NCBI RefSeq assembly: GCF_000331025.1
Contig: NC_020055.1
Location: 2,947,370-3,011,369 of the forward strand
DNA length: 64,000 nt
Origin: Maridesulfovibrio hydrothermalis AM13 = DSM 14728
GTDB taxonomy: Bacteria > Desulfobacterota > Desulfovibrionia > Desulfovibrionales > Desulfovibrionaceae
Direction of reading: 5' to 3'
Positions 1-64,000 of the stretch are shown in pieces (position 1 is the first letter of the stretch; the number at the start of each line of letters is the position of its first letter). Below the pieces are notes generated by a model, which was not told the DNA's origin, did not search any database, and saw only the letters and a program-made list of their open reading frames with translations. The translations under genes and the position numbers were made by a program.

Positions 1-42
1 AGAAATATCTGAGCTCCGGTGAGCTCCATGGCTTACTCCCTT

Positions 43-261
43 CTATTTATGCTTTTCAAGCAATGCGTGTAATTTTGTCTTGCCGGCCAGCTTTTTCTTC
101 TTCAGTTCTTTTACTTCCTGAGTTTCAGTTTCATTGAGGTAGGACTTGCGTTCCATCTTATCAATAATTTTCTGATAATTTTTGTGCTGAGCCCATAGGG
201 AGTCGATTTCGCTGTCCTGTCCAACTAGTTGCTCGATCAGATCAATGTCTTTCTGTTCCAT
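43..261 (-). CDS. DUF465 / YdcH-like small protein
   Basis: Predicted 72-residue, highly charged, helical protein starting MEQKDIDLIEQL. It resembles the YdcH/DUF465 family of small coiled-coil proteins, which have no established biochemical role. The start was chosen at 261 because an AAGGAG ribosome-binding site lies 7 bases upstream; the open frame continues further upstream but would run into the DUF167 gene without a ribosome-binding site. The lysine-rich stretch near residues 50-60 is typical of the family. It is the last gene of the minus-strand cluster with the DUF167 protein, DivIVA and YggT. Family assignment is moderately secure; function is unknown. Confidence 0.75.
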   Translation of the reverse strand: MEQKDIDLIEQLVGQDSEIDSLWAQHKNYQKIIDKMERKSYLNETETQEVKELKKKKLAGKTKLHALLEKHK

Positions 262-289
262 TTGAAACTCCTTTTGCAGAGGTTTGCAT

Positions 290-610
290 TCAGACACCGG
301 TCGGAATAATTCCATCCCAGTGCGGTTCAACATCGGACTCAACCAGTAAAACCTTTTTACGGTTGGTCTGTCCTGATGCAATGGAAATATTACGATTTTT
401 AAGCCCGAGTCGGGCAGCTACAAATCTGGCAAGAGCCTTGTTCGCTTTATTATCAACAGCAGGCGCATTAATTCTCACGCGCACACTGCCCTGATACTCC
501 CCGGTAACACCTTCAGTTCTGGCGCCGGGCTGTACCCATACGGAAAGCTTCCATGAGCGGCTTCCGCAGGGTCGAATATAAGATGGGAGTTCAGTAATAA
601 CTATGCTCAC
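290..610 (-). CDS. DUF167 (YggU) family protein
   Basis: Predicted 106-residue protein of the DUF167/YggU family, small cytosolic alpha/beta proteins of unknown function. The family signature is visible in the segments with VQPGAR near residue 27, VRINAPAVDNKANKAL near residues 45-60, and a C-terminal segment with SGQTNRKKV. It starts with GTG, and this GTG overlaps the TGA stop of the divIVA gene (GTGA), so translation is probably coupled. YggU is commonly found next to yggT, as here with one gene between, which supports the call. Confidence 0.85.
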   Translation of the reverse strand: MSIVITELPSYIRPCGSRSWKLSVWVQPGARTEGVTGEYQGSVRVRINAPAVDNKANKALARFVAARLGLKNRNISIASGQTNRKKVLLVESDVEPHWDGIIPTGV

Positions 611-1110
611 TTAGCTTTTTTGAAGAATTTGAGTTTAGATTCAATTGCTTCAACCTTCTCAAGCTCCGGGCTGCTGATCTCAAGCGTCCTTAAGTGAGAT
701 TCAAGAAGTGCTTTGAGTTCAACTTCAAATCTGGTTCTCTGCCTCTTAAGCTCGTTGATATCTTCATGAATCTGAGCCAGACGATTATGAGCCTGCTGCA
801 AAATCACTTCAGCTCTTGAATGAGCTTCATTGATAATAACTTCAGCTTCCTTTCTGGCAGCAGCTTTCAAATCATCAACCATTTTCTGGGTAGTCATCAA
901 AGTGTCGCGCAGGGTTTCTTCCCGCTGGCGAAACTCAGTGATTGTACTTTCGCGTCGTCCGACCTTTTTCATGAGCTGCTTTTTTTCGTCGGCAGTTGTA
1001 CCGAGAACATCTGCAAGCTCAATCATCAGTTGATCAACTTCACTTTTCGAGTACCCGAATAATGATTTGGAGAACTTTTTATTGAGTAAGTCGATCTTTG
1101 AAAGACTCAT
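607..1110 (-). CDS. divIVA: DivIVA domain protein
   Basis: Predicted 167-residue protein with an N-terminal DivIVA-type domain (residues 1-50: DLLNKKFSKSLFGYSKSEVD, then a helix) followed by a long coiled coil. DivIVA proteins bind curved membrane at poles or septa and recruit division or cell-envelope partners; in Gram-negative delta-proteobacteria their role is poorly known. The start MSLSKIDLL at 1110 is preferred because GGAGG lies 5 bases upstream; a GTG two codons earlier overlaps that site. It sits between yggT and the DUF167 gene, as in Gram-positive sepF-yggT-divIVA clusters, but without ftsZ or murein genes. Confident in domain, not in precise role. Confidence 0.85.
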   Translation of the reverse strand: MSLSKIDLLNKKFSKSLFGYSKSEVDQLMIELADVLGTTADEKKQLMKKVGRRESTITEFRQREETLRDTLMTTQKMVDDLKAAARKEAEVIINEAHSRAEVILQQAHNRLAQIHEDINELKRQRTRFEVELKALLESHLRTLEISSPELEKVEAIESKLKFFKKAK

Positions 1111-1125
1111 ACCCACCTCCGTGAT

Positions 1126-1416
1126 TTACATACCATAAACAAGTCGTGCAAAACCACGTACCAGAACATTATTAAGTATCTGAATAATGACGAGTACGAC
1201 AATAGGTGAAAGGTCAATTCCACTAATGTTTACAAAAGGAAGATACTGCCTGACTTTGGCAAAAACTGGTTCAGTAGCACCGCGTAAAAAACGTACAATG
1301 GGATTATAGGGATCAGGGTTAACCCAGGTAATCAGAGCGGAAATGATAACCACCCACATATAAAGAGAAAGAAGAGTACTTATAACATCTACCAAAGATC
1401 CAAGTATTATATCCAT
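1126..1416 (-). CDS. YggT family membrane protein
   Basis: Predicted 96-residue integral membrane protein with two hydrophobic segments (about residues 8-30 and 65-85) and the YggT-family central motif with WVNPDPYNPIVRFL near residues 30-43. The family has been linked to osmotic stress and to cell division or septum formation, but no biochemical activity is known. It lies 15 bases upstream of divIVA and is the first gene of the minus-strand cluster. Upstream (1417-1639) is AT-rich non-coding sequence that should hold its promoter; no convincing -35/-10 pair was picked out. Confidence 0.85.
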   Translation of the reverse strand: MDIILGSLVDVISTLLSLYMWVVIISALITWVNPDPYNPIVRFLRGATEPVFAKVRQYLPFVNISGIDLSPIVVLVIIQILNNVLVRGFARLVYGM

Positions 1417-1639
1417 TCAATTAACTCCTAACTGACTGTCCGAAAAAACTATGCTTTCGGTCTTGTCTATAAATTGTCACAGCAGGCTTTAAGAATCAAC
1501 TCTTTTTAGCCTTTTTGCATAAACTCAGTACAATATTTTTTTAAACCCCGGTTACGCGGAATTTATCTTCACCTACAATGCTGAATCAGAGAAGATATAG
1601 CAAGGCATACCCCCTTGATCCTACAATATATTTCAACTC

Positions 1640-2335
1640 CTAACTGCAACTGCAATCAGACCAGACATCATTTTTGGCCTTTTCCAGAAGATTGGTCAGA
1701 ACCCAGTAGTCATCAATATGCAAACGGGCATTAAGCAAAGGACTGCGATATGCCCAGAATTCAACTCCGGCACGCTCTGCGCAGCTCTCATCAACCCATG
1801 TGTCCCCGATGTATACGACATCTTCTGCCTTCATGGACCATTTGTTCAAAATGTAATGAACCCCTTCCGGATGCGGCTTGGAATTGGGCAGAAGTGTTGC
1901 AGTTACAGTGGGCGCAAAAAAGTCTTCAATTCCAAACTTCTGCAAGACCGCGGGTAAAGTATCAGTACGGTTGGTATTGATTCCCATACGAAGGTTGTTG
2001 GTTCTTCCCCACTCAAGCAGGCGGATAAGACCTTCCTCTACTTGAATAAATTCACTGGCTTTTTTAAGTTCAGGCAAAGCGCGCAGTTCCATAGCTTCAT
2101 CATGGTGTTCTTCAGGAATGACATGGCGCAGAGATTCAAAAACAGTGTGCGCATGCACATATTTTTCCTCATCCGCTGTCAAAGGCTCAAGGTCGAATCT
2201 GTTTTTAAACCAGTTATAATACCATTTATTGGCTTCAAAGGAATTGATAAGCACACCGTCGCAGTCAAAAATGATGCCTTTAATCTTTTTTATCACCTGC
2301 GGAGGGGTAATATCACTAATATGTATTGCTTCCAT
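1640..2335 (-). CDS. HAD-superfamily hydrolase (phosphoglycolate phosphatase-like)
   Basis: Predicted 231-residue haloacid dehalogenase-type phosphatase. Motif I is FDCDGVL with the nucleophile Asp24 and acid/base Asp26; motif II is in GINTNRTD (Asn/Thr rather than the usual Ser/Thr-Gly-Thr); motif III is Lys in SKPHPEG; motif IV is YIGDTWVDESCA. A helical C1 cap lies at about residues 35-110. It resembles Gph/pyrophosphatase-type enzymes; the substrate cannot be read from sequence. It ends with an unusual Cys-rich tail (WSDCSCS). It is 23 bases downstream of the 263-residue hypothetical gene and may share its transcript. Confidence 0.8.
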   Translation of the reverse strand: MEAIHISDITPPQVIKKIKGIIFDCDGVLINSFEANKWYYNWFKNRFDLEPLTADEEKYVHAHTVFESLRHVIPEEHHDEAMELRALPELKKASEFIQVEEGLIRLLEWGRTNNLRMGINTNRTDTLPAVLQKFGIEDFFAPTVTATLLPNSKPHPEGVHYILNKWSMKAEDVVYIGDTWVDESCAERAGVEFWAYRSPLLNARLHIDDYWVLTNLLEKAKNDVWSDCSCS

Positions 2336-2358
2336 TTATAAAATTATCCTTATCTTTA

Positions 2359-3150
2359 CTAAGCCTTACCGGGGGCAAGTGCTATAGTGAATTCACGGTC
2401 CAGCCAGGGTCTGTCTTCGGGCAGAGAAGACAAACCGAGCAGCTTCCATACTTTTTCACGCAGAACTGTTGTCTTTTCCGGCAGCAGCCCTTCGTTTTCA
2501 AAAAAATCAAATTCCAAATCGCGCCACACCGCAACCGCATCAACATCAGATGTAACCAGAACGGTCTTTTCAGGAAGCAGCAGCGCAAACCCTTCAAGCA
2601 CTTTCTGCCATGGCAACTGCAAAGAACTGCCCCCCACGCCCGGAGCATTGGAAATAAGTTCTCCCAAGGCCATAGCTTTACGCTCATCTTCGTCTTCATC
2701 AATACCGAGGCTTTCACCAAAGCCGGACCATTTATCGCTCAAGCTCTTTTCAATCTCCAAAAGCTCTAAATGCTTTTCTTCATAAGCATATACAAGAGCC
2801 AGAACCACCTGATTCTGAATCATTGCTGCTTCGCTGCTCTCGCTGTCAGCATCAGGAGAAAGTCGTGCATTAAGTTCATTTTGAATAGCTGAAGTTCTCT
2901 CACCGAACTGATCTTTATCATTTGACGGAGGGCTGGCGATGAACTTGAACATTTTTCCGAGACTTTCGCCGTAGCTGACAAAATCATCTACCATACGGCG
3001 ACACATATGAGGTTCCACCGGCAGACTGTCAGGACGAAACACCGGAATATCACCTTTGTCCTCACGATCAATGCCCGGATCAAAAAGAGCTGCGCCTTTT
3101 ATTTTTTCGGCCACAAGCTCTTCATGCAACTCTGGAAAATATATCAACAC
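2359..3150 (-). CDS. Conserved-looking hypothetical protein, acidic
   Basis: Predicted 263-residue soluble, acidic protein that I do not recognise. It starts with GTG (GTG TTG ATA), supported by GGAG 7 bases upstream. No signal peptide or membrane segment is seen. Residues 60-130 are helical with a SYGESLGKMFKFI segment; residues 100-200 are rich in Asp/Glu; the C-terminal part contains TVLVTSDVDAVAVWRDLEFDFF. Both this protein and the next upstream one have stretches of acidic residues, and the two genes lie next to each other, so they may act together. No function proposed. Confidence 0.7.
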   Translation of the reverse strand: MLIYFPELHEELVAEKIKGAALFDPGIDREDKGDIPVFRPDSLPVEPHMCRRMVDDFVSYGESLGKMFKFIASPPSNDKDQFGERTSAIQNELNARLSPDADSESSEAAMIQNQVVLALVYAYEEKHLELLEIEKSLSDKWSGFGESLGIDEDEDERKAMALGELISNAPGVGGSSLQLPWQKVLEGFALLLPEKTVLVTSDVDAVAVWRDLEFDFFENEGLLPEKTTVLREKVWKLLGLSSLPEDRPWLDREFTIALAPGKA

Positions 3151-3249
3151 GGCAAGACTCCATTGCTTTATTTATTTAATTGAAACCAAATTCGACTGTT
3201 AAAAGAGGCTGACAAACCAAGACATATTTATCCAGTTGTCAGCTGAAAT

Positions 3250-3630
3250 TTATTCATTAACAGGCTTGAAACTGCTGCAAATACCATCGCATTCAGGCAT
3301 TTCAAAAAGACAGACCTCATCGCATACCGCTGCGCAAAAAGGTGAATCCTCGTCTTCATCTTCATGCGAAACCATCTTGCGACACACTGCTCCGGATTTC
3401 AAGTGTTCTTCTATCCTTTGTTCCCAAAGATCGGAAAAAGCATCAGCATCCAGTTTAAAAGCTTCAGCCTGACGCAGAAGTTTATCATACTCCCCTTCAA
3501 GATCCCTCAGCACCTTGCAACGCCATTCTTTATTATATCCGGGGTTGAGCATTTCTTCATAAAAACATTTGCCACTTTGATAGTAACGACACATGCGCCC
3601 CGGCATTTTAGTAATTTTTGCCAAAAACAT
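3250..3630 (-). CDS. Cysteine-rich hypothetical protein
   Basis: Predicted 126-residue protein with ten cysteines. Four occur early (MCRYYQSGKCFYEE and WRCKV) and six at the C-terminus in the spacing C-x9-10-C-AAV-C-DEV-C-x8-C-DGI-C, which looks like a metal- or cluster-binding site. The first part has the look of a CCCH-like finger (CRYYQSGKCFYEE). The annotated start has AGGGG directly abutting the ATG, so translation could instead begin at the internal MPGRMCRYY (codon 9). The protein is unrecognised; metal binding is inference from cysteine spacing. Confidence 0.65.
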   Translation of the reverse strand: MFLAKITKMPGRMCRYYQSGKCFYEEMLNPGYNKEWRCKVLRDLEGEYDKLLRQAEAFKLDADAFSDLWEQRIEEHLKSGAVCRKMVSHEDEDEDSPFCAAVCDEVCLFEMPECDGICSSFKPVNE

Positions 3631-3761
3631 CCCCTGTGACAGGGTAGAAATAAAACTCTCTACTCTGTTTATTCTTTACGTGATGAAATATGTACGTAGA
3701 GTTGGTTTGTAAAGGTCAAAAAGACAACTTTTCCGTGTCGTTCCGAGATAAGAAGACATTC

Positions 3762-3790
3762 TTGACCTTCACGCCTTGCCCGTGTAAAAG
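3762..3790 (+). promoter_or_regulatory. Candidate sigma-70 promoter for tatA
   Basis: TTGACC at 3762-3767, a 17-base spacer and TAAAAG at 3785-3790 fit a sigma-70 promoter. Transcription would start about 30 bases before the tatA start codon. The call is from pattern only. Confidence 0.45.
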
Positions 3791-3820
3791 TGCCTTACCG
3801 TCTAGCATTGGAGGAATAAA

Positions 3821-4012
3821 ATGTTCGGTTTAGGAATAACAGAGATTCTTTTAATTTTGGGTATTCTCATACTTATATTCGGAGCTAAAAAACTTCCTGA
3901 AGTGGGAAGTGGACTGGGCCGTGCAATTCAAAATTTCAAAAAGGCAAGCAGCGAATCTGAAGAAATTGACGTAACTCCGTCAAAAGAAAAAGATAAAGAC
4001 AAAGAAGCTTAA
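3821..4012 (+). CDS. tatA: Sec-independent translocase protein TatA/TatE
   Basis: Predicted 63-residue TatA-family protein. It has a short periplasmic N-terminus, one transmembrane helix (about residues 6-21), the FGAKKLPE hinge and an amphipathic helix with [12 protein letters not shown], followed by an acidic/lysine-rich tail. TatA forms the pore-like part of the twin-arginine translocase, which in sulfate reducers exports folded hydrogenases and other redox enzymes. The ribosome-binding site GGAGG lies 6 bases before ATG. It is monocistronic: no tatB or tatC is adjacent, and a strong terminator follows directly. Confidence 0.95.
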
Positions 4013-4044
4013 GGCATCAAAAACCTTTCGCTAAGAGCTGTATG

Positions 4045-4085
4045 CAAAACCCCGGTTTACGTAAGTAGACCGGGGTTTTGTTTTT
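4045..4085 (+). terminator. Rho-independent terminator of tatA
   Basis: A 16-bp stem (left arm 4045-4060, right arm 4065-4080, one G-T wobble) with a GTAA loop, i.e. a GNRA tetraloop, followed by TTTTT at 4081-4085. It sits 32 bases after the tatA stop. Confidence 0.92.
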
Positions 4086-4236
4086 AATTCTCAAAATATC
4101 CGAACACAGCCAAATCACGCTGAAAAGAAATAACTCGGGAAACAAACATTAAAATGGCAGCCGGCAAATCAAGCTTTAGCTTCGTGATCTATGAGTCTGA
4201 AATCGACCATATCCGGCTCGGCACATATCCTAGCCG

Positions 4237-5205
4237 TTAATTTCCCCCTCTGGCCAGACCTTCAATATTAAAAGTCAGACCACGGGGAGGAAGATAATCG
4301 TTGAGATAACTCTTAAGCACCCACTCATCAGAAACTTCAAGAGACCAGCTTGCAGAAACAGCGGTAGGCTTCATCTCCACATCAAGAAGCTGAACTTCCT
4401 GAACAGCGGAATCCCATGATTTCAATTTACGTCCGAATTCACGGACACCTTCAGGGTTGAACCAGCCGGTTACAACCAGTACAGCTTTGGGGTTCATCAA
4501 AGCCTGAGCATCCTGTACCCCGTAATATCTTTCCCACAAATTGCGCCATACTTTTTCAAGACTGGTTCCGGATGCAAACCATTTACCAAGATCAGAGGCA
4601 AGTTCTCCGTTCCACCTTTTTTTAGAGCTGTGACGCACCGAAAAAGAAACTACGGTTCCGTTACCTTTGGCATCATTTTTTTGCTGAATCCCGTATAAGG
4701 CTATAAGAGTTGCGATCTGTTCATTCTGTTTTTCCTGCGCCTCTTTACCCAGCACAAACTTTTCATTGGAAACGGCAACATGGGCCTGTACGCCTGCGCC
4801 TCCGGCAGAGAACATCCCCATTTTCTTAAGCGCAGTACGCAGTGCCTTACGGTTGACATTAACATCAATGCGCACGGTAACGCCTGCATCCTCCTGCTTG
4901 ATATCCATGTCCTTGTAACCGCTAATATACTCTTCATAGTTTTTGCCAAGTATCCACTTTAATGCCTCGGCCCTTTCAGAAGAAAGAGTACCGGGAATCA
5001 TGCGGACAGCTTCGGCCAAAAGGGCCTGTGCAAAGGCTTCAGATACAGCTTTATTGCGGAGTACACGGGAAGGTTCTTCCTTTTCCGCATCGACAGCTTT
5101 GAAAATCTGAACCTTGACAGCATGAGCGGGAATGGCTGCAACGGAAATAAATGCTGCCGCTATAATAATGGAAAAAATTCTTTTTATATTTTGGGAAATA
5201 ATCAA
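4237..5205 (-). CDS. Exported hypothetical protein
   Basis: Predicted 322-residue periplasmic protein that I do not assign to a function. A TTG start at 5205 is chosen because GGAG lies 7 bases upstream and the longer open frame would overlap the upstream gene. The N-terminus is a signal peptide (NIKRIFSIIIAAAFISVAAIPAHA, split here only for description) cleaved after AHA near residue 28. The mature part has alternating alpha/beta segments including VTVRIDVNVNRKALRTALKKMG, resembling the TolB-like/LPP20-related periplasmic modules often seen in flagellar or outer-membrane accessory proteins. It lies 25 bases downstream of another exported protein and probably shares its operon. Confidence 0.7.
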   Translation of the reverse strand: MIISQNIKRIFSIIIAAAFISVAAIPAHAVKVQIFKAVDAEKEEPSRVLRNKAVSEAFAQALLAEAVRMIPGTLSSERAEALKWILGKNYEEYISGYKDMDIKQEDAGVTVRIDVNVNRKALRTALKKMGMFSAGGAGVQAHVAVSNEKFVLGKEAQEKQNEQIATLIALYGIQQKNDAKGNGTVVSFSVRHSSKKRWNGELASDLGKWFASGTSLEKVWRNLWERYYGVQDAQALMNPKAVLVVTGWFNPEGVREFGRKLKSWDSAVQEVQLLDVEMKPTAVSASWSLEVSDEWVLKSYLNDYLPPRGLTFNIEGLARGGN

Positions 5206-5230
5206 CTTATTGCTCCAATTCCAAATATAT

Positions 5231-6286
5231 TTACTGCTGCGCCGGGACGGCTGCATTATCATCAAGGGGGGCTTCATGAATGCCGTCAGCTAAGTCAGAG
5301 GCAGAATTCTGCTCCTGCTCCGCTGCTGCCCCCGCAACAGTTTGAACAACTTCATCCTGCCCTGCCTGCGCAGAAGCCGGACCGTCAACAAGTATCACCA
5401 CCGCGCAGTTCTGAATAACCGACTTACGCTTTAATACAGCTCTGACTCTGGCCGCATCTTCCAGTGAAAGAATCAAGTTGGAACGCATAGGGCCATGAGT
5501 ATTCACAGGTTTAACTTTCAAAGGGAAATTGCCAACTCTGGAACGTACATTTTCAGAAGATTCATTAACCATATACGCAACCATACCGTTCTTGAGAACC
5601 GAGTCTCTGCTGACTGCAAAAACTCCATATACCCCGACACCTTTACCATCATAAATAAGAGGTAAAAGCACCGGATTCAGTTCAAAACCACGGGCATCAA
5701 TGATCACTCCGCTGTGAACCGCAATTTCCCGATCAGCCACAACTTCGCCCTCAACCGGCTCCTGAACCGCAGCCCCTTCGCTGCGTTTACCGGAAAGAGT
5801 CGGCGCAATACCGGAAAGAAAAGGAATGGTCGGTGAAATTATAATAGAAGAAAGTCCGTCACGAAAACTCAAAGAAGCCGTGACCTGAACGGCTCCGGAC
5901 TCAATTTGCTCTGAAGTGAGAAAAGAATTCTGAATGAATCCGCGCAGAGTATTCAGCACCTTCAAATCATTTTTAAAAAAAGTTGAAACAGTATTACTTT
6001 CATCAAGCGGCAGAGCAAGCACGCTATCGAGCAAAAGTTTACGTGACTCCACACCACCCTGCCGCACTGCCAAGGCTCTGGTGCGAACAGGATCGATAGT
6101 ATCCTGCATAGGCAGAACCTGCGATGAAGCGGAAATAAATCCGTCTCCCCAGTTAATCTTACTGTTTAAATTTTCAACAACCAGCCCGCCGTAACCGTTG
6201 CCATTATTCATGGCATGGCTATCGGCATATGCAGTAGCTGAAAAGACCAGCAGTATCAGTAAAACAAAAATTGTATATAATCTCAT
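5231..6286 (-). CDS. Exported protein, LPP20/FlgT-like
   Basis: Predicted 351-residue secreted protein with a signal peptide (residues 1-21, cleavage after AYA). The segment around residues 197-230 (GVIIDARGFELNPVLLPLIYD followed by VYG) is the motif seen in many delta-proteobacterial LPP20-type/FlgT-related proteins; flanking KRKSVIQNCAVVILVD near residue 300 matches the closing strand of that fold. The C-terminal 45 residues are low complexity, rich in Ala, Gln and Asp. FlgT-like proteins stabilise flagellar basal-body rings, but no flagellar gene is nearby, so the role is open. It is downstream of miaA (47 bases) in an apparent operon. Confidence 0.65.
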   Translation of the reverse strand: MRLYTIFVLLILLVFSATAYADSHAMNNGNGYGGLVVENLNSKINWGDGFISASSQVLPMQDTIDPVRTRALAVRQGGVESRKLLLDSVLALPLDESNTVSTFFKNDLKVLNTLRGFIQNSFLTSEQIESGAVQVTASLSFRDGLSSIIISPTIPFLSGIAPTLSGKRSEGAAVQEPVEGEVVADREIAVHSGVIIDARGFELNPVLLPLIYDGKGVGVYGVFAVSRDSVLKNGMVAYMVNESSENVRSRVGNFPLKVKPVNTHGPMRSNLILSLEDAARVRAVLKRKSVIQNCAVVILVDGPASAQAGQDEVVQTVAGAAAEQEQNSASDLADGIHEAPLDDNAAVPAQQ

Positions 6287-6333
6287 ATTTTATCCAGATG
6301 TAATATTACGGAACTAAATACATTAAGAAATCT

Positions 6334-7266
6334 TTATCCTGCCCAGCCGCAATCTGCAAGCCACCCTTCGGCAAACGCTATAAGCTTTTCATGCTCATCA
6401 GATTCAAACCAATGAATATCTTTTTCACGATTAAACCATGTGAGCTGCCGCTTGGCATAGGCTCTGGTATTTTTTCCCCAAAGCTGTTTAGTCTCCTCCA
6501 TGCCAAGGTTGCCTTTAATATACTGGAGAACCTCAGTACAACCGATACCAGTCCAGCCCGGCGCAAGCTCATCAGGACAGTTTTCCCATGCTCTCTGGGC
6601 TTCTGCCACAGCTCCGTTTTCTACCATTTTATCTATACGCAGCTTAAGCAGCGGAGTTAATTTATCCAGATCAACCCTAACCCCGATTTTCAAAAATTCA
6701 TATGGAGAAGGAGGAACCTCCCGATTATGCCACCATGTAAAATTTTTGCCTGTAGCTTCATAAACCTCAAGAGCACGGGCATTACGCTGGCGGTTATTGG
6801 GATGAGTACGTTTGGCATACTCAGGGTCTATTTTTTCCAGTTCAGCAAAAAGAGCGGGTGAACCTTCGTCCTCAGCCCTTTTCCTGATTCTATCACGAAT
6901 CTCATCAGGAATGTCAGGAATAGGTGCTAATCCCGATGTCAATGCTTTAAGGTACATCCCTGTTCCGCCGACAAGCACAGGGAGTTCATCCTGCGGAGTT
7001 TCTGCAATCTTCTTTTCTGCAAGCTCCACAAATCCGGCAACGTTAAGTACATCCGTTGTGGGAAGAAAGCCGTACAGTTCATGCGGGCAAACCTCCCTTT
7101 CCATAGGGCTTGGCTGAGCAGTGATAATCGGAAAGTCGGAATAGACCTGCCGGGAATCAAAGTTCAGCACCCGCACAGGAAAACGTCGTGCCAGCCCCAG
7201 AGAGACTGCTGTTTTCCCCGCACCGGTAGGACCGATAATACATACGACAGGTCTGCGTTTGCTCAT
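6334..7266 (-). CDS. miaA: tRNA dimethylallyltransferase MiaA
   Basis: Predicted 310-residue enzyme that transfers a dimethylallyl group to N6 of A37 in tRNAs reading UNN codons, the first step of ms2i6A formation. The P-loop GPTGAGKT is at residues 12-19; DSRQVY follows near 38, and LVGGTGMYLKAL near 100 is the family signature. NRQRNARALEV near residue 158 and the C-terminal YAKRQLTWFNRE are tRNA-binding elements. Length is normal for the family. The start codon is one base from the coaD stop, so the two are cotranscribed and probably translationally coupled. Confidence 0.97.
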   Translation of the reverse strand: MSKRRPVVCIIGPTGAGKTAVSLGLARRFPVRVLNFDSRQVYSDFPIITAQPSPMEREVCPHELYGFLPTTDVLNVAGFVELAEKKIAETPQDELPVLVGGTGMYLKALTSGLAPIPDIPDEIRDRIRKRAEDEGSPALFAELEKIDPEYAKRTHPNNRQRNARALEVYEATGKNFTWWHNREVPPSPYEFLKIGVRVDLDKLTPLLKLRIDKMVENGAVAEAQRAWENCPDELAPGWTGIGCTEVLQYIKGNLGMEETKQLWGKNTRAYAKRQLTWFNREKDIHWFESDEHEKLIAFAEGWLADCGWAG

Positions 7267-7267
7267 G

Positions 7268-7771
7268 CTATTTCTCTTTGGAAGTCAGTCTTTCAATGAC
7301 TTCATCATAAATCTGGCGGGGCACGAGTCCTTTAATATCCCCACCGTTAACCGCTACATCTTTAATGATTGTAGAACTTAAATACATCCATTTATAGTCG
7401 GTCATCAAAAAGACCGTCTGAATATCATTATCCAGACGACGATTCATAAGGGCCATCTGAAATTCATATTCGAAGTCAGACACAGCGCGAAGTCCGCGCA
7501 TAATCACGTTTGCCGGGCTTTGTTCCACATAATGAATCAGCAGTCCGTCAAAAGACTCAACCTGAACCTGCGGATGATGCTCAAAAATGCGTTTGGCCAT
7601 ATCAACCCGTTCGTCAAGCGAAAAACAGCATTTTTTGGAGGTACTGCCTGCCACAGCCACAATCACTTTATGGAAGGTTTTGATACCTCTCATTACAAGA
7701 GAAAAATGACCGCGTGTGAATGGATCAAATGTACCGGGAAATACTGCGGTAACCTGTTTTACTTCTGCCAT
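7268..7771 (-). CDS. coaD: Phosphopantetheine adenylyltransferase CoaD
   Basis: Predicted 167-residue enzyme converting 4-phosphopantetheine and ATP to dephospho-CoA and pyrophosphate, the fourth step from pantothenate to CoA. The nucleotidyltransferase motif PGTFDPFTRGH is at residues 12-22 and the ISSTxxR-like region is YLSSTIIKDVA near residue 130. GLRAVSDFEYEFQMALMNRRL is the typical substrate-binding segment. The ribosome-binding site AAGGA lies 8 bases upstream, inside rsmD; the coaD start overlaps the rsmD end by 13 bases, an arrangement (rsmD-coaD) common in bacteria. Confidence 0.97.
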   Translation of the reverse strand: MAEVKQVTAVFPGTFDPFTRGHFSLVMRGIKTFHKVIVAVAGSTSKKCCFSLDERVDMAKRIFEHHPQVQVESFDGLLIHYVEQSPANVIMRGLRAVSDFEYEFQMALMNRRLDNDIQTVFLMTDYKWMYLSSTIIKDVAVNGGDIKGLVPRQIYDEVIERLTSKEK

Positions 7772-8319
7772 AATAATATCCTTGTCTGACCGTATAATTT
7801 GTTCACAAGCAGCTCAAGACGGTTCACATGCTCCGATTCAGGAGGAGCAACCTTGTCCTCTACCTCTGCCAGCACAAAACCGTCCTCTGAAAGCCATCCA
7901 TTTTCAAGAGCCGCATCAAGTGCTTTCGGCAACAGATCAAATCCATACGGCGGGTCGATAAAAATTAAATCAAACGGTTTAGCAGGAGCCTTAGCCAAAA
8001 CCTTGAACAGGTCAGCCTTGAATACTTTATATTCCTTTGGGGAGGCTCCCAGATCCTTTAAATTTGCACCTATAAGCGTTGCAGCGCGCCCGTTTTTCTC
8101 AACAAAAATAGCATACTCCGCTCCTCTGCTGAGAGATTCGATAGCAAGTGATCCGCTTCCGGCAAACATATCTGCAACACGCAACCCGTCCCAGTCAATC
8201 CCGCGTGATTCAAGCATTGAGAAAATGGCCTGACGCACCTTAGATGTTGCCGGACGATAGCCGGGGCCGCTGGCAGTTTTGATAACCCGCCCACCGTATT
8301 TACCGCTGATAAGTCTCAT
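7759..8319 (-). CDS. rsmD: 16S rRNA (guanine966-N2)-methyltransferase RsmD
   Basis: Predicted 186-residue SAM-dependent methyltransferase that methylates G966 of 16S rRNA during 30S assembly. The N-terminus RLISGKYGGRVIK is the family signature, the SAM-binding loop is DMFAGSGSLAIE (residues 50-61), and the catalytic motif DPPYGF is at 122-127. Length is normal. It lies 4 bases after the stop of the beta-CASP hydrolase gene and overlaps coaD, so it belongs to the same operon. Confidence 0.95.
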   Translation of the reverse strand: MRLISGKYGGRVIKTASGPGYRPATSKVRQAIFSMLESRGIDWDGLRVADMFAGSGSLAIESLSRGAEYAIFVEKNGRAATLIGANLKDLGASPKEYKVFKADLFKVLAKAPAKPFDLIFIDPPYGFDLLPKALDAALENGWLSEDGFVLAEVEDKVAPPESEHVNRLELLVNKLYGQTRILLWQK

Positions 8320-8323
8320 TTTT

Positions 8324-9931
8324 TTATAATTCCGAAATAAGTTCGATAACCTGACGGTTGATATCTAAAAGTCTGTCCCGAAGTTCAGTCTGACTGATAA
8401 AAGGCTGAGCCTTAACTCTATCAAGCCTGTTCTTGAACTCGACAAACAACTGTTCAGAGTCTTTAAGCAGATAGTCCCAGTCCACTTGAGGCTGAACAGG
8501 TTTGTCTTTGGTGACAGGTTGCATTTCACCGCCGGGAACGAGCATAAATTCTTCAAGGTAGTCAGCAATGTGCACCTTATAGCCAAGCTCCTTTTTGATA
8601 AGGCTTGAAAGGACTTTCTGCCCCTTTGCCTCACCGTGGGTCAGGATAACCTTCATGGCCGGACTGTCAAAATTTCTCAGCCAGTCAATCATTTCGCTCT
8701 GACCGGCATGCCCTGAAAAACCGTTGATGGTGAAAATTTTGGCTTCAACCTTTAATTTTTCACCGAAAATTGTAATGCTGTCAGCCCCGTTCACTAATCT
8801 GCGTCCCGGTGTCCCCACACCCTGATAACCGACAAATACCACACTTGCATTCTTCTTCCATATATTATGACGCAGGTGATGTTTGATACGACCGGCGTTA
8901 GCCATGCCGCTTGCAGAAATTACAACAGCCGGACCGTCGGTGTTGTTGATAGCCTGCGAAGCTTCAGTATCAAGTGTAAATTTCAAATTAGGCAATGAAA
9001 GCGGATCTTCACCGTTATGAAGGCGTTCTCTTGTATCCATATCAAAAAATTCGGGATGACTTCTAAAAACCTCAGTAGCTTTGATAGCGAGAGGACTGTC
9101 CAGATATACAGGCATATCGGCAGGAAGTTTACCTGCTTTAGCCAGCAAATGAAGAGAGTAAATCATCTGTTGCGAGCGTTCCACAGCAAAAGCCGGAATA
9201 ACCACTTTTCCGCCTTGTGAATAACTCCACTCAATAGCCTGAGCCAGTTCATCAAGGCTGTTTGAAGAATCTTTATGGTTACGGTCACCGTAAGTGGATT
9301 CCATAAGCAGATAGTCCGCTTTTTCAACAATGCTGGGATCGCGGACTATGAGCTGATCTTTGTGCCCGAGGTCGCCGGAAAAAACGACTTTGGTTGTCTC
9401 ACTGCCTTCTTTGACCCATAGCTCGATAAATGCAGAGCCGAGGATATGTCCGGCATCCCGGAAGCTGACGCGAATCCCCTCCTTGGGGGGAAAAGAAGTA
9501 CCGTATTGCACCGTACGCATCAGCGGAACAGTGGCAAGTGCGTCCTCCTGAGTGTAGATGGGGTTAATGGGAGCAAGCCCTTTGCGGAGCCTTTTTCTAT
9601 TAGCCCATTCGGTTTCCATTTCCTGAATATAAGCACTGTCGAGAAGCATAATCTCAAGCAGATCACGAGTAGGCTGAGTCATATAAATGGGGCCTTTAAA
9701 ACCTGCACGGACAGCTGCCGGTAAAAGTCCGGTATGATCAATATGGGCATGGGTAATTAATATAAAATCCAGATCCTTGGCACGATAATCACTGATTCCG
9801 CGATTACGCTTTTCAATTTCAGCGTTACCCTGATGCAGACCACAGTCCACAGCAAATCTGGCATTTTCTGTTTCAATAATGTAGCAGGAACCGGTAACGG
9901 TTTTAGCTGCTCCCATAAAAGTAATCTTCAT
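8324..9931 (-). CDS. Beta-CASP metallo-beta-lactamase-fold RNA hydrolase
   Basis: Predicted 535-residue protein of the metallo-beta-lactamase/beta-CASP family (YSH1/CPSF-like), enzymes that mostly cleave or trim RNA. The zinc motif THAHIDHTG (His61, His63, Asp65, His66) is intact; further metal ligands are in DAGHILGSA and FSGDLGHKD; the beta-CASP region contains SGMANAGRIKHH and the RMMBL motif GFSGHAGQ. The C-terminal 70 residues are helical and charged. The start at 9931 was chosen because GGGAGGG lies 4 bases upstream; seven codons of open frame precede it. It is the first gene of the operon with rsmD, coaD and miaA. Confidence 0.92.
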   Translation of the reverse strand: MKITFMGAAKTVTGSCYIIETENARFAVDCGLHQGNAEIEKRNRGISDYRAKDLDFILITHAHIDHTGLLPAAVRAGFKGPIYMTQPTRDLLEIMLLDSAYIQEMETEWANRKRLRKGLAPINPIYTQEDALATVPLMRTVQYGTSFPPKEGIRVSFRDAGHILGSAFIELWVKEGSETTKVVFSGDLGHKDQLIVRDPSIVEKADYLLMESTYGDRNHKDSSNSLDELAQAIEWSYSQGGKVVIPAFAVERSQQMIYSLHLLAKAGKLPADMPVYLDSPLAIKATEVFRSHPEFFDMDTRERLHNGEDPLSLPNLKFTLDTEASQAINNTDGPAVVISASGMANAGRIKHHLRHNIWKKNASVVFVGYQGVGTPGRRLVNGADSITIFGEKLKVEAKIFTINGFSGHAGQSEMIDWLRNFDSPAMKVILTHGEAKGQKVLSSLIKKELGYKVHIADYLEEFMLVPGGEMQPVTKDKPVQPQVDWDYLLKDSEQLFVEFKNRLDRVKAQPFISQTELRDRLLDINRQVIELISEL

Positions 9932-10121
9932 TAACCCTCCCAATTTAATCAAATATCCATTATCCTGAAAAAAAGGCTGAAATGTCAGCGAAATCTTTTC
10001 CGGCTATCCTTATCATTTATTTTTTGATAATTCGAATGCACTGTTACATGCACCAATAATCAATTTCAGGCAATACTTGGAAGGCTGCCCTACATTATTA
10101 AATGAGTTAAAAGGTGGATAT

Positions 10122-10778
10122 ATGCGCAAGTCAAAGCAGTACGTGATTGATGACCTTTCCATGAAAGAATCGTGGAGACTTTTCAAAATTATGTCTGAAA
10201 TCGTAGACGGATTTGACACCATGAGCGAAATCGGTCCGGCAGTCTCCATATTCGGATCAGCACGCGTACCGCAGGATGATCCATTATATCTGCAGACAGA
10301 AAACCTAGCCAGATTACTTACCAAATCCGGTTATTCTGTCATCACCGGCGGCGGCCCCGGCCTCATGGAAGCAGCAAATAAAGGCTGTTATGAAGAAAAC
10401 GGCGAATCCATAGGCCTGCACATCCACCTGCCCTTTGAGCAGCACACCAACCATTATCTTACGGTGCAAAGTGATTATAACTATTTTTTTATTCGCAAAG
10501 TAATGTTCATCAAGTACGCTCTGGCATATATCGCCATGCCCGGAGGGTATGGCACACTTGATGAACTGAGCGAAGCTCTGGTACTTATCCAGACCAAACG
10601 CATCAAGCCGTTTCCCATCATCCTGATGGGGACTGAATTCTGGGACGGCTTGATCGACTGGTTCAAAGATAGACTTGTAGCTAACGGTTATTGCGATGAA
10701 GAAAACCTGAACCTTTTTCACGTCACAGATTCACCCGAAGAAGCTGTTGCACATATCAAAAAGCACGTAATCATTTAA
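10122..10778 (+). CDS. LOG-family protein (TIGR00730 type)
   Basis: Predicted 218-residue Rossmann-fold protein of the LOG family (formerly annotated lysine decarboxylase). Members hydrolyse nucleoside 5-monophosphates or cytokinin riboside phosphates to base plus ribose phosphate. The hallmark motifs are GGGPGLMEAANKG near residue 79 and PGGYGTLDELSEAL near residue 137. IFGSARVP begins the nucleotide-binding fold. The start at 10122 is supported by AAGGTGG just upstream; an open frame extends 15 codons further without a ribosome-binding site. It is followed by the DMT exporter 35 bases downstream. Confidence 0.9.
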   Translation: MRKSKQYVIDDLSMKESWRLFKIMSEIVDGFDTMSEIGPAVSIFGSARVPQDDPLYLQTENLARLLTKSGYSVITGGGPGLMEAANKGCYEENGESIGLHIHLPFEQHTNHYLTVQSDYNYFFIRKVMFIKYALAYIAMPGGYGTLDELSEALVLIQTKRIKPFPIILMGTEFWDGLIDWFKDRLVANGYCDEENLNLFHVTDSPEEAVAHIKKHVII

Positions 10779-10813
10779 TTTCAGCTAAGCCTGAACATTT
10801 GGAGTATTACACA

Positions 10814-11704
10814 TTGCAGCAGCATGATCAGAAAAAAGCTTATATCTACGGGTTATCAGCCGTACTTATCTGGTCGACAGTTGCATCAGCATTCAAAATA
10901 GCTCTATCTCATATGGAACCGCTGCACCTGTTGTTTTATGCAGTTATTTTTTCCACGCTTGCTTTACTTATCATTTTGATAATTCAAAAAAAAATCGGCC
11001 AAATTACACTTATGAGCAAACGCGAATTGCTCAAAAACGCCCTGCCCGGACTTCTTAATCCTTTTTTGTATTACATAATACTTTTTGAAGCCTATAATCT
11101 GCTTCCAGCTCAGGAAGCACAGCCGTTGAACTACACATGGGCAATAACCCTCTCCCTGCTTTCTATCCCGCTGCTGGGCCAGAAGATGACTGCGCGGGAA
11201 TTACTGGCAATTTTCACCAGCTATTTAGGTGTTGTTGTAATATCCACACATGGGGATTTACTCGATATCAAGTTCAGCAATGGCTACGGAGTATTTCTGG
11301 CACTCGTCAGTACCATAGTCTGGGCTTTGTACTGGATTTACAACACAAAAAGCACAGCTGATCCATTAATCGGATTGTTCTTAAACTTTTGCCTAGGACT
11401 GCCGTTTGTTACAGCGGCAATGTTTATATTCTCCGGCCCGCCGCCAGTGAACGGGCCAGCAATTTTATCTGCGGCCTACGTGGGACTGTTTGAGATGGGG
11501 ATAACCTTCGCTCTCTGGTTAAAAGCACTTAAACTCACAGAAAAGACGGCCAGAATCAGCAATCTCATATTCCTGTCGCCGTTCCTATCCCTGATCCTGA
11601 TCCATCTTATATTAGGCGAAGAGATATTACCTTCAACACTGGTCGGACTGATCTTTATTGTTGGTGGAAATATTATCCAGCAGATGGGTAAGAGAACTGC
11701 TTAG
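10814..11704 (+). CDS. EamA/DMT-family transporter
   Basis: Predicted 296-residue inner-membrane protein with ten hydrophobic segments and two EamA repeats, the drug/metabolite transporter fold. Substrates in this family include amino acids, nucleotide sugars and metabolites; none can be assigned here. TTG at 10814 is taken as start because GGAG lies 9 bases upstream; an earlier TTG overlaps that site. The first repeat carries GLSAVLIWSTVASAFKIAL and the second begins near residue 150 with FLALVSTIVWALYWIYN. It is probably cotranscribed with the LOG gene. Confidence 0.85.
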   Translation: MQQHDQKKAYIYGLSAVLIWSTVASAFKIALSHMEPLHLLFYAVIFSTLALLIILIIQKKIGQITLMSKRELLKNALPGLLNPFLYYIILFEAYNLLPAQEAQPLNYTWAITLSLLSIPLLGQKMTARELLAIFTSYLGVVVISTHGDLLDIKFSNGYGVFLALVSTIVWALYWIYNTKSTADPLIGLFLNFCLGLPFVTAAMFIFSGPPPVNGPAILSAAYVGLFEMGITFALWLKALKLTEKTARISNLIFLSPFLSLILIHLILGEEILPSTLVGLIFIVGGNIIQQMGKRTA

Positions 11705-11804
11705 ATGCTTTTGCTAACACCGCCGGCAATATTACAGATGTAGCCTTTATTTATGCAAAGCACACTTTGCTAAAAAGATATTATCACAAATAAAAGCCAC
11801 TGAA

Positions 11805-11939
11805 ATGCAAAAGGACCGGGTTGGAGGTACCCGGTCCTTTTAGCATTTTAAGGAGTGATGATGAGGAATGAAGACTGTATATATATTCGGGTGTTTGTCT
11901 GATTAAGTTGCAGGGGAACAACTTCTCTCGCCCGTGTTG
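11805..11939 (-). ncRNA. Candidate sigma-54-dependent small RNA
   Basis: A transcript of about 135 nt is proposed from near 11939 down to 11805. It is bounded by a near-consensus sigma-54 promoter and an intrinsic terminator. No convincing reading frame lies between. Hairpin 1 is at 11905-11924 (6-bp stem, minus-strand loop TTCCCCTG). A probably single-stranded stretch follows and contains CTCCTTA (complement of 11849-11855). The terminator loop carries CCTCC (complement of 11822-11828). All three C-rich segments are complementary to Shine-Dalgarno sequences, as in several known regulatory RNAs that block translation starts. Promoter, terminator and motifs are seen; transcription and function are inferred. 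It resembles no small RNA family I know. Confidence 0.6.
11806..11845. terminator. Bidirectional intrinsic terminator
   Basis: A 13-bp perfect stem (11809-11821 with 11829-11841) and a seven-base loop, with A/T runs at the outside of both arms, can end transcription from either side. On the plus strand it would end the DMT exporter transcript about 100 bases after the stop codon. On the minus strand it would end the proposed sigma-54-driven small RNA. On the minus strand the loop reads ACCTCCA, complementary to a Shine-Dalgarno sequence. Confidence 0.88.
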
Positions 11940-11949
11940 ATTTCTATAT

Positions 11950-11967
11950 AGCACCAAGTGTGCCAAA
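11950..11967 (-). promoter_or_regulatory. Sigma-54 promoter of the candidate small RNA
   Basis: Read on the minus strand the site is TTGGCACACTTGGTGCTAT. The -24 element TTGGCAC is perfect and the -12 element is GTGCT (consensus TTGCT). The GG and GC dinucleotides are separated by exactly 10 bases, as required. The predicted transcription start is near 11939. Sigma-54 promoters need an enhancer-binding ATPase; palindromes suitable for one lie upstream at 12010-12056. Confidence 0.75.
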
Positions 11968-12009
11968 CTTTTTACCCTTAAATTTCAGCATATTATATTT
12001 TTAAGCAGA

Positions 12010-12023
12010 TTTTGTGCACAAAA
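12010..12023. promoter_or_regulatory. Palindrome 1, candidate activator/operator site
   Basis: TTTTGTGCACAAAA is a perfect 14-bp palindrome. Its centre lies about 78 bases upstream of the predicted small RNA start and about 240 bases before the ribbon-helix-helix gene. It shares the TGCACA core with palindrome 2 and with three single copies nearby (12027-12032, 12064-12069, 12073-12078). Confidence 0.6.
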
Positions 12024-12026
12024 ACC

Positions 12027-12078
12027 TGCACATATATTTTGCACATATGTGCAAAATACAATCTGCACAAACTGCACA
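12027..12078 (+). repeat. Cluster of TGCACA repeats
   Basis: Three further TGCACA units occur at 12027-12032, 12064-12069 and 12073-12078 around palindrome 2. The last two are direct repeats 9 bases apart. Together with the palindromes they give at least six half-sites in under 70 bases, which is far above expectation and points to a cooperative protein-binding array. Confidence 0.6.
12037..12056. promoter_or_regulatory. Palindrome 2, candidate enhancer-binding-protein site
   Basis: TTTTGCACATATGTGCAAAA is a perfect 20-bp palindrome centred about 108 bases upstream of the predicted small RNA start, a typical distance for a sigma-54 upstream activator site. The half-site TTGCA/TGCAA is the one recognised by LuxO in Vibrio, but the spacing here is 6 bases rather than 3. 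The protein that binds it is not known; the adjacent ribbon-helix-helix protein is an alternative candidate. Confidence 0.65.
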
Positions 12079-12147
12079 AGCGTTCAAAGATTCAGCTTCA
12101 ATTATATGGAAGAACAGCAACAGTAAGGTTAAATATGAACTCACTGC

Positions 12148-12176
12148 TGTACATAAGTAATCAAACGTATTATATT
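12148..12176 (+). promoter_or_regulatory. Candidate sigma-70 promoter of the ribbon-helix-helix gene
   Basis: TGTACA at 12148-12153, a 17-base spacer and TATATT at 12171-12176 form a plausible promoter. The predicted start is about 75 bases before the ATG. It is divergent from the small RNA promoter, with the TGCACA array between them. Confidence 0.4.
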
Positions 12177-12251
12177 TTATTTAGAGGAGCAGGGAAAAAC
12201 ACCTGCAAACCACATTATTAACAATACAATTTAAATATTTTTACAATAGGA

Positions 12252-12263
12252 GTGCATATGCAC
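12252..12263. promoter_or_regulatory. Palindrome over the ribbon-helix-helix start codon
   Basis: GTGCATATGCAC is a perfect 12-bp palindrome covering the spacer and start codon. It shares the TGCA core with the upstream array. Protein bound here would block initiation, suggesting feedback by the encoded protein; this is inference. Confidence 0.45.
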
Positions 12264-12485
12264 AAACGCCTCTCAGATGTTTACTTAAACCCTGAAATAA
12301 ATGAAAAAATAGATGTAGCATGTCTCAACTTGGGTGTGAGCAAAAGCATGTTTCTAAACGTCCTTTTGCAGGAACTGTTCAACAAAGCCGGGCCGGAAGA
12401 CTTATTTTATAACAGAGTGAAACTGTGCGATACAGAAAGCAAAATTAAAGCGGCCATCAAAAAAGTAGAAAAAATCGCTCACTAA
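12258..12485 (+). CDS. Small ribbon-helix-helix-like protein
   Basis: Predicted 75-residue protein. Residues 3-40 fit a ribbon-helix-helix fold: a short strand (RLSDVYL), helix A (NPEINEKIDVACLNLG) and helix B beginning VSKSMFLNVLLQELF. Such proteins bind palindromic operators as dimers, often as antitoxins or metal regulators; no toxin gene is adjacent. ATG at 12258 is chosen because GGAG lies 5 bases before it. The start codon itself lies within the palindrome GTGCATATGCAC (12252-12263), which resembles the TGCACA sites upstream, so self-repression is plausible. A weak hairpin with a T-run follows at 12625. Fold assignment is by eye. Confidence 0.65.
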   Translation: MHKRLSDVYLNPEINEKIDVACLNLGVSKSMFLNVLLQELFNKAGPEDLFYNRVKLCDTESKIKAAIKKVEKIAH

Positions 12486-12624
12486 GCACACTATCTAAAC
12501 CATATTGCGATTACTAAAAGAAGCCCGATTGTTTCGTGAAGTGAATGAATCAAATAAAAAGCGATTATTATTTTTTAAACATCACACTCGAAACTTCGGG
12601 AGGTAATCAAATACCATTTTTACA

Positions 12625-12656
12625 CAGCTGCTCTAAGCTGCTTTTTTTATTCTTTT
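12625..12656 (+). terminator. Weak terminator after the ribbon-helix-helix gene
   Basis: A 5-bp stem (CAGCT at 12625-12629 with AGCTG at 12636-12640) is followed by C, seven T and then TTCTTTTTT-like sequence. The stem is short but the T-run is strong. It lies 140 bases after the stop in the otherwise empty 12486-12797 gap. Confidence 0.4.
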
Positions 12657-12718
12657 TTAAAATCCCCATCAAAATATTCCTCCATACCTGTGTCAATCCG
12701 GTAGCAGGCATTAATGAA

Positions 12719-12747
12719 TTGACTTTGATTTCCCTCAAAAATATAGG
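12719..12747 (+). promoter_or_regulatory. Candidate sigma-70 promoter of the WtpA gene
   Basis: TTGACT at 12719-12724, a 17-base spacer and TATAGG at 12742-12747 form a plausible promoter with a start about 45 bases before the ATG at 12798. No molybdate/tungstate regulator box was recognised. Confidence 0.5.
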
Positions 12748-12797
12748 GTTATTATATATGCTTTTTTAAGCTGAAAAAAAACTAACCGGAGTAAATA

Positions 12798-13775
12798 ATG
12801 AAAATTTTATGCTTAAGTGCCATGCTGTTGGCATTTTCAACTTTGATTGCGGTCCCTTCTTTTGCTGCTGAAAAACTCAGCGGAGATGTAATTATGCTTC
12901 ATGCCGGAAGCCTGTCCGTGCCTCTGGCCAAGATGGTAAAAGAGTTCGAAGCCATGCACCCCGACGTGAATATCAAAAGAACCGCCGGTGGTTCTACTAA
13001 AATGGCCCGCATGATCTCTGAACAAGGTAAACCCGCTGATATCATGGCTTCTGCCGATTATGTGGTCATCGACAAAAATCTGATCCCCAAATATGCAGAC
13101 TTCAACATTCGTTTTGCAACTAACCAGCTTGTGCTCTGCTACACAGACAAAAGTAAATTTGCTGCCGAAATAAATACCGACAACTGGTACGAAATAATCC
13201 AGAATAAAGGTGTAGTATGGGGTCACTCTGATCCGAACCTTGACCCATGCGGTTACCGCAGTGTTATGGTTCTACAGCTTGCTGAAAAATTTTACGGTAA
13301 AGCCGGCCTTTTTGATAAACTCGTTTCCATACGGAAAGATGAATGGATTCGTCCCAAAGCAGTGCAACTTGTTGCGGACCTCAAATCGGGCAATATGGAC
13401 TACGCTTTTGAATACCTTTCAGTAGCTGTGCAACATGGCCTCAAGTATGTACCTCTCAACAAGCATATCAATCTTTCTGACTATAAATACAACAACTTCT
13501 ACAAGCAGGCCAAGGTTGCCGTAACCGGAAAAAAACCGGGAACAACCATTGACCGGATAGGTAAATCAATAACCTATGGGATAACTCAGCTTAAAGACGC
13601 ACCCAATAAACCAGCTGCCACTGCATTTATGGCTTACATGCTCTCCCCTGAAGGCGGCCTGAAAATTCTTAAAGAAATGGGGCAGCCTCCCTTTATTCCT
13701 GCAATTGTTCCTGACGAAGCAATGTTCAAAAATATGCCTAAGCAGTTACAGAAACTGATCAAAGTAAAAAAATAA
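12798..13775 (+). CDS. wtpA: Tungstate/molybdate-binding ABC transporter protein, WtpA type
   Basis: Predicted 325-residue periplasmic oxyanion-binding protein with a signal peptide cleaved after SFA (residue 23). The segments [13 protein letters not shown] near residue 34 and [11 protein letters not shown] near residue 150 are typical of the WtpA family, which binds tungstate and molybdate with high affinity by octahedral coordination. Sulfate reducers need tungsten or molybdenum for formate dehydrogenases and aldehyde oxidoreductases. No permease or ATPase gene is adjacent, so it is an orphan binding protein here. It has its own promoter candidate and a perfect terminator. Confidence 0.88.
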
Positions 13776-13790
13776 TCAGTGCAGAACCCA

Positions 13791-13821
13791 GAAATCCGGA
13801 CGGTTTAACCGTCCGGATTTC
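13791..13821. terminator. Bidirectional terminator between wtpA and the flippase gene
   Basis: A perfect inverted repeat (13791-13805 with 13807-13821) of ATCCGGACGG type lies 15 bases after the wtpA stop. The opposing exopolysaccharide operon also ends nearby, so it can serve both. Confidence 0.85.
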
Positions 13822-13902
13822 TAATTAAATCTACAATTTATATACCTGACTTCCACCCCTTATCCTTCCTGCAGGTATTCCCGTTCAGCCCTTTGCAACG
13901 AA

Positions 13903-15357
13903 CTAAAGAGCATGGCGCACTTTCATTTTGTCCAGAAGCAGCTTGATGTTGTTAATATTGACCAGCGCGTACAAAACCAGAAATCCGACAGCAACAAGTT
14001 CGCGGTTAAACGAGAATTGGCGCACAATAAAATAACCGCCGATAAAAGCCAGCTGCATGGCAATAATTCTAAGCTGCACCCTGTTTATCCACTTGATACC
14101 GAGGATTCGTCTGCACTGAAAATAGCGCATTAAATTAAGCACCACATTTGAACCGAAAAAGGCAAAACCTGCTCCGGTAACTCCCCATAATTTATAAAAA
14201 ACAAGGCATAATACCGCATTTAAAATAAAAGCAGCAACGGTATTGACTGCGTCAAGTACAGACCGGCCTGACATGATAAGCACGTACCCGACCGGACCAA
14301 TATAGCAGCTGAAAACATTGCCGAGGATCAAGAAAAGCAGACACCCTGTACCATCATTATAATCAGTGCCGAAAGCTGCCATAATCATGTCAGAATAAAG
14401 AAGTGCTATAAACATGAAGATAAAAGAAAAAAATGAAAGAGAACAGGTAATATCACTATATAGAGTGCTGATAGCTTGAAAATCTCTTCTGGCATAGGCC
14501 GCAGAGATATTGGGAACATAGACACTGTTGAAAGTATAGAGCAGTATTCCGATACTTACCCCGACTTTCATGGTTGAAACAAAAACAGCTGAATCAGCCA
14601 CCGATCCAATCCCGCCCAGAATTAAGGTGTTAATCCAGACCAGCGAATTCTGAGCAAAGGCAATTACAAGCAACGGCAATGAATAAGCCAATATATTTCG
14701 TACCGTCAGCGAACTGTTCAGTTTTAAAGTAAAGCTCAGAGAGTACTTCTTTCGCGTTGATATAAAAGCGTATATGAAACTAACTCCAAAAAGAGCTGAT
14801 ATACATTTAACGTACTGCAATACGCTAAAATCAATAATAAAAGTTGACCCTGCAATGAGTACCATTCCCCAGGGTATCAATGAATTTTCTATGACGGTTA
14901 TACCCGAAACATCCCCCAGACTCTGCCTGAATAAAACTATCAGGTAGGTAAGACTCCAAAACAAAATGATGGGAGCTGCGCAAATTATGTATTGGGAATA
15001 GTCAGGGTTTTTGAAAATAAGGTCAGAAAAAAAATGTGGAACAGCAATCACAATCCCCATCATTGACAGGGCAAACACACCGACAATCAGCTGAGTCACT
15101 GTCCATAAAAAAGAAATATTTGCTGGATCGTCATTTTTAAGAACCGGAGCAAACTTGAGGCAGGCACTGCCAAGACCTAATTGCGAAATCTGAGCGCACA
15201 GAAACGCGAAGGTATATGTAATAAAAAATAACCCCGATCCAAAAGCACCGTACTTCTTAGCCAGTACATAGGTAAGAAAAAGTCCCCCGACCCCTTTGCC
15301 GGCCTTAACAGTAAAGACCAGCATGATCTTGGAAAGGTTGGAAAGACTGCTACTCAA
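13903..15357 (-). CDS. Polysaccharide flippase (Wzx/RfbX-like)
   Basis: Predicted 484-residue membrane protein with 12-14 transmembrane segments along its whole length and no large soluble domain, typical of the MOP-superfamily flippases that move lipid-linked sugar repeat units across the inner membrane. Start is TTG at 15357, supported by AAGGG 8 bases upstream. The N-terminal segment ends in AGKGVGGLFLTYVLAKKYG, the usual Wzx opening. It is the last gene of the exopolysaccharide operon and probably supplies the repeat-unit flipping step for the Wzy/Wza system. Confidence 0.85.
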   Translation of the reverse strand: MSSSLSNLSKIMLVFTVKAGKGVGGLFLTYVLAKKYGAFGSGLFFITYTFAFLCAQISQLGLGSACLKFAPVLKNDDPANISFLWTVTQLIVGVFALSMMGIVIAVPHFFSDLIFKNPDYSQYIICAAPIILFWSLTYLIVLFRQSLGDVSGITVIENSLIPWGMVLIAGSTFIIDFSVLQYVKCISALFGVSFIYAFISTRKKYSLSFTLKLNSSLTVRNILAYSLPLLVIAFAQNSLVWINTLILGGIGSVADSAVFVSTMKVGVSIGILLYTFNSVYVPNISAAYARRDFQAISTLYSDITCSLSFFSFIFMFIALLYSDMIMAAFGTDYNDGTGCLLFLILGNVFSCYIGPVGYVLIMSGRSVLDAVNTVAAFILNAVLCLVFYKLWGVTGAGFAFFGSNVVLNLMRYFQCRRILGIKWINRVQLRIIAMQLAFIGGYFIVRQFSFNRELVAVGFLVLYALVNINNIKLLLDKMKVRHAL

Positions 15358-15390
15358 AATAATTACCCTTCAACTCTGCCGTCCGGACAG

Positions 15391-17322
15391 TTATATTTTT
15401 TCAGCACTGAGTTTTGAAAAATCTACTTTAAATGTTCCGGATCTGGTTTCAACAACAGCAACATCAGCAGCACGATCATAGCTTTTCACCAAGTTACTGT
15501 CACTGCATCCAACAGCTGAGCGTCCAATAACCGTCAGCATAGAAAACGGAGATGCCCCCTTGCGGCTGATATGATAGCGCATTCCGGAGCGGGGTATATC
15601 CTTTCCCATAGGCCGGATTAATACGGAATATCGTTTAAAATCCGCGCTCCCCCCCTGACTATCCAGACTCATGCTGTATCCGCTTCCAAAATCAAGACAG
15701 ATATCATTGCCGACCATCAGAGCCTTGCGGGCAACATGAATGGGATAGTCAATCAGCATATTTCCTGACGGCGCAACCTTATCCCGGATAACCATATCCG
15801 CGCCGTCAATGACGAAAACAGTTCTCAGCCATGATTCGGGTCTGATCGAATGAGGATAATATCCGGCAAGCTCTGCTTCAACAGCCTGATAACCGTCCGC
15901 ACTTGCAAAACGCGGCTTACTTATCTTACCCCGCCCTTTTTTATAATCCAGCTCCCGAAACCACGGTCCGCCTTCACCAAGCTGTCCAAGTTTATTAAAA
16001 GTCAGGATATTATGACTGGATGAAAGCTTTTTCATGACATAACCATCATCCTGAACCAGCGATTTTTTTCCTAACCACAACCCGTAAGTACCTTCATCAG
16101 GATGAATGTGTGAACCGGGATAATTACCCTTTGACTGAGCCAGAAAACCTTGCGGAGGACCGGCTTTGAAAAAAACCAGCGAGGCATTATCCTTCCACGA
16201 TGAACGGCTGAGCAACAATCCTAGATTATCAAACCAGGCATACCCCGGAAGATTATCAGGTGATACAGGTATCACATCAGGATTGTACCAGATGTAATCC
16301 TGCCAAAGGATAGATGTCTTCCTCTTTTTTCTTTCAATCTCTGTTGCAAGCCATTGAGCATGGCCGTCATTAAAAATAGACCCCAGACAACGCAGGATTG
16401 CCCCCGGCCCCTTATAATCGACCATAGGTGAATCAGCAAAATCCACATTATAATGAAAACCGGGAAGGGAGGCATAAAGTCTGAATTTGGACGTATTTTT
16501 AAAAAAAGAACTATTTTTAATCTGATCAATTCCCTGCACCGGAGCCAGAGCCATATAATAATTAAGAAGCCATAAAGTTCCATAACTCCAGTACCCGACC
16601 CCCTCATGAGACGCACCATCGGGTGAAAGCAATCCAAGCACTTTATTAAAATTATTTTCAGCTTCATCAAGCCATTTGGCTGCGCGCCGATCTTCACCAT
16701 AAAGGGCTATTCCGGCAACAGCCATAGCCGCAGTGTTTACATAGTTATGATTTTGAAGCAGGCCGCGTGACTGCGCCCACCATAATCTTTTGGTCTTGAT
16801 TATCTCATAAAAAATTTCTGCATGCTCCCCGATTGCGTCTCTGACCATCAACCTGAGTGCAGGCGAAAGTTCATCATAAAGCCAGTCATAAGCAAGCGAC
16901 AAAGCAAATAAAACATGTGCTGCGCCAAGGTCTTCATTGCCGGCCCAATTAGGATCGGCACTGAAGGTGCGCAGTAAATCCTCGACTTTATTAAAATTGA
17001 TGAAATCACCGGTGATGAGATAGTGAAAAGATAAATTTATCAGGCCATCTGCCGGCCGTCTTAATGTTGTAGTATTAAAGCGGATAAGATTATTGGGAAC
17101 ACGATTTCCGACCAGCCCTTTACCGCGCCTTTTAATCATCTTGAGAAAATCAGAATAAGGCTTCTCTTCCCTCACTTCCCGAAGTTCGGCAAGTTTTTGC
17201 GCATCAAAAAAAAGTCGCGGTCTTTTGTCTAATACAGAATAGTCTACGCCTTTGCATAATGCAGGGCCTGCCCATAGAACAGAAATCAAAATCAAAGCTG
17301 AAAAGACCGGCTTGAGCCGCAT
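15391..17322 (-). CDS. Secreted heparinase II/III-like polysaccharide lyase
   Basis: Predicted 643-residue exported protein. A signal peptide occupies residues 1-24. An alpha/alpha-barrel-type N-terminal half includes NHNYVNTAAMAVAGIALYG and SHEGVGYWSYGTLWLLNYY, both typical of the alginate lyase/heparinase II family. The C-terminal beta-sandwich has the HIHPDEGTYGLWLGKKSLVQDDGYV segment near residue 420, including the conserved His and Asp. Such enzymes depolymerise acidic polysaccharides; in an export operon it may trim or release the product. Start at 17322 is fixed by GGAGG four bases upstream. Substrate unknown. Confidence 0.78.
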   Translation of the reverse strand: MRLKPVFSALILISVLWAGPALCKGVDYSVLDKRPRLFFDAQKLAELREVREEKPYSDFLKMIKRRGKGLVGNRVPNNLIRFNTTTLRRPADGLINLSFHYLITGDFINFNKVEDLLRTFSADPNWAGNEDLGAAHVLFALSLAYDWLYDELSPALRLMVRDAIGEHAEIFYEIIKTKRLWWAQSRGLLQNHNYVNTAAMAVAGIALYGEDRRAAKWLDEAENNFNKVLGLLSPDGASHEGVGYWSYGTLWLLNYYMALAPVQGIDQIKNSSFFKNTSKFRLYASLPGFHYNVDFADSPMVDYKGPGAILRCLGSIFNDGHAQWLATEIERKKRKTSILWQDYIWYNPDVIPVSPDNLPGYAWFDNLGLLLSRSSWKDNASLVFFKAGPPQGFLAQSKGNYPGSHIHPDEGTYGLWLGKKSLVQDDGYVMKKLSSSHNILTFNKLGQLGEGGPWFRELDYKKGRGKISKPRFASADGYQAVEAELAGYYPHSIRPESWLRTVFVIDGADMVIRDKVAPSGNMLIDYPIHVARKALMVGNDICLDFGSGYSMSLDSQGGSADFKRYSVLIRPMGKDIPRSGMRYHISRKGASPFSMLTVIGRSAVGCSDSNLVKSYDRAADVAVVETRSGTFKVDFSKLSAEKI

Positions 17323-17335
17323 TAATCCTCCGAGG

Positions 17336-18319
17336 TTATTTCTGCGCAGCAATTCGCTTAAGAGTTTTAACTATTTTAATCAAAGTCCGTTTCACAATTC
17401 CCATTGAAGCTTCAAGACTGGCAACTCTATTCTGCAACCCCTCAACATATTCTCCCAGATCCTCGCTGTCATAACGCTCCGTTGACTCAGGAGCAGTTAA
17501 AAGCCCCTCCTCAATGCGTTCCCGGGCAAATCCCTCGACAAGCTCCGCTGTAACGGGCTTAATATCATCCGCAAAACCGTAAATAAGGGAACCCTCGCAA
17601 AGGACGTTGATATTACGGGGGATACCGTACGAATATTCAGTTATTTTTTTAACCGCACTGTCAGGTATAATTGTTTGTGGATCTTCCGCCCCGCCTTGGC
17701 GCAGACGGTAATAAACGTATTCTACAACCTCCTGCTCACGGAGACGGGAAAGATGCGCACTGACCACAATACGCTGTACAATCTGACTGTACTTGGCCTT
17801 TCTCAGGCGAGCGCGAAAACCGGACTGCCCAACCATCAGGATTGAAATCAGATTATCCTTACCGGCCTGAAGATTGGAAATCATACGAACCTGTTCAAGT
17901 GCTCCATCGCTCAGATTCTGGGCTTCATCCAGAATAAGCATAACTTTTTTCTCACCCTTGGTGTAAGTCTCCAGTAAAAAGCTCTGCAATGTATCAAGAC
18001 ATGATGCCGGAGTAGGCTTTTCAGGCAACTCTACTTCAAGTTCGGTAAGAATCATTTCTACAATATGATCACCGTCGACCCCGCTGTTAAAAATAACCCC
18101 GACAAGAGTATCTTCACACCTGTCAATGACCAGCTTGTAAATGATTGAAGTTTTACCTGTCCCGGCATCACCTGTAAGCAAAATAAGGCTGTCCCCGTTC
18201 ATCAAGCCGTATTCGATATGAGTGATCGCCTGCTGATGCCACTGACTTAAATAAAAAAAGTCGGGATCAGGCAGAATGTTGAAGGGCTTTTCTTTTAGTC
18301 CGTAAAATTCCAGATACAT
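17336..18319 (-). CDS. ExeA/XrtA-type secretion ATPase
   Basis: Predicted 327-residue AAA ATPase of the exosortase-associated type (similar to ExeA/GspA and to TIGR03015). Walker A is GDAGTGKTS near residue 50, Walker B is MLILDEAQNLSDGALEQ near residue 130, and an arginine finger region follows. The N-terminus YLEFYGLKEKPFNILPDPDFFY is characteristic. A short coiled coil lies at the C-terminus. The ATP-driven action is unknown but it occurs consistently in exosortase/EPS loci. Start at 18319 (MYLEFYG) is preferred; AGGCGG lies 8 bases upstream. Confidence 0.85.
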   Translation of the reverse strand: MYLEFYGLKEKPFNILPDPDFFYLSQWHQQAITHIEYGLMNGDSLILLTGDAGTGKTSIIYKLVIDRCEDTLVGVIFNSGVDGDHIVEMILTELEVELPEKPTPASCLDTLQSFLLETYTKGEKKVMLILDEAQNLSDGALEQVRMISNLQAGKDNLISILMVGQSGFRARLRKAKYSQIVQRIVVSAHLSRLREQEVVEYVYYRLRQGGAEDPQTIIPDSAVKKITEYSYGIPRNINVLCEGSLIYGFADDIKPVTAELVEGFARERIEEGLLTAPESTERYDSEDLGEYVEGLQNRVASLEASMGIVKRTLIKIVKTLKRIAAQK

Positions 18320-18331
18320 ATTCAATACCGC

Positions 18332-19246
18332 CTAGGAAACAACATCCAGACTTTCTTTTTCAGTCTTATTTAAAACAACCCCTACAATATTACGCCCTTC
18401 AAGAAGGCTCATGGCTTTCTGCACATGTTCACGAGAGGTTTTGCCGGCCTCAACAACAAAAATAATACCATCAACGTAACTTGAAAAGACAAGCGCATCA
18501 GGAGCATGTAAAAGATCGGGACAATCAAATACAACATAACGGTCCGGATAACGCTCTTTCATCTCCTTAATCATTTCCTGAAGTTTGGGCGAGCCGAGAA
18601 TTTCAGTTGAACCTCTGATAGGATCGCCCGCCGGAAGATAGGACAGCTTGTTAATCCCCGGCTTAACCAGCAAATCCGGAACGGGGACATTATGCAGCAG
18701 ATGATCGCTAAGCCCCTTTTCCACTTCAATACCAAGATATTTATGTGTACTTGGATTACGCATATCCGTATCAACCAGCAGTGCAAACTGGTCAACTTCA
18801 CGGGCGATACTTATGGCCAGATTAATAGAGGTGATAGTTTTACCTTCACCGGGCATTGCGCTGGTGACCATAAGCACATTATGTCCTTTTTTCTTAGTGC
18901 GATGCAGAATCTGAGTTCTCAGCAGGTTATAGATATCAGTAAAGGAGGCACTGCTATGTCTGGTAAGTACTCTGTTCTTTGCCAGAGTAATCTCATCAAG
19001 GATCAGGTCATCCTGATAGAAAGCTCTGGGAACAGGACAGGCCCGCCCTTTATCTCCATCATGTCTGCTGGCAGAAAATCCGGCTCCTTCTGCATCAGGA
19101 TGGACAACATCATCACAAAGAACGTCAGAGCCTTGACCGGCTTCTACTGGTTCGACATGAGACTGGCCTTTTTCAATCCAGCTCTGCTCTTCTTTCAAGC
19201 GTTTATTACGTTTGGCCTTTTCTACAGCCTTGAGCAGCTTGCTCAT
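18332..19246 (-). CDS. CpsD/CapB-like tyrosine kinase of the exosortase/EPS locus
   Basis: Predicted 304-residue cytosolic BY-kinase-type ATPase (TIGR03018-like). Walker A is SAMPGEGKTITSINLA near residue 132, Walker A-prime is LLVDTDMRNP near residue 163, and Walker B is YVVFDCPDLLHAPDALV near 240. The C-terminus lacks the tyrosine cluster of classical BY-kinases, so autophosphorylation there is doubtful. The N-terminal 90 residues are charged and low in conservation. It normally works with the Wzz protein encoded immediately upstream to control polymer length and export. Confidence 0.88.
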   Translation of the reverse strand: MSKLLKAVEKAKRNKRLKEEQSWIEKGQSHVEPVEAGQGSDVLCDDVVHPDAEGAGFSASRHDGDKGRACPVPRAFYQDDLILDEITLAKNRVLTRHSSASFTDIYNLLRTQILHRTKKKGHNVLMVTSAMPGEGKTITSINLAISIAREVDQFALLVDTDMRNPSTHKYLGIEVEKGLSDHLLHNVPVPDLLVKPGINKLSYLPAGDPIRGSTEILGSPKLQEMIKEMKERYPDRYVVFDCPDLLHAPDALVFSSYVDGIIFVVEAGKTSREHVQKAMSLLEGRNIVGVVLNKTEKESLDVVS

Positions 19247-19266
19247 GATGACTCCATATATTCGTA

Positions 19267-21018
19267 TTAAAAATTAAGTACCAGTTTGCGAACAATTTTT
19301 ACTGCGATAATATCAAGAGGCATATAGAAAAAATGTACACCTGCAATGCTCAAAACAATTATCGAAAATACAGCAAGCACAGAACCCCACTTTTTACGAA
19401 TTTTAGACCGTGCTTCAGCCTCAGTTTCCCAATATGGAACAATGACCAGAACCGGATACTTAACAATATTTGAAAGCTCTTCCGGCCTGCGGATGGAGCG
19501 GTCCATAAATTCAAGAAAAGTTCCGATGCCGATCCCTACTCCTATTGAAAGCACGAACCCCACAAACACAAGAGCCAGACGATTCGGCCTGATAGGTTTT
19601 TCCGGCACGATCGGAGGATCGATCAAAGTGAAACGTTCAGCCAGCTGACTTTGCTCAAGCCCCTTTGCTTCACGCGCGGAAAGCAGTCTGGTGTTAACAT
19701 CCTGATACTTCATCTGCGCATTTTCATAGTCACGCAGAAGGACTTTATATTCCTGCTCCACCTGCGGGGTATTTACCACCCGGCGTTGAAATTTCAAAAA
19801 CTGATTTTTAAGCTCGGCATAGACCCGTTCCGCCTCGGCTATTTCAAGTTCCGTGGATGCAACCTGAGTTTCAATCTGAATATAACCGGGGTTGTCCGGA
19901 AGATCTGCTGAAGTTTCAAACATCCCATCCTCAAGGGCAACTTCGCCCAGCCGGTCATTCAGGTTGTCTATCTCCCTGTTAAGCTGAATTATTTCAGGAT
20001 GTTTTTCAGAATATTTTTTGCGCAGTACGGCCAGCTCCTGCTCTTTGTTCCTGATCTGACGTTTAACCAGATCAAAACTTTGCACAGCGTCAACCTCTTC
20101 TTCAAGAGATTCGACCTGTCTTTTCATAGCCAGTACGGCCGGATGCTTTGCAGAATACTTAGATGTAAGGGAAATATACTCACGGCGAAGCTTTTCAAGA
20201 TCTTCTTTAGCGGTTGAAAACCGGGTTCCGTCGTTGGATACGATTTTAAGATGCGGATCAATGCTGGCTCTCTGCCCTTCTAAATATACCTTGCGGTTTT
20301 TTAGAGAAGCAATCTGCTCCTGAACTTTGTCCAGTTCACGCTGAAGCCGCTCCATAGAATTCATATTGTGAACAAGAAGTTCAGGCAGCTCATTACCATG
20401 CCCTTCTTTAAAATTAGCAATTTGTGATTCAAGCTCAAGTATTTCAGAACGCAATTCAGCAAGCTGTAATTCAAGAAATTCAAATGTGGACCGGGCTTTT
20501 TCCTCGCGCTCTTTAAGATTCTCTTTGAGGTAAAGCGAAGTCAAAACATTAGCAACCTGAGCAACCTTCTGCGGGCGGCGTCCCTCGTATGAAAGAGTAA
20601 ATGCAACGGTAGCACTGGAGGGACGGCCTGAATACTGGTTGGTAATTTCTGCAGTAATAGGCTCAAGCTGAATATCTTCACGCATTTTGGTGATGATTTC
20701 TTCTGTAGTATATTTGCCGATAAGGTCGGGATAAAGGTCAAACTCCTTAATAATATTCAGAAGGTTCCCATGACTTAAAACAATCTGTGAAATAGATTGC
20801 AACCTTTCCTCTACAAAACCGGTAACAGTTGTCTGAACCAGTTCCTGCGGAATATCCTGATCTTCAATTAAAATAGTTGCTGTTGATTTATACACTGGAG
20901 CAAGAACAAAAGCCAAAATCACAACCATAGTAAAAACAACACCGGCCGGAATGATAAACTGATATTTCCTGCGCCGCAGCACATCAATGTAATATGCAAT
21001 ATCCGAGCTTTGCTGCAT
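19267..21018 (-). CDS. Chain-length determinant (Wzz/GNVR) protein
   Basis: Predicted 583-residue inner-membrane protein with a Wzz N-terminal domain, two transmembrane helices (about residues 20-40 and 560-583, plus one near 490-510) and two long periplasmic coiled coils at about residues 170-250 and 275-440. The GNVR-type segment is VEQEYKVLLRDYENAQMKYQDVNTRLLSAREA. It controls polymer length and couples to the outer-membrane exporter; in exosortase loci it corresponds to TIGR03007. Its partner kinase is directly downstream. Confidence 0.88.
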   Translation of the reverse strand: MQQSSDIAYYIDVLRRRKYQFIIPAGVVFTMVVILAFVLAPVYKSTATILIEDQDIPQELVQTTVTGFVEERLQSISQIVLSHGNLLNIIKEFDLYPDLIGKYTTEEIITKMREDIQLEPITAEITNQYSGRPSSATVAFTLSYEGRRPQKVAQVANVLTSLYLKENLKEREEKARSTFEFLELQLAELRSEILELESQIANFKEGHGNELPELLVHNMNSMERLQRELDKVQEQIASLKNRKVYLEGQRASIDPHLKIVSNDGTRFSTAKEDLEKLRREYISLTSKYSAKHPAVLAMKRQVESLEEEVDAVQSFDLVKRQIRNKEQELAVLRKKYSEKHPEIIQLNREIDNLNDRLGEVALEDGMFETSADLPDNPGYIQIETQVASTELEIAEAERVYAELKNQFLKFQRRVVNTPQVEQEYKVLLRDYENAQMKYQDVNTRLLSAREAKGLEQSQLAERFTLIDPPIVPEKPIRPNRLALVFVGFVLSIGVGIGIGTFLEFMDRSIRRPEELSNIVKYPVLVIVPYWETEAEARSKIRKKWGSVLAVFSIIVLSIAGVHFFYMPLDIIAVKIVRKLVLNF

Positions 21019-21033
21019 TTAACCCTGACCCCT

Positions 21034-22704
21034 TTAATTTATCTCTGTAGGAAAGGCATATGAAATACCTACCCATGATTTAAACCTTTCATCGGAGGAA
21101 CCACTAATTTCGTTCCGTCCCCAATTATAACTGAACCCGCCGAAGGCATTCCAATCTTTTTCAAACTCCCACGTAAGTACTGACTGAGTAAACAAACCGG
21201 TAGATTCGGTTTTTTGACCGCCATTTGCACCATCAGTCTCAATCATCCAGTACGTATTGATCATGTCGTAAGTAAAATACTCAGTAAACTCGTAACGGCA
21301 GTAAACTTCCGCCTGATCAAGTACCTCGTTTTCGCCATAACGTCCCGGACGCACAACCCGTTCAATTGCCGGAACAATCTCGTATTTAAGTTTTCTATAA
21401 GCCAGTTCAGCGCGGAACTGGTATAATAAATCCTGACTCTCTCCGCGGCCTGCGTCACTTGAATAGTTAGAAATAGTAGTCCCCGGCCCCCCTTTAAGCG
21501 ACAACTTCCATCCCGGTGAAAATTGATGATCGATACCGAAAACAGCCTGAAAAGAAACCTGATCACTTTTTAAATCGTCAATTTCACGGCTGAAATGTGT
21601 AAAAGTACTCATCTGCCCTACGAAAAGAGTCGTCAATTCATTCGGAAGCGCATGCCCCCAGACGAAACTGAGCACATTTGTAACATAGTCCGAATCCGTC
21701 TTCCTTTCATAGTCTGTTTTATCAAAATAATTGGAAATTCGTAAATTATCCCTCTCCCCTATTCTCCAGTTCAGATCGGGAGTAACGGTGGATTTTAAGA
21801 TAATGGTAGGATCAAGGTCAAAGCCACCGGCTTCAAAAGTATTTTGATCAAGATTGTGGTAACGCTTATGATTCATATCAAGCCCGCCGCTAAGTCTGGG
21901 CGAGAACTTATAATTACCTGAAAGATCAAGACTGTAATCATACCTGTCCAGCTCGTTATACCTGAGATAGTCGCGATAAATAAAGTCTCCCCTGAACTTC
22001 AGATTCATATCCTCGCCGATCGCCTCAAGTTTAAGAGACGGAGTAATTTCGGTGACAAGGTCTTCAATCGCTTTATAGTCAACATTTGAATCGTAAGTTT
22101 CACGAATACTAAGGGAGGGGGTTGCTTTAACTACCTTGCCGGACAGCCCTGCAAATCTTTTGGGAGTGGTGAAAAAACTCCCATCCTCTGAACCTTTGCG
22201 CCGCCTTTCTTCAGCACTGTCAGAGGGTACGAGGGAAACCGAGGGAGAAGAAAAACGATCTTTATTTATAACTTCAGATTCACCTGCGCCCGCAGGTAAA
22301 ACCGTTTGAGCACGGCTTAACTTAGATGCTCCTGAACTCTCAGCTGAAAGCACAGAACCGCCAGAAGCAGCATCTGCCGCAGGTGCTGGGGAGTTTACAA
22401 CAGAAATATTTTCAGCATGCTCCAAGGGGACAGAAGTTCTTCTTTCGTCAGTATCAGCCAACACATCAATGCTGCTGTTTACATCATTTGAAAGAGGCCT
22501 AGAGCTTATAACTAGATTAGTTACAGGTCTTTTCAGATCAGCAACATGAACCAGATCAGTCTTTTCAGCCAGATTTTCTAAGGGGAGAATAACAGGCATC
22601 CGAACGCGCCAGGATGGTTCCTCCTGAGCGAACACACCACACACCGGTATAAGCAAAATGCTAAGCAGTGCGATGCGAAACAACCTGTAGCTAGATCTGG
22701 ACAT
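21034..22704 (-). CDS. Outer-membrane beta-barrel protein of the exosortase/EPS locus
   Basis: Predicted 556-residue secreted protein with a signal peptide (residues 1-26), a 150-residue Ser/Ala/Glu-rich linker and a C-terminal region of alternating hydrophobic/hydrophilic strands ending in an aromatic-rich strand (SWVGISYAFPTEIN), consistent with a transmembrane beta-barrel. It fits the outer-membrane protein seen beside Wza and Wzz in exosortase systems (TIGR03016-like) and may help pass polymer. Start supported by GAGGAG. Family assignment rests on position and strand pattern. Confidence 0.75.
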   Translation of the reverse strand: MSRSSYRLFRIALLSILLIPVCGVFAQEEPSWRVRMPVILPLENLAEKTDLVHVADLKRPVTNLVISSRPLSNDVNSSIDVLADTDERRTSVPLEHAENISVVNSPAPAADAASGGSVLSAESSGASKLSRAQTVLPAGAGESEVINKDRFSSPSVSLVPSDSAEERRRKGSEDGSFFTTPKRFAGLSGKVVKATPSLSIRETYDSNVDYKAIEDLVTEITPSLKLEAIGEDMNLKFRGDFIYRDYLRYNELDRYDYSLDLSGNYKFSPRLSGGLDMNHKRYHNLDQNTFEAGGFDLDPTIILKSTVTPDLNWRIGERDNLRISNYFDKTDYERKTDSDYVTNVLSFVWGHALPNELTTLFVGQMSTFTHFSREIDDLKSDQVSFQAVFGIDHQFSPGWKLSLKGGPGTTISNYSSDAGRGESQDLLYQFRAELAYRKLKYEIVPAIERVVRPGRYGENEVLDQAEVYCRYEFTEYFTYDMINTYWMIETDGANGGQKTESTGLFTQSVLTWEFEKDWNAFGGFSYNWGRNEISGSSDERFKSWVGISYAFPTEIN

Positions 22705-22755
22705 CTGACTCCTCTACCGAAGCCCGAAAAATCATATCCTCAACGACCTTTTCGG

Positions 22756-23331
22756 TTAAGGGACAACAACGGTATCTCCGGGAATTAAAACGATGTTCTG
22801 CTCTAAATTCTCACCCTCTGTAAATTCATCATAATCGAAGTTAAAAACCTTCTGAGTTCCATCAGGCAGTCTGCGCACAATGATGATACTTCCACTTTCA
22901 GCAAAGGGGCTGAGTCCGGCAGACATTGCAAGAGCCTGCACAACAGTCATTTCCTGACCCATGACCAGCATTTTGGGATTCTTCACTTTTCCCATGACAT
23001 AAACCTTGGGATTTTCCACTTTGCGCAAAATAACTGTAACCGCCGCATCGGGCACATACTCTATAATACGTTTTCTGACTTCTTCCCGAAGCTGATCCAC
23101 TGTCAGCCCTCCGGCCTGCAAATCTCCGGCAAGAGGAAAGGAGACTCCTCCATCAGGACGGACAACAACCTCCCGGGCAAGCTCTTCATCTCCCCACACA
23201 GAAATTTCTACAATGTCCTCAGGGCCAAGCTTGTATCCACTATTTTTGGCTTCCTGCGCATAAGCATCATGAGATAAGAAAGCAATAAATGTGACAACAA
23301 AAATAAAACCCAATAATTTAAAAGACTTCAT
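22756..23331 (-). CDS. Polysaccharide export protein (Wza-like)
   Basis: Predicted 191-residue periplasmic/outer-membrane protein with a signal peptide (cleavage after AYA) and two domains: Poly_export (DIVEISVWGDEELAREVVVRPDG to about residue 105) and an SLBB domain (about 110-185 with KVYVMGKVKNP). It lacks the C-terminal amphipathic helix of E. coli Wza, so it probably needs the adjacent beta-barrel protein for outer-membrane passage. Start supported by GGAGG 5 bases upstream. It is the first gene of the export operon and lies 174 bases downstream of the glycosylphosphotransferase gene. Confidence 0.9.
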   Translation of the reverse strand: MKSFKLLGFIFVVTFIAFLSHDAYAQEAKNSGYKLGPEDIVEISVWGDEELAREVVVRPDGGVSFPLAGDLQAGGLTVDQLREEVRKRIIEYVPDAAVTVILRKVENPKVYVMGKVKNPKMLVMGQEMTVVQALAMSAGLSPFAESGSIIIVRRLPDGTQKVFNFDYDEFTEGENLEQNIVLIPGDTVVVP

Positions 23332-23505
23332 TCAAACCTCCACAAATATGAATACGCCTTAAATATATTCATTCACATAAAATCAACGTCATTCAACCCA
23401 GCAATTTCAAAACCTTGACAAAACAACTGCATGGTAAAACATAAGTAAGAACTTTATAAATGATAATCAACAGTAAATAAGATATGCAGTCAGAATTCTA
23501 TAGTC

Positions 23506-24897
23506 CTATTGCCGCCACGCCAATTTAAAAACTGTCTTAAAAATTATTTCAAGATCCAAAAAAACAGACCATCTTTGCAAGTACATAATGTCAAATGAGA
23601 TTCTCCTTTTCATATCCTCATCTGACCTGATCTCCCCTCTGCATCCATTAATCTGCGCCAGTCCGGTTATTCCGGGCTTTGAAATATGCCTGAGCATGTA
23701 CCCCGAGATATGAGTCCGGTATTCCTCATTCATTTTAACGGCATGAGGGCGAGGACCAACAATTGACATTGACCCCATAAGTACATTTAAAAACTGAGGA
23801 AGCTCATCAAGACTGTTTTTGCGCAGGAAAAGCCCAAACTTGGTTATACGGGAATCTCCCTCTGTCGCAGGAACGAAATCATATCCGTTTTCAAGCACCT
23901 TCATGGTTCTGAACTTGTAAATCTGAAAAGGCTCGCCCTCAAGTCCATACCGCCACTGTTTGAAGAGCACAGGCCCTTTTGAAGTCAACTTTATCCCCAA
24001 AGCTATTATAATCATTAATGGAGAAATGAGGATAATAATAACCATTGCCAATAGCAAGTCTTCAATCCGCTTGACCAGCCCGTTCATCCCTTCAAAGGGT
24101 GAAGATCTAAGCATGATGGCAGTCTGTCCTGCAACATGAGCAATGTCACCACCCATAAGACGCTTAAAAATTGACATATCAGGAAAAAAATAAACCTGAA
24201 CAGTTGAGTCTTCAAGTGCTCTGAGCAAGTCATTCAATAAAGGTTCCTCACGCATGGGAAGTGCTAAATAAACAAGCTGGATACCGTTATCTTTAACATA
24301 GCGGGGAAGGTCGACAATTTTTCCAAGACATGGACTCAGCCCATTGCATTCTTCATCACCACGACCAAAAAAACCCTCAACAACCACTCCAGCCCAAGAA
24401 TTTTCATTTATCCACTCTGAAAGAGCAATGCCAAGCTCCCCTGTTCCCGCAATTACGACTTTCTTGCTCATGCCGGATTTAAAAAAACATTGAAAAAAAA
24501 TCTTGCGAACAAAAAAACGCTCGACACACAGAATAACAGGCCACACAAAGAACCAAAGAAGTATTACCCGTCTTGAATATATACTTGATACCTTAAACGC
24601 ATACCCGAGCATAAGCATGGCTGCAAAGACAAAAAGGACTGCAACAACGATGTGGTTGCACTCTGAAACAATATCAGAACCGGCCCAGTTCTTATAAACC
24701 CCTGCAACATGAAAACATATCAGAGTAAGAACAATAGAAGTGATAATAAGCAGTGCTATCTGCGGAGATCTGGAGGCAAAAGAACCAGGGGAAAAAGCAG
24801 AATATAAAAACAGAAGTATCCCCGCCCCCAAAGCAGTATCCAAGAATTTATGAAATGGCCCGAGCATTTCTATTGGGAAACTGAATTTATTTTTCAT
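23506..24897 (-). CDS. Exopolysaccharide undecaprenyl glycosylphosphotransferase
   Basis: Predicted 463-residue membrane protein of the EpsE/WbaP/CpsA type that starts polymer synthesis by moving a sugar phosphate to undecaprenyl phosphate. It has four or five N-terminal transmembrane segments, a CoA-binding-like (NAD-fold) domain at about 145-260, and the catalytic bacterial sugar transferase domain at 280-460 with FKQWRYGLEGEPFQIYKFRTM and SLDELPQFLNVLMGSMSIVGPRP. Start at 24897 is chosen over an earlier GTG because AAAGGGG lies upstream. It begins a separate transcript; TPR gene terminator lies upstream. Confidence 0.92.
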   Translation of the reverse strand: MKNKFSFPIEMLGPFHKFLDTALGAGILLFLYSAFSPGSFASRSPQIALLIITSIVLTLICFHVAGVYKNWAGSDIVSECNHIVVAVLFVFAAMLMLGYAFKVSSIYSRRVILLWFFVWPVILCVERFFVRKIFFQCFFKSGMSKKVVIAGTGELGIALSEWINENSWAGVVVEGFFGRGDEECNGLSPCLGKIVDLPRYVKDNGIQLVYLALPMREEPLLNDLLRALEDSTVQVYFFPDMSIFKRLMGGDIAHVAGQTAIMLRSSPFEGMNGLVKRIEDLLLAMVIIILISPLMIIIALGIKLTSKGPVLFKQWRYGLEGEPFQIYKFRTMKVLENGYDFVPATEGDSRITKFGLFLRKNSLDELPQFLNVLMGSMSIVGPRPHAVKMNEEYRTHISGYMLRHISKPGITGLAQINGCRGEIRSDEDMKRRISFDIMYLQRWSVFLDLEIIFKTVFKLAWRQ

Positions 24898-24981
24898 AAT
24901 ATCCCCTTTCATGCGATCACTCACATATTTTATATATTATGACAACAAATAATCAATTTATCCAGCATGTTTCTATTATAA

Positions 24982-25012
24982 TAAAAAAGGAGACTACTAA
25001 CAGCAGTCTCCT
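24982..25012 (-). terminator. Intrinsic terminator of the TPR gene
   Basis: On the minus strand a 7-bp stem (GGAGACT with AGTCTCC; 24989-24995 and 25005-25011) with a 9-base loop is followed by six T. It lies about 30 bases after the stop of the TPR lipoprotein gene and separates it from the glycosylphosphotransferase gene. Confidence 0.8.
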
Positions 25013-25041
25013 CCATTTTAAACTTAATATTATTCTTCTTA

Positions 25042-27417
25042 CTACATTCTTTCAAGAAGATTTAACGCCTCTTTTTTCTCAGGGAAGTCACCCGGTGTAT
25101 TCATAATCTTTGTAAGAATTTTCTTCGCATCGGCTTTTTTATTATTACGAAAGTAAACAAGAGCCTTATGGTATTGCGCCGCAGAGAAGTCAGGAACAAT
25201 CTGCAACGCAGAATTAAGAACATGCAATGCCTGTTCATATTCACCATTAAGAAACAAAACATATCCCAGAGTATCAAGTGCTTCGGGACTTTGGCTTCCG
25301 GCAGCGACTCTTGCAAGCTTTAAAGCCTCCTTCATATCATCACCATTATCAGAAAACTTAGTAGCCAGAAGGTAGGCAAGGTTGTTTGCTGCAAGTTGAA
25401 ATCCGGGCCTCTTTTGAAGTAAATCAGAATACGCTTTACGGGCTTTATCAAATTCACCATTCTGTTCATATAAAAGCCCAAGAATAAACTGAGGACCCGG
25501 AGCATCTCCATCTTTTTCAACTTCACCAGAAAACTTGGCTATACCTGCTTTGGTTTTCTCATTGGCAACATATAAATCGCCAATGCGCATATAAGGAAGC
25601 ATCCATTCCGGAGCAAGATCGATAGCCCGAGAATAGTATGTTTCAGCTTTATCAAAATTACCACGCCTTGCCTGAATCCTTCCCATTATCTCATAAATAC
25701 GGGCATTATCGGGATACTTGGCCAACAGACCGTTACAAAATTTTATTGCAGCGGTATATTTATTCTGAGCAAGCAAAACAGAAACCTTGCCCTGAATAGC
25801 CACAAGAGAATCCGGAGCAATTTTAAGTGCGGCAGTATAATATTTCTGAGCCGCAGAATTTTTACCTTCCTTGCGAGCAAGTTCAGCAAGTTTCATCAGC
25901 CCGACCGGAGAATCTGGAAAATCTCTGGCAATCTCAGTAAAAGTATGGGTCGCAAGATTTACATCTCCTTTGATGGCATAAACATCACCGATGGCAGCAA
26001 TAATATTTATGTCATCAGGACGCTTGTCTTTAAGCCTCTGAAGCTCAAGTATAGCCTGATGCCAGTTTTTACGGTCAAGATAAGTGTTAATTAAAACTTC
26101 TCTGGCGGGGCCGTATCCCGGATCAATAGCAATTGCAGCCTTAAGATTTTCAATAGCGATACTGGTTTCATCATTGGCAAGATGCCCTTTAGCAAGGAGC
26201 ACATAGGCTGGAGCACTTTCAGGATTATCCCTGACAACCTGCCGGAACTCAGCAACAGCATTCTGACCTTTACCTTCAAGCAGGTAAATCTGACCTCTTA
26301 AGTAATGAGCCTCCGAATCCTTTGGATTACGTTCGATAACCTGGTCAAGCTGAGCCAATGCTTTAGCACCTTCATTCATATCAAGAAAAAGAGTTGCAAG
26401 CTGTTTGCGATAAACAACGTTATCAGCACTTTCTTCATCAATCCCCGTTCCATCCATCAGGACCTTAACAGCCTCTTCCTGACGGCCAAGAGAAATATAC
26501 AATCCGGAAAGAGCGGAGCGCAGTTGCAGCGAGGCACTGTTTAACGCAAGACCTTCTTTTAAAACTTTCTCAGTCAGATCAGCTTTCTTATCCGCACTAA
26601 GCAGTCTTGCATAAAGCACTCTATATTCATCTTTATCTGGAAAACTCTTAACAAGATCAGACATAAGCTCTTCAGCTCTGGTCTTATCATTTATTGAGGA
26701 ATAATATTCCGCGGCGAAAATAATAAACCGAGGCTCCCCTCCGCCGGCCTCAAGGAGCTTCTCAATAAATTCTTTTGCTTTCTCAGGTTCATCTGTCTTG
26801 CGGTAAAAAGCGGCAATTTTCATCAGAAGAGCAGTATTTGAAGGAATACGATTCACGCCGTCAACAAGAGCCTTTTCGGCCTCTTTCATCTTCTTCTGAC
26901 GGACGTAAACGCTGCTGAGAGAAAGATATACATCAGGATTAGCCGGAGCCTCGTTCCTTGCAATATCCAGCATTCTTTCAGATTCATCATATTTTTTATT
27001 TTCAGCCAGAACAGAGGCCAAAACGAGTCTGGCATCAATATTTTTAGAATCCTCATTCAAAGCCTTGCGGGCCATGTCTCCGGCGTTATCAAACTCTCCA
27101 GCCAGCAGATAAAGTTTACTCAGCTCAACTTTTGCTTCCGTTAATTTATCATCAAAATCAGCAGCATATCTGAAATTAATAAATGCGTTTTGAAAATTAC
27201 CTTCCTCAAGCGCAAGCTTACCGTAAAGAAGACGGCACTCTGCGCATTCAGGAGCAAGTGAAAGAGCATTTTTCAACTCAAGCCGGGACTCAGTGAACTT
27301 TTCCTGTTCATAATACTCAACAGCTTTTTTATAAAAGTCTTCCCGCCGCTTTTCACACCCGGCAAAAAGACAGGTGACTATCACAACCATAATTATCGGG
27401 AGAATATTTTTACGCAT
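25042..27417 (-). CDS. TPR-repeat lipoprotein (PrsT-like)
   Basis: Predicted 791-residue lipoprotein with a lipobox ending in FAGC (Cys21) and about 18-20 tetratricopeptide repeats across the rest. It matches the architecture of PrsT, the TPR protein that accompanies exosortase/PEP-CTERM systems (TIGR02917-type). TPR arrays mediate protein contacts; here it probably forms a scaffold for polymer or exosortase components at the inner or outer membrane. It lies 35 bases downstream of the exosortase gene. RBS GAGGA upstream of ATG. Confidence 0.88.
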   Translation of the reverse strand: MRKNILPIIMVVIVTCLFAGCEKRREDFYKKAVEYYEQEKFTESRLELKNALSLAPECAECRLLYGKLALEEGNFQNAFINFRYAADFDDKLTEAKVELSKLYLLAGEFDNAGDMARKALNEDSKNIDARLVLASVLAENKKYDESERMLDIARNEAPANPDVYLSLSSVYVRQKKMKEAEKALVDGVNRIPSNTALLMKIAAFYRKTDEPEKAKEFIEKLLEAGGGEPRFIIFAAEYYSSINDKTRAEELMSDLVKSFPDKDEYRVLYARLLSADKKADLTEKVLKEGLALNSASLQLRSALSGLYISLGRQEEAVKVLMDGTGIDEESADNVVYRKQLATLFLDMNEGAKALAQLDQVIERNPKDSEAHYLRGQIYLLEGKGQNAVAEFRQVVRDNPESAPAYVLLAKGHLANDETSIAIENLKAAIAIDPGYGPAREVLINTYLDRKNWHQAILELQRLKDKRPDDINIIAAIGDVYAIKGDVNLATHTFTEIARDFPDSPVGLMKLAELARKEGKNSAAQKYYTAALKIAPDSLVAIQGKVSVLLAQNKYTAAIKFCNGLLAKYPDNARIYEIMGRIQARRGNFDKAETYYSRAIDLAPEWMLPYMRIGDLYVANEKTKAGIAKFSGEVEKDGDAPGPQFILGLLYEQNGEFDKARKAYSDLLQKRPGFQLAANNLAYLLATKFSDNGDDMKEALKLARVAAGSQSPEALDTLGYVLFLNGEYEQALHVLNSALQIVPDFSAAQYHKALVYFRNNKKADAKKILTKIMNTPGDFPEKKEALNLLERM

Positions 27418-27452
27418 TTTTGTCCTCTGAATTTATTAACATTGACTAAAAA

Positions 27453-28964
27453 TCAGCTAGGAATATACGGATTAAGAATCGATGAAAATTTGCTGATAAA
27501 ACGATCAAGAACCTTTTGTCCATCCTCAATACTTTCACCTTTTTTTAGAAGCAGTTCAAGGCGGATCAAAGCTCCATCAGTACGCTTTTTCTGAATTGAA
27601 TCGAGGGCAAGGTACGCCTTATTTAAATATTCGTCAGTCATAATCCGGCCTCGCTGCTGAAACCAGTAAAGAGCCAGCAACCTGTAGCCGGGTTTTTCCA
27701 TAATAAGCCTTCTTACCTTAAATGGACGACCTTCAGCGGCATCAGGAGCAAGATCAACAGAAGAAGACAAATCCCACCCTCCCCCGCCGAGCAGGCAGCT
27801 GACCGGATTATGGGCTGCGCGCTGCGGCTCCTGATAGTTGTAGTAAGAAATCAACAGCAGAATATTACGCCGGGACTCCTTATCCGTGAACACACCTGAA
27901 AGATAATCATCAGCTCCAAGCGACTCAAGGATTTTATCATCAAAATATTCCCGCTTACCGTCGTACTGAGAAAATTGCATGGGAAAACTGTCAAAGGACT
28001 GCCTTTCAGGGATAATTCGACCGGAAAGCAAATGCATATTAGCCATAAACAGGCCGCCCAGAAAAAGAGCCATCACTATCAAATGCAAAGGAGAATTTGT
28101 AGCCGCCTGTCCATAAAAGGAAGAACCTGTTGAGGCGAAACGGTTATCGCCGCCTCGACTGAACAGGTTCAGAAAGAGACTCAAAACAACCAGCAAAACA
28201 ACTGAAAGAAGATAAATTATAAAACCTGAAGCATCATGGAAAAAATTTTCCGCAGTCTCCACAGAAATATTGCGCGCAATATACCCGACAATGGCAATGC
28301 GCAATGCATTGGTTGCAATGGCTGTAGGAACTGTTGCTAAAATGACAATAACACGCTGCCATGTTCGGGAATTAAACCAGTACCCCATAAGTACGCCAAG
28401 CAGAATAGTAGGAAAAACATATCGCAACCCACTGCACGCATCAACGACATGAAGCTGTATCATCCCTAAATCAATTACATTTCCTTCCCTGTAAACGGGA
28501 ATGTTGATGAACTGCATAATCCGGACAGATAAATCAGAGGAAATAAGGCGCAGTTTAAAGGTCAGCATTCTATTAATAAAAGGCGGCGGCGGAACAGCAA
28601 AGGCAAGAACCAATAGCGGAAAAAAGAAAGCCCGCATTGAAAGCCAGCCGAATACAAAAAGCACGACAGCGACAACTGACAGCCACATGGATACAAATAC
28701 CAATGCATCCACAGCCGAGGCTTTACCTAAAAAGAACAATGCAGCCACCAGCAGCAAAACCAAATAACCTGACTTCACCGAAGGGACATGCATTTTAGGA
28801 AGCATATCACGCCGCTGCCAAGCAACATAAAGAGCCAGAGGCACAACCAGCCAGCAGTATGAATAGTCTTCATTATTCCAGCGTCTTAAAAGTGACGGAA
28901 ATGAATCCCAATAGAGAACGGTCCATGCTGCAACAACAGATATAAATGAAAACACGGCAGTCAC
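27453..28964 (-). CDS. Exosortase with fused EpsI domain (XrtD-like)
   Basis: Predicted 503-residue integral membrane cysteine protease-transpeptidase. The exosortase part (residues 1-270) has eight or so transmembrane helices and the catalytic triad Cys177 (VVDACSG), Arg222 (TNALRI) and His243 (FFHDASG). The C-terminal 210 residues form an EpsI domain, with PVSCLLGGGGWDLSSS and a closing YWFQQRGRI segment, a fusion typical of XrtD-type exosortases. These enzymes cut C-terminal sorting signals and are thought to attach proteins to the surface polymer. Start is GTG, supported by AGGAG 10 bases upstream. No protein in this window has a recognisable sorting tail. Confidence 0.88.
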   Translation of the reverse strand: MTAVFSFISVVAAWTVLYWDSFPSLLRRWNNEDYSYCWLVVPLALYVAWQRRDMLPKMHVPSVKSGYLVLLLVAALFFLGKASAVDALVFVSMWLSVVAVVLFVFGWLSMRAFFFPLLVLAFAVPPPPFINRMLTFKLRLISSDLSVRIMQFINIPVYREGNVIDLGMIQLHVVDACSGLRYVFPTILLGVLMGYWFNSRTWQRVIVILATVPTAIATNALRIAIVGYIARNISVETAENFFHDASGFIIYLLSVVLLVVLSLFLNLFSRGGDNRFASTGSSFYGQAATNSPLHLIVMALFLGGLFMANMHLLSGRIIPERQSFDSFPMQFSQYDGKREYFDDKILESLGADDYLSGVFTDKESRRNILLLISYYNYQEPQRAAHNPVSCLLGGGGWDLSSSVDLAPDAAEGRPFKVRRLIMEKPGYRLLALYWFQQRGRIMTDEYLNKAYLALDSIQKKRTDGALIRLELLLKKGESIEDGQKVLDRFISKFSSILNPYIPS

Positions 28965-29103
28965 TTACAATTTACTCCTGAAAACAGTCTGGAAATACAT
29001 ACTTTTTGAAGCACCTGAATGCATACATAAAATTAATTTTACTATCACTAACAGAAAAAAAGATGTTCAGAAACCGCAAACTTACCGTAATCTAAATTCA
29101 TCT

Positions 29104-31062
29104 TCAGTACAAAATGCTGGCAGTCAAAAAACTGCTACCTTTAATGTCAGCCCTTGCAATCACAGTTGTACATGGAATCTTGCAATCGAAGCTTCGGGAA
29201 ATCCACCCTAAAGGAATCTCTGAATTAGCACTCACAATCTCAAGAGATATATTTTGTCCAAAATGAATTTCGATGCTTGTACCGGAGTTGCATACCTTTA
29301 TTTTATCCGGCCCTACCTGTTCTACAACACACTCTTCACTGAAATGCCAGAACTGCTCAACCATATGTTCGGCCCCGCATTGCAGGTGATCCTGAACAGC
29401 AATCCGTTTTCCGACTTTGTCAAGTGCGACTAATCTTTCATGAATCACAGGATCGGAAAGCCGCATATAACCGTCGTGGCTGCCGCGGAAGGTTTCCACA
29501 TCATCCTGAAATTCACATTCCGCATGGGCCTGAGCATGGGTTTTCCACAAAAAATCACCGCCGGACTCACTCTGATTGACTCCATCAACGCGCACTGTGT
29601 TATGGGCAGAAGTTCCCCGGAAATATTCTCTCCATTTCTGGTTGCCATTATAGATATATGTTCCCGGATCAATAAGAAATTCTTTGCCGCAATATGACAG
29701 ATACATGGACAAAGCATCAGCGTGCCCATGCGCGCAAAGACTTCCGTAACCAAGAGCACCGCCATCTAAAATAATATGCAGCTCGGATTCAGAATTAAAA
29801 TGATCCCCAAGAATATAGTACCCACCACAGACAAAAGCACGAGAAAGAGATACGTCAGAACTCAAATCTGCTGCGCTTGCTGTTTTTCCAGCCATGCAAC
29901 AAGACTTGAGGTCAGAAACTGCACTTTTTTCCAGTAATTCAGGCCGTGAAAAAAGAAGCCCGACAGAAGCAGTCAAAGAAGAAAATGGATTATGACCGGA
30001 AAACAGACCAAAACCACTGACAAGACCATCATCAGCATCCCCTATCATAGGCACGTTACCCGCTGCGTCAGTCATAGCTGCAATAAACTCAGCCATGTGA
30101 ACAAGTGTATCTTGATAACGGCTTGAGAATTTATCGGGACAGGAGATATAGGAGAATAGAAGGAAATCGAGCACAAACTGTTGATAAGACATGGCTTGTT
30201 CAAGATCCACACCATCAAAACCAACCTGCCTTCCGACTTCATTTTCAAGAACAGTCAAAGCCCTGTCGGCATAACCTGCGCATTCAGCCCAGTAAGGCCA
30301 AGTGCGGCACGCAATAAAAACGCCCGCGGCCTCACCGATAAGATGATTATTTGCTGATGACCCTTTTGAATATCCGCCGTCAATAAAATGTATGTGCTGA
30401 TAAATTGATTTCAGCCAGCGATTTCGAAACTCTGCCCCGCCCTCTCCCTGAAATAAGGGGGAATCCACCCCGCCGATAAACTGCCAGGCAAGGCTCCAGT
30501 TAATCAGTCTGATGCCTAGCTCCAAGGAGCTGCTCCAGTGCACTCCCAGCATATACGGACATTGATCCAGCCACGATTCAAGCATCTGGCGAATTGCATC
30601 AAGGTATTTATGATCCCCTGATATTTTCCATGCAAGGGCTGGCGGAACAATTTGTAAAAACCGCCCCACCTCCCAAAGGTATTTGATATCACCGCAAAGA
30701 GAGCGGTCTTTATAATTAAACTTTTTCCCGAAATTAAGCGGACACAGTACGCCCGTCAACGGATCACGATTCCACTGCGGCAAAACACATTGAACTTTCT
30801 CAGGCAGAGCAAAAACAGACAGCCCTTCAAGCAGAATAGACTCAGCAGTGTTTATAATCTCATCTGAAAAAGAATTCAGATTGCCATCCTTAATCCATGA
30901 GGAAGTTTGCTGCATCAAATCCGCAGGTGCAACATTCTCAGCCAGTAAAAAGCCTTTGGACTGCGCAAAGCAGACTGCCTCATTACGGCATCGCCAAAGA
31001 ATTTCCTGAGGCCCCATTGCCTTCAGCCTGTTTGCAACCCATATAATTTTATCAGCTTTCAT
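29104..31062 (-). CDS. Heparinase II/III-like protein (second lyase of the locus)
   Basis: Predicted 652-residue protein with no signal peptide. The N-terminal half is an alpha/alpha barrel (SSANNHLIGEAAGVFIACRTWPYWAE and DLEQAMSYQQFVLDFLLFSY near residues 250-310). The C-terminal heparinase II/III beta-sandwich begins near 400; GHADALSMYLSYCGKEFLIDPGTYIYN with the conserved His and SAHNTVRVDG are the family motifs. Unlike the first lyase it appears cytosolic, as seen for the synthesis-associated heparinase-like proteins in many capsule loci, where they modify precursor or degrade misplaced polymer. Start is probably ATG at 31062; the ribosome-binding site is weak. Confidence 0.8.
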   Translation of the reverse strand: MKADKIIWVANRLKAMGPQEILWRCRNEAVCFAQSKGFLLAENVAPADLMQQTSSWIKDGNLNSFSDEIINTAESILLEGLSVFALPEKVQCVLPQWNRDPLTGVLCPLNFGKKFNYKDRSLCGDIKYLWEVGRFLQIVPPALAWKISGDHKYLDAIRQMLESWLDQCPYMLGVHWSSSLELGIRLINWSLAWQFIGGVDSPLFQGEGGAEFRNRWLKSIYQHIHFIDGGYSKGSSANNHLIGEAAGVFIACRTWPYWAECAGYADRALTVLENEVGRQVGFDGVDLEQAMSYQQFVLDFLLFSYISCPDKFSSRYQDTLVHMAEFIAAMTDAAGNVPMIGDADDGLVSGFGLFSGHNPFSSLTASVGLLFSRPELLEKSAVSDLKSCCMAGKTASAADLSSDVSLSRAFVCGGYYILGDHFNSESELHIILDGGALGYGSLCAHGHADALSMYLSYCGKEFLIDPGTYIYNGNQKWREYFRGTSAHNTVRVDGVNQSESGGDFLWKTHAQAHAECEFQDDVETFRGSHDGYMRLSDPVIHERLVALDKVGKRIAVQDHLQCGAEHMVEQFWHFSEECVVEQVGPDKIKVCNSGTSIEIHFGQNISLEIVSANSEIPLGWISRSFDCKIPCTTVIARADIKGSSFLTASILY

Positions 31063-31085
31063 TGGCGTGCTTCTCAAACGGTCTG

Positions 31086-32342
31086 TTAATAACTTATGCC
31101 GGATGTGAAAGAACTATCTTCTTCATCAACTTCTTTTTTTGTCGAGTCCGGTATTTCAATAAATGCCAGCACGGCGTAAAAAAGCTGCCCAAGCCCGAAG
31201 CGGGTGACGTAACTGTTACTTACGAAGTTCATAAAATTAACGGCGTAGAACAGGGCAAGGAAGACAAAGAGCACCTTGCCCTCAAGTCGTCGTATCCTTC
31301 GATAAATGCAAATCTGAAGTGCCAGATAAAGAAATAATCCGACCAGACCGGTCTGCATCATTACTTCCAGAAAATCGTTATGACTGTTCCAGATCACACC
31401 CTTTTTAGTTACTTCCCCCTCTGCTCTTCTATTACCTACGCCAACTCCGGCCAGCATACGATCAAGCGACAGGTTGGAAAACTCATTCAAATTGTGCTTC
31501 CAGATGTAAGGACGCCCGGAACCGAAATAGTCGGCCCTCTCCTTCCCTTGCGCTGCATCGATCATATCAAAGAAGATTGTATACAATAGGGCCGCAAAAA
31601 GAACCCCCAGCAGACACAATACACCTGTAAGGACAAGCAGAAGACGTTTATTGATTTTAAACAAATAATAATAAACAAACACTCCAAGACCCAACAGACA
31701 AGTTCGCACATAACTTTTATATAAACAGTACAGAGCAAAAAGGCCCATAGTAATAAAAAACAAAAATAAAAGTTTACGTTTACGCAAATCTTTAACATCA
31801 GGATCAACATAACAGAGCACAGAATAAATAGCCATAATCATAAGCAGAAAAGCCATGCAATGGCCAAGGTTATGAGGGTTTACATATACTCCTTGGAATC
31901 TGTACAACCCTGTCCAGTACATAACTCTGTCAAGCCCCATACCTTGCAATATAAGAATTGCGCTGCTGAATACAGGAATAGCAAATCCAAAGATCATTAA
32001 TTTCAGAAGCTGCATATATTGTTTACGATCTTTAATAACGTTTTTCATTACAATATAAGTGAAAAAAGGAAGTGTAAATTTAGCTACATCTTTAGGACTG
32101 GAAGTATCAATATATAATACATAGATAAATGAACACCAAACAATGAAAAACATAATGAAAAAATCAATAATAGAAATATTAAGCTGTTTTGACACAACAA
32201 CTCGCAAAACAAATGCACAAATAAGGATAATTGTCGCAAATACTGCAAAAAATTCAGTAATATTAAGCCCGAAAATAAGCCAACCGATGTCAATAAACAT
32301 GATCGGACGGAAAAAGAAAAATAAGCTAAGTAAAAAGGTCAT
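31086..32342 (-). CDS. O-antigen ligase/polymerase (Wzy-like)
   Basis: Predicted 418-residue membrane protein with 11-12 transmembrane segments and a large periplasmic loop. The Wzy_C signature is IWNSHNDFLEVMMQTGLVG near residue 340, with the conserved His used for sugar transfer. It probably polymerises the repeat units made by the locus, or ligates finished polymer. Start chosen at 32342 (MTFLLSLF) because GGAAAG lies 6 bases upstream; 13 more codons are open. It lies 23 bases from the lyase gene and 81 bases from the GT4 gene, all on the minus strand. Confidence 0.85.
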   Translation of the reverse strand: MTFLLSLFFFFRPIMFIDIGWLIFGLNITEFFAVFATIILICAFVLRVVVSKQLNISIIDFFIMFFIVWCSFIYVLYIDTSSPKDVAKFTLPFFTYIVMKNVIKDRKQYMQLLKLMIFGFAIPVFSSAILILQGMGLDRVMYWTGLYRFQGVYVNPHNLGHCMAFLLMIMAIYSVLCYVDPDVKDLRKRKLLFLFFITMGLFALYCLYKSYVRTCLLGLGVFVYYYLFKINKRLLLVLTGVLCLLGVLFAALLYTIFFDMIDAAQGKERADYFGSGRPYIWKHNLNEFSNLSLDRMLAGVGVGNRRAEGEVTKKGVIWNSHNDFLEVMMQTGLVGLFLYLALQICIYRRIRRLEGKVLFVFLALFYAVNFMNFVSNSYVTRFGLGQLFYAVLAFIEIPDSTKKEVDEEDSSFTSGISY

Positions 32343-32423
32343 ATCAGGCTTTCCATCTCTTTTTTTGCATAGTGCCAACAATAATTAAAAAATATATAAC
32401 TTACAAACAGTGCTCTTTTATAA

Positions 32424-33521
32424 TCAAGTACATCCAAACACTTGATGATACAAGTCAAGTATACGCCGGCAAACTCGCGCAGACTCAAAGTTATCACGTG
32501 CATAACCGGCAGCTCGCGATGAAATACGTCTCTGCATATCTACATCCACAAGCAGCTTATCAAGTACTTCTTCCAGATGATCAGCAGAAATTTCATTAAG
32601 AATGACCGCTGTTTCTCCCGGTTCAACCACATCACGTATTCCTCCAGAAAGAGGAACAACGGGCACAAGACCGGCTGCCATTGCTTCAATTAGCGAGACC
32701 GGACATCCTTCCGAAAATAAAGTAGGCAGCACAAATATCCCGGATTCTTTAAATGCCTGCGCCTTCTCCGCCCCCTTTAAATAGCCCGGAAGAAATACAT
32801 TTGAAAGGCCACGCGACTGAATCAGTCTCTCAATATCTTTTTTATCTTCGCCATCTCCGGCCAGAATCAATTTGACCCCAACATGGCGGACAGAGAGCCT
32901 TTCAAAGGCTTCCAGCAATTCAAAAACACCTTTTTTTCTCACCATACGGGACAGAAAAAGAATTGACTTCCGCTGGGCTATATCCGGTACATCAGCAAGG
33001 ATGTACGCCAAATCATACATGGTCGACATCACCACAACTCTTCCCGCCGGCACCCCCAGAGCGATAAGTGAATCGCGATAGCCACTTGATAATACCGCGA
33101 TCAAGCCGGCTCGCTTGAAACAAAACATCAAAACCATCCTAAACAGAGGATTTAATGATATCTTTTTAACCAGCTCCGGATCCCATCCATGAAAGAAAAT
33201 TAAAATTCTGCCTGAATATCCATGCAGGCAAAGCACAAGGTAAAGGAATAATTCTTTAACAATTGACCTAAAATTAAAGGAAGGGTTTATGTGAACAACA
33301 TCATACGCATTTTTTTTAAGCGTAAAAAGAAACCGCAACACATCAAATAAAGGTTGCATGTAACCTTTAAGCCCATCTTGTTCAGCCCTGCGTCCAAACA
33401 CTGCGGAAGTGAAATCAACACGTCCCTCAAGTCCGCTCAACAGCAGTTTAACCGTCTCTACTACCCCGCCGATCAGATTTATATCAGGCGAAACAACAAG
33501 CACCTTTAACTTTTTATCCAC
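32424..33521 (-). CDS. Glycosyltransferase family 4
   Basis: Predicted 365-residue GT-B enzyme of family GT4. The N-terminal Rossmann half carries GGVVETVKLLLSGLEG (residues 16-31). The C-terminal half carries FLSRMVRKKGVFELLEAF, ILAGDGEDKKDIERL and the EX7E donor-binding motif in SEGCPVSLIEAMAAG. Start is GTG at 33521, preceded by TGGAGGG. It is the only classical glycosyltransferase in the locus besides the priming enzyme, so the polymer repeat may be simple or other transferases are encoded elsewhere. Sugar specificity cannot be read. Confidence 0.88.
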   Translation of the reverse strand: MDKKLKVLVVSPDINLIGGVVETVKLLLSGLEGRVDFTSAVFGRRAEQDGLKGYMQPLFDVLRFLFTLKKNAYDVVHINPSFNFRSIVKELFLYLVLCLHGYSGRILIFFHGWDPELVKKISLNPLFRMVLMFCFKRAGLIAVLSSGYRDSLIALGVPAGRVVVMSTMYDLAYILADVPDIAQRKSILFLSRMVRKKGVFELLEAFERLSVRHVGVKLILAGDGEDKKDIERLIQSRGLSNVFLPGYLKGAEKAQAFKESGIFVLPTLFSEGCPVSLIEAMAAGLVPVVPLSGGIRDVVEPGETAVILNEISADHLEEVLDKLLVDVDMQRRISSRAAGYARDNFESARVCRRILDLYHQVFGCT

Positions 33522-33741
33522 GTGCCCTCCAAAAGTATTCCTACCCTTAACTACCCAAAACAAAAACATTATTCCAGTCTGTCCACACATTATACATGGA
33601 CACATTTCTTAAGCAGATTGTAACCTGCAAGTCACAAAGAACTCTCGAATATGAGTAATGTTTTTTACCGATAAACAGACAAATTTAAACGGCTGCCGTC
33701 CATCATGAATATTGAAACACCTTATTGGAGCCAGATGCGAT

Positions 33742-36012
33742 ATGCTACAATTATTAAATAAAAAGGCTGAATTCATTTCCCCCTCAAAGGGCGGTAATGC
33801 ACATTTCATTGAAGGACCGGGCATTGGAAGTCTTATTCAAAACGTCGGCCGGCTCAATATTTTATATTTCGCGATTCAGGACTTCCCCACCCTTTCAGCC
33901 ATGTACGGTCCGGAATGGGCCGAACATCTTGAAAATGAAATCCACACTGCACTTGTCAGTGAAGGAAACACAAAGTTGAACCACGACAGTTTCCATATTT
34001 TCTCATTCAACGCAGGGGAATTTTTCCTTCTGGACCCCACAGAGGCACTTAACAGGCTACATTTACAAGAGCTAGCCTATCAATTCAAAGTTAACATCGA
34101 GAACAATATTAACACTGACCAAATCGGGCGCACGGGCAACAGTATAACCATAAACAGCGGCTATTCTTTTTTCTACGCCGCCCAGTCCAACAATCAACTC
34201 TGGTCCGGATTCCTGTCTTCAATTGGTGAAGCGAGGCTTGAGGCTCAAAAAAATGTCGATATTTCCAAACTAGAACTCAGCAATGAATTCTGTGAAATAC
34301 TTGCACAAGAAAACATTCGCTGCCATTACCAGCCCATCGTCAACCTGAGTGATAAAAGCATTCACGGCTGGGAGGCTCTTGCACGGGGGCCGCGCAATTC
34401 TCCGTTTCGTTCACCTCTTACACTTTTCGACATGGCTGAAAAGCTCGGGAAGCTTTTTCCCCTTGAAAAAACCTGCCGGGAAGCAGCAATCAATTCCTTT
34501 GGCGAGCACAGCCCGCAGCATAAACTTTTTCTAAATATCCATCCCCGCACTATCGTAGACCCCAATTTCACCAGCGGCGAAACAAAAATTCTTCTCGATA
34601 ACTACGGCCTCAAACCCGCCAATATTGTTTTCGAGATAACCGAACGCCACAGCGTCAAGGACTTCAAAACATTTCGCAAGACTCTTGATCACTACAGAAA
34701 CCAAGGTTACCTCGTTGCCATTGATGATGCAGGTACAGGATACTCCGGCCTGACTTCCATTGCTGAGATCAAACCGGACTACATCAAGATGGATAAATCG
34801 TTCATTGATGATATTGAAACCAATCAGGTTAACAGAGCAATTATTGATACTTTTACTGACTTTGCCGAAAAAATCGGAGGAAAGCTTATTGTCGAAGGCA
34901 TCGAAACGCAGGAGCAGGCATTGACAGTAACCGACATGGGAGTCCACCTAGGTCAGGGGTATTTCCTTGCCATGCCGGAAAAAGAAAAGCCGCAACTGAC
35001 TGAAGCTGCGTTGAATATGAAACGGACCTACGAAAATACTTCCGGCAAAAACACTTACGGAATACCTGTTAAAAATCTGGTAAATAAAGTTAAATCTGTT
35101 GAACCGGACACTCCGGTCCCTGTAGTGCAGGAACACTTTGAACAATCAAACTCAATCAGCAGTGTCGTGATTGTTAAAAATAAAATTCCCTGTGGTCTGG
35201 TTATGGAATACAACCTGAACAAACACCTGTCAGGAAAATTCGGAGTAGCTCTCTATTCAAATAAACCGATCAGTTCAGTGATGGACGACAGTCCACTCAT
35301 CGTAGACCTTGAAACACCGGTCGAAAAAGTATCGCAACTGGCTATGGCCCGCTCCAGAAAAAAGGCCTACGACGACGTAATCATCACCCTTAAAAACCAG
35401 TTGATGGGAACAGTCTCCGTTCAAAAGCTGTTAGATACTCTGGCTCATGTGCAGGTCGAAATGGCAAAGGGGACAAACCCCCTGACCGGCCTGCCCGGAA
35501 ACCTTGATATTGAGAGAGAAATAGATCGTCGCATGAAAGCTATGGAGCAATACAGTATCATTTACGCAGATCTCGACAACTTTAAAGTATATAATGATAC
35601 TTACGGATTTAAGAATGGAGATAAAATTTTACTTCAAATAAGCCAAGTTATTTCATGGGCAACACAACGACACGGAACCACAGAAGATTTTGTAGGGCAC
35701 ATAGGCGGTGATGACTTTGTAATGGTCACCACCCCTGAAAAAGCTGAACGCATCTGCCAAGGCATCAGCCGGTGTTTCAAGCGGCTGGCAAAATATCACT
35801 ATAACGAAAATGATGTCCGAAACGGATGGATGGAAGGTCGAGGACGTGACGGAGCAATTGCCAGATTCCCGCTGGTCTCGGTTTCGCTTGCAATTCTGGA
35901 TTGTGAACCGGATCAAAGCCTGATGGAAATAGGTGAACAGGCCGCTTCTTTAAAAAAATGGGCCAAGTCCATAGAAGGCAACTGCTGGGTGCGCGAAAGG
36001 CGTAGTAAATAA
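33742..36012 (+). CDS. EAL-CBS-GGDEF c-di-GMP protein
   Basis: Predicted 756-residue soluble protein. Residues 30-185 look like a decayed GGDEF domain. The EAL phosphodiesterase domain at about 190-440 keeps the metal and catalytic residues: EALARGP (Glu211), the Asn in LFLNIHP, EITERH, DDAGTGYS, KMDKSF and VEGIET. A pair of CBS-like modules follows at about 450-575. A C-terminal GGDEF domain has GGDDF at 655-659, so the fourth position is Asp. It should hydrolyse c-di-GMP, with CBS and GGDEF probably sensing nucleotides. ATG at 33742 is preferred (GGAG upstream at 11 bases). It is next to the exopolysaccharide locus and may regulate it. Confidence 0.88.
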   Translation: MLQLLNKKAEFISPSKGGNAHFIEGPGIGSLIQNVGRLNILYFAIQDFPTLSAMYGPEWAEHLENEIHTALVSEGNTKLNHDSFHIFSFNAGEFFLLDPTEALNRLHLQELAYQFKVNIENNINTDQIGRTGNSITINSGYSFFYAAQSNNQLWSGFLSSIGEARLEAQKNVDISKLELSNEFCEILAQENIRCHYQPIVNLSDKSIHGWEALARGPRNSPFRSPLTLFDMAEKLGKLFPLEKTCREAAINSFGEHSPQHKLFLNIHPRTIVDPNFTSGETKILLDNYGLKPANIVFEITERHSVKDFKTFRKTLDHYRNQGYLVAIDDAGTGYSGLTSIAEIKPDYIKMDKSFIDDIETNQVNRAIIDTFTDFAEKIGGKLIVEGIETQEQALTVTDMGVHLGQGYFLAMPEKEKPQLTEAALNMKRTYENTSGKNTYGIPVKNLVNKVKSVEPDTPVPVVQEHFEQSNSISSVVIVKNKIPCGLVMEYNLNKHLSGKFGVALYSNKPISSVMDDSPLIVDLETPVEKVSQLAMARSRKKAYDDVIITLKNQLMGTVSVQKLLDTLAHVQVEMAKGTNPLTGLPGNLDIEREIDRRMKAMEQYSIIYADLDNFKVYNDTYGFKNGDKILLQISQVISWATQRHGTTEDFVGHIGGDDFVMVTTPEKAERICQGISRCFKRLAKYHYNENDVRNGWMEGRGRDGAIARFPLVSVSLAILDCEPDQSLMEIGEQAASLKKWAKSIEGNCWVRERRSK

Positions 36013-36217
36013 GGTGCGCGCCTCAAAAGGACCTCGCGGGGAGTTAAAATTGAAAAGCTGTCTGCCTCAAGCGGGACTTCAACCATTTGGGAAAAAAGGT
36101 CCCATACTCTCCAAGCTTTTTTATTATACTTCGCTATAAAAACAGAAATTTCTTTTTAAAAAACCGGGCAAAAATCTAAAGAAAATTTTCCTGAAACAGC
36201 AAAAAAGTTATTCCCAT

Positions 36218-38413
36218 TTAGAATACTAAATTTTCGTCAAATATCTGCTTAATACGATGACGCAGATTTGTGAACCGTTTACCTGCGGTAACGTTTCCCA
36301 GTCCGATGTGAAAAGCTCTCTTGCTGCCGATAAGTACCGCCAGTTTACGCGCACGGGTCAGACCGGTGTAGAGCAGATTGCGCTGCAAAAGCAGAAAATG
36401 CTGCGGCACGATAGGCATAACCACGGCGGGATATTCACTGCCCTGTGATTTATGAACGCTTACGGCGTACGCCAGAGTCAGCTCATCAAGCTCTGACAGT
36501 TCATAATGGACTATGTTTCCGTCAAATTCGGCGGTCAGCTCATTTTCCTCCGTATCTATATACATAACGCGCCCGAGGTCGCCGTTAAAAACCTCCTTCT
36601 CGTAATTATTGCGCAGCTGCAAAACCCGATCGCCTACACGGTACTCCACAAAACCGCGTTTGAGAGCTTTGCCTGTTGACGGGTTAAGCCTTTCCTGAAG
36701 CAATTCATTTAATTTCTGTGTACCGACATCGCCCTTATGCATAGGAGTAAGCACCTGAACATCGGTCATGGGATCAAGGCCGTAACGTTCCGGAATTCTT
36801 TCACAGACAGTCTGAGCGATCATCTCCTGAACTTTCTGCGGGGAGTCCTGTGGAATCCAAAAAAAATCGGCTACGGGTGCTTCGGCGGGATGACCTAAAG
36901 GAAACTTTCCATCATTAATGCGGTGAGCATTTACAACAATATAACTCTCTTGTGCCTGCCTGAAAATATGGCTAAGCACCGCACTGGGAACCTGTCCGCT
37001 TTGAATCAAATCTGAAAGCACATTCCCCGGCCCGACCGATGGAAGCTGATTAACATCCCCGACAAAAATAACCCGGCAGGTCAGCGGTACGGCCCGTAAA
37101 ACCGCAAGGCACAGTTGCGCATCGAGCATGGAAGCTTCATCAACCACCAGCACATCAGCTTTGAGTTTCTGATCTTCGTTGTAATAGAATCCGCCGCTGT
37201 CAGGGGTGTACTGCAACATGCGGTGAATGGTAGAAGCCTGTCTTCCTGTTGCCTCGGAAAGCCGTTTGGCTGCGCGTCCTGTGGGGGCGGCAAGCTTCAC
37301 CTTAAGCCCAAGCTCGCGCAGAGTCATGACTACTGCGCGGGTGATGGTTGTCTTACCAGTTCCCGGCCCGCCGGTGATGATGAAAAATTTATTTACGCAG
37401 GCTTCAAAAACCGCCTCACGCTGTTCCTCAGAAAGCTCAAAACCAAGTTCTTTTTCAACTTCCGGCAATGCCGTTGCAACCTTTTCCCGACTGACCGGCG
37501 AAGGATGACTGACCAGCCCGTGCAGCCTTTTGCATATCTCGCTCTCGAACCGGTAAAAATGCATTAGAAAAACAGCCTCATCAATATCCTGCTCAGCCAG
37601 ATTTTCCACCCGCACCCTTTTGCGTTCTTCAAGAGAGGAAATACCATCGCTGATAAGTGACAGCTCAACTCCCCCGAGCATTTTGGCAACGTCTTCAATA
37701 AGCTTTTCCTTAGGGCTGAACATATGTCCCCCCCGCTCACTCACTGAAAAAAGTGAATAAATAATAGCCGCCTCAATTCGCTGCGGTGAATCATGGGCAA
37801 AGCCCAGCTTAAGAGCCATGGTATCAGCAGTCTTAAAGCCGATACCCCGGATTTCATAAGCCAGCTCATAAGGATTTTCGCTGATGCGGTTTACCGACTG
37901 CGCTCCGTACAGATTAAAAATTTTGGCAGCATAAGTCGGCGCAACTTCATGGCTGTGCAAAAACAAAATAAGATTTTTAATCTCACGCTGTGACTGCCAT
38001 GACTCAGTAATCTTTTCCAGCTTCTTCTTTGATATTCCTTTAATTTTAAGCAGCTTTTCAGGTTCATCATCAAGAATATCAAGCACTTCCACACCAAACT
38101 TTTTAACCATCTCCGTAGCTATGGCTTCCCCGATACCCTTGATAGATGAGGATTTCAAAAATCTGATAACTCCGGCCTCAGTGGCCGGACGGATTCGTTC
38201 ATGGTAGTCAGCTTCAAACTGGCGACCGAACTTTGCATGCTGTTTCCAGCGACCGTGAAATTCGACAGACTCGCCGGGCGTGAGGGAACCGATGACACCC
38301 ACCACTGTAATCTGTGATGCCTCATCCTTAGACGAAACACGGGCTACTATATAACCATTCTCTTCGTTATGATAAACAACCGTGCGAACTTCGCCTGTCA
38401 ATGTATCGGACAT
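36218..38413 (-). CDS. recD2: RecD2-type DNA helicase
   Basis: Predicted 731-residue superfamily 1 helicase, 5-to-3 direction by family. N-terminal OB-like and helix-hairpin-helix parts (residues 60-220, with SSIKGIGEAIATEMVKKFG), then helicase motif I GGPGTGKTT near 340, motif Ia, DEAxxLD in VVDEASMLDAQ, motif III in VIFVGDVNQLPSVGPG and motif VI in VSVHKSQGSEYP...TGLTRARK. RecD2 lacks RecB/RecC partners and takes part in repair and replication-fork protection. RBS AGGGAAGA before ATG. It is convergent with the EAL gene. Confidence 0.93.
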   Translation of the reverse strand: MSDTLTGEVRTVVYHNEENGYIVARVSSKDEASQITVVGVIGSLTPGESVEFHGRWKQHAKFGRQFEADYHERIRPATEAGVIRFLKSSSIKGIGEAIATEMVKKFGVEVLDILDDEPEKLLKIKGISKKKLEKITESWQSQREIKNLILFLHSHEVAPTYAAKIFNLYGAQSVNRISENPYELAYEIRGIGFKTADTMALKLGFAHDSPQRIEAAIIYSLFSVSERGGHMFSPKEKLIEDVAKMLGGVELSLISDGISSLEERKRVRVENLAEQDIDEAVFLMHFYRFESEICKRLHGLVSHPSPVSREKVATALPEVEKELGFELSEEQREAVFEACVNKFFIITGGPGTGKTTITRAVVMTLRELGLKVKLAAPTGRAAKRLSEATGRQASTIHRMLQYTPDSGGFYYNEDQKLKADVLVVDEASMLDAQLCLAVLRAVPLTCRVIFVGDVNQLPSVGPGNVLSDLIQSGQVPSAVLSHIFRQAQESYIVVNAHRINDGKFPLGHPAEAPVADFFWIPQDSPQKVQEMIAQTVCERIPERYGLDPMTDVQVLTPMHKGDVGTQKLNELLQERLNPSTGKALKRGFVEYRVGDRVLQLRNNYEKEVFNGDLGRVMYIDTEENELTAEFDGNIVHYELSELDELTLAYAVSVHKSQGSEYPAVVMPIVPQHFLLLQRNLLYTGLTRARKLAVLIGSKRAFHIGLGNVTAGKRFTNLRHRIKQIFDENLVF

Positions 38414-38600
38414 TCTTCCCTGACTTTGGTTTGATCGTGCCGCGAAGGGCCTCCGGCGGCCTGAAAAGGCCGTTGCAGAAGAGGTGCTGCGCGCTTTAAA
38501 AAAATATTTCGCCTCCAGCCGGCAAGGGGGCCATGCCTCTCAGCATTCCCATGTAAGGGACGAATTTTTGAAAATATAAATATTATTTACAGGAGCAGTT

Positions 38601-39206
38601 TTACAGCTTCTGGCGATACTCTAATGACTGCCTGAGAGTTTCTTTATCTGTATATTTTACTTCTGAACCGATTGGAATGCCTTGTGCCAAGCGGCTTAAT
38701 GCCACCTGCGGAAATCTATTCTCTATCATATTTTTGATATATGAAGCCGTCGCCTCGGCATCGACTGTCGCGCCAAGTGCAAGGATAAGCTCTCGAACCT
38801 CCCCTTTAGCCAGTCGGTCCTCAAGTTTATTGAACTCAAGATGCTGCGGAGATACGCCGTCAAGGGGGGAAAGGAGTCCGCCAAGAACCAAATAGTACCC
38901 GCGATAAAGTCCCATATCCTCAATTGCAAGGAGTGAATCCCATTCCGCCACCAGACAAAGCTTGTCATGCTCACGCCCCGGATCAGAGCATATTTTGCAA
39001 GGGCAGCTGTCTGTAATACTTGCGCATTGCTCGCAAATACAGAGTTTATCGCGCAAATCTATAACACTCTGACCAATGCCGGTAACTTTTTCACGCGGCA
39101 TTTTCAGCATTGTCAATGCAATGCGCAGAGCAGATTTAGGCCCAAGCCCCGGCAGTTTTGCCAGTTCTTGCGCCACAACTCTGAGAGGATCAGGTAAATT
39201 ATCCAA
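38601..39206 (-). CDS. recR: Recombination protein RecR
   Basis: Predicted 201-residue protein of RecFOR-mediated gap repair. The N-terminal helix-hairpin-helix (LAKLPGLGPKSALRIAL), the four-cysteine zinc finger (CICEQCASITDSCPCKIC) and the Toprim domain (LCLVAEWDSLLAIEDMG, then LILALGATVDAEATASYI) are in normal order, and the length is typical. Start is TTG at 39206, 7 bases after GGAGGG. Order dnaX-ybaB-recR on one strand is a classical bacterial cluster; here the three are separated by non-coding gaps of 130-240 bases. Confidence 0.96.
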   Translation of the reverse strand: MDNLPDPLRVVAQELAKLPGLGPKSALRIALTMLKMPREKVTGIGQSVIDLRDKLCICEQCASITDSCPCKICSDPGREHDKLCLVAEWDSLLAIEDMGLYRGYYLVLGGLLSPLDGVSPQHLEFNKLEDRLAKGEVRELILALGATVDAEATASYIKNMIENRFPQVALSRLAQGIPIGSEVKYTDKETLRQSLEYRQKL

Positions 39207-39447
39207 CGAGAGGCCCTCCGGATACCCGTGAACCTTTTCTTAAACGGCCCACGGATATCTCGCAAAACTTTTAGTGATTTAAGACTGTTACTTAACTTTA
39301 AAGCTAATCCTTAAAAAAATCACAGAAAAAACACAGTCTAACTTCACAGAAAAACTATTACTCCTCCAGCACGAAAAACCAAAAAAGCTTTCCCTTTCCG
39401 GCTCTTAAAGAACTCCTGAAAGGTAGCCGGAGGCATTATAAAATTAT

Positions 39448-39759
39448 TTAGAACATTCCGGGAATATTCATACCGCCAGTAATCTGGGACATTTCTGATT
39501 CCATCATTGCTTTGGCTTTTTTAGTCGCATCGTTAACAGCGGCGAGTACGAGATCCTGAATCATTTCAACATCACCGGACTCTACGATGGTAGGATCGAT
39601 TATAATTTCGAGAATTTCCTGTGAACCGTTAACCTTTACGTTAACCATTCCGCCACCGGCTGAGCTTTCAACTTCGCGAGTTTTAAGCTCATCCTGAAGA
39701 GCAGTCATTTTGCGCTGCATTACCTGAGCCTGACGAACGAGATCATTCATACCTTTCAT
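39448..39759 (-). CDS. ybaB: YbaB/EbfC nucleoid-associated protein
   Basis: Predicted 103-residue DNA-binding protein of the YbaB/EbfC family. Residues 1-30 form the N-terminal helix (MNDLVRQAQVMQRKMTALQ), the middle has the strands VNVKVNGSQEILEIIIDPTIV, and the C-terminal helix is LVLAAVNDATKKAKAMMESEMSQ ending in GMNIPGMF. It binds DNA as a dimer and is usually encoded between dnaX and recR, as here. RBS AAGGAG 7 bases upstream. Confidence 0.95.
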   Translation of the reverse strand: MKGMNDLVRQAQVMQRKMTALQDELKTREVESSAGGGMVNVKVNGSQEILEIIIDPTIVESGDVEMIQDLVLAAVNDATKKAKAMMESEMSQITGGMNIPGMF

Positions 39760-39893
39760 TATATTCTCCTTTGAAATAATTAACTATATTGTATCCGTTA
39801 AAACTAAACAGTTAAAACAGATTGAACCAGTGCACGAAAAGGGTTTAAACTTTTTGCGCAAACGATGCAATCGTACTTTTTTCTAACTATTTA

Positions 39894-41879
39894 TTAAATA
39901 TCTTTACGGGGTTCCACTGATATTATGCTTGCGCTGAAAGCCTCTATAACCCTTTTGACATCGGGATGCGCCTCAACTTCATCACGCAACTGCTGCCTGC
40001 TTTTACGCTTCCCTTTACTGCTGACTGTGATCTCCAGTCCGGTACCGGGACCAAAATACTCAACAACTTTCCTTGCAATAAGCCCGCGGCATTCACGTCC
40101 GCTGACTTGACTTTCGTGAAAAGGATTATTGCAAATTAAAACAAGGTTACCGTCCTTAAGCTCACCTGCACATTTATTCAACCCTGAAACAGAACCGCCG
40201 ACCCCGCTATCAGCCATATATTGCAAAAATCCTTCAAAATTGCGCGGTCCACTTACAGAGGAAACCGATTCAGCTGGTTCTGAAAACTCAGCTTCTACAG
40301 GTGCAGGATTTTCAGATTCATGCGCAGATGACTCAAAATTATTATTTGATTTCCGGCCGGCATCGTCAGGTAGAGAGGAATCATCTGATCCCGTCTCAGT
40401 TGCAGCACGGCTTCCGGCAGGACTTCCGGACTCACTGCGCCCCAGAGGACGGTTACTTGCCGCCGGTGCATGCCCCTGCATCATGGACTGCTGCTGCATG
40501 CTGCCCTGCGGCTGTCCACCGGACTGCATACCTTGCTTACGTCCATGATCAGGCATGGATTGCTGCTGTCCGTTGCTCTGCCACGGCGGAGCTTCACTTG
40601 GCGGCGGTGTTTGCCCGTTCTGAGGCATCCGCCCGGCCGGGGAAGCAGAATTTACCGGTGGCGTACCATAGGCCCCCTTTGGTGATGTATCGGGAGCCGT
40701 ACTTGGAGGAGTTGATTTTAATGGTGCTGCCGGAGCGGATTGTGATGCAGATGCAGCAAGTGCCCCCGCACGTTCGACAGAAATAAGATCGGTAAGACTT
40801 GCCATATTGAGAAGCAATAATTCCAGAGCCATAGCAGGCTCAAGGCTGGTCATAACTTTACGCTGCCCGTCCACAGTCATCTGCCAGCAGGCATGGACAA
40901 ATGAACGGTCAAAAGTTTTGGCCCAATGCATAAACTCTTTTGCCTCCTCGGCAGAGAGGTCAAGAAGCGGAATAGCCCTTTCGCCGGACTGTCCCAGCAA
41001 AAACATATTGCGCCAGCAAGTACCCAGCTCGCGAATGAAAAAGCCTAAATCAAGGCCGCGATCAAGAACCTGCTTTACCACTTCTCCAACTGAAACAAAA
41101 TCACGTTCGTGAATAGCCTGCATCAGAGCAAAAAAAACATCGCGTCCGGCAAGACCGAGAATGGACCGAACATCTTCTTCAAGAAGTTTATCACTGCCCA
41201 GAGCCAAAACCTGACCAAGCAGTGACATGGAATCACGCACACTGCCAGCTCCGCGCTTGGCAATCAAATCAATCGCTCCGCTTTCAAATTCAATCTTTTC
41301 CATCTGCAGAATGTTGGTGAGATGAGCTACAAGCTCCGCACTGGAAAGCATCTTGAAAGCGTAATGCTGACAACGGCTGATGATGGTTGCTGGAAATTTA
41401 TGAGTTTCCGTTGTTGCCATTATGAAGGTAGCATGCGGCGGCGGCTCTTCAAGAGTCTTAAGCAGCGCGTTGAAAGCCTGAGTTGTAAGCATGTGTGCTT
41501 CATCTATAATGAATACCTTATAGCGAAACTCAATCGGTGCGTAACCGATATCTTCCTTGAGCCTTCTGGCATCATCAACTTTACCGTGCGATGCGGCGTC
41601 AATCTCTACAACGTCAACACCCACGCCGGCTGTGATCTGCCGACAGTTTTCACATTCATTACAAGGCTCAGCAGTTGGAGCATTTTTACAATTGAGAGCT
41701 TTGGCAAAAATCCGGGCAATAGTAGTTTTGCCTACGCCACGTGTTCCGCTGAAAAGATACGCAGGGGCGATCTTATCCTGCGCCGCTGCTCGGGAAAGGA
41801 TAGTTTTGACGGCTCCCTGTCCGGCAACCTCGCCAAAGGTTTGCGGCCGGTACTTTGCTGTCAGATTAGATGTGCTCAT
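39894..41879 (-). CDS. dnaX: DNA polymerase III subunit gamma/tau
   Basis: Predicted 661-residue clamp-loader subunit. The N-terminal AAA+ domain has Walker A GTRGVGKTT near residue 45, a zinc-binding four-cysteine segment (CKNAPTAEPCNECENC), and sensor/arginine finger region MATTETHKFPATIISRCQ. The SRC motif is present. After residue 370 a long Pro/Ser/Gln/Met-rich linker leads to the tau-specific C-terminal domain. The translation start has no clear ribosome-binding site. An eight-A run (41130-41137, T on the coding strand) falls within codons for FF; slippage is possible but unsupported. Confidence 0.95.
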   Translation of the reverse strand: MSTSNLTAKYRPQTFGEVAGQGAVKTILSRAAAQDKIAPAYLFSGTRGVGKTTIARIFAKALNCKNAPTAEPCNECENCRQITAGVGVDVVEIDAASHGKVDDARRLKEDIGYAPIEFRYKVFIIDEAHMLTTQAFNALLKTLEEPPPHATFIMATTETHKFPATIISRCQHYAFKMLSSAELVAHLTNILQMEKIEFESGAIDLIAKRGAGSVRDSMSLLGQVLALGSDKLLEEDVRSILGLAGRDVFFALMQAIHERDFVSVGEVVKQVLDRGLDLGFFIRELGTCWRNMFLLGQSGERAIPLLDLSAEEAKEFMHWAKTFDRSFVHACWQMTVDGQRKVMTSLEPAMALELLLLNMASLTDLISVERAGALAASASQSAPAAPLKSTPPSTAPDTSPKGAYGTPPVNSASPAGRMPQNGQTPPPSEAPPWQSNGQQQSMPDHGRKQGMQSGGQPQGSMQQQSMMQGHAPAASNRPLGRSESGSPAGSRAATETGSDDSSLPDDAGRKSNNNFESSAHESENPAPVEAEFSEPAESVSSVSGPRNFEGFLQYMADSGVGGSVSGLNKCAGELKDGNLVLICNNPFHESQVSGRECRGLIARKVVEYFGPGTGLEITVSSKGKRKSRQQLRDEVEAHPDVKRVIEAFSASIISVEPRKDI

Positions 41880-41991
41880 TGTGTAGGCAAGTCCATTGAT
41901 ATGATGCGCTCCGCGCTTTAGTTAAGGATAAACTTCCAGTAAGCTTCAAATACGTTTTTAACAGAACTCTACAGGTTCACAAAAGTCAAGA

Positions 41992-42013
41992 CCCACGCAA
42001 AATACTGCGTGGG
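41992..42013. terminator. Hairpin between ilvE and dnaX
   Basis: An 8-bp perfect stem (CCCACGCA at 41992-41999 with TGCGTGGG at 42006-42013) lies 128 bases downstream of the ilvE stop. It is followed by AATTTTA only on the plus strand, so it is a poor terminator for the minus-strand ilvE transcript. Its role is unclear. Confidence 0.35.
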
Positions 42014-42139
42014 AATTTTATTGACCACCATAAATATTCAACACACCGAACGGCGAAACAAGATCTTTTTTCTAATGGAGATCAGGTCCGAAATAAGGGG
42101 ATCTTTTGCAAAAATTCCCCCTATTCCGCCGCCGAAACA

Positions 42140-43063
42140 TTAAATTTCGTAATAATCAAGCCAGTCAGTGTACTTTGCGTTGCCGCCTTTGACTGCGTTG
42201 AAATATTCCTTCTGAAGCAGTGTACCAACTTCGCCGCGTTTTCCTTCACCGATAGTGCGGTTATCTACTTCGCAGATAGGAGTAACCTCAGCAGCTGTGC
42301 CGCAGAAGAAAGCTTCATCAGCAACGTAAAGTTCATCGCGGGTGAAAAGCTGTTCCACAACTTCATAACCGAGGTCGGTAGCAACTTTCATCAGACTTGC
42401 GCGGGTGATACCGGGCAGCACTGATGTAAGCGGAGTGGTTTTAATCACACCATTTTTGACAATAAAAATATTTTCACCGGTTGCTTCAGAAACATAACCC
42501 TGAGTATCGAGCATAAGAGCTTCGTCATAACCGTCTTTGACAGCTTCAACCTTAGCAAGGATAGAGTTAACGTAGTTACCGCAAGCCTTGGACTTGGTCA
42601 TCATGGAGTTTACGTGATGGCGGTTGAAAGAAGAAGTTTTAACCCGGATTCCCTTCTCCAGAGCTTCTTCACCGAGATACGCTCCCCAAGGCCATGTTGC
42701 AATGCAGACACGGATGGGATTGGCTCCGGGATGAACCCCCATAGCACCGTCGCCGATAAAAACCAGAGGGCGTATATAACCTTCTTTCAGGCCGTTTACT
42801 TTAAGGGTTTCAATAATGGCATCATGAATCTGTTCAATAGTGAATGGGATAGTAATGCCGAGAATTTTTGCAGAATCAAAAAGTCTGACTACGTGCTCAC
42901 GAAGCCTGAACACAGCAGATTTTCCATCAACAGTGGCATATGCCCGAATTCCTTCAAATACACCTGCACCATAATGCAGAGTATGGGTCAGCACATGAAC
43001 CTGCGCATCGTCCCAGTTAACCAGTTCACCATCAAACCAGATTTTTTCAGCTTTCTGTACCAT
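42140..43063 (-). CDS. ilvE: Branched-chain amino acid aminotransferase
   Basis: Predicted 307-residue fold-type IV PLP enzyme that interconverts Leu/Ile/Val with their keto acids. Signature segments are [35 protein letters not shown], the conserved Lys region in [36 protein letters not shown], and [12 protein letters not shown], the last two being the family markers. Length is normal. Start MVQKAEKIW at 43063 has GGGGG-type ribosome-binding sequence 7 bases upstream. It is monocistronic. Confidence 0.95.
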
Positions 43064-43301
43064 TATTTCCCCCTGATTTACTTCAATAAAATAATTACAA
43101 CTTTCAAAAAAAGTTGATTTTGCAAACAATGGAAAGGAAGAAGCTAAAAAAAAGAGGGTCCAAGGTCAAGAAGGAACGACGAAATTGATCACTAATACAG
43201 AAATAAGACCAAACATTATTCGGAATGAGAACGCAAAAGTTCAGGAGGAAGCAGTATTACCGCTTCCGCCTGTACTTTAAATTGCTGATTCAAAAAACAA
43301 T

Positions 43302-43610
43302 TTAAACAGAAACAACAGAGTTTTCAGCGTCACCATAGTGAGTCATTTCAGTACGATCAGGATCATTATCATTGAACCAGCTGTCACTTCCTGCAAGGTA
43401 GCGGAACTGATAGTCACGGCCAACCTCAAGATCCAATGTCACAGTGAAATTTCCACTTTTCAATTTCTTCATAGGAATAGAATTTTCGTCCCAGTCATTA
43501 AAATCTCCCACCAGATAGATGGCATCACCATTTTCTACCTGATCTTTGGGGACTTCAAAGCGGACTTTGCATACTGGTTTACTTTTCAAAAACTTCTTGG
43601 AAATAGCCAC
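43302..43610 (-). CDS. CBM48/isoamylase early-set domain protein
   Basis: Predicted 102-residue protein consisting of a single CBM48/AMPK-beta-like carbohydrate-binding domain: VCKVRFEVPKDQVENGDAIYLVGDFNDWDENSIPMKKLKSGNF, then FRYLAGSDSWFNDNDPDRT. Such stand-alone modules may bind glycogen-like glucans. Start is GTG at 43610, with AAGGAGG 5 bases before it. The tail ends shortly after the domain. No partner enzyme is adjacent. The plus-strand neighbour is divergent. Confidence 0.85.
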   Translation of the reverse strand: MAISKKFLKSKPVCKVRFEVPKDQVENGDAIYLVGDFNDWDENSIPMKKLKSGNFTVTLDLEVGRDYQFRYLAGSDSWFNDNDPDRTEMTHYGDAENSVVSV

Positions 43611-43882
43611 CGGTGCCTCCTTAAAGACATGGTCTAAAAGTTATTAAATAAGTTAGAAATTTAATTTATAATTAATCCTTATTTTTTTTTAATGTCAACA
43701 AACACTGGGAAAAATACATGCAACTGTCACCCGCTGATCAACCTTGAAATTCTCTATATTTTTGCATCGGCAAACAAATCAACCCCTTGCTTTGCTAATT
43801 ACAAAAAAATAAGCGGTGCAAACTCTGATTCAAGCAATTATCCACATTATAAACATATCATATATATAAGTGCACATTAACT

Positions 43883-43911
43883 TTGACAGCAGGGTTCGCC
43901 ATGGTTACAAA
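43883..43911 (+). promoter_or_regulatory. Sigma-70 promoter of the aminotransferase gene
   Basis: A perfect -35 TTGACA (43883-43888), a 17-base spacer and TACAAA (43906-43911) lie 39 bases before the ATG. It is the strongest sigma-70 match in the window. The rest of the 43611-43949 gap is AT-rich and shows nothing else. Confidence 0.7.
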
Positions 43912-43949
43912 TGTCCTTCAAGTTTATACATTATTTAGGAGTAACGACC

Positions 43950-45125
43950 ATGGACAAGTTTCCAAGAGTTCACCGGCTGCCCCCCTACGTGTTTGCCAAA
44001 GTGAATGAACTGAAAATGCAACTCCGCCACGATGGCGAAGACATCATTGATCTGGGTATGGGAAATCCAGACCTCCCCACCCCGCAGCATATTGTAGATA
44101 AGCTGGTGGAAGCGGCGCAGAAACCCGCCAACCATCGCTACAGCGCGTCAAGAGGAATCAAAGGCCTTCGTAGAGAAATGGCCCTTTGGTACAAAAGAAG
44201 ATACGGCGTTGAACTGGATTATGATCAGGAAGTGGTCGTTACCATGGGCGCCAAAGAGGGGCTGGCGCACTTGGCGTTGGTTATGCTTTCTCCCGGCGAC
44301 GTAGTATTCGCACCGGACCCGTCTTATCCGATTCACCCATACGCAAGTATCATTGCTGGTGCTGACGTAAGACGCATACCCATAGGTGCAGACAGGGACT
44401 TTTTTGAAGATCTTGAACTGGCAATGCGTCAGACATGGCCCAAACCTAAACTTCTGATCATCAACTACCCGCACAACCCCACAGGGGTGACTGCTGAAAT
44501 CCCGTTCTTTGAAAAAATTGTTGATTTCGCTAAAAACAATGACCTGCTGGTTATCCATGATCTGGCATATGCGGATTTCACTTTTGACGGATATAAAGCA
44601 CCAAGCTTTTTACAGGCCAGAGGTGCAAAGGACGTTGGAGTTGAATTCTTCTCCCTGTCCAAAAGCTACTCCATGCCCGGCTGGCGCGTAGGCTTTTGCT
44701 GCGGTAACCGCGAAATGGTTCAGGCTCTGACCCGCATTAAAAGTTATCTGGATTACGGGCTGTTTCAACCCATCCAGATTGCCGCCTGCGCAGCCCTTTC
44801 CGGTCCTCAAGACTGTGTACGGGAACAGATGGCCATTTATCAGGACAGACGTGATGCCCTTTGTGAAGGCCTCCAGCGTATTGGATGGGACGTAACTCCG
44901 CCTAAAGCAACACAGTTCCTGTGGACTGAAATTCCTGAGCAGTTCAAACATCTGGGGTCGGTTGAATTCTCCAAACTGCTGCTTCGTGAATGCAAAGTAG
45001 CTGTTGCACCGGGTCTTGGCTTCGGCAGTTATGGCGACAGTCATGTCCGCATGGCCCTCGTTGAAAACAGACAGAGAATCAATCAGGCCATCCGTGGAAT
45101 GAAAGAACTGTTTGACAAAGGATAG
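43950..45125 (+). CDS. alaC: Alanine-type aminotransferase (AlaC/fold-type I)
   Basis: Predicted 391-residue fold-type I PLP aminotransferase. It matches AlaC/LL-diaminopimelate-aminotransferase-like enzymes ([36 protein letters not shown], the Schiff-base Lys in [17 protein letters not shown], and C-terminal [15 protein letters not shown]). AlaC makes alanine from pyruvate and glutamate; related enzymes act on aspartate or methionine keto acids. The start is ATG at 43950 ([11 protein letters not shown]), 9 bases after AGGA. It lies 173 bases before hom, with a terminator between, so it is not in that operon. Confidence 0.88.
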
Positions 45126-45139
45126 AAGATAAATATTTA

Positions 45140-45186
45140 AATTTCTAACAGGTTGCGGTACAACTCAGCCTGTTAGAAATTTTATT
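45140..45186 (+). terminator. Terminator of the aminotransferase gene
   Basis: A 12-bp stem (TTTCTAACAGG arm ending 45152, matching arm 45169-45180) with a 16-base loop is followed by TTTATT. It lies about 15 bases after the stop. Confidence 0.75.
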
Positions 45187-45298
45187 AATTCAAAAGAACC
45201 TGTTCAAAAATGTGCAAACCAGAGACGCTGAATACGATTAATATGCTTTCCGTAAGCGTGAGACAATTGCCATTTTGACCAGCCGAAAAGGGGTGTAG

Positions 45299-46588
45299 AT
45301 GCAGACTGTTAAGCTAGCCATTGCAGGTTTCGGCACTGTCGGAACCGGACTTGCCCGGATTATCGAAGAGAATAAAGATGTTATATTCGCCCGTTGCGGC
45401 AAGAAATTCAGTATAACCTCCGTTCTCGTTCGTGATCTCAATAAACAAAGAGACTACTTTCCCGGCCCTGATGTTAAATTCACTAACGATTTAGATGAAT
45501 TTACGTCCAGCCCCGATGTAGACATTGTTGTCGAACTCATGGGCGGCACTACCGTTGCCAAAGATATCGTCACCAAAGCTCTTGAAGCAGGCAAGCACGT
45601 GGTCACGGCCAACAAGCACCTTCTGGCTGAACACGGGATTGAACTTTTCGAAATTGCTGCAAAAAACAATGTCGGACTCTATTATGAATCCAGCGTTGCT
45701 GGCGGTATTCCTATTATCCAGTCCATCAAAGAAAGCCTTGCTGCCAATCGCATCAAGTCCATTGTCGGCATCCTTAACGGAACCGCCAACTACATCCTTT
45801 CCGAGATGTCAACCAATGGGCTGGAATTTGATACTGCACTGGAGCAGGCCACAAGACTCGGCTACGCCGAAGCAGACCCGACCTTTGACATCGAAGGTAT
45901 CGACGCCGCGCACAAGGTGGTCGTTCTGACCCGCATTGCCTACGGGAAAGATTACCCCCTTGCAAAGCTGCCCGTTGAAGGTATCACACGTATTGAAGGA
46001 CAGGATATCCGTTTTGCCCGTGAATTCGGTTACCGTATCAAACTCATCGGACAGGTGCGTGATGTAGGCGGAAAGCTTGAGGCCGGAGTTTTTCCAGCGC
46101 TGGTCAAGTACACCCTCCTTCTGGCCCGTGTCGGAGGCAATTATAATGCAATACGCGTTGAAGGAAACGCTGTAGGCCCTGCATTTTTCCACGGACAGGG
46201 TGCTGGCTCTCTGCCTACCGGAAGCGCTGTTCTGGCTGATATTATGGCTCTGTCCAAGACTGATACTCCGGATAACACCGGATTTTGCAACGCCCCTATT
46301 GAAAAAGCCGATATACTGGCTCCTGAATTTGCCACCTCCGAATATTATTTCCGTTTCTCCGTAATGGATAAGGCCGGAGTTATGGCTGCTCTGTCCAAAT
46401 GTCTGGCTGAACACAACATATCCATTGCTCAGGCAGTGCAGAAAGGTAACCCTGATGACAAGGAAATCCCTGTTGTATTCACAACTCACAAGGCAAGCAC
46501 CAAAGATGTAAACTCCGCTCTTGCTGAAATTGACAAGATGCCCTTTATCACCCGCAAGACTTTGAGCATGCGCATCCTGAAAGGATAA
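45299..46588 (+). CDS. hom: Homoserine dehydrogenase
   Basis: Predicted 429-residue enzyme that reduces aspartate semialdehyde to homoserine. It has the NAD(P)-binding motif GFGTVGTG (residues 10-17), the catalytic domain with YESSVAGGIPII and ILNGTANYILSEM, GYAEADPTFDIEGIDAAHK, and a C-terminal ACT domain (about 350-428) for feedback regulation by threonine. It starts at ATG with AAAGGGG upstream. The gene is followed 9 bases later by apgM and then the thioesterase gene, one likely operon. Confidence 0.96.
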   Translation: MQTVKLAIAGFGTVGTGLARIIEENKDVIFARCGKKFSITSVLVRDLNKQRDYFPGPDVKFTNDLDEFTSSPDVDIVVELMGGTTVAKDIVTKALEAGKHVVTANKHLLAEHGIELFEIAAKNNVGLYYESSVAGGIPIIQSIKESLAANRIKSIVGILNGTANYILSEMSTNGLEFDTALEQATRLGYAEADPTFDIEGIDAAHKVVVLTRIAYGKDYPLAKLPVEGITRIEGQDIRFAREFGYRIKLIGQVRDVGGKLEAGVFPALVKYTLLLARVGGNYNAIRVEGNAVGPAFFHGQGAGSLPTGSAVLADIMALSKTDTPDNTGFCNAPIEKADILAPEFATSEYYFRFSVMDKAGVMAALSKCLAEHNISIAQAVQKGNPDDKEIPVVFTTHKASTKDVNSALAEIDKMPFITRKTLSMRILKG

Positions 46589-46597
46589 CTTAGGAAT

Positions 46598-47779
46598 ATG
46601 AAACTTCTTTTTCTGATTGCTGACGGTATGGGCGGATGGCCCATCGAGGAACTGGGTGACAAAACAACCCTTGAAGCCGCAAACACTCCCAACATGGACA
46701 TGCTGGCGGGCAAAGGACTGGTCGGCACATGCAGGACGGTCCCCAAAGACATGGCTCCGGGATCTGATGTTGCCAATATGTCTCTACTCGGCTTTGATCC
46801 CCGGACATACCACACCGGACGCGGCCCCATTGAAGCTGCTGCGCAGGGACTTGATCTCGATCCCGACGATCTAGTCTGGCGCATGAATCTGGTCAATATT
46901 TCCAGCTTTGAAGAAAACGGAACCATGTTCGACTACTCTGCCGGACACATCGGTACAGATAAATCCGTGCCGCTGGTGGAAAAGCTGCAAAAAGAACTGG
47001 GCAACGATGAGTTCACCTTCTACCCCGGAATCCAATACCGTCACCTGCTTGTTCACAAAGGCGGAGCCAAAAAGGCGGAAAGGGAACTTGAAATCCGCCC
47101 TCCGCATGACCTGACCGACAAGCCTATTGCCGATGATGTAAAGGAATTTGCTAAAAGCCCGCTCATGAATAAACTTGTCCGTGATGCCGAAAAGGTTTTG
47201 GCCGGCAACGGAACCAAAGCTGTGTCCATCTGGCCCTGGGGGCAGGGTAAACCGCTGACTATGCCACCGTTCAAAGAGAAATTCGGCATGAAAGGTGCGG
47301 TTGTCTCAGCTGTAGACCTCATTAAAGGTCTGGGCCGGGCATCAGGACTGGAGGTAATTGATGTTGAAGGAGCCACCGGACTGGTGGACACCAATTATGC
47401 TGGAAAGGTTGAAGCGACTCTTAAATTTCTTGAGCATGGCGATTTCGTATATGTGCACCTTGAAGGACCGGATGAATCCGGCCACATGGGCAGCGTAGAA
47501 GATAAGATTAAATCCATAGAACGATTTGATAAGCTGGTTGTAGGCCCGCTTTTAGAGAAATATCCTCTGGACAAAGCCAACTATGTAATAACCTGTGATC
47601 ACTACACTCCCATCGAGACCCGTACCCATGATGCGGCTCCGGTTCCATTTATTTTGACTGCCCCGAAGTGTATCGCTTCCAGACTGGAGTCGTTCAGCGA
47701 GGAAATTGCCGACCGCACAGGAATCATTATTCCGGAAGGACACGATTTCATGCAATGGGTTTTAGATAAAATTAAATAA
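46598..47779 (+). CDS. apgM: ApgM-family phosphoglycerate mutase; candidate homoserine kinase
   Basis: Predicted 393-residue alkaline-phosphatase-superfamily protein of the archaeal-type cofactor-independent phosphoglycerate mutase family. Metal-binding segments are the N-terminal LIADGMGG (Asp-x-Met), the Ser in SDVANMSLLG, and the C-terminal LEGPDESGHMGS and CDHYTPIETRTHDAAPVPF. It lies 9 bases after hom, and no conventional thrB is in the window; members next to hom have been proposed to serve as homoserine kinase. The metal site suits either reaction, so the name alone does not decide. Context favours threonine biosynthesis. Confidence 0.85.
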   Translation: MKLLFLIADGMGGWPIEELGDKTTLEAANTPNMDMLAGKGLVGTCRTVPKDMAPGSDVANMSLLGFDPRTYHTGRGPIEAAAQGLDLDPDDLVWRMNLVNISSFEENGTMFDYSAGHIGTDKSVPLVEKLQKELGNDEFTFYPGIQYRHLLVHKGGAKKAERELEIRPPHDLTDKPIADDVKEFAKSPLMNKLVRDAEKVLAGNGTKAVSIWPWGQGKPLTMPPFKEKFGMKGAVVSAVDLIKGLGRASGLEVIDVEGATGLVDTNYAGKVEATLKFLEHGDFVYVHLEGPDESGHMGSVEDKIKSIERFDKLVVGPLLEKYPLDKANYVITCDHYTPIETRTHDAAPVPFILTAPKCIASRLESFSEEIADRTGIIIPEGHDFMQWVLDKIK

Positions 47780-47784
47780 CAATC

Positions 47785-48201
47785 ATGAATAAAACAAAAG
47801 ATTTTCCAACTCCTGACGCATGGATGAACCACAGCGTTTCATATGGCGAGACTGATGCCATGGGCGTTGTTTACTACGCCGAGTATCTGCATTTTTTTGA
47901 GCGGTCCCGATCACTTTATATCCGCGAAAGGGGTATGAGCTACGCCGAAGTGGAACAACGAGGCATCTACCTACCGGTACGCGAAGCTTCATGCAGGTAT
48001 CGTGTTCCGGCGCAATATGATGACATGCTGAACATTCATGTCGGCATCAGCGAATGGAAACGGGCTTCCATAAAGTTTATCTACGATATTTATAAGGATG
48101 ACCGCTCTATTTTAGTTGCCAGCGGTTTCACAGAGCATGCCTGCGTCAACAAAGATGGACGGCCCGTACGCGTGCCTGAATGGCTGCGGGAGATCTTTTA
48201 A
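47785..48201 (+). CDS. Acyl-CoA thioesterase, YbgC/4HBT family
   Basis: Predicted 138-residue hot-dog-fold thioesterase of the YbgC type, which hydrolyses short acyl-CoA esters. The catalytic Asp is in YGETDAMGVVYYAEYLHFFERSR near residue 25 and the fold continues through LNIHVGISEWKRASIKFIYDIY. The start is at 47785, five bases after apgM, with no clear ribosome-binding site, so it is probably coupled to it. Substrate is not known. Confidence 0.85.
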   Translation: MNKTKDFPTPDAWMNHSVSYGETDAMGVVYYAEYLHFFERSRSLYIRERGMSYAEVEQRGIYLPVREASCRYRVPAQYDDMLNIHVGISEWKRASIKFIYDIYKDDRSILVASGFTEHACVNKDGRPVRVPEWLREIF

Positions 48202-48379
48202 AAATTTTATACACTTTACGCTTTTATCAAGCTATATCGCCTTCGGTGTCCAAAGGTGTTAAGCCCTTTTAGAGACCTGACCGGACGGCCCTGAAGCGGA
48301 GCTTTTAAATTACGTTTTACCTCCCTCGTGATTCTTGTCACTTCATCTGACTTTGATTCCAATGAGAGAAAAATCCTAA

Positions 48380-48423
48380 CAGGGTATGAATGCATTGCAT
48401 TCATACCCTGACTTGCTGTTTTT
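48380..48423 (+). terminator. Terminator after the thioesterase gene
   Basis: A perfect 15-bp inverted repeat (48380-48394 with 48396-48410) of AGGGTATGAATGCA type is followed after seven bases by TTTTT. It probably ends the hom-apgM-thioesterase operon. The rest of 48202-48464 is non-coding. Confidence 0.65.
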
Positions 48424-48464
48424 AATACTTAACCTCATCTAACTTACTCAAGCGGACTACTCAA

Positions 48465-49250
48465 ATGTATTACGATGTTCATACTCATGCATTTCATCCC
48501 AAAATTGCAGATAAAGTTCTTACTCAGCTTCACAATCATTACGGTATTACAGCGGTCGGCAACGGACATCCCGAAGATCTGCTCGCGCGTGCTGAAAAAG
48601 CGGGACTGGACAAGGTTATCATTCATACAGCAGCCACATCACCTGACCAGGTAATTCCCGCTAACAACTGGTCTATAGAACTTATGAAATCAGACCCGCG
48701 CATTACAGCTTTCGGTACTATGCACCCGGATTATGATGACATGGAGAAAGAGTTCAGCAGACTGGAGCGCAACGGCATCAAGGGTCTTAAATTCCATCCT
48801 GATTTTCAAGGCTTCTTTATGGATGACCGCAAATTCTACAGAATCCTTGAAATGATACAGGGAAGGTTTGTAACCATGTTTCATATCGGAGACAAACTGC
48901 CGCCTGAAAAGAATCCGTCCTGCCCGTTAAAGCTCAAAAAAATACTTATAGATTTCCCGAAGCTTAAAGCTATCGGCGCGCACATGGGCGGACTGTATCA
49001 CTGGAAATATGTTGCTGAAGAACTTGCGGGGATGAACGTGTTCTTTGATACTTCAAGCGCTCTGCCTTTCATGGACAAGCAGGTACTGCTCGATATCATG
49101 AATAAACATCCACGCGAGCAGATACTTTTTGGCAGCGACTACCCGCTCTTTGATCCGGGCGAATCAATGAAAGAGCTGCAACACACCCTGAAATTGAAAG
49201 ATTTCGAAATGGAAATTCACCTGAGCGCAGCCGAGCAGCTTTTTAAATAA
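48465..49250 (+). CDS. Amidohydrolase-family protein (Amidohydro_2)
   Basis: Predicted 261-residue TIM-barrel metal hydrolase or decarboxylase of the amidohydrolase_2 type. Metal motif DVHTHAFH is at residues 4-11; GLKFHPDFQGFF near 106, MFHIGDKL near 139, AHMGGLYHW near 178 and the FGSDYPLFDP motif near 222 complete the metal and catalytic site. The exact reaction is unknown; relatives include aminocarboxymuconate-semialdehyde decarboxylase and uncharacterised hydrolases. It is monocistronic and convergent with the DUF2867 gene. Confidence 0.85.
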   Translation: MYYDVHTHAFHPKIADKVLTQLHNHYGITAVGNGHPEDLLARAEKAGLDKVIIHTAATSPDQVIPANNWSIELMKSDPRITAFGTMHPDYDDMEKEFSRLERNGIKGLKFHPDFQGFFMDDRKFYRILEMIQGRFVTMFHIGDKLPPEKNPSCPLKLKKILIDFPKLKAIGAHMGGLYHWKYVAEELAGMNVFFDTSSALPFMDKQVLLDIMNKHPREQILFGSDYPLFDPGESMKELQHTLKLKDFEMEIHLSAAEQLFK

Positions 49251-49326
49251 CTTAGATTCCGGACCTCTCCGAAAACAGGAGAGTCATCGGGTACAGTATA
49301 GCTGAACTTATCAGCTAATATGAGGA

Positions 49327-49358
49327 TGCCTGCCCCCTTTTTAAAAAAGGGTCAGGCC
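49327..49358. terminator. Bidirectional hairpin between convergent genes
   Basis: An imperfect inverted repeat (GCCTG...CCCTTTTT with AAAAAGGG...CAGGC) lies between the amidohydrolase and DUF2867 genes and could terminate both. The inner A/T pairs give a weak centre. Confidence 0.5.
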
Positions 49359-49370
49359 GCCGAAAACATA

Positions 49371-49877
49371 TTAATTGGCGACAGCATGTTTACCCATGAA
49401 ATATACTATTAAATGATGAAAAGGCCGGATCAGATTAAAATAGACCGGTCCGGTCCAGTTGCGATAGTGCACAATAGTAAACAGATGAAATTCTGTCCGG
49501 CCTGAAGGGCGAACCTCAGCAACCACGCCGACATATCCGCTCAGATGCTTGTCTTCCGCTTCTCCGACCCAATATTCATCTGCCTTAAAATCAAGAGAAG
49601 TGAAAAAATCAACTTTCCCTCCGGGCGTGAAATCGAATTTGTTTACCTTAGCCTTGGCATGCCCGACTTCATCATGCTCAAGCCTCATAAGCTTTGCCAG
49701 TACAGAACGGACTATATACAGCCAGCGGAGCCAGACAGGTTCATAGCGAAGCATCCGGTCAAGAAAATGAATTAAAGTGCAATCGCCGGTAAAAGACTTT
49801 GAATCCATATAATCGGCATCCTTCATCAACTTCTTGAGTGAATCGATAGACTGCACAACACTTATTGAATCACTCAT
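49371..49877 (-). CDS. DUF2867-like protein
   Basis: Predicted 168-residue soluble protein that resembles DUF2867 (GYVGVVAEVRPSGRTEFHLFTIVHYRNWTGPVYFNLIRPFHHLIVYFM). The domain is often fused to NAD-dependent epimerase-like proteins; here it stands alone. The ATG overlaps the TGA of the preceding gene and has GGAGG 8 bases upstream, so translation is coupled. With the PNPOx-like and TetR genes it forms a small operon whose substrate is unknown. Confidence 0.7.
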   Translation of the reverse strand: MSDSISVVQSIDSLKKLMKDADYMDSKSFTGDCTLIHFLDRMLRYEPVWLRWLYIVRSVLAKLMRLEHDEVGHAKAKVNKFDFTPGGKVDFFTSLDFKADEYWVGEAEDKHLSGYVGVVAEVRPSGRTEFHLFTIVHYRNWTGPVYFNLIRPFHHLIVYFMGKHAVAN

Positions 49878-50341
49878 GGGTTCATCCTCCCAAGCTCTAC
49901 AGGCTCCACACGTATTACTTTGAATTCACGCAGATCGCTCATATCCTTCCAGAGCATGTCATGTCCTTTGAAAAAACGGAAAGGTCTGACTTTGGCCAGC
50001 CAGCTGTCAATTTCATCCTGCGCAGCCTTACGCCGCTGTCCCGCCTCACAAACAAGCCTTAGAGCCGGTTGTGACTGGAATCGCCCACGCCATAGGGCTT
50101 TCATCCAGAACATAGGTCCGGGCTGCACGGCCATGAGACTCATTCGCGGATCGCGGTCCAGATTCAGACGCATAATTTTAGGAAATTTTTCAAAGTAATA
50201 CCCTCTGCCTTCACCGGAAAATAAAACTGATCCTATAGGTGAAACGCGCGGAGTTCCATCTTCATCCACAGTAGCAACAGCTACATGGTTAACTTTACTG
50301 AACAATGCTTTAACATCTTCCCATGAAATATCAGACTGCAT
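49874..50341 (-). CDS. Pyridoxamine 5-phosphate oxidase family protein
   Basis: Predicted 155-residue flavin-binding split-barrel protein. NHVAVATVDEDGTPRVSPIGSVLFSGEGRGYYFEKFPK is the N-terminal FMN-binding barrel signature; RLNLDRDPRMSLMAVQ continues it. The family includes PdxH, haem-degrading proteins and general nitroreductase-like flavoproteins; the length and sequence suggest a flavoprotein of unknown substrate. Start is ATG at 50341, six bases after GGGG. Its stop overlaps the DUF2867 start. Confidence 0.85.
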   Translation of the reverse strand: MQSDISWEDVKALFSKVNHVAVATVDEDGTPRVSPIGSVLFSGEGRGYYFEKFPKIMRLNLDRDPRMSLMAVQPGPMFWMKALWRGRFQSQPALRLVCEAGQRRKAAQDEIDSWLAKVRPFRFFKGHDMLWKDMSDLREFKVIRVEPVELGRMNP

Positions 50342-50355
50342 AATCAACCCCGTTA

Positions 50356-50928
50356 TTAATCTGCCGGAATATTGTAAACTTCATCCAGCAACAGATTTAT
50401 AATTTCACGCCCCTCTTCACCCATTATAGGCGGCGAGATCATCCGCGATCCCACAAAGAGCATGTAATCAATTTTTGAAAGCAGCTTCGCACGCTTCGAG
50501 TCTCCGCAGATTTCTTCAAATATTGAACACAGATAGTCCATGCGTATGCTGTCCACCTTTTGCAGATATTTCCGGGCAAGTGAATCTCGCTGCGCCCATG
50601 CACGGATGCTTATCTCTACATCCATAGAATAATTGACCGCAACGTCAATCATCTTTTTGTACCTCTCCTGCGCACTTCCATTTGATTCAAACTCTTTCAT
50701 TCGCCCGATGGTCCAGACCTGCACCCAGTGCTCAAGCATACGCTCCAAATAATCTGCCCGATTTTTAAAATGGTGATAGAAAGACCCCTTTGTCACCCCG
50801 AGACGCTTGCACAAACCGTCAATGGTCAATCTGGCAATACTTTCAGCCGCCAGAAGATTCAGTCCGGCATCCAGTAAATCGTCGGCACTATGCCGAATAT
50901 TAACTTTTTTACCCTTAACTTTTTCCAC
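50356..50928 (-). CDS. TetR-family transcriptional regulator
   Basis: Predicted 190-residue regulator. The N-terminal helix-turn-helix is ARLTIDGLCKRLGVTKGSFYHHFKNRADYLERML (about residues 30-64); the C-terminal half is an all-helical ligand domain. Start is GTG at 50928, eight bases after GGAGG. A 25-bp palindrome lies 20 bases upstream, so it probably represses its own operon with the PNPOx-like and DUF2867 genes. Confidence 0.88.
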   Translation of the reverse strand: MEKVKGKKVNIRHSADDLLDAGLNLLAAESIARLTIDGLCKRLGVTKGSFYHHFKNRADYLERMLEHWVQVWTIGRMKEFESNGSAQERYKKMIDVAVNYSMDVEISIRAWAQRDSLARKYLQKVDSIRMDYLCSIFEEICGDSKRAKLLSKIDYMLFVGSRMISPPIMGEEGREIINLLLDEVYNIPAD

Positions 50929-50947
50929 GCAATCAACCTCCTGAGCT

Positions 50948-50972
50948 ACAATACCATACGGTATGGTATTGT
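50948..50972. promoter_or_regulatory. TetR-type operator palindrome
   Basis: ACAATACCATAC and its exact reverse complement GTATGGTATTGT flank a single G. Twelve-bp half-sites of this kind are typical TetR-family operators. It lies 20 bases before the regulator's GTG. Confidence 0.8.
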
Positions 50973-51020
50973 GACAATATGCAAAAAATAAAGGCGATGT
51001 CAACTAACCCACACAAAAGA

Positions 51021-51051
51021 ACCGCCTGTGGACGAGCCACAGGCGGTTCAG
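51021..51051 (-). terminator. Terminator of the cytochrome c3 gene
   Basis: A 13-bp perfect stem (GAACCGCCTGTGG at 51021-51033 with its complement 51039-51051), loop ACGAG, then TTTTGTG on the minus strand. It lies 34 bases after the cytochrome stop. Confidence 0.85.
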
Positions 51052-51084
51052 ACAAACAACTTATGCTTGCGTAAAAAATACGAA

Positions 51085-51579
51085 CTAGTTGTGTGGTCTT
51101 TCAACTCTAGGATGACATGCGTTGTTAGCACAAGGAGCAGTCGCAATATCGGTCTTGCCTTCCTTGTTCATTTTAACGTGACAACCACGACAGCTGATGT
51201 CGCTCTGGAGAGTATGGAAAGCCTTGAAGTAAGACTGAGGCTGACCTTTTTTAACCAGCTCATCGTGACAGCCTGCGGCCGCACAGCTCTTAACAGGGGT
51301 CTTTCCATCCCATGTGTGGTGACACTTCACACAGTTAACATCCTGATGGTCGAAGTGGGAAAACTTTACCTGTGCAAAACGTACTTTGTTCAGCACTTCA
51401 GGGCGTTTGAATTCAAGGCTTACAGGAAACCTGACAACCAGATCTTCAGTGATTACATCAGCAGAATCATTGGAGATGCTAGCAATCTCTTCACTGAGAT
51501 TACTGGTAGTCGTTGCATAGATAATAACGAGAACGGCAAAGACAACTGCCATCCCAACATACATAAAATTCGTCTTCAT
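51085..51579 (-). CDS. Tetrahaem cytochrome c3-type protein with N-terminal anchor
   Basis: Predicted 164-residue class III cytochrome. The four haem sites are C83-x2-C86-H87, C99-x4-C104-H105, C130-x2-C133-H134 and C150-x4-C155-H156; the alternation of CxxCH and CxxxxCH is the c3 hallmark. Candidate distal ligands are His75, His78, His88 and His122, giving eight His for bis-His ligation. Residues 6-21 are a hydrophobic helix which may anchor the protein or be cleaved. Such proteins carry electrons from periplasmic hydrogenases or formate dehydrogenases. Start is ATG at 51579, after GAGGAGG. It is monocistronic. Confidence 0.93.
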   Translation of the reverse strand: MKTNFMYVGMAVVFAVLVIIYATTTSNLSEEIASISNDSADVITEDLVVRFPVSLEFKRPEVLNKVRFAQVKFSHFDHQDVNCVKCHHTWDGKTPVKSCAAAGCHDELVKKGQPQSYFKAFHTLQSDISCRGCHVKMNKEGKTDIATAPCANNACHPRVERPHN

Positions 51580-52012
51580 TCTATTCCTCCTCAAGAAAGT
51601 CGTAACTTCCTACTTAAAAAATCGGATTATTTCAATAAAAATGAGTAGATGTACAAGCTCTGCAACGCTGCTCAGCAGCTGCAGACAGGACTACAAGAAC
51701 AGGCTTGAGAAAAATTTCACACAAGTTATCTGACTGTAAAAAACAAAATAAAAACTGCAACAGCAAAACAAAACAGCAAAACACCTTAGATCTGCACAAC
51801 TCAATCAAACAAAGTTATATAGCATACCAACTGAATTGAACATTCTAACAAAGGCAGTATAAATTAAGCAGCAAAAGCAATATCCACATTTATCCAAACT
51901 TAAATCAAAAAAACTTTATGTTTTTTCTATAACACCATATTTTATGACTCCAAAACTGTAATACGGTAGTTTTAACCGGGAAATTACACCCCGTCTTATG
52001 CCTCAAATAACA

Positions 52013-52048
52013 AAAAAGCTCCTTTCTGCAAGACAGAAAAGAGCTTTT
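52013..52048 (-). terminator. Terminator of the nucleoside ABC transporter operon
   Basis: An inverted repeat (AAAAGCTCCTTTCTG arm with CAGAAAAGAGCTTTT arm, one mismatch) with a five-base loop. The minus-strand side ends in a T-run. It lies 23 bases after the stop of the ATP-binding subunit. The rest of the 51580-52070 gap is AT-rich and otherwise featureless apart from the upstream region of the cytochrome gene. Confidence 0.75.
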
Positions 52049-52070
52049 AAAATTGAAACAATATAAAAAT

Positions 52071-53612
52071 CTATTCGCGCACACCGGCCATAAGCAAGCC
52101 TATGTTATCAATTTTAGCCTGATCAGTAACAGAAAATTCGTCCATAACCTGACCGCAATACATAACAGCAACGCGGTCAGCTAACTGCAAAGCTTCACCA
52201 AGGTCACCTGTTACGAGCAAAATTCCGGCCATTTTACGAGCATCTAAGAGTTTATTCCAGACTTCTTCGGTGGCAGAGATATCAAGCCCCTGAGTGGGCT
52301 GTTCTGCAACTATAAGATGAGGCTGACGATACAACTCACGGGCAAGAACCATCTTTTGCAGGTTACCGCCGGAAAGCTGCCATGCTAAAGCCTGAATACG
52401 GCCGGGCCGGACATCATACTCTTCAACAAGCTTCTGTGCTACCTTAGCAGCCTTATCACGTTGCAGGATCGGTCCTGTGGAAAATCCCTGACGGGTTGTA
52501 AGCAGCATATTGTCCACAAGATCAAGATTACGGGCAGTGGCCAGATCAAGGCGGTCTTCGGGAATATATGACATGGAGTTATTCCATTTCATTTCAGCGA
52601 AAAACTTACGCCACGGCTTGCCCATAATGAAAATTGTATCTCTGGGAGGCTTGCACATTCCGCACACGCCTTCCACAAGCTCCTGCTGCCCGTTACCGGC
52701 AACGCCGACAATAGCAAGTACTTCTCCCCTGCGAACTTCAAGGTTAATACCACGCAGACCTATTCCGGTCATATTCCTGACCTCAAGAACCTTCTCGCCG
52801 ATCTCAACCTCTTCCTTGTTCACTTCAAGAAGAACTTCTTTACCAACCATACGGCAGGCAAGATCCGCTTTGGAAACAATCTTATCACGCGGAACTTCAG
52901 CATCAATCTCGCCACGGCGCAAGATAGCAACCTCGTCAGCGATAGCCATAACTTCTTCCAGCTTATGACTGATAAAAACAACTGACTTACCTTGTCTGGT
53001 CATTGCCCAAAGAGCCTCAAACAGACGAAAAGCTTCACGCGGGGTAAGCACTGCCGTTGGCTCATCAAAAATCAGCACCCGGCTTTCACGGTATAAAAGT
53101 TTGAGGATTTCCACCCTCTGCTTTTCACCCATGGAAAGATCTTTCACCTGCGATGAAGGATCAATTTCAAGTTCGTAGTCCTCAGCCAGCTTGCGAACCC
53201 GCTCGTTCATCTCTTTTCTGTTAACAAAAAAAGAGCCTTCCTGACCGAGAAGCACGTTCTCGGCAACGGTCATGGTATCCACCAGCATAAAGTGCTGGTA
53301 AACCATGCCGATACCGGCCTTGATTGCATCTTTGGAAGTTGCGAAATCTACACGCTTTCCATCAACTTCTATATGCCCTTCATCAGGTCTGAAACGTCCG
53401 GCCAGCATGGACATGAGCGTACTTTTTCCGGCTCCGTTTTCACCGAGCAACGCCTTGATACGGCCCGGATACAGATCAAGTGAAATAGCATTATTAGCGA
53501 CGACTTTACCGAACCGCTTAGTAATTCCTTTAAGAGAGATAAGCGGCGCGCAGCCTTCAAATCCAGTAGCCATCTGACACTCGGGACGGGTAAAATCCTG
53601 CTGTGAACTCAT
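52071..53612 (-). CDS. ABC transporter ATP-binding protein, BMP/nucleoside type
   Basis: Predicted 513-residue protein with two ATPase domains, as in RbsA/YufO-type importers. The first has Walker A GENGAGKST, signature LSMGEKQRVE and Walker B LIFDEPTAVLT; the second has degenerate Walker A GVAGNGQQELVEG, signature LSGGNLQKMVLAR and a Walker B with HLIVAEQPTQGLD. It lies downstream of two permeases and a BMP binding protein, so it powers uptake of nucleosides or related compounds. RBS GGGGAG before ATG. Confidence 0.93.
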   Translation of the reverse strand: MSSQQDFTRPECQMATGFEGCAPLISLKGITKRFGKVVANNAISLDLYPGRIKALLGENGAGKSTLMSMLAGRFRPDEGHIEVDGKRVDFATSKDAIKAGIGMVYQHFMLVDTMTVAENVLLGQEGSFFVNRKEMNERVRKLAEDYELEIDPSSQVKDLSMGEKQRVEILKLLYRESRVLIFDEPTAVLTPREAFRLFEALWAMTRQGKSVVFISHKLEEVMAIADEVAILRRGEIDAEVPRDKIVSKADLACRMVGKEVLLEVNKEEVEIGEKVLEVRNMTGIGLRGINLEVRRGEVLAIVGVAGNGQQELVEGVCGMCKPPRDTIFIMGKPWRKFFAEMKWNNSMSYIPEDRLDLATARNLDLVDNMLLTTRQGFSTGPILQRDKAAKVAQKLVEEYDVRPGRIQALAWQLSGGNLQKMVLARELYRQPHLIVAEQPTQGLDISATEEVWNKLLDARKMAGILLVTGDLGEALQLADRVAVMYCGQVMDEFSVTDQAKIDNIGLLMAGVRE

Positions 53613-53621
53613 GATACTCCC

Positions 53622-54542
53622 CTATCCCTCCGGCTCGATGTTGATTCCCAGATGCGCAGGAGCATTACCGCTGCGCCCTCTGACAGCGGAAAAGATCAGC
53701 ACCACAATTGTCAGCACGTAAGGCAGCATCAGCAGCAGGGATGACGGAATGTGCGTACCGACAGCCTGCAAACGAAGCTGAAATGCCATAACTCCGCCGA
53801 ACAGATAAGCTCCGAATACTGCGCGGCCAGGTCTCCAGAAAGCGAAAATAACCAAAGCGACTGCAATCCATCCGCGGCCTCCTGAAAGACCGTTTGCCCA
53901 GAGGTGTGTATATGCAAGTGACAAATAAGCTCCCCCGAGACCGATCAGAAATCCACCGCCCAGAAGCGCAATCCAGCGCAGTCTAATAGCTTTAAGACCT
54001 ACAGCAGCAGCGGCAGCCGGCTTCTCACCTACAGCGGTGATAGCCAGACCGATGCTTGTCCTGTTCATGAAAAGCATAAACAGCACCGGAATAATAAATG
54101 ATACATATACCAGCGCATCCTGCTTGAAAAAGATATCACCAAGATACGGGATGGAAGAAAGAAACGGAACAGAGAACTTATCAAAGCCCTCAATGGCCAT
54201 ACCGATATACGGGGTTCCCAGAAAATTACACAGCCCTACACCCAGAATAGTCAAAGCAAGGCCGGATACAACCTGATTACCAAGACAGGTAATACAGACT
54301 ATGCCGTGCAGCATAGCCATAACACTTCCGGCAAGACCGCCGCAGAGAAATCCCAGCCATGCGTTACCCGTTGTCAGGCTGACAACAAATGCAACAAAAG
54401 CCGCCATACTCATTATCCCCTCAACGCCGAGGTTGAGTATGCCGCCCTTCTCAGTGAGAATCTCACCGAGAGTTGCGTACAAAATGGGAGTGCCGGACTG
54501 AACTGTGGCAGCCAGCAGGGGAACAATGAAACTTTCCAGCAT
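53622..54542 (-). CDS. BMP-type ABC transporter permease
   Basis: Predicted 306-residue inner-membrane permease with about eight transmembrane segments of the BPD_transp_2 family (YufQ-like). The segment LTEKGGILNLGVEGIMSMAAFVAF is the family signature, and GGRGWIAVALVIFAFWRP near residue 220 is the second conserved part. The start at 54542 (MLESFIVPL) is preferred; a longer TTG-started form has no ribosome-binding site. It pairs with the upstream permease. Confidence 0.9.
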   Translation of the reverse strand: MLESFIVPLLAATVQSGTPILYATLGEILTEKGGILNLGVEGIMSMAAFVAFVVSLTTGNAWLGFLCGGLAGSVMAMLHGIVCITCLGNQVVSGLALTILGVGLCNFLGTPYIGMAIEGFDKFSVPFLSSIPYLGDIFFKQDALVYVSFIIPVLFMLFMNRTSIGLAITAVGEKPAAAAAVGLKAIRLRWIALLGGGFLIGLGGAYLSLAYTHLWANGLSGGRGWIAVALVIFAFWRPGRAVFGAYLFGGVMAFQLRLQAVGTHIPSSLLLMLPYVLTIVVLIFSAVRGRSGNAPAHLGINIEPEG

Positions 54543-54590
54543 ATCTATATCACCCAAAAAGGTTAGAGGCCGAACCGTGAGTCAGGCATT

Positions 54591-55649
54591 CTACTTTTTC
54601 TTAACAATCTTATATGTAACCAGCATCTGACCGGCAAGAACGGACATAAGGATCAGCCCTTCCATAATGGAACCGAATGCTGCGGGAATCTGAAGCTCAA
54701 GCTGCATGTTTTCCACACCGACCCTGAGAGCAGCCAGCAGATAGGCAGCAATACCTATATAAAGAGGATGCAGCCGCGCAAGCCATGCCACAACAATAGC
54801 AGTGTAACCATACCCGACCATAATACTGGGCTGGAGTCTGTTCACGGTAGCTGAAGTCTCAATGCACCCGGCCCATCCGGCCAGTGCACCGGAAACAGCC
54901 ATAACAAAAATTGTCAGCATTCCATAGGGAAGGCGCGAATACATGGCTACTTTAATACCTTCGCCGGCAACCTTTATCTCATACCCTAAACGGGTAAAAC
55001 GCATAAAAGCCCACATGGCAATCCCCGATCCGACACAAACCGCAAATCCCCAATGCAGACGGGTTTCCCCTATCTGACCGATAATAGCAGCGGGCGTAAA
55101 TTCGGGGGTGACCGGAAAACCGAAACTGGCGGGATCTTTCCATGCTCCGAACACGAGATATTCAAGCAGAAGTATGGCGATGTAGTTAAGCATCAAGGTT
55201 GAGATAATCTCATTAACCTGCAATTTCAGCCGTAAAATAGCCGGGATATAAGCCCAGAGTGCACCGAATACGGCTGCACTGAAAAACATAAGCGGCATAA
55301 GCAGGAAACCGGGAAGATCAGGAAAATTCAACGCAGCCCAGGTGGCTCCGATGGCGCCGAGGGCAAATTGACCTTCTGCACCGATATTCCAGACCTGCAT
55401 TCTGAAAGCAGTGGCAACCCCGAGTGCACAGAGAAAAATCGGGATAGCTTTTAAAAGGGCATCTTCCAAAGCCCATGACGCACCAAATGACCCCTGCCAG
55501 AGTACATAAAGCCCTTCAACAGCAGATTTACCCTGCATTTCCAGCAGGAGCGCACTTACCCCGAAAGAAAGAATCAGGGCGCCCACGACAATAACGGGGG
55601 CCCCCCAACTCCAAGGTTCGTCACGCTTTTGTAAGCGATAACCCAACAT
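54591..55649 (-). CDS. BMP-type ABC transporter permease
   Basis: Predicted 352-residue permease of the BPD_transp_2 family (YufP-like) with eight or nine transmembrane segments. FRMQVWNIGAEGQFALGAIGATWAAL near residue 80 is the conserved part, with LQVNEIISTLMLNYIAILLLEY near 135. It starts seven bases after the binding-protein stop. With the second permease it forms a heterodimeric channel. Confidence 0.9.
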   Translation of the reverse strand: MLGYRLQKRDEPWSWGAPVIVVGALILSFGVSALLLEMQGKSAVEGLYVLWQGSFGASWALEDALLKAIPIFLCALGVATAFRMQVWNIGAEGQFALGAIGATWAALNFPDLPGFLLMPLMFFSAAVFGALWAYIPAILRLKLQVNEIISTLMLNYIAILLLEYLVFGAWKDPASFGFPVTPEFTPAAIIGQIGETRLHWGFAVCVGSGIAMWAFMRFTRLGYEIKVAGEGIKVAMYSRLPYGMLTIFVMAVSGALAGWAGCIETSATVNRLQPSIMVGYGYTAIVVAWLARLHPLYIGIAAYLLAALRVGVENMQLELQIPAAFGSIMEGLILMSVLAGQMLVTYKIVKKK

Positions 55650-55655
55650 AAATTA

Positions 55656-56732
55656 TTACTTGGTATTTCCGATTACGCCTTCAACAAACCACATCATACC
55701 GAGCATTTCGGGATCAGTCATGGATTTTCCGGCAGGAACCATTACTTTACCGTTCTGGTCGCTAATGGGACCAGCGAAAATAACATTGTTTCCTTTGATG
55801 ATTTCCTGTTTGGCAGCAAGAACTTTATCCTGAACATCTTTGGGAACCATAGGACCGAATGGAGCGATATCAACTACACCCTGATCCATGCCCCACCACA
55901 GAGACTCATTGCCCTGCCAAACACCGTCGCGAACCTGCTCAACAACGTTCTTGAACAAAGGTGCCCAGTTCCAGACAGCAGCGGTAAGGTGCGCTTTAGG
56001 AGCCATTTTGGACATATCAGAGTTATAAGCAATGGAATATTTTCCACGTTCCTGAGCTGCCTCCTGAGGGCCGGGGGAATCCTGATGCTGGGTGATCACG
56101 TCGGCTTTCATATCAAGCAGGCTGATTGCTGCGTCTTTTTCAAGAGCAGGATCGTACCATGTCTTGGTCCAGACAACGCGGACTGTTGCTTCAGGGTTAA
56201 CAGCACGAACACCGAGAGTGAAAGCATTGATACCGCGGATTACTTCAGGAATAGGAAAAGCAGCAACATAACCGATTACGTCAGACTTGGTCATCAGACC
56301 GGCAACAAGACCGGTAAGATAGCGGGCCTGATACATACGGCCGAAATAATTGCTCATGTTAGGGGTGGTTTTGAAACCGGAGCAGTGCATGAAAGAAACA
56401 CCGGGGAACTTCTTGGAGACTTTGACCATAGGGTCCATGTAACCGAAGCTGGTACCGAAAATTACGTCATAGCCTTTGCGTGCAAAATTGAGGACAACAC
56501 GTTCGGAGTCAGGCCCTTCTGGAACGGACTCAACATAAGAAGTTTCAACCCAGGGAAGTTTGTCAATGGCAAGACGTCCCTGATCCTGAGCATAGGAGTA
56601 ACCTTCGTCACCCACAGGAGAAATGTAGACAAAACCGACTTTGACTTTTTCTTTAGCCCCGGCAAAAGCCGCAGTAACCATCATTACAGACATTGCTGCA
56701 ACGAGGACCATGATCATAACTTTACGCATCAT
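55656..56732 (-). CDS. BMP-family substrate-binding protein
   Basis: Predicted 358-residue periplasmic protein with a signal peptide (cleaved after AFA) and the BMP fold (VGFVYISPVGDEGYSYAQDQGRLAIDK; DVIFGTSFGYMDPMVKVSKKFPGVSF; GLVAGLMTKSDVIGYVAAFPIPEVIRGINAFTLGVRAVNPEATVRVVWTKTWYDP). Homologues bind purine nucleosides or riboflavin precursors. It is the first gene of the transporter operon. The RBS is AAGGAG, and either of two adjacent ATG codons can serve as start. Confidence 0.92.
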   Translation of the reverse strand: MMRKVMIMVLVAAMSVMMVTAAFAGAKEKVKVGFVYISPVGDEGYSYAQDQGRLAIDKLPWVETSYVESVPEGPDSERVVLNFARKGYDVIFGTSFGYMDPMVKVSKKFPGVSFMHCSGFKTTPNMSNYFGRMYQARYLTGLVAGLMTKSDVIGYVAAFPIPEVIRGINAFTLGVRAVNPEATVRVVWTKTWYDPALEKDAAISLLDMKADVITQHQDSPGPQEAAQERGKYSIAYNSDMSKMAPKAHLTAAVWNWAPLFKNVVEQVRDGVWQGNESLWWGMDQGVVDIAPFGPMVPKDVQDKVLAAKQEIIKGNNVIFAGPISDQNGKVMVPAGKSMTDPEMLGMMWFVEGVIGNTK

Positions 56733-56836
56733 CCGCTCCTTGATTCAATTTTAAATACTCAATTTAGTTCCGCACCGACAAATCGTCCCTGTTACCTCAA
56801 TAAAGGCAAAAGGCTTTAACAAACAAAATACGAAAG

Positions 56837-56867
56837 CCAGCCTCCGGACGATATGCCCGGCAGCTGG
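56837..56867. terminator. Stem-loop downstream of gpt
   Basis: CCAGC, CCGG and their partners (56837-56847 with 56857-56867) form a stem with a 2-base internal loop and a nine-base loop. On the minus strand TTTCGTATTTTG follows, so it may terminate the gpt transcript 57 bases after its stop. Confidence 0.5.
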
Positions 56868-56923
56868 TAAAGTATCTGTCTGTTTCGACCTCAAATATAG
56901 TTAAAGCCAAGCAAAGGCCTTAA

Positions 56924-57418
56924 TTATTCACATTCCTGAGAAACTTTCGCGATGGGCTGTGCAAACTGTGTTGCGCTATCCCACGGGAAAAGAATCCATG
57001 TATCCTGACTGACTTCGGTAATGAAGGTGTCCACAAGCGGCCGTCCTTCAGGCTTGGCATAAATAGTAGCAAAATGGGCCTTGGGAACCATTTCACGAAC
57101 TAACTTGGCCGTACTTCCGGTATCAACCAAATCATCTATCAGAAGCCATCCTTCACCGTCGCCTTCGAAATTTTTAAGAATTGTGGCTTTTTTTTCCTGA
57201 ATTTTCCAATCATATGTGGAAATGCAGACGGTGTCGATAAGTCTTATATCAAGCTCTCTGGCCAGAATTGCCGCCGGAACCAGTCCGCCGCGGGTTATCC
57301 CCAGAATGCCTTTAAAAGGGCCTTTATCAAGCAGTCGCCACGATAATGCTCTGCAATCCCTATGCAACTGCTCCCACGAAATGGGATACATTTTAGAATA
57401 TCTGTCTGCCTTGGACAA
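56924..57418 (-). CDS. gpt: Xanthine-guanine phosphoribosyltransferase
   Basis: Predicted 164-residue purine salvage enzyme that makes XMP or GMP from base and PRPP. The PRPP-binding motif is [12 protein letters not shown] near residue 92; [29 protein letters not shown] is the N-terminal part of the fold and WILFPWD closes it, as in E. coli Gpt (152 residues). The start is TTG at 57418, eight bases after AAGGAG; a long upstream open frame lacks a site. It lies next to the nucleoside-type transporter, in line with purine salvage. Confidence 0.9.
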
Positions 57419-57464
57419 TTTTATCTCTCCTTGATTTCCATCTATGCACGCGGTTTTCCCTAGC

Positions 57465-57488
57465 TTAAGGAATGCGTGAGGGCAACAT
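57465..57488 (-). CDS. Possible short leader peptide upstream of gpt
   Basis: A seven-codon frame (MLPSRIP then stop) starts at 57488 and has a strong ribosome-binding site (GGGAGG) seven bases before it. It ends 46 bases before the gpt TTG. It could be a leader that alters gpt translation, or simply chance; no alternative hairpins were worked out. The remaining 57489-57790 gap shows nothing else. Confidence 0.25.
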
Positions 57489-57790
57489 AAAAATACCTCC
57501 CTGACCGTATTTATAAAAAATCGGGCCATTTTGACAGAAGGAATATCCATCCATAGCTTCCTTAAAACGACTATGCTCAGCCTCAAAAATACTTTCCACA
57601 ATATTATAATCAGCCGATACTATGCAAAAAGATCATTTATACATAAAAACGTTCTCGCAAAGATGTAAATATTCAAATTTCGCTGTAAAAATGAATTTTT
57701 GATTTTACATAAAACCGCTCCAAGGATAAAAGAATACGTGCGAGGTAAATAAAATTCATCCTGAACCGGAAGACAAAAAGGCCGCCAATA

Positions 57791-58864
57791 ATGAGACATA
57801 GAGACGCTGATCATATCAAATACAAATTAACTTTACCGCTTATTTTTCTGCTCGCTACCGCTGCACTTTATTTTTTCCACACACTCACCGTGGAAAAACA
57901 GCGCGTGGCAAATATTAGACAAACAGTAGAAGATCTACGTCTGGATGCTTTTCAAATTGCAGCAGCGGAAAGCCCCGATAAAGTCTCCTATGAGCTCGAA
58001 AGATTCTCAAGCAGACTAAACACCTTGAAGAGTATAGCAGAGAACAACCCGCTCTACGGGCTGGTGCATGAAGATGACAATGGGTTAATTACCAGTGCAG
58101 AGTTTTTTCTAAATGCACTGTCCTCAAAAGAATCTATTGCATCTGTTCTTAAAAATATTGACGAAGAAGCCAGCCACACTCTTGTCAGACTTAATGAATT
58201 CCAGCACAAACTGGTTACTGGGAAAATCAAAATCGAATACGCAATTTTATTTTTCATATGCCTGCTTATTGCGATACATTTTTATCTGGTAGATGCTCCT
58301 ATGAAGCGTGAACTGCTCAAAAATGCCAGAGAAAAGGAGGTCTGCAATTCAACTATCAAAAAACTTGCTGAACGTGACGCACTCACCAACCTGCCGGGCA
58401 GAATGAAATTTTACGAAGAGTCCGAACGTGAAGTCTCAGCCGCGACAAGATATGGATCAAACCTTACCCTTATTAAAATGGACATTCACGACTTTAAAGC
58501 AATCAACCACGATAATGGGCAGAAAGCCGGTGATAAAATTCTTGCCGGATTTGCCCGCACCGTCCGCAAACACCTCCGGCGGCCAGATAGTTTTTTCAGA
58601 GTAGGTGGCGATAAGTTTATTATCCTTGCACCGCATACCACCATAAAAAATGCTGAAAACCTTACTGTTAAAATTGATAAACTCATTAAATCAAGCAAAG
58701 CTCTCAATGTTGTCCCCTTTTCTGTGAATACCGGAATCGCCGCCTGCGGCCCCGGAGAAACAGCAAAAACTTTACTTGAAAAAGTGGATTCAGCATTAAA
58801 AGAATCTAAAAAGCACGGGCCTGGATCTGTTTACATTTACCCTGAAGAAACTCAAAAATCTTAA
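57791..58864 (+). CDS. Membrane-anchored GGDEF-domain protein
   Basis: Predicted 357-residue protein with transmembrane helices near residues 14-32 and 149-168, a periplasmic sensor loop between (33-148) and a cytosolic GGDEF domain (195-350). The signature is VGGDKF (GGDKF at 272-276), so the usual Glu at the fourth position is Lys, while the first metal Asp (Asp231) is present. Activity may be lost or altered; it may bind GTP or c-di-GMP instead. The ribosome-binding site is weak. It is 10 bases before the peptidase gene. Confidence 0.8.
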   Translation: MRHRDADHIKYKLTLPLIFLLATAALYFFHTLTVEKQRVANIRQTVEDLRLDAFQIAAAESPDKVSYELERFSSRLNTLKSIAENNPLYGLVHEDDNGLITSAEFFLNALSSKESIASVLKNIDEEASHTLVRLNEFQHKLVTGKIKIEYAILFFICLLIAIHFYLVDAPMKRELLKNAREKEVCNSTIKKLAERDALTNLPGRMKFYEESEREVSAATRYGSNLTLIKMDIHDFKAINHDNGQKAGDKILAGFARTVRKHLRRPDSFFRVGGDKFIILAPHTTIKNAENLTVKIDKLIKSSKALNVVPFSVNTGIAACGPGETAKTLLEKVDSALKESKKHGPGSVYIYPEETQKS

Positions 58865-58874
58865 ATAATATATC

Positions 58875-60815
58875 ATGAAAAAAACATACTTTCTACTAAT
58901 CACCGTCTTTGCTGTTTCTCTTTTTTCTTTTGCGGGCTGCGCATCAGTTACAACAAGTACCCAAATAACTGGCCAGACAGCTCTTGCTGAAATAGTTTCA
59001 GAGACAGATCAGATCCCCCTGCGAGATTTCTTTAAAAACCCTGTTGCCGAGGCATTCTCCATATCTCCGGACGGAAAGAAAGTGGCATGGGTTGCTCCGT
59101 GGAAAGAGCGCATGAATATTTTTGTAAAGGAGCTGGCTGACGGCAGAATAACCCGTATTACCAATTCTACGGTCCGTAATATATCAGGCTACTTCTGGGC
59201 GGGAAATAGCCGTATTCTATATGGGCAGGATACTGGTGGAGATGAAAATTTCCACACCTTTTGCGCCCCCGTGGACGGAAGCGGCGCTCTTGACCTGACC
59301 CCTTTTAAGAATATCCGCACCAACCTGCTGGACGACCTTGAAAATGACGACCAGCACATTCTAATAACCATGAACAAACGCGACCCGCGTTACTTTGATG
59401 TTTACCGGCTGAATGTAACAAACGGCGACCTTAAGCTTGTCGCCAGTAACCCCGGTGACATTACCAGCTGGATGACTGATAATAACGGAATCCTGCGCAT
59501 GGCTATCGCCGGCAGAGGCGGAAACAACGTCATTCTTTATCGCAGCAACGAACAGGAAATATTCCGGCCTATTAAAACCGTTCGATTTTCTACCACTTTC
59601 TCCCCGCTCTTTTTTGATTTTGACAACCAGAAAATTTACGTCACATCCAACATTGACAGGGATAAGGCTGCCATTTTCCTTTTCAACCCGGAAACACAGC
59701 GACTAGGAGAGCTTATTTTCGAACACCCTGACGTAGACGTTGCCCAGCTTATGCGCTCAAAAAAGCGTAAAATAATTACCGGAGCAGGCTATTACTCTGA
59801 CAAGCTCCATTATGTTTTCTTTGATGACGACCGCGAGGAAGTCCAAACAGACATCGAAAAACTGCTGCCCGGATACGAGGTAGCAGTCACCAGCGTCAGC
59901 AAAGACGAAACAAAAATGACCATCCGCACCTATTCTGATCGAAGTCTCGGTGCAGGGTACATTTATGATCTTGAAAACAAAAAGTTAGAAAAAATTGCTG
60001 ACGTAAGCCCCTGGTTTGATGAGTCCCGCATGGCAGAGATGAAGCCTGTCTCTTTTACTTCACGTGACGGCTTAACTATAAACGGCTACCTGAGTCTACC
60101 CGTTGGCAAAAAGCCCGAAAACCTGCCTGTGGTTCTCAATCCGCATGGCGGCCCGTGGGCCAGAGATCACTGGGGATTTAATCCTGAAATCCAATTTCTG
60201 ACCAATCGGGGGATAGCGGTATTGCAGGTCAACTTCCGCGGTTCTACCGGATATGGACGGTCTTTCTGGGAAAAGAGCTTCAAGCAATGGGGCCTCAACA
60301 TGCAGAATGACCTGACAGATGCGGTAAACTGGATAATTGACCAAGGCATTGCCGATCCCAAACGTATTGCCATTTACGGCGCATCATACGGTGGATACGC
60401 AACTCTGGCCGGTCTGACTTTCACTCCGGACCTATACGCCTGCGGTATCGACTATGTCGGTCCGTCAAACCTTTTCACCCTCATGGAAACACTGCCGCCC
60501 TACTGGGAATCAGAGCGAGATCGATTCTATCAGATGATCGGCGACCCGGTTCGCGATTACAAACTGCTATACAAAGTATCGCCGGTCTTTCACGCAGACA
60601 AAATAACCGCGCCGCTGTTCGTAGCCCAAGGTGCGAATGATCCCAGAGTAAAAAAAGCCGAATCAGATCAGATCGTTAACGCGCTTAAAAAACGCGGAAT
60701 AAATGTAGAGTACATGGTTAAAGATAACGAGGGGCACGGATTCCTTAATCAGGAAAATAAATTTGATTTCTACGAAGCAATGGAGATTTTTTTAAAAAAA
60801 CATTTATTGCAGTAG
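58875..60815 (+). CDS. S9-family (prolyl oligopeptidase-type) lipoprotein peptidase
   Basis: Predicted 646-residue exported lipoprotein with lipobox FAGC (Cys22). Residues 40-380 form a beta-propeller-like region; the alpha/beta-hydrolase domain follows. The catalytic Ser is in YGASYGGYATL (about residue 506), Asp in AQGANDPRV and His in NEGHGF, so the triad is intact. Such enzymes cut short peptides near proline or alanine. It begins 10 bases after the GGDEF gene, probably one transcript. Confidence 0.88.
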   Translation: MKKTYFLLITVFAVSLFSFAGCASVTTSTQITGQTALAEIVSETDQIPLRDFFKNPVAEAFSISPDGKKVAWVAPWKERMNIFVKELADGRITRITNSTVRNISGYFWAGNSRILYGQDTGGDENFHTFCAPVDGSGALDLTPFKNIRTNLLDDLENDDQHILITMNKRDPRYFDVYRLNVTNGDLKLVASNPGDITSWMTDNNGILRMAIAGRGGNNVILYRSNEQEIFRPIKTVRFSTTFSPLFFDFDNQKIYVTSNIDRDKAAIFLFNPETQRLGELIFEHPDVDVAQLMRSKKRKIITGAGYYSDKLHYVFFDDDREEVQTDIEKLLPGYEVAVTSVSKDETKMTIRTYSDRSLGAGYIYDLENKKLEKIADVSPWFDESRMAEMKPVSFTSRDGLTINGYLSLPVGKKPENLPVVLNPHGGPWARDHWGFNPEIQFLTNRGIAVLQVNFRGSTGYGRSFWEKSFKQWGLNMQNDLTDAVNWIIDQGIADPKRIAIYGASYGGYATLAGLTFTPDLYACGIDYVGPSNLFTLMETLPPYWESERDRFYQMIGDPVRDYKLLYKVSPVFHADKITAPLFVAQGANDPRVKKAESDQIVNALKKRGINVEYMVKDNEGHGFLNQENKFDFYEAMEIFLKKHLLQ

Positions 60816-60835
60816 CCGCCCCCCCCGACGGCATG

Positions 60836-62155
60836 CTACCTTCTCAAAAGTGATATACCGGATATTCTGTTGAATGTTCTGACGGCAAAGGTATCAGTCA
60901 TCCCCGAGACGTAATCGACTATCTTCTGGGTATTATCGTATACAGTTGCATCGCTTGATGGTGCATAAAGCTCAGGTAGTAATTTGATGGATTTTTGGCA
61001 CTTTGCCCCGAGTTCCCCTTTGACATGAAACTCGATTACAATTTGGCCTAGAAAATCCAGAATTTTCCAGAGCACTTCATATGCTGCGGCTTCTGTCTCA
61101 ATTACCTCGGTTGAATTGTAGACTTTCTCGATGGCAACTTTCTTCAGCCTGCTGAACTCTTCAGCCTTGCCTATTTCTTCTGTCAGGCTAGATTTGAAAA
61201 CAGCTGCCAGAATTTCGTTTTCGTGCTCAAAAAAAACATCACACGAGCTGGTCACCAAAGCATTAATCGTGCAGGCCCGCAGGTATTCAACCTGTTCCTT
61301 TTTACCCGGGATATTTTCAACGCGCTTGATGATATCTTCTTTATTATCAAGTAGATCCAAAAAGATCGTGCGCAATTCATCGAACGAAATCAGATTCAAC
61401 CTATGGCCGTCCTCGATATCCACGACATGGTAGCAAATGTCATCAGCAGCCTCGACCAAGTAAGCAAATGGATGACGTCCCCATTTATTTGTGCCAAGCA
61501 AAATAAGCCCGAGATGGTCCGCAACTTCGGCGTATATATCTGCCTCGCTGGCAAAAATTCCGAACTTTTTCTTATTTTGAATATGTTCTGAAACGTATGG
61601 ATACTTAGTAAAAGCAGCCAGCGTGGCACAAGTAAGCTGCATGCCGCCCTTACTGTACGGACGCTGCAAAGCAAGAATATTGCGAAGTCCCTGCGCGTTA
61701 CCTTCAAACCAGAGAAAATCGTTGCGCTGCCGCTTGTCGACCTTTGCACACAATTCCATCCCTATCTCTGAGTTCTGAAACCAGTCCCTGATAACATCCT
61801 CACCGGAATGGCCAAAGGGAGGATTGCCTATATCATGGGCCAGACAGGCTGTTGCCACAATTGTTCCCGCTTCAGCAGGCATTAAATCCAGTCCATGCTT
61901 TTTGATAAGTTTACCGCCCACCATAAAACCAAGTGAACGCCCGACAGATGAAGTCTCCAGACTATGAGTCAACCGAGTACGCACATAGTCACTTTTGGAA
62001 AGCGGGAAAACTTGAGTTTTATCCTGTAACCGCCTGAAAGCAGATGAAAAAATTATACGGTCAAAGTCACGCTGAAAATCGCTGCGATCATGATCAATGG
62101 AATCAGTTTTATCTTTTCCAATTCGTTGCTTGCTTAGCAATTTTTCCCATTGCAT
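60836..62155 (-). CDS. dgt: dGTPase-like HD-domain triphosphohydrolase
   Basis: Predicted 439-residue enzyme of the dNTP triphosphohydrolase family. The HD motif is in TACLAHDIGNPPFGHSG, the substrate region RIIFSSAFRRLQDKTQVFPL near residue 30, and LTHSLETSSVGRSLGF near 60. YLVEAADDICYHVVDIEDG near 230 completes the metal site. It removes triphosphate from dGTP or other dNTPs and helps nucleotide-pool balance. Start is ATG at 62155, with AAGGA upstream; 15 open codons precede it. Confidence 0.92.
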   Translation of the reverse strand: MQWEKLLSKQRIGKDKTDSIDHDRSDFQRDFDRIIFSSAFRRLQDKTQVFPLSKSDYVRTRLTHSLETSSVGRSLGFMVGGKLIKKHGLDLMPAEAGTIVATACLAHDIGNPPFGHSGEDVIRDWFQNSEIGMELCAKVDKRQRNDFLWFEGNAQGLRNILALQRPYSKGGMQLTCATLAAFTKYPYVSEHIQNKKKFGIFASEADIYAEVADHLGLILLGTNKWGRHPFAYLVEAADDICYHVVDIEDGHRLNLISFDELRTIFLDLLDNKEDIIKRVENIPGKKEQVEYLRACTINALVTSSCDVFFEHENEILAAVFKSSLTEEIGKAEEFSRLKKVAIEKVYNSTEVIETEAAAYEVLWKILDFLGQIVIEFHVKGELGAKCQKSIKLLPELYAPSSDATVYDNTQKIVDYVSGMTDTFAVRTFNRISGISLLRR

Positions 62156-62220
62156 TTTATTATTTTCCTTATATTTATGAGTCATCAGCCAAGGAACCAT
62201 GAACCATCCTCCAACGACAA

Positions 62221-62253
62221 ACAGGAAAAACTTTTAAAAAAAGTGTTTCCTGT
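62221..62253. terminator. Inverted repeat upstream of dgt
   Basis: ACAGGAAAAACTTTT and AAAAGTGTTTCCTGT (one mismatch) can pair. It lies 149 bases after the stop of the disulfide oxidoreductase gene and 66 bases before the dgt start. It may end the upstream transcript or be regulatory; evidence is weak. Confidence 0.35.
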
Positions 62254-62401
62254 CCAAGCTCTCCCTTTCTGAAACTTATAATGGTCCGGAGCTGATTTTG
62301 AAAGATTTAATTAGTCAGAAAATCCTGATGCATATCAAATACAGATTGATTACAAAAAACACCACTGAAATTATACACCAAGCTACGCACTTAAAGACTG
62401 G

Positions 62402-63835
62402 TTAACCCCGATATGAAAAGAGCAGCCTCAAAATTTTACGGACTTTGTCAGAAAATATTTTTTCTCCGATTAATTTCCCTGCAACTTTTTTATTCATCTC
62501 AGAAAGAGTCGGGTAAGGATGAATTGCTCCGGCCAGTGTGGCCAGACCAACCTTTCCGTTCACCGCTGCAACCCATTCGCTGAGCAGTTCCCCGGCGTGA
62601 ACTGCAACTATCTGGCAGCCAAGAGGTTTTCCTTTTTTATTAAGTAGAAGTTTAATACGCCCTCTGATTTCACCTTCCGCAAGCGCACGGTCACTGGTTG
62701 AAAACTCCTCCACCACCGTGCTGTATTCAATGCCTTCGGCTGTCGCAGCCTTTTCATTCATGCCTACACCGGCAAGTTCCGGATCAGTGTAGGTACACCA
62801 GGGAAGCCAAGTATAATCAGCCTTACGCGGAAAACGAAATACAGCATTAGAAACAACAATACCACCCTCATACCCTGCGGCGTGAGTGAAGCGGTATTTT
62901 CCAATAACATCACCGGCAGCATAAATATCAGCAACGCTGGTCCTCATACGTGCATCAACTTCGATAGAACCACGGTTAAGAGTAACCCCGATATTATCAA
63001 GGCCGAGTCCTTCGATATTGGACTTGCGCCCCATAGCAACCAAAAGTCTGCTTCCGCACACAGTCTGGCGTTCACCGGAAACTTCGAGATCCACTTCGAC
63101 TCCACCTTCCGCATTTCGGACTTCTTCTATTTTTGAGCTGAGGATAAATTTTACACCGTTATCCTCCATGCCTTCCATGACAACACGGGCCATATCCGCA
63201 TCTTCTTTGCTTAAAATCTGGTTACTGCGTTGAATGACTGTCACTGCGCAACCAAGACGCTGAAAGGCTTGTGCCATTTCAACGGCAATAGGCCCGCCGC
63301 CTAAAACAATCATAGATGAGGGAAGACTCTCTAATGAAAAAACATCCATATTGGTCAAATATGAAACTTCATCCAAACCTTTAACAGGCGGAGCAAAAGG
63401 CGAGGAACCTGTAGCAATTACCCATGCACGGGCGGAAATTTTTTTTCCGTTAAGAATAATGGTGTGTTTATCTGAAAAAGAGCAGTCTCCAAATTGTACA
63501 TCAACTCCCAGAGAGTTAAACCGCTCTACAGAATCATGCACCTGAATGGCCGCGATTACTTCCGCAATACGCTTGGCTACCTGCGAATAATCCACAGGTG
63601 ACAGGTCAACAGCAGGGAGGCCGAAATCCTGCGCCCGCTGCATAAGATGCCTCACCCGCGCGGTTCTGATCAGAGTCTTGCTGGGCACACATCCGTAATG
63701 CAGGCAATCTCCGCCGAGACGGTCTTCCTTTTCTACCAGCAAAACTTTTACGCCAAGTTGTGATGCTCCGGAAGAAACCGTTAAACCAGCTGCGCCGCCG
63801 CCTATCACACCCAGATCATAATCATACTTAGACAT
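62402..63835 (-). CDS. FAD-dependent pyridine nucleotide-disulfide oxidoreductase
   Basis: Predicted 477-residue flavoprotein. The N-terminal FAD site is GGGAAGLTVSSGAS, the redox-active disulfide is GGDCLHYGCVPSKTLI (two Cys four residues apart), the NAD-binding motif is VLGGGPIAVEMAQAFQRLG near 178, and the second FAD site is IYAAGDVIGKYRFTH. The C-terminus has HPYPTLSEMNKK, as in mercuric reductase-like members rather than classic lipoamide dehydrogenase. No Hg- or lipoyl-related gene is adjacent, so substrate is unknown. RBS AGGG before ATG. Confidence 0.92.
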   Translation of the reverse strand: MSKYDYDLGVIGGGAAGLTVSSGASQLGVKVLLVEKEDRLGGDCLHYGCVPSKTLIRTARVRHLMQRAQDFGLPAVDLSPVDYSQVAKRIAEVIAAIQVHDSVERFNSLGVDVQFGDCSFSDKHTIILNGKKISARAWVIATGSSPFAPPVKGLDEVSYLTNMDVFSLESLPSSMIVLGGGPIAVEMAQAFQRLGCAVTVIQRSNQILSKEDADMARVVMEGMEDNGVKFILSSKIEEVRNAEGGVEVDLEVSGERQTVCGSRLLVAMGRKSNIEGLGLDNIGVTLNRGSIEVDARMRTSVADIYAAGDVIGKYRFTHAAGYEGGIVVSNAVFRFPRKADYTWLPWCTYTDPELAGVGMNEKAATAEGIEYSTVVEEFSTSDRALAEGEIRGRIKLLLNKKGKPLGCQIVAVHAGELLSEWVAAVNGKVGLATLAGAIHPYPTLSEMNKKVAGKLIGEKIFSDKVRKILRLLFSYRG

Positions 63836-63849
63836 ATGTACCCTGCACG

Positions 63850-64000
63850 TTAGATATGAAGCAGACCTCTAAGGGCCGCCCCGTAAAGCCCGCTATCCTG
63901 ATTGTCATTTAAAAATACCGGAATTCTTTTAAGCAAATCTTTCATTGAACTTGAGCGTAGAAATTCCTCCATAAAAACAGGCTGATCAACAACAAAAGGA
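63850..64000 (-). CDS. glk: Glucokinase (3-prime end only)
   Basis: The last 50 codons of a gene that continues beyond the window. The frame ends in SMKDLLKRIPVFLNDNQDSGLYGAALRGLLHI, matching the C-terminal segment of Glk-type glucokinases (IPV followed by GLxGAA). It would phosphorylate glucose with ATP. Only the end is present, so the call rests on this motif. It lies 14 bases before the oxidoreductase start and may be cotranscribed. Confidence 0.6.
   Translation of the reverse strand, partial: PFVVDQPVFMEEFLRSSSMKDLLKRIPVFLNDNQDSGLYGAALRGLLHI

Follow-up and report, generated by a model that had tools for sequence, protein, structure and literature searches.

A putative sigma-54-dependent small RNA with anti-Shine-Dalgarno segments, apparently restricted to one genus and divergent from a CopG-like gene in Maridesulfovibrio hydrothermalis

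The window, by which we mean the whole stretch of 64,000 nucleotides analysed here (contig NC_020055.1 of M. hydrothermalis AM13, positions 2,947,370 to 3,011,369), contains a gap between two plus-strand genes whose minus strand appears to encode a small RNA. An earlier note, made from the letters alone, had placed here a sigma-54-type promoter, a terminator hairpin, three C-rich segments and two perfect palindromes, and all of these elements are found at the minus-strand and window positions given for them. The locus is made up of the following features:

11805..11939, minus strand: predicted small RNA gene of about 135 nt, with the predicted +1 at 11939 and the 3' end near 11805
11949-11967, minus strand: putative sigma-54 promoter TTTGGCACACTTGGTGCTA (TGGCAC-N6-TGC; -24 element TGGCAC, -12 element TGC), read from the sequence
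11905..11924, minus strand: 5' hairpin with a C-rich apical loop (UCCCCU, 11912-11917), in the MFE folds of 16 of the 17 sequences
11911-11918, minus strand: C-rich segment TTCCCCTG in the loop of the 5' hairpin
11849-11855, minus strand: C-rich segment CTCCTTA, single-stranded
11822-11828, minus strand: C-rich segment ACCTCCA, carrying CCUCC, in the loop of the 3' hairpin
11847..11880, minus strand: near-invariant single-stranded core (identity 0.89; unpaired in folds), which includes CACUCCUUA
11806..11846, minus strand: terminator-like 3' hairpin with an invariant CCUCC loop, from fold and alignment
12013..12078, no strand: array of TGTGCA/TGCACA half-sites, seven in this genome, 52-140 bp upstream of the -24 element
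12035..12058, no strand: central perfect palindrome of 24 nt (identity 0.92 for 12039-12054)
12010..12023, no strand: second perfect palindrome TTTTGTGCACAAAA, read from the sequence
12258..12485, plus strand: gene for a 75-aa CopG-like (ribbon-helix-helix, RHH) protein, divergent from the RNA, with an alternative GTG start at 12252
12798-13775, plus strand: gene for a wtpA-type tungstate-binding protein (NF003196, E 4.2e-129), following the RHH-type gene

On the minus strand the promoter carries GG at 11964/11963 and GC at 11952/11951, with N10 in between. These two dinucleotides placed ten bases apart are the hallmark spacing of sigma-54 promoters, and from their positions the +1 is expected near 11939. 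The predicted RNA folds with -37.6 kcal/mol (z -5.2), which none of 200 shuffles equalled. Within the core, CACUCCUUA is the complement of a Shine-Dalgarno (SD) plus start-codon region, and the consensus of the core across the genus reads AUAYAGUCUUCAUUCCUCAUCAUCACUCCUUAA. The U-tract that follows the 3' hairpin is short and interrupted (UUUUGCAUUU), and the hairpin is absent from the terminators listed by the pattern scanner. The impression that this strand holds no credible reading frame is borne out in the relatives: the longest minus-strand frame (60 aa) has no conserved counterpart there, the starts and lengths of the longest frames on the RNA strand vary from genome to genome, and on neither strand is there a frame of conserved length across the genus genomes.

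A 321-base query was matched in all 17 genomes of the genus, and in each of them a TGGCAC[AG]C box lies 133-139 bp ahead of CTCCA.CCCGG. The promoter columns GG, CAC and TGC are invariant (17/17), as is the CCUCC of the 3' hairpin loop (17/17), while 19 of the 34 core columns do not vary. Mean pairwise identity is highest for the -24/-12 promoter (0.89), the core (0.89) and the central palindrome (0.92), and intermediate for the 3' hairpin (0.72), the whole array (0.65) and the 10-base linker (0.62). Less conserved are the 5' hairpin region (0.50), the part from -12 to +1 (0.49), the spacer between promoter and array (0.47), the DNA beyond the array (0.45) and the downstream stretch at 11780-11804 (0.31). 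Such conserved functional blocks separated by diverged spacers match what is predicted for a working promoter-RNA unit. The earlier note had named a lack of conservation of the promoter and C-rich loops in sister species as a result that would speak against a small RNA; promoter, core and C-rich loops are instead kept in 17/17 genomes (the 5' loop in 16/17 folds). Because these parts are conserved and the structure covaries, the proposal stands as far as sequence decides.

The predicted structure was examined for covariation on a 17-row alignment (16 distinct rows), from which the structure itself was derived, so that the figures favour it: the 15 predicted pairs are formed in 98.3% of cells, and 32 cells are changed on both sides against a shuffle mean of 10.4 (0/500 shuffles reach 32). 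Sliding the partners by 1-3 columns, in six registers, lowers pairing to 29-59%. Seven pairs show change on both sides, a number reached by 22 of 500 shuffles, while the number of further pair types does not rise above the shuffles (477/500 reach it). The 3' hairpin alone accounts for 11 pairs, with 100% of cells paired and four pairs changed on both sides. One of its pairs, 111-130, is U.G in 3 of the 16 distinct rows, where the opposite strand would give C.A, which makes the minus strand the likelier of the two to be the RNA strand. At the 5' end, the C-rich apical loop appears in the MFE folds of 16/17 sequences (the exception is G013), although in G001 it is as wide as 25 nt. The core remains mostly unpaired in individual folds, with a mean unpaired probability of 0.61-0.96 over 26 nt.

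The same letters may be read in two other ways. The core could represent, on the plus strand, the SD and the start of a short leader peptide (MMRNED...), with the minus-strand RNA being incidental. The plus strand of 11847-11880 does contain AAGGAG-N2-ATGATG, followed in most genomes by MMRNED or a similar string and by about ten similar codons. However, the peptides range from 8 to 41 residues and diverge after these codons, and hence we do not take the plus-strand frame as a gene; the start is moreover lost in G011, and a single ATG is left in G014. The identity of only 0.31 at 11780-11804, which precedes the hairpin on the plus-strand side, indicates that no conserved plus-strand promoter lies there, whereas the sigma-54 promoter directed towards the minus strand is conserved in 17/17 genomes and the U.G pairs fit the minus strand. 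We therefore consider a leader peptide highly improbable. Slightly less probable still, in our view, is that the sigma-54-like string arose by chance and that the hairpin is nothing more than a terminator shared with the plus-strand gene upstream. The hairpin does follow the 3' end of a plus-strand gene, it is near-symmetric, and its minus-strand U-tract is weak, but the plus-strand neighbour varies (an EamA-type gene in 12/17) while the promoter-RNA unit is constant, with promoter, array, core and CCUCC loop conserved as a set. A real small RNA, dependent on sigma-54 and read from the minus strand, is in our estimate strongly favoured.

The TGTGCA array lies at the usual distance of enhancer sites from the -24 element. 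Each genome has between four and eight half-sites, overlapping ones counted, which begin 52 and end 140 bp ahead of the -24 box at the extremes, and the array core TTGCACNNNNGTGCA is present in 16 of the 17 genomes, being missing in G001. The central 16-mer has one exact place in its own genome (G000); the 20 other places found all carry three mismatches, and none is within two. At the place of the second palindrome, overlapping TGTGCA/TGCACA half-sites are seen in only 6/17 genomes (G000, G002, G003, G005, G007 and G008). It is plausible that the palindromes are sites of an enhancer-binding protein. The own genome yields 21 PF00158 matches, 18 of which are strong AAA+ activator matches, the nearest strong one being about 128 kb away. 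In the 500 bp preceding each of these 18 genes no TGTGCA cluster was found; the only sites there are single ones, at -56 (L040) and -388 (L054). Sigma-54-like strings, TGGCACGTGTTTTGCT and TGGCACACAGAATGCT, were observed behind two activator genes (L055 and L053; G000:C2:756423-759923 and 1354645-1358145), an arrangement resembling that of the non-coding RNAs of D. vulgaris.

All 17 genus genomes carry the CopG-like gene in divergent orientation to the RNA, and no match to it was obtained in the 328 other genomes of the order that were searched. The other neighbours vary within the flanks examined, with the EamA-type gene seen in 12/17 genomes and wtpA in 11/17. CopG is the best PDB sequence match of the divergent protein, although a weak one (E 0.47), and the N-terminal 39 residues align with CopG residues 1-38. 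The structural matches listed for the predicted model are mainly RHH chains, and the model is without the N-terminal strand of the CopG fold. Unlike CopG-type repressors, the protein possesses a conserved C-terminal extension (PEDLFYNRV...) that is found in one genus only. The RHH-type gene of G002 (L108, G002:C3:327733-327957) is interrupted by an internal TAA, whereas the frame of its near twin in G003 is uninterrupted. In G000, about 40 bases of a 5,328-bp second contig (L096, 208-253) match 668 plasmid records at >=95%, mostly from Escherichia.

The CopG-like neighbour gives rise to the most serious alternative. The RNA may be real and sigma-54 dependent, and yet the TGTGCA array may be the operator of the CopG-like protein, which would repress or gate the RNA, with the AAA+ activator working from another site or from solution and with regulator and RNA forming a module. 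CopG recognises TGCA elements, and CopG is the best PDB sequence match; the RHH-type gene is divergent in 17/17 genomes and has no match in the 328 further genomes searched in the order, while other neighbours vary; and the genome has a single copy of the central palindrome, as would be expected for a local regulator. However, the co-occurrence of RNA and RHH gene is confounded with descent, since both are confined to one genus, and the similarity to CopG is weak (E 0.47), with the model lacking the N-terminal strand of the fold. The position of the array also speaks against this reading: 52-140 bp upstream of the -24 element is the usual enhancer place, and the array is about 105-170 bp from the start implied by a sigma-70-like match before the RHH gene (12148-12176), although such matches are no commoner there than in shuffles (3 versus 2.7). 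We regard the operator reading as possible but distinctly the less likely one.

Beyond the genus, little was recovered. No Rfam family reached its gathering threshold in the whole 64-kb window, and the 181 bases around the RNA gave 13 matches up to E 10, none of them Qrr and all far below gathering; the highest score, 23.5 bits against a threshold of 60, came from a partial match to a Bacillus sRNA model. Our model of the RNA, R1, places the genus members at E <= 4.2e-21 (17 in the order set and 16 in the family set) and gives matches at E <= 0.01 in 25/348 order genomes and 19/199 family genomes, in searches whose strict filters may miss diverged relatives. Within the genus R1 recovered 17/17 genomes, while nothing convincing emerged in the rest of the 348 order genomes. 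Eight R1 matches outside the genus (E 2.4e-5 to 0.0075) are without the core and the TGTGCA array and are read as unrelated terminators; seven of them lack the TGG-N9-TGC string, and the remaining one, L079, has this string together with CCTCC, which we judged to be chance. In a collection of 84,980 genomes, which may leave out records close to the window, the core pattern gave five string matches, two in Desulfovibrio MAGs and three in unrelated genera. Among the papers listed in a literature search none treats this RNA; the supplements of PMC4641369 and PMC3333781 may list the locus. We take the locus to represent, with good support, a new family of small RNAs that depend on sigma-54, confined to this genus and of a kind already known.

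The earlier note had described the locus as Qrr-like in promoter architecture, and the likeness holds for the architecture only, as no Qrr row appeared in Rfam up to E 10 and no Hfq was matched; that the RNA does not resemble Qrr in sequence, as the same note held, agrees with this absence of Qrr matches even at E 10. The hosts of Qrr belong to a different phylum, and the LuxO site is TTGCA-N3-TGCAA. The half-site of the array resembles it, but the arrangement here is TTGCA-N6-TGCAA, with a spacing of 6 instead of 3, and we do not regard it as a LuxO-type site. The Hfq profile PF17209 had no match at E <= 0.001 in the own genome, which may still encode a divergent Hfq; the same search matches 5/14 control genomes. 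Small RNAs that work without Hfq are known. The anti-SD RNAs AbcR, NmsR/RcoF, LhrC, RsaE and the terminator loop of RepG likewise expose several C-rich segments, one of them in a 3' hairpin loop, but differ from the present RNA, which would be under sigma-54 control and has no Rfam model at gathering. Qrr of the Vibrionaceae (LuxO/SypG) shares the sigma-54 promoter, the upstream activator-type sites and the single RNA with a 3' hairpin (in part from PMC10162802).

Within the order, sigma-54-dependent RNAs have been described before. The sigma-54 regulome of D. vulgaris includes four non-coding RNAs, under DVU0653, DVU0679, DVU1419 and DVU2359, in a comparison that takes in D. salexigens (Kazakov 2015, PMC4641369), and the target of DVU0679 is Dv_sRNA2, given as of unknown function in Rajeev 2011 (PMC3333781). 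The suggestion that a sigma-54 small RNA in a sulfate reducer would be new is hence wrong, since these RNAs were already known from D. vulgaris. The RNAs of D. vulgaris Hildenborough belong to the same order and are likewise non-coding RNAs behind a conserved sigma-54 promoter, for which the paper gives the consensus tGGcacg/tTGCt. Three of the four are beside or near an activator gene as judged by locus-tag number, whereas here no activator is found that close (none within 128 kb) and the divergent gene is a CopG-like one; this comparison is one of published descriptions, and R1 has no convincing match outside the genus. RNA-seq of D. hydrothermalis (SRP039611) is quoted in PMC4162548, which in its available text counts reads in coding sequences and does not contain the terms small RNA, sRNA, non-coding or intergenic. 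The available part of a paper on ncRNA prediction in O. alaskensis (PMC11124144) makes no mention of RpoN or Qrr.

Candidate targets were sought with the complement of the core, AAGGAGTGATGATGAGG (17-mer), at up to two mismatches in the 17 genomes. The RNA gene accounts for 14 of the 27 places obtained. Of the 13 others, six are AAGGAGCGATGATGAGA at the start of fdhA, all from one clade. The 160-aa N-terminal fragment of FdhA matches best the formate dehydrogenase-N alpha subunit (TIGR01553, E 1.9e-44; the score of the fragment is below the full-length cut-off). In the own genome, fdhA has an in-frame TGA, which we read as selenocysteine, and appears to be followed by genes for an iron-sulfur subunit and then a multihaem cytochrome c. 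Orthologs are present in 16/17 genomes, G001 having only a 42% paralog, and all 16 retain AGGAGCGAT(G/A)ATGA in the start region. Two unrelated types of fdhA leader (L141-L156) occur in the genus, with the last ~20 bases, including SD and start, common to both.

Duplexes were calculated for the core only, as full-length duplexes gave unrealistically long pairings. With the core of each genome, the dG for fdhA is -14.6 to -27.8 (mean -22.5) and the z against shuffled cores is -2.2 to -5.6 (mean -4.2) in the 16 orthologs, which are not independent of one another. Formate dehydrogenase paralogs were rejected as targets, their mean z being -0.3 (11/14 loci, with L158, L164 and L169 left out) against -4.2 for the orthologs. 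Among 306 control start regions, taken from the window and 18 own-genome stretches, own-genome fdhA ranks third by dG (4/306, itself included, are at or below its value) and fourth by z, meaning that, within one genome, about 1% of genes score equally well. Moreover, 8/16 genomes reach only -14.6 to -21.5 for fdhA, while 24/306 control genes reach -20.4 or lower. In four genomes (G002, G003, G004 and G011) fdhA would pair better with the G000 core than it does with the core of the same genome (-30.0 versus -25.1; -34.8 versus -23.2 and -23.7), so that the core changes there did not preserve pairing and give no sign of co-evolution with fdhA. The RNA is kept in G001, which has no close fdhA ortholog, and 22 fdhA starts outside the genus, with approximate starts and the G000 core, average -14.6, two of them at -22 or lower. 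That fdhA is a real target seems to us a tentative proposition, with the odds against it, and we treat it as a lead and not as a result.

Other start regions were also considered. The lowest z of the 306 against the core (-4.5) belongs to a gene start, AGGAGCGATGATGA, near 17852 on the plus strand (L189), a second candidate target whose product is, judged by eye, perhaps an ACT-domain protein. Neither adjoining gene shows conserved pairing as a cis target: averaged over 17 genomes the dG of the RHH gene is -10.1, and over 11 genomes that of wtpA is -11.2, with -22.2 reached by wtpA in G013 alone. A second core segment, GATGAGGAATGAAGACT, was used as a seed at up to two mismatches in the 17 genomes. 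Of its 34 places the RNA gene holds 16; of the other 18, 14 were read and four are without a locus. These places are mostly inside open frames, with a codon run MKNEDF common to five genomes of one clade; one lies directly ahead of a start codon, in G007 alone, and the 14 places read contain no shared start-site target.

Taken as a whole, the locus is best explained by a trans-acting, sigma-54-dependent regulatory RNA with anti-Shine-Dalgarno segments, to which we assign a probability of roughly 0.65. An AAA+ activator, as the promoter class suggests, would switch on RNA polymerase-sigma-54 at 11949-11966, and the resulting RNA of about 135 nt would end at the 3' hairpin and display three pyrimidine- and C-rich anti-SD segments. 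In target mRNAs, the near-invariant core would pair with the SD and the start codon and so lower translation; action by pairing at translation start sites appears probable. The best current lead among the putative targets is fdhA, the alpha-subunit gene of a formate dehydrogenase operon, and other targets are likely. The TGTGCA array may serve as the switch region, where the activator, the divergent CopG-like protein, or the two in competition would bind. A more specific version, in which the CopG-like protein and the sigma-54 activator compete on the array and an Hfq-independent RNA uses its core and two C-rich loops to silence the fdhA-fdhB-cytochrome c operon, is speculative and in its entirety improbable. 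If true, this genus-specific switch would link formate metabolism to a signal, possibly the supply of tungsten or molybdenum, as suggested by the presence of wtpA beside the locus in 11/17 genomes. The RNA itself would be a further case of base pairing in a genome where the Hfq search (PF17209, E <= 0.001) found nothing. The two papers on sigma-54 non-coding RNAs in sulfate reducers (PMC4641369 and PMC3333781) name no target in their available parts. In the present family a core is defined over 17 aligned genomes, fdhA offers a candidate target in formate metabolism, and a conserved regulator gene adjoins the locus, which would make the function of such RNAs directly testable.
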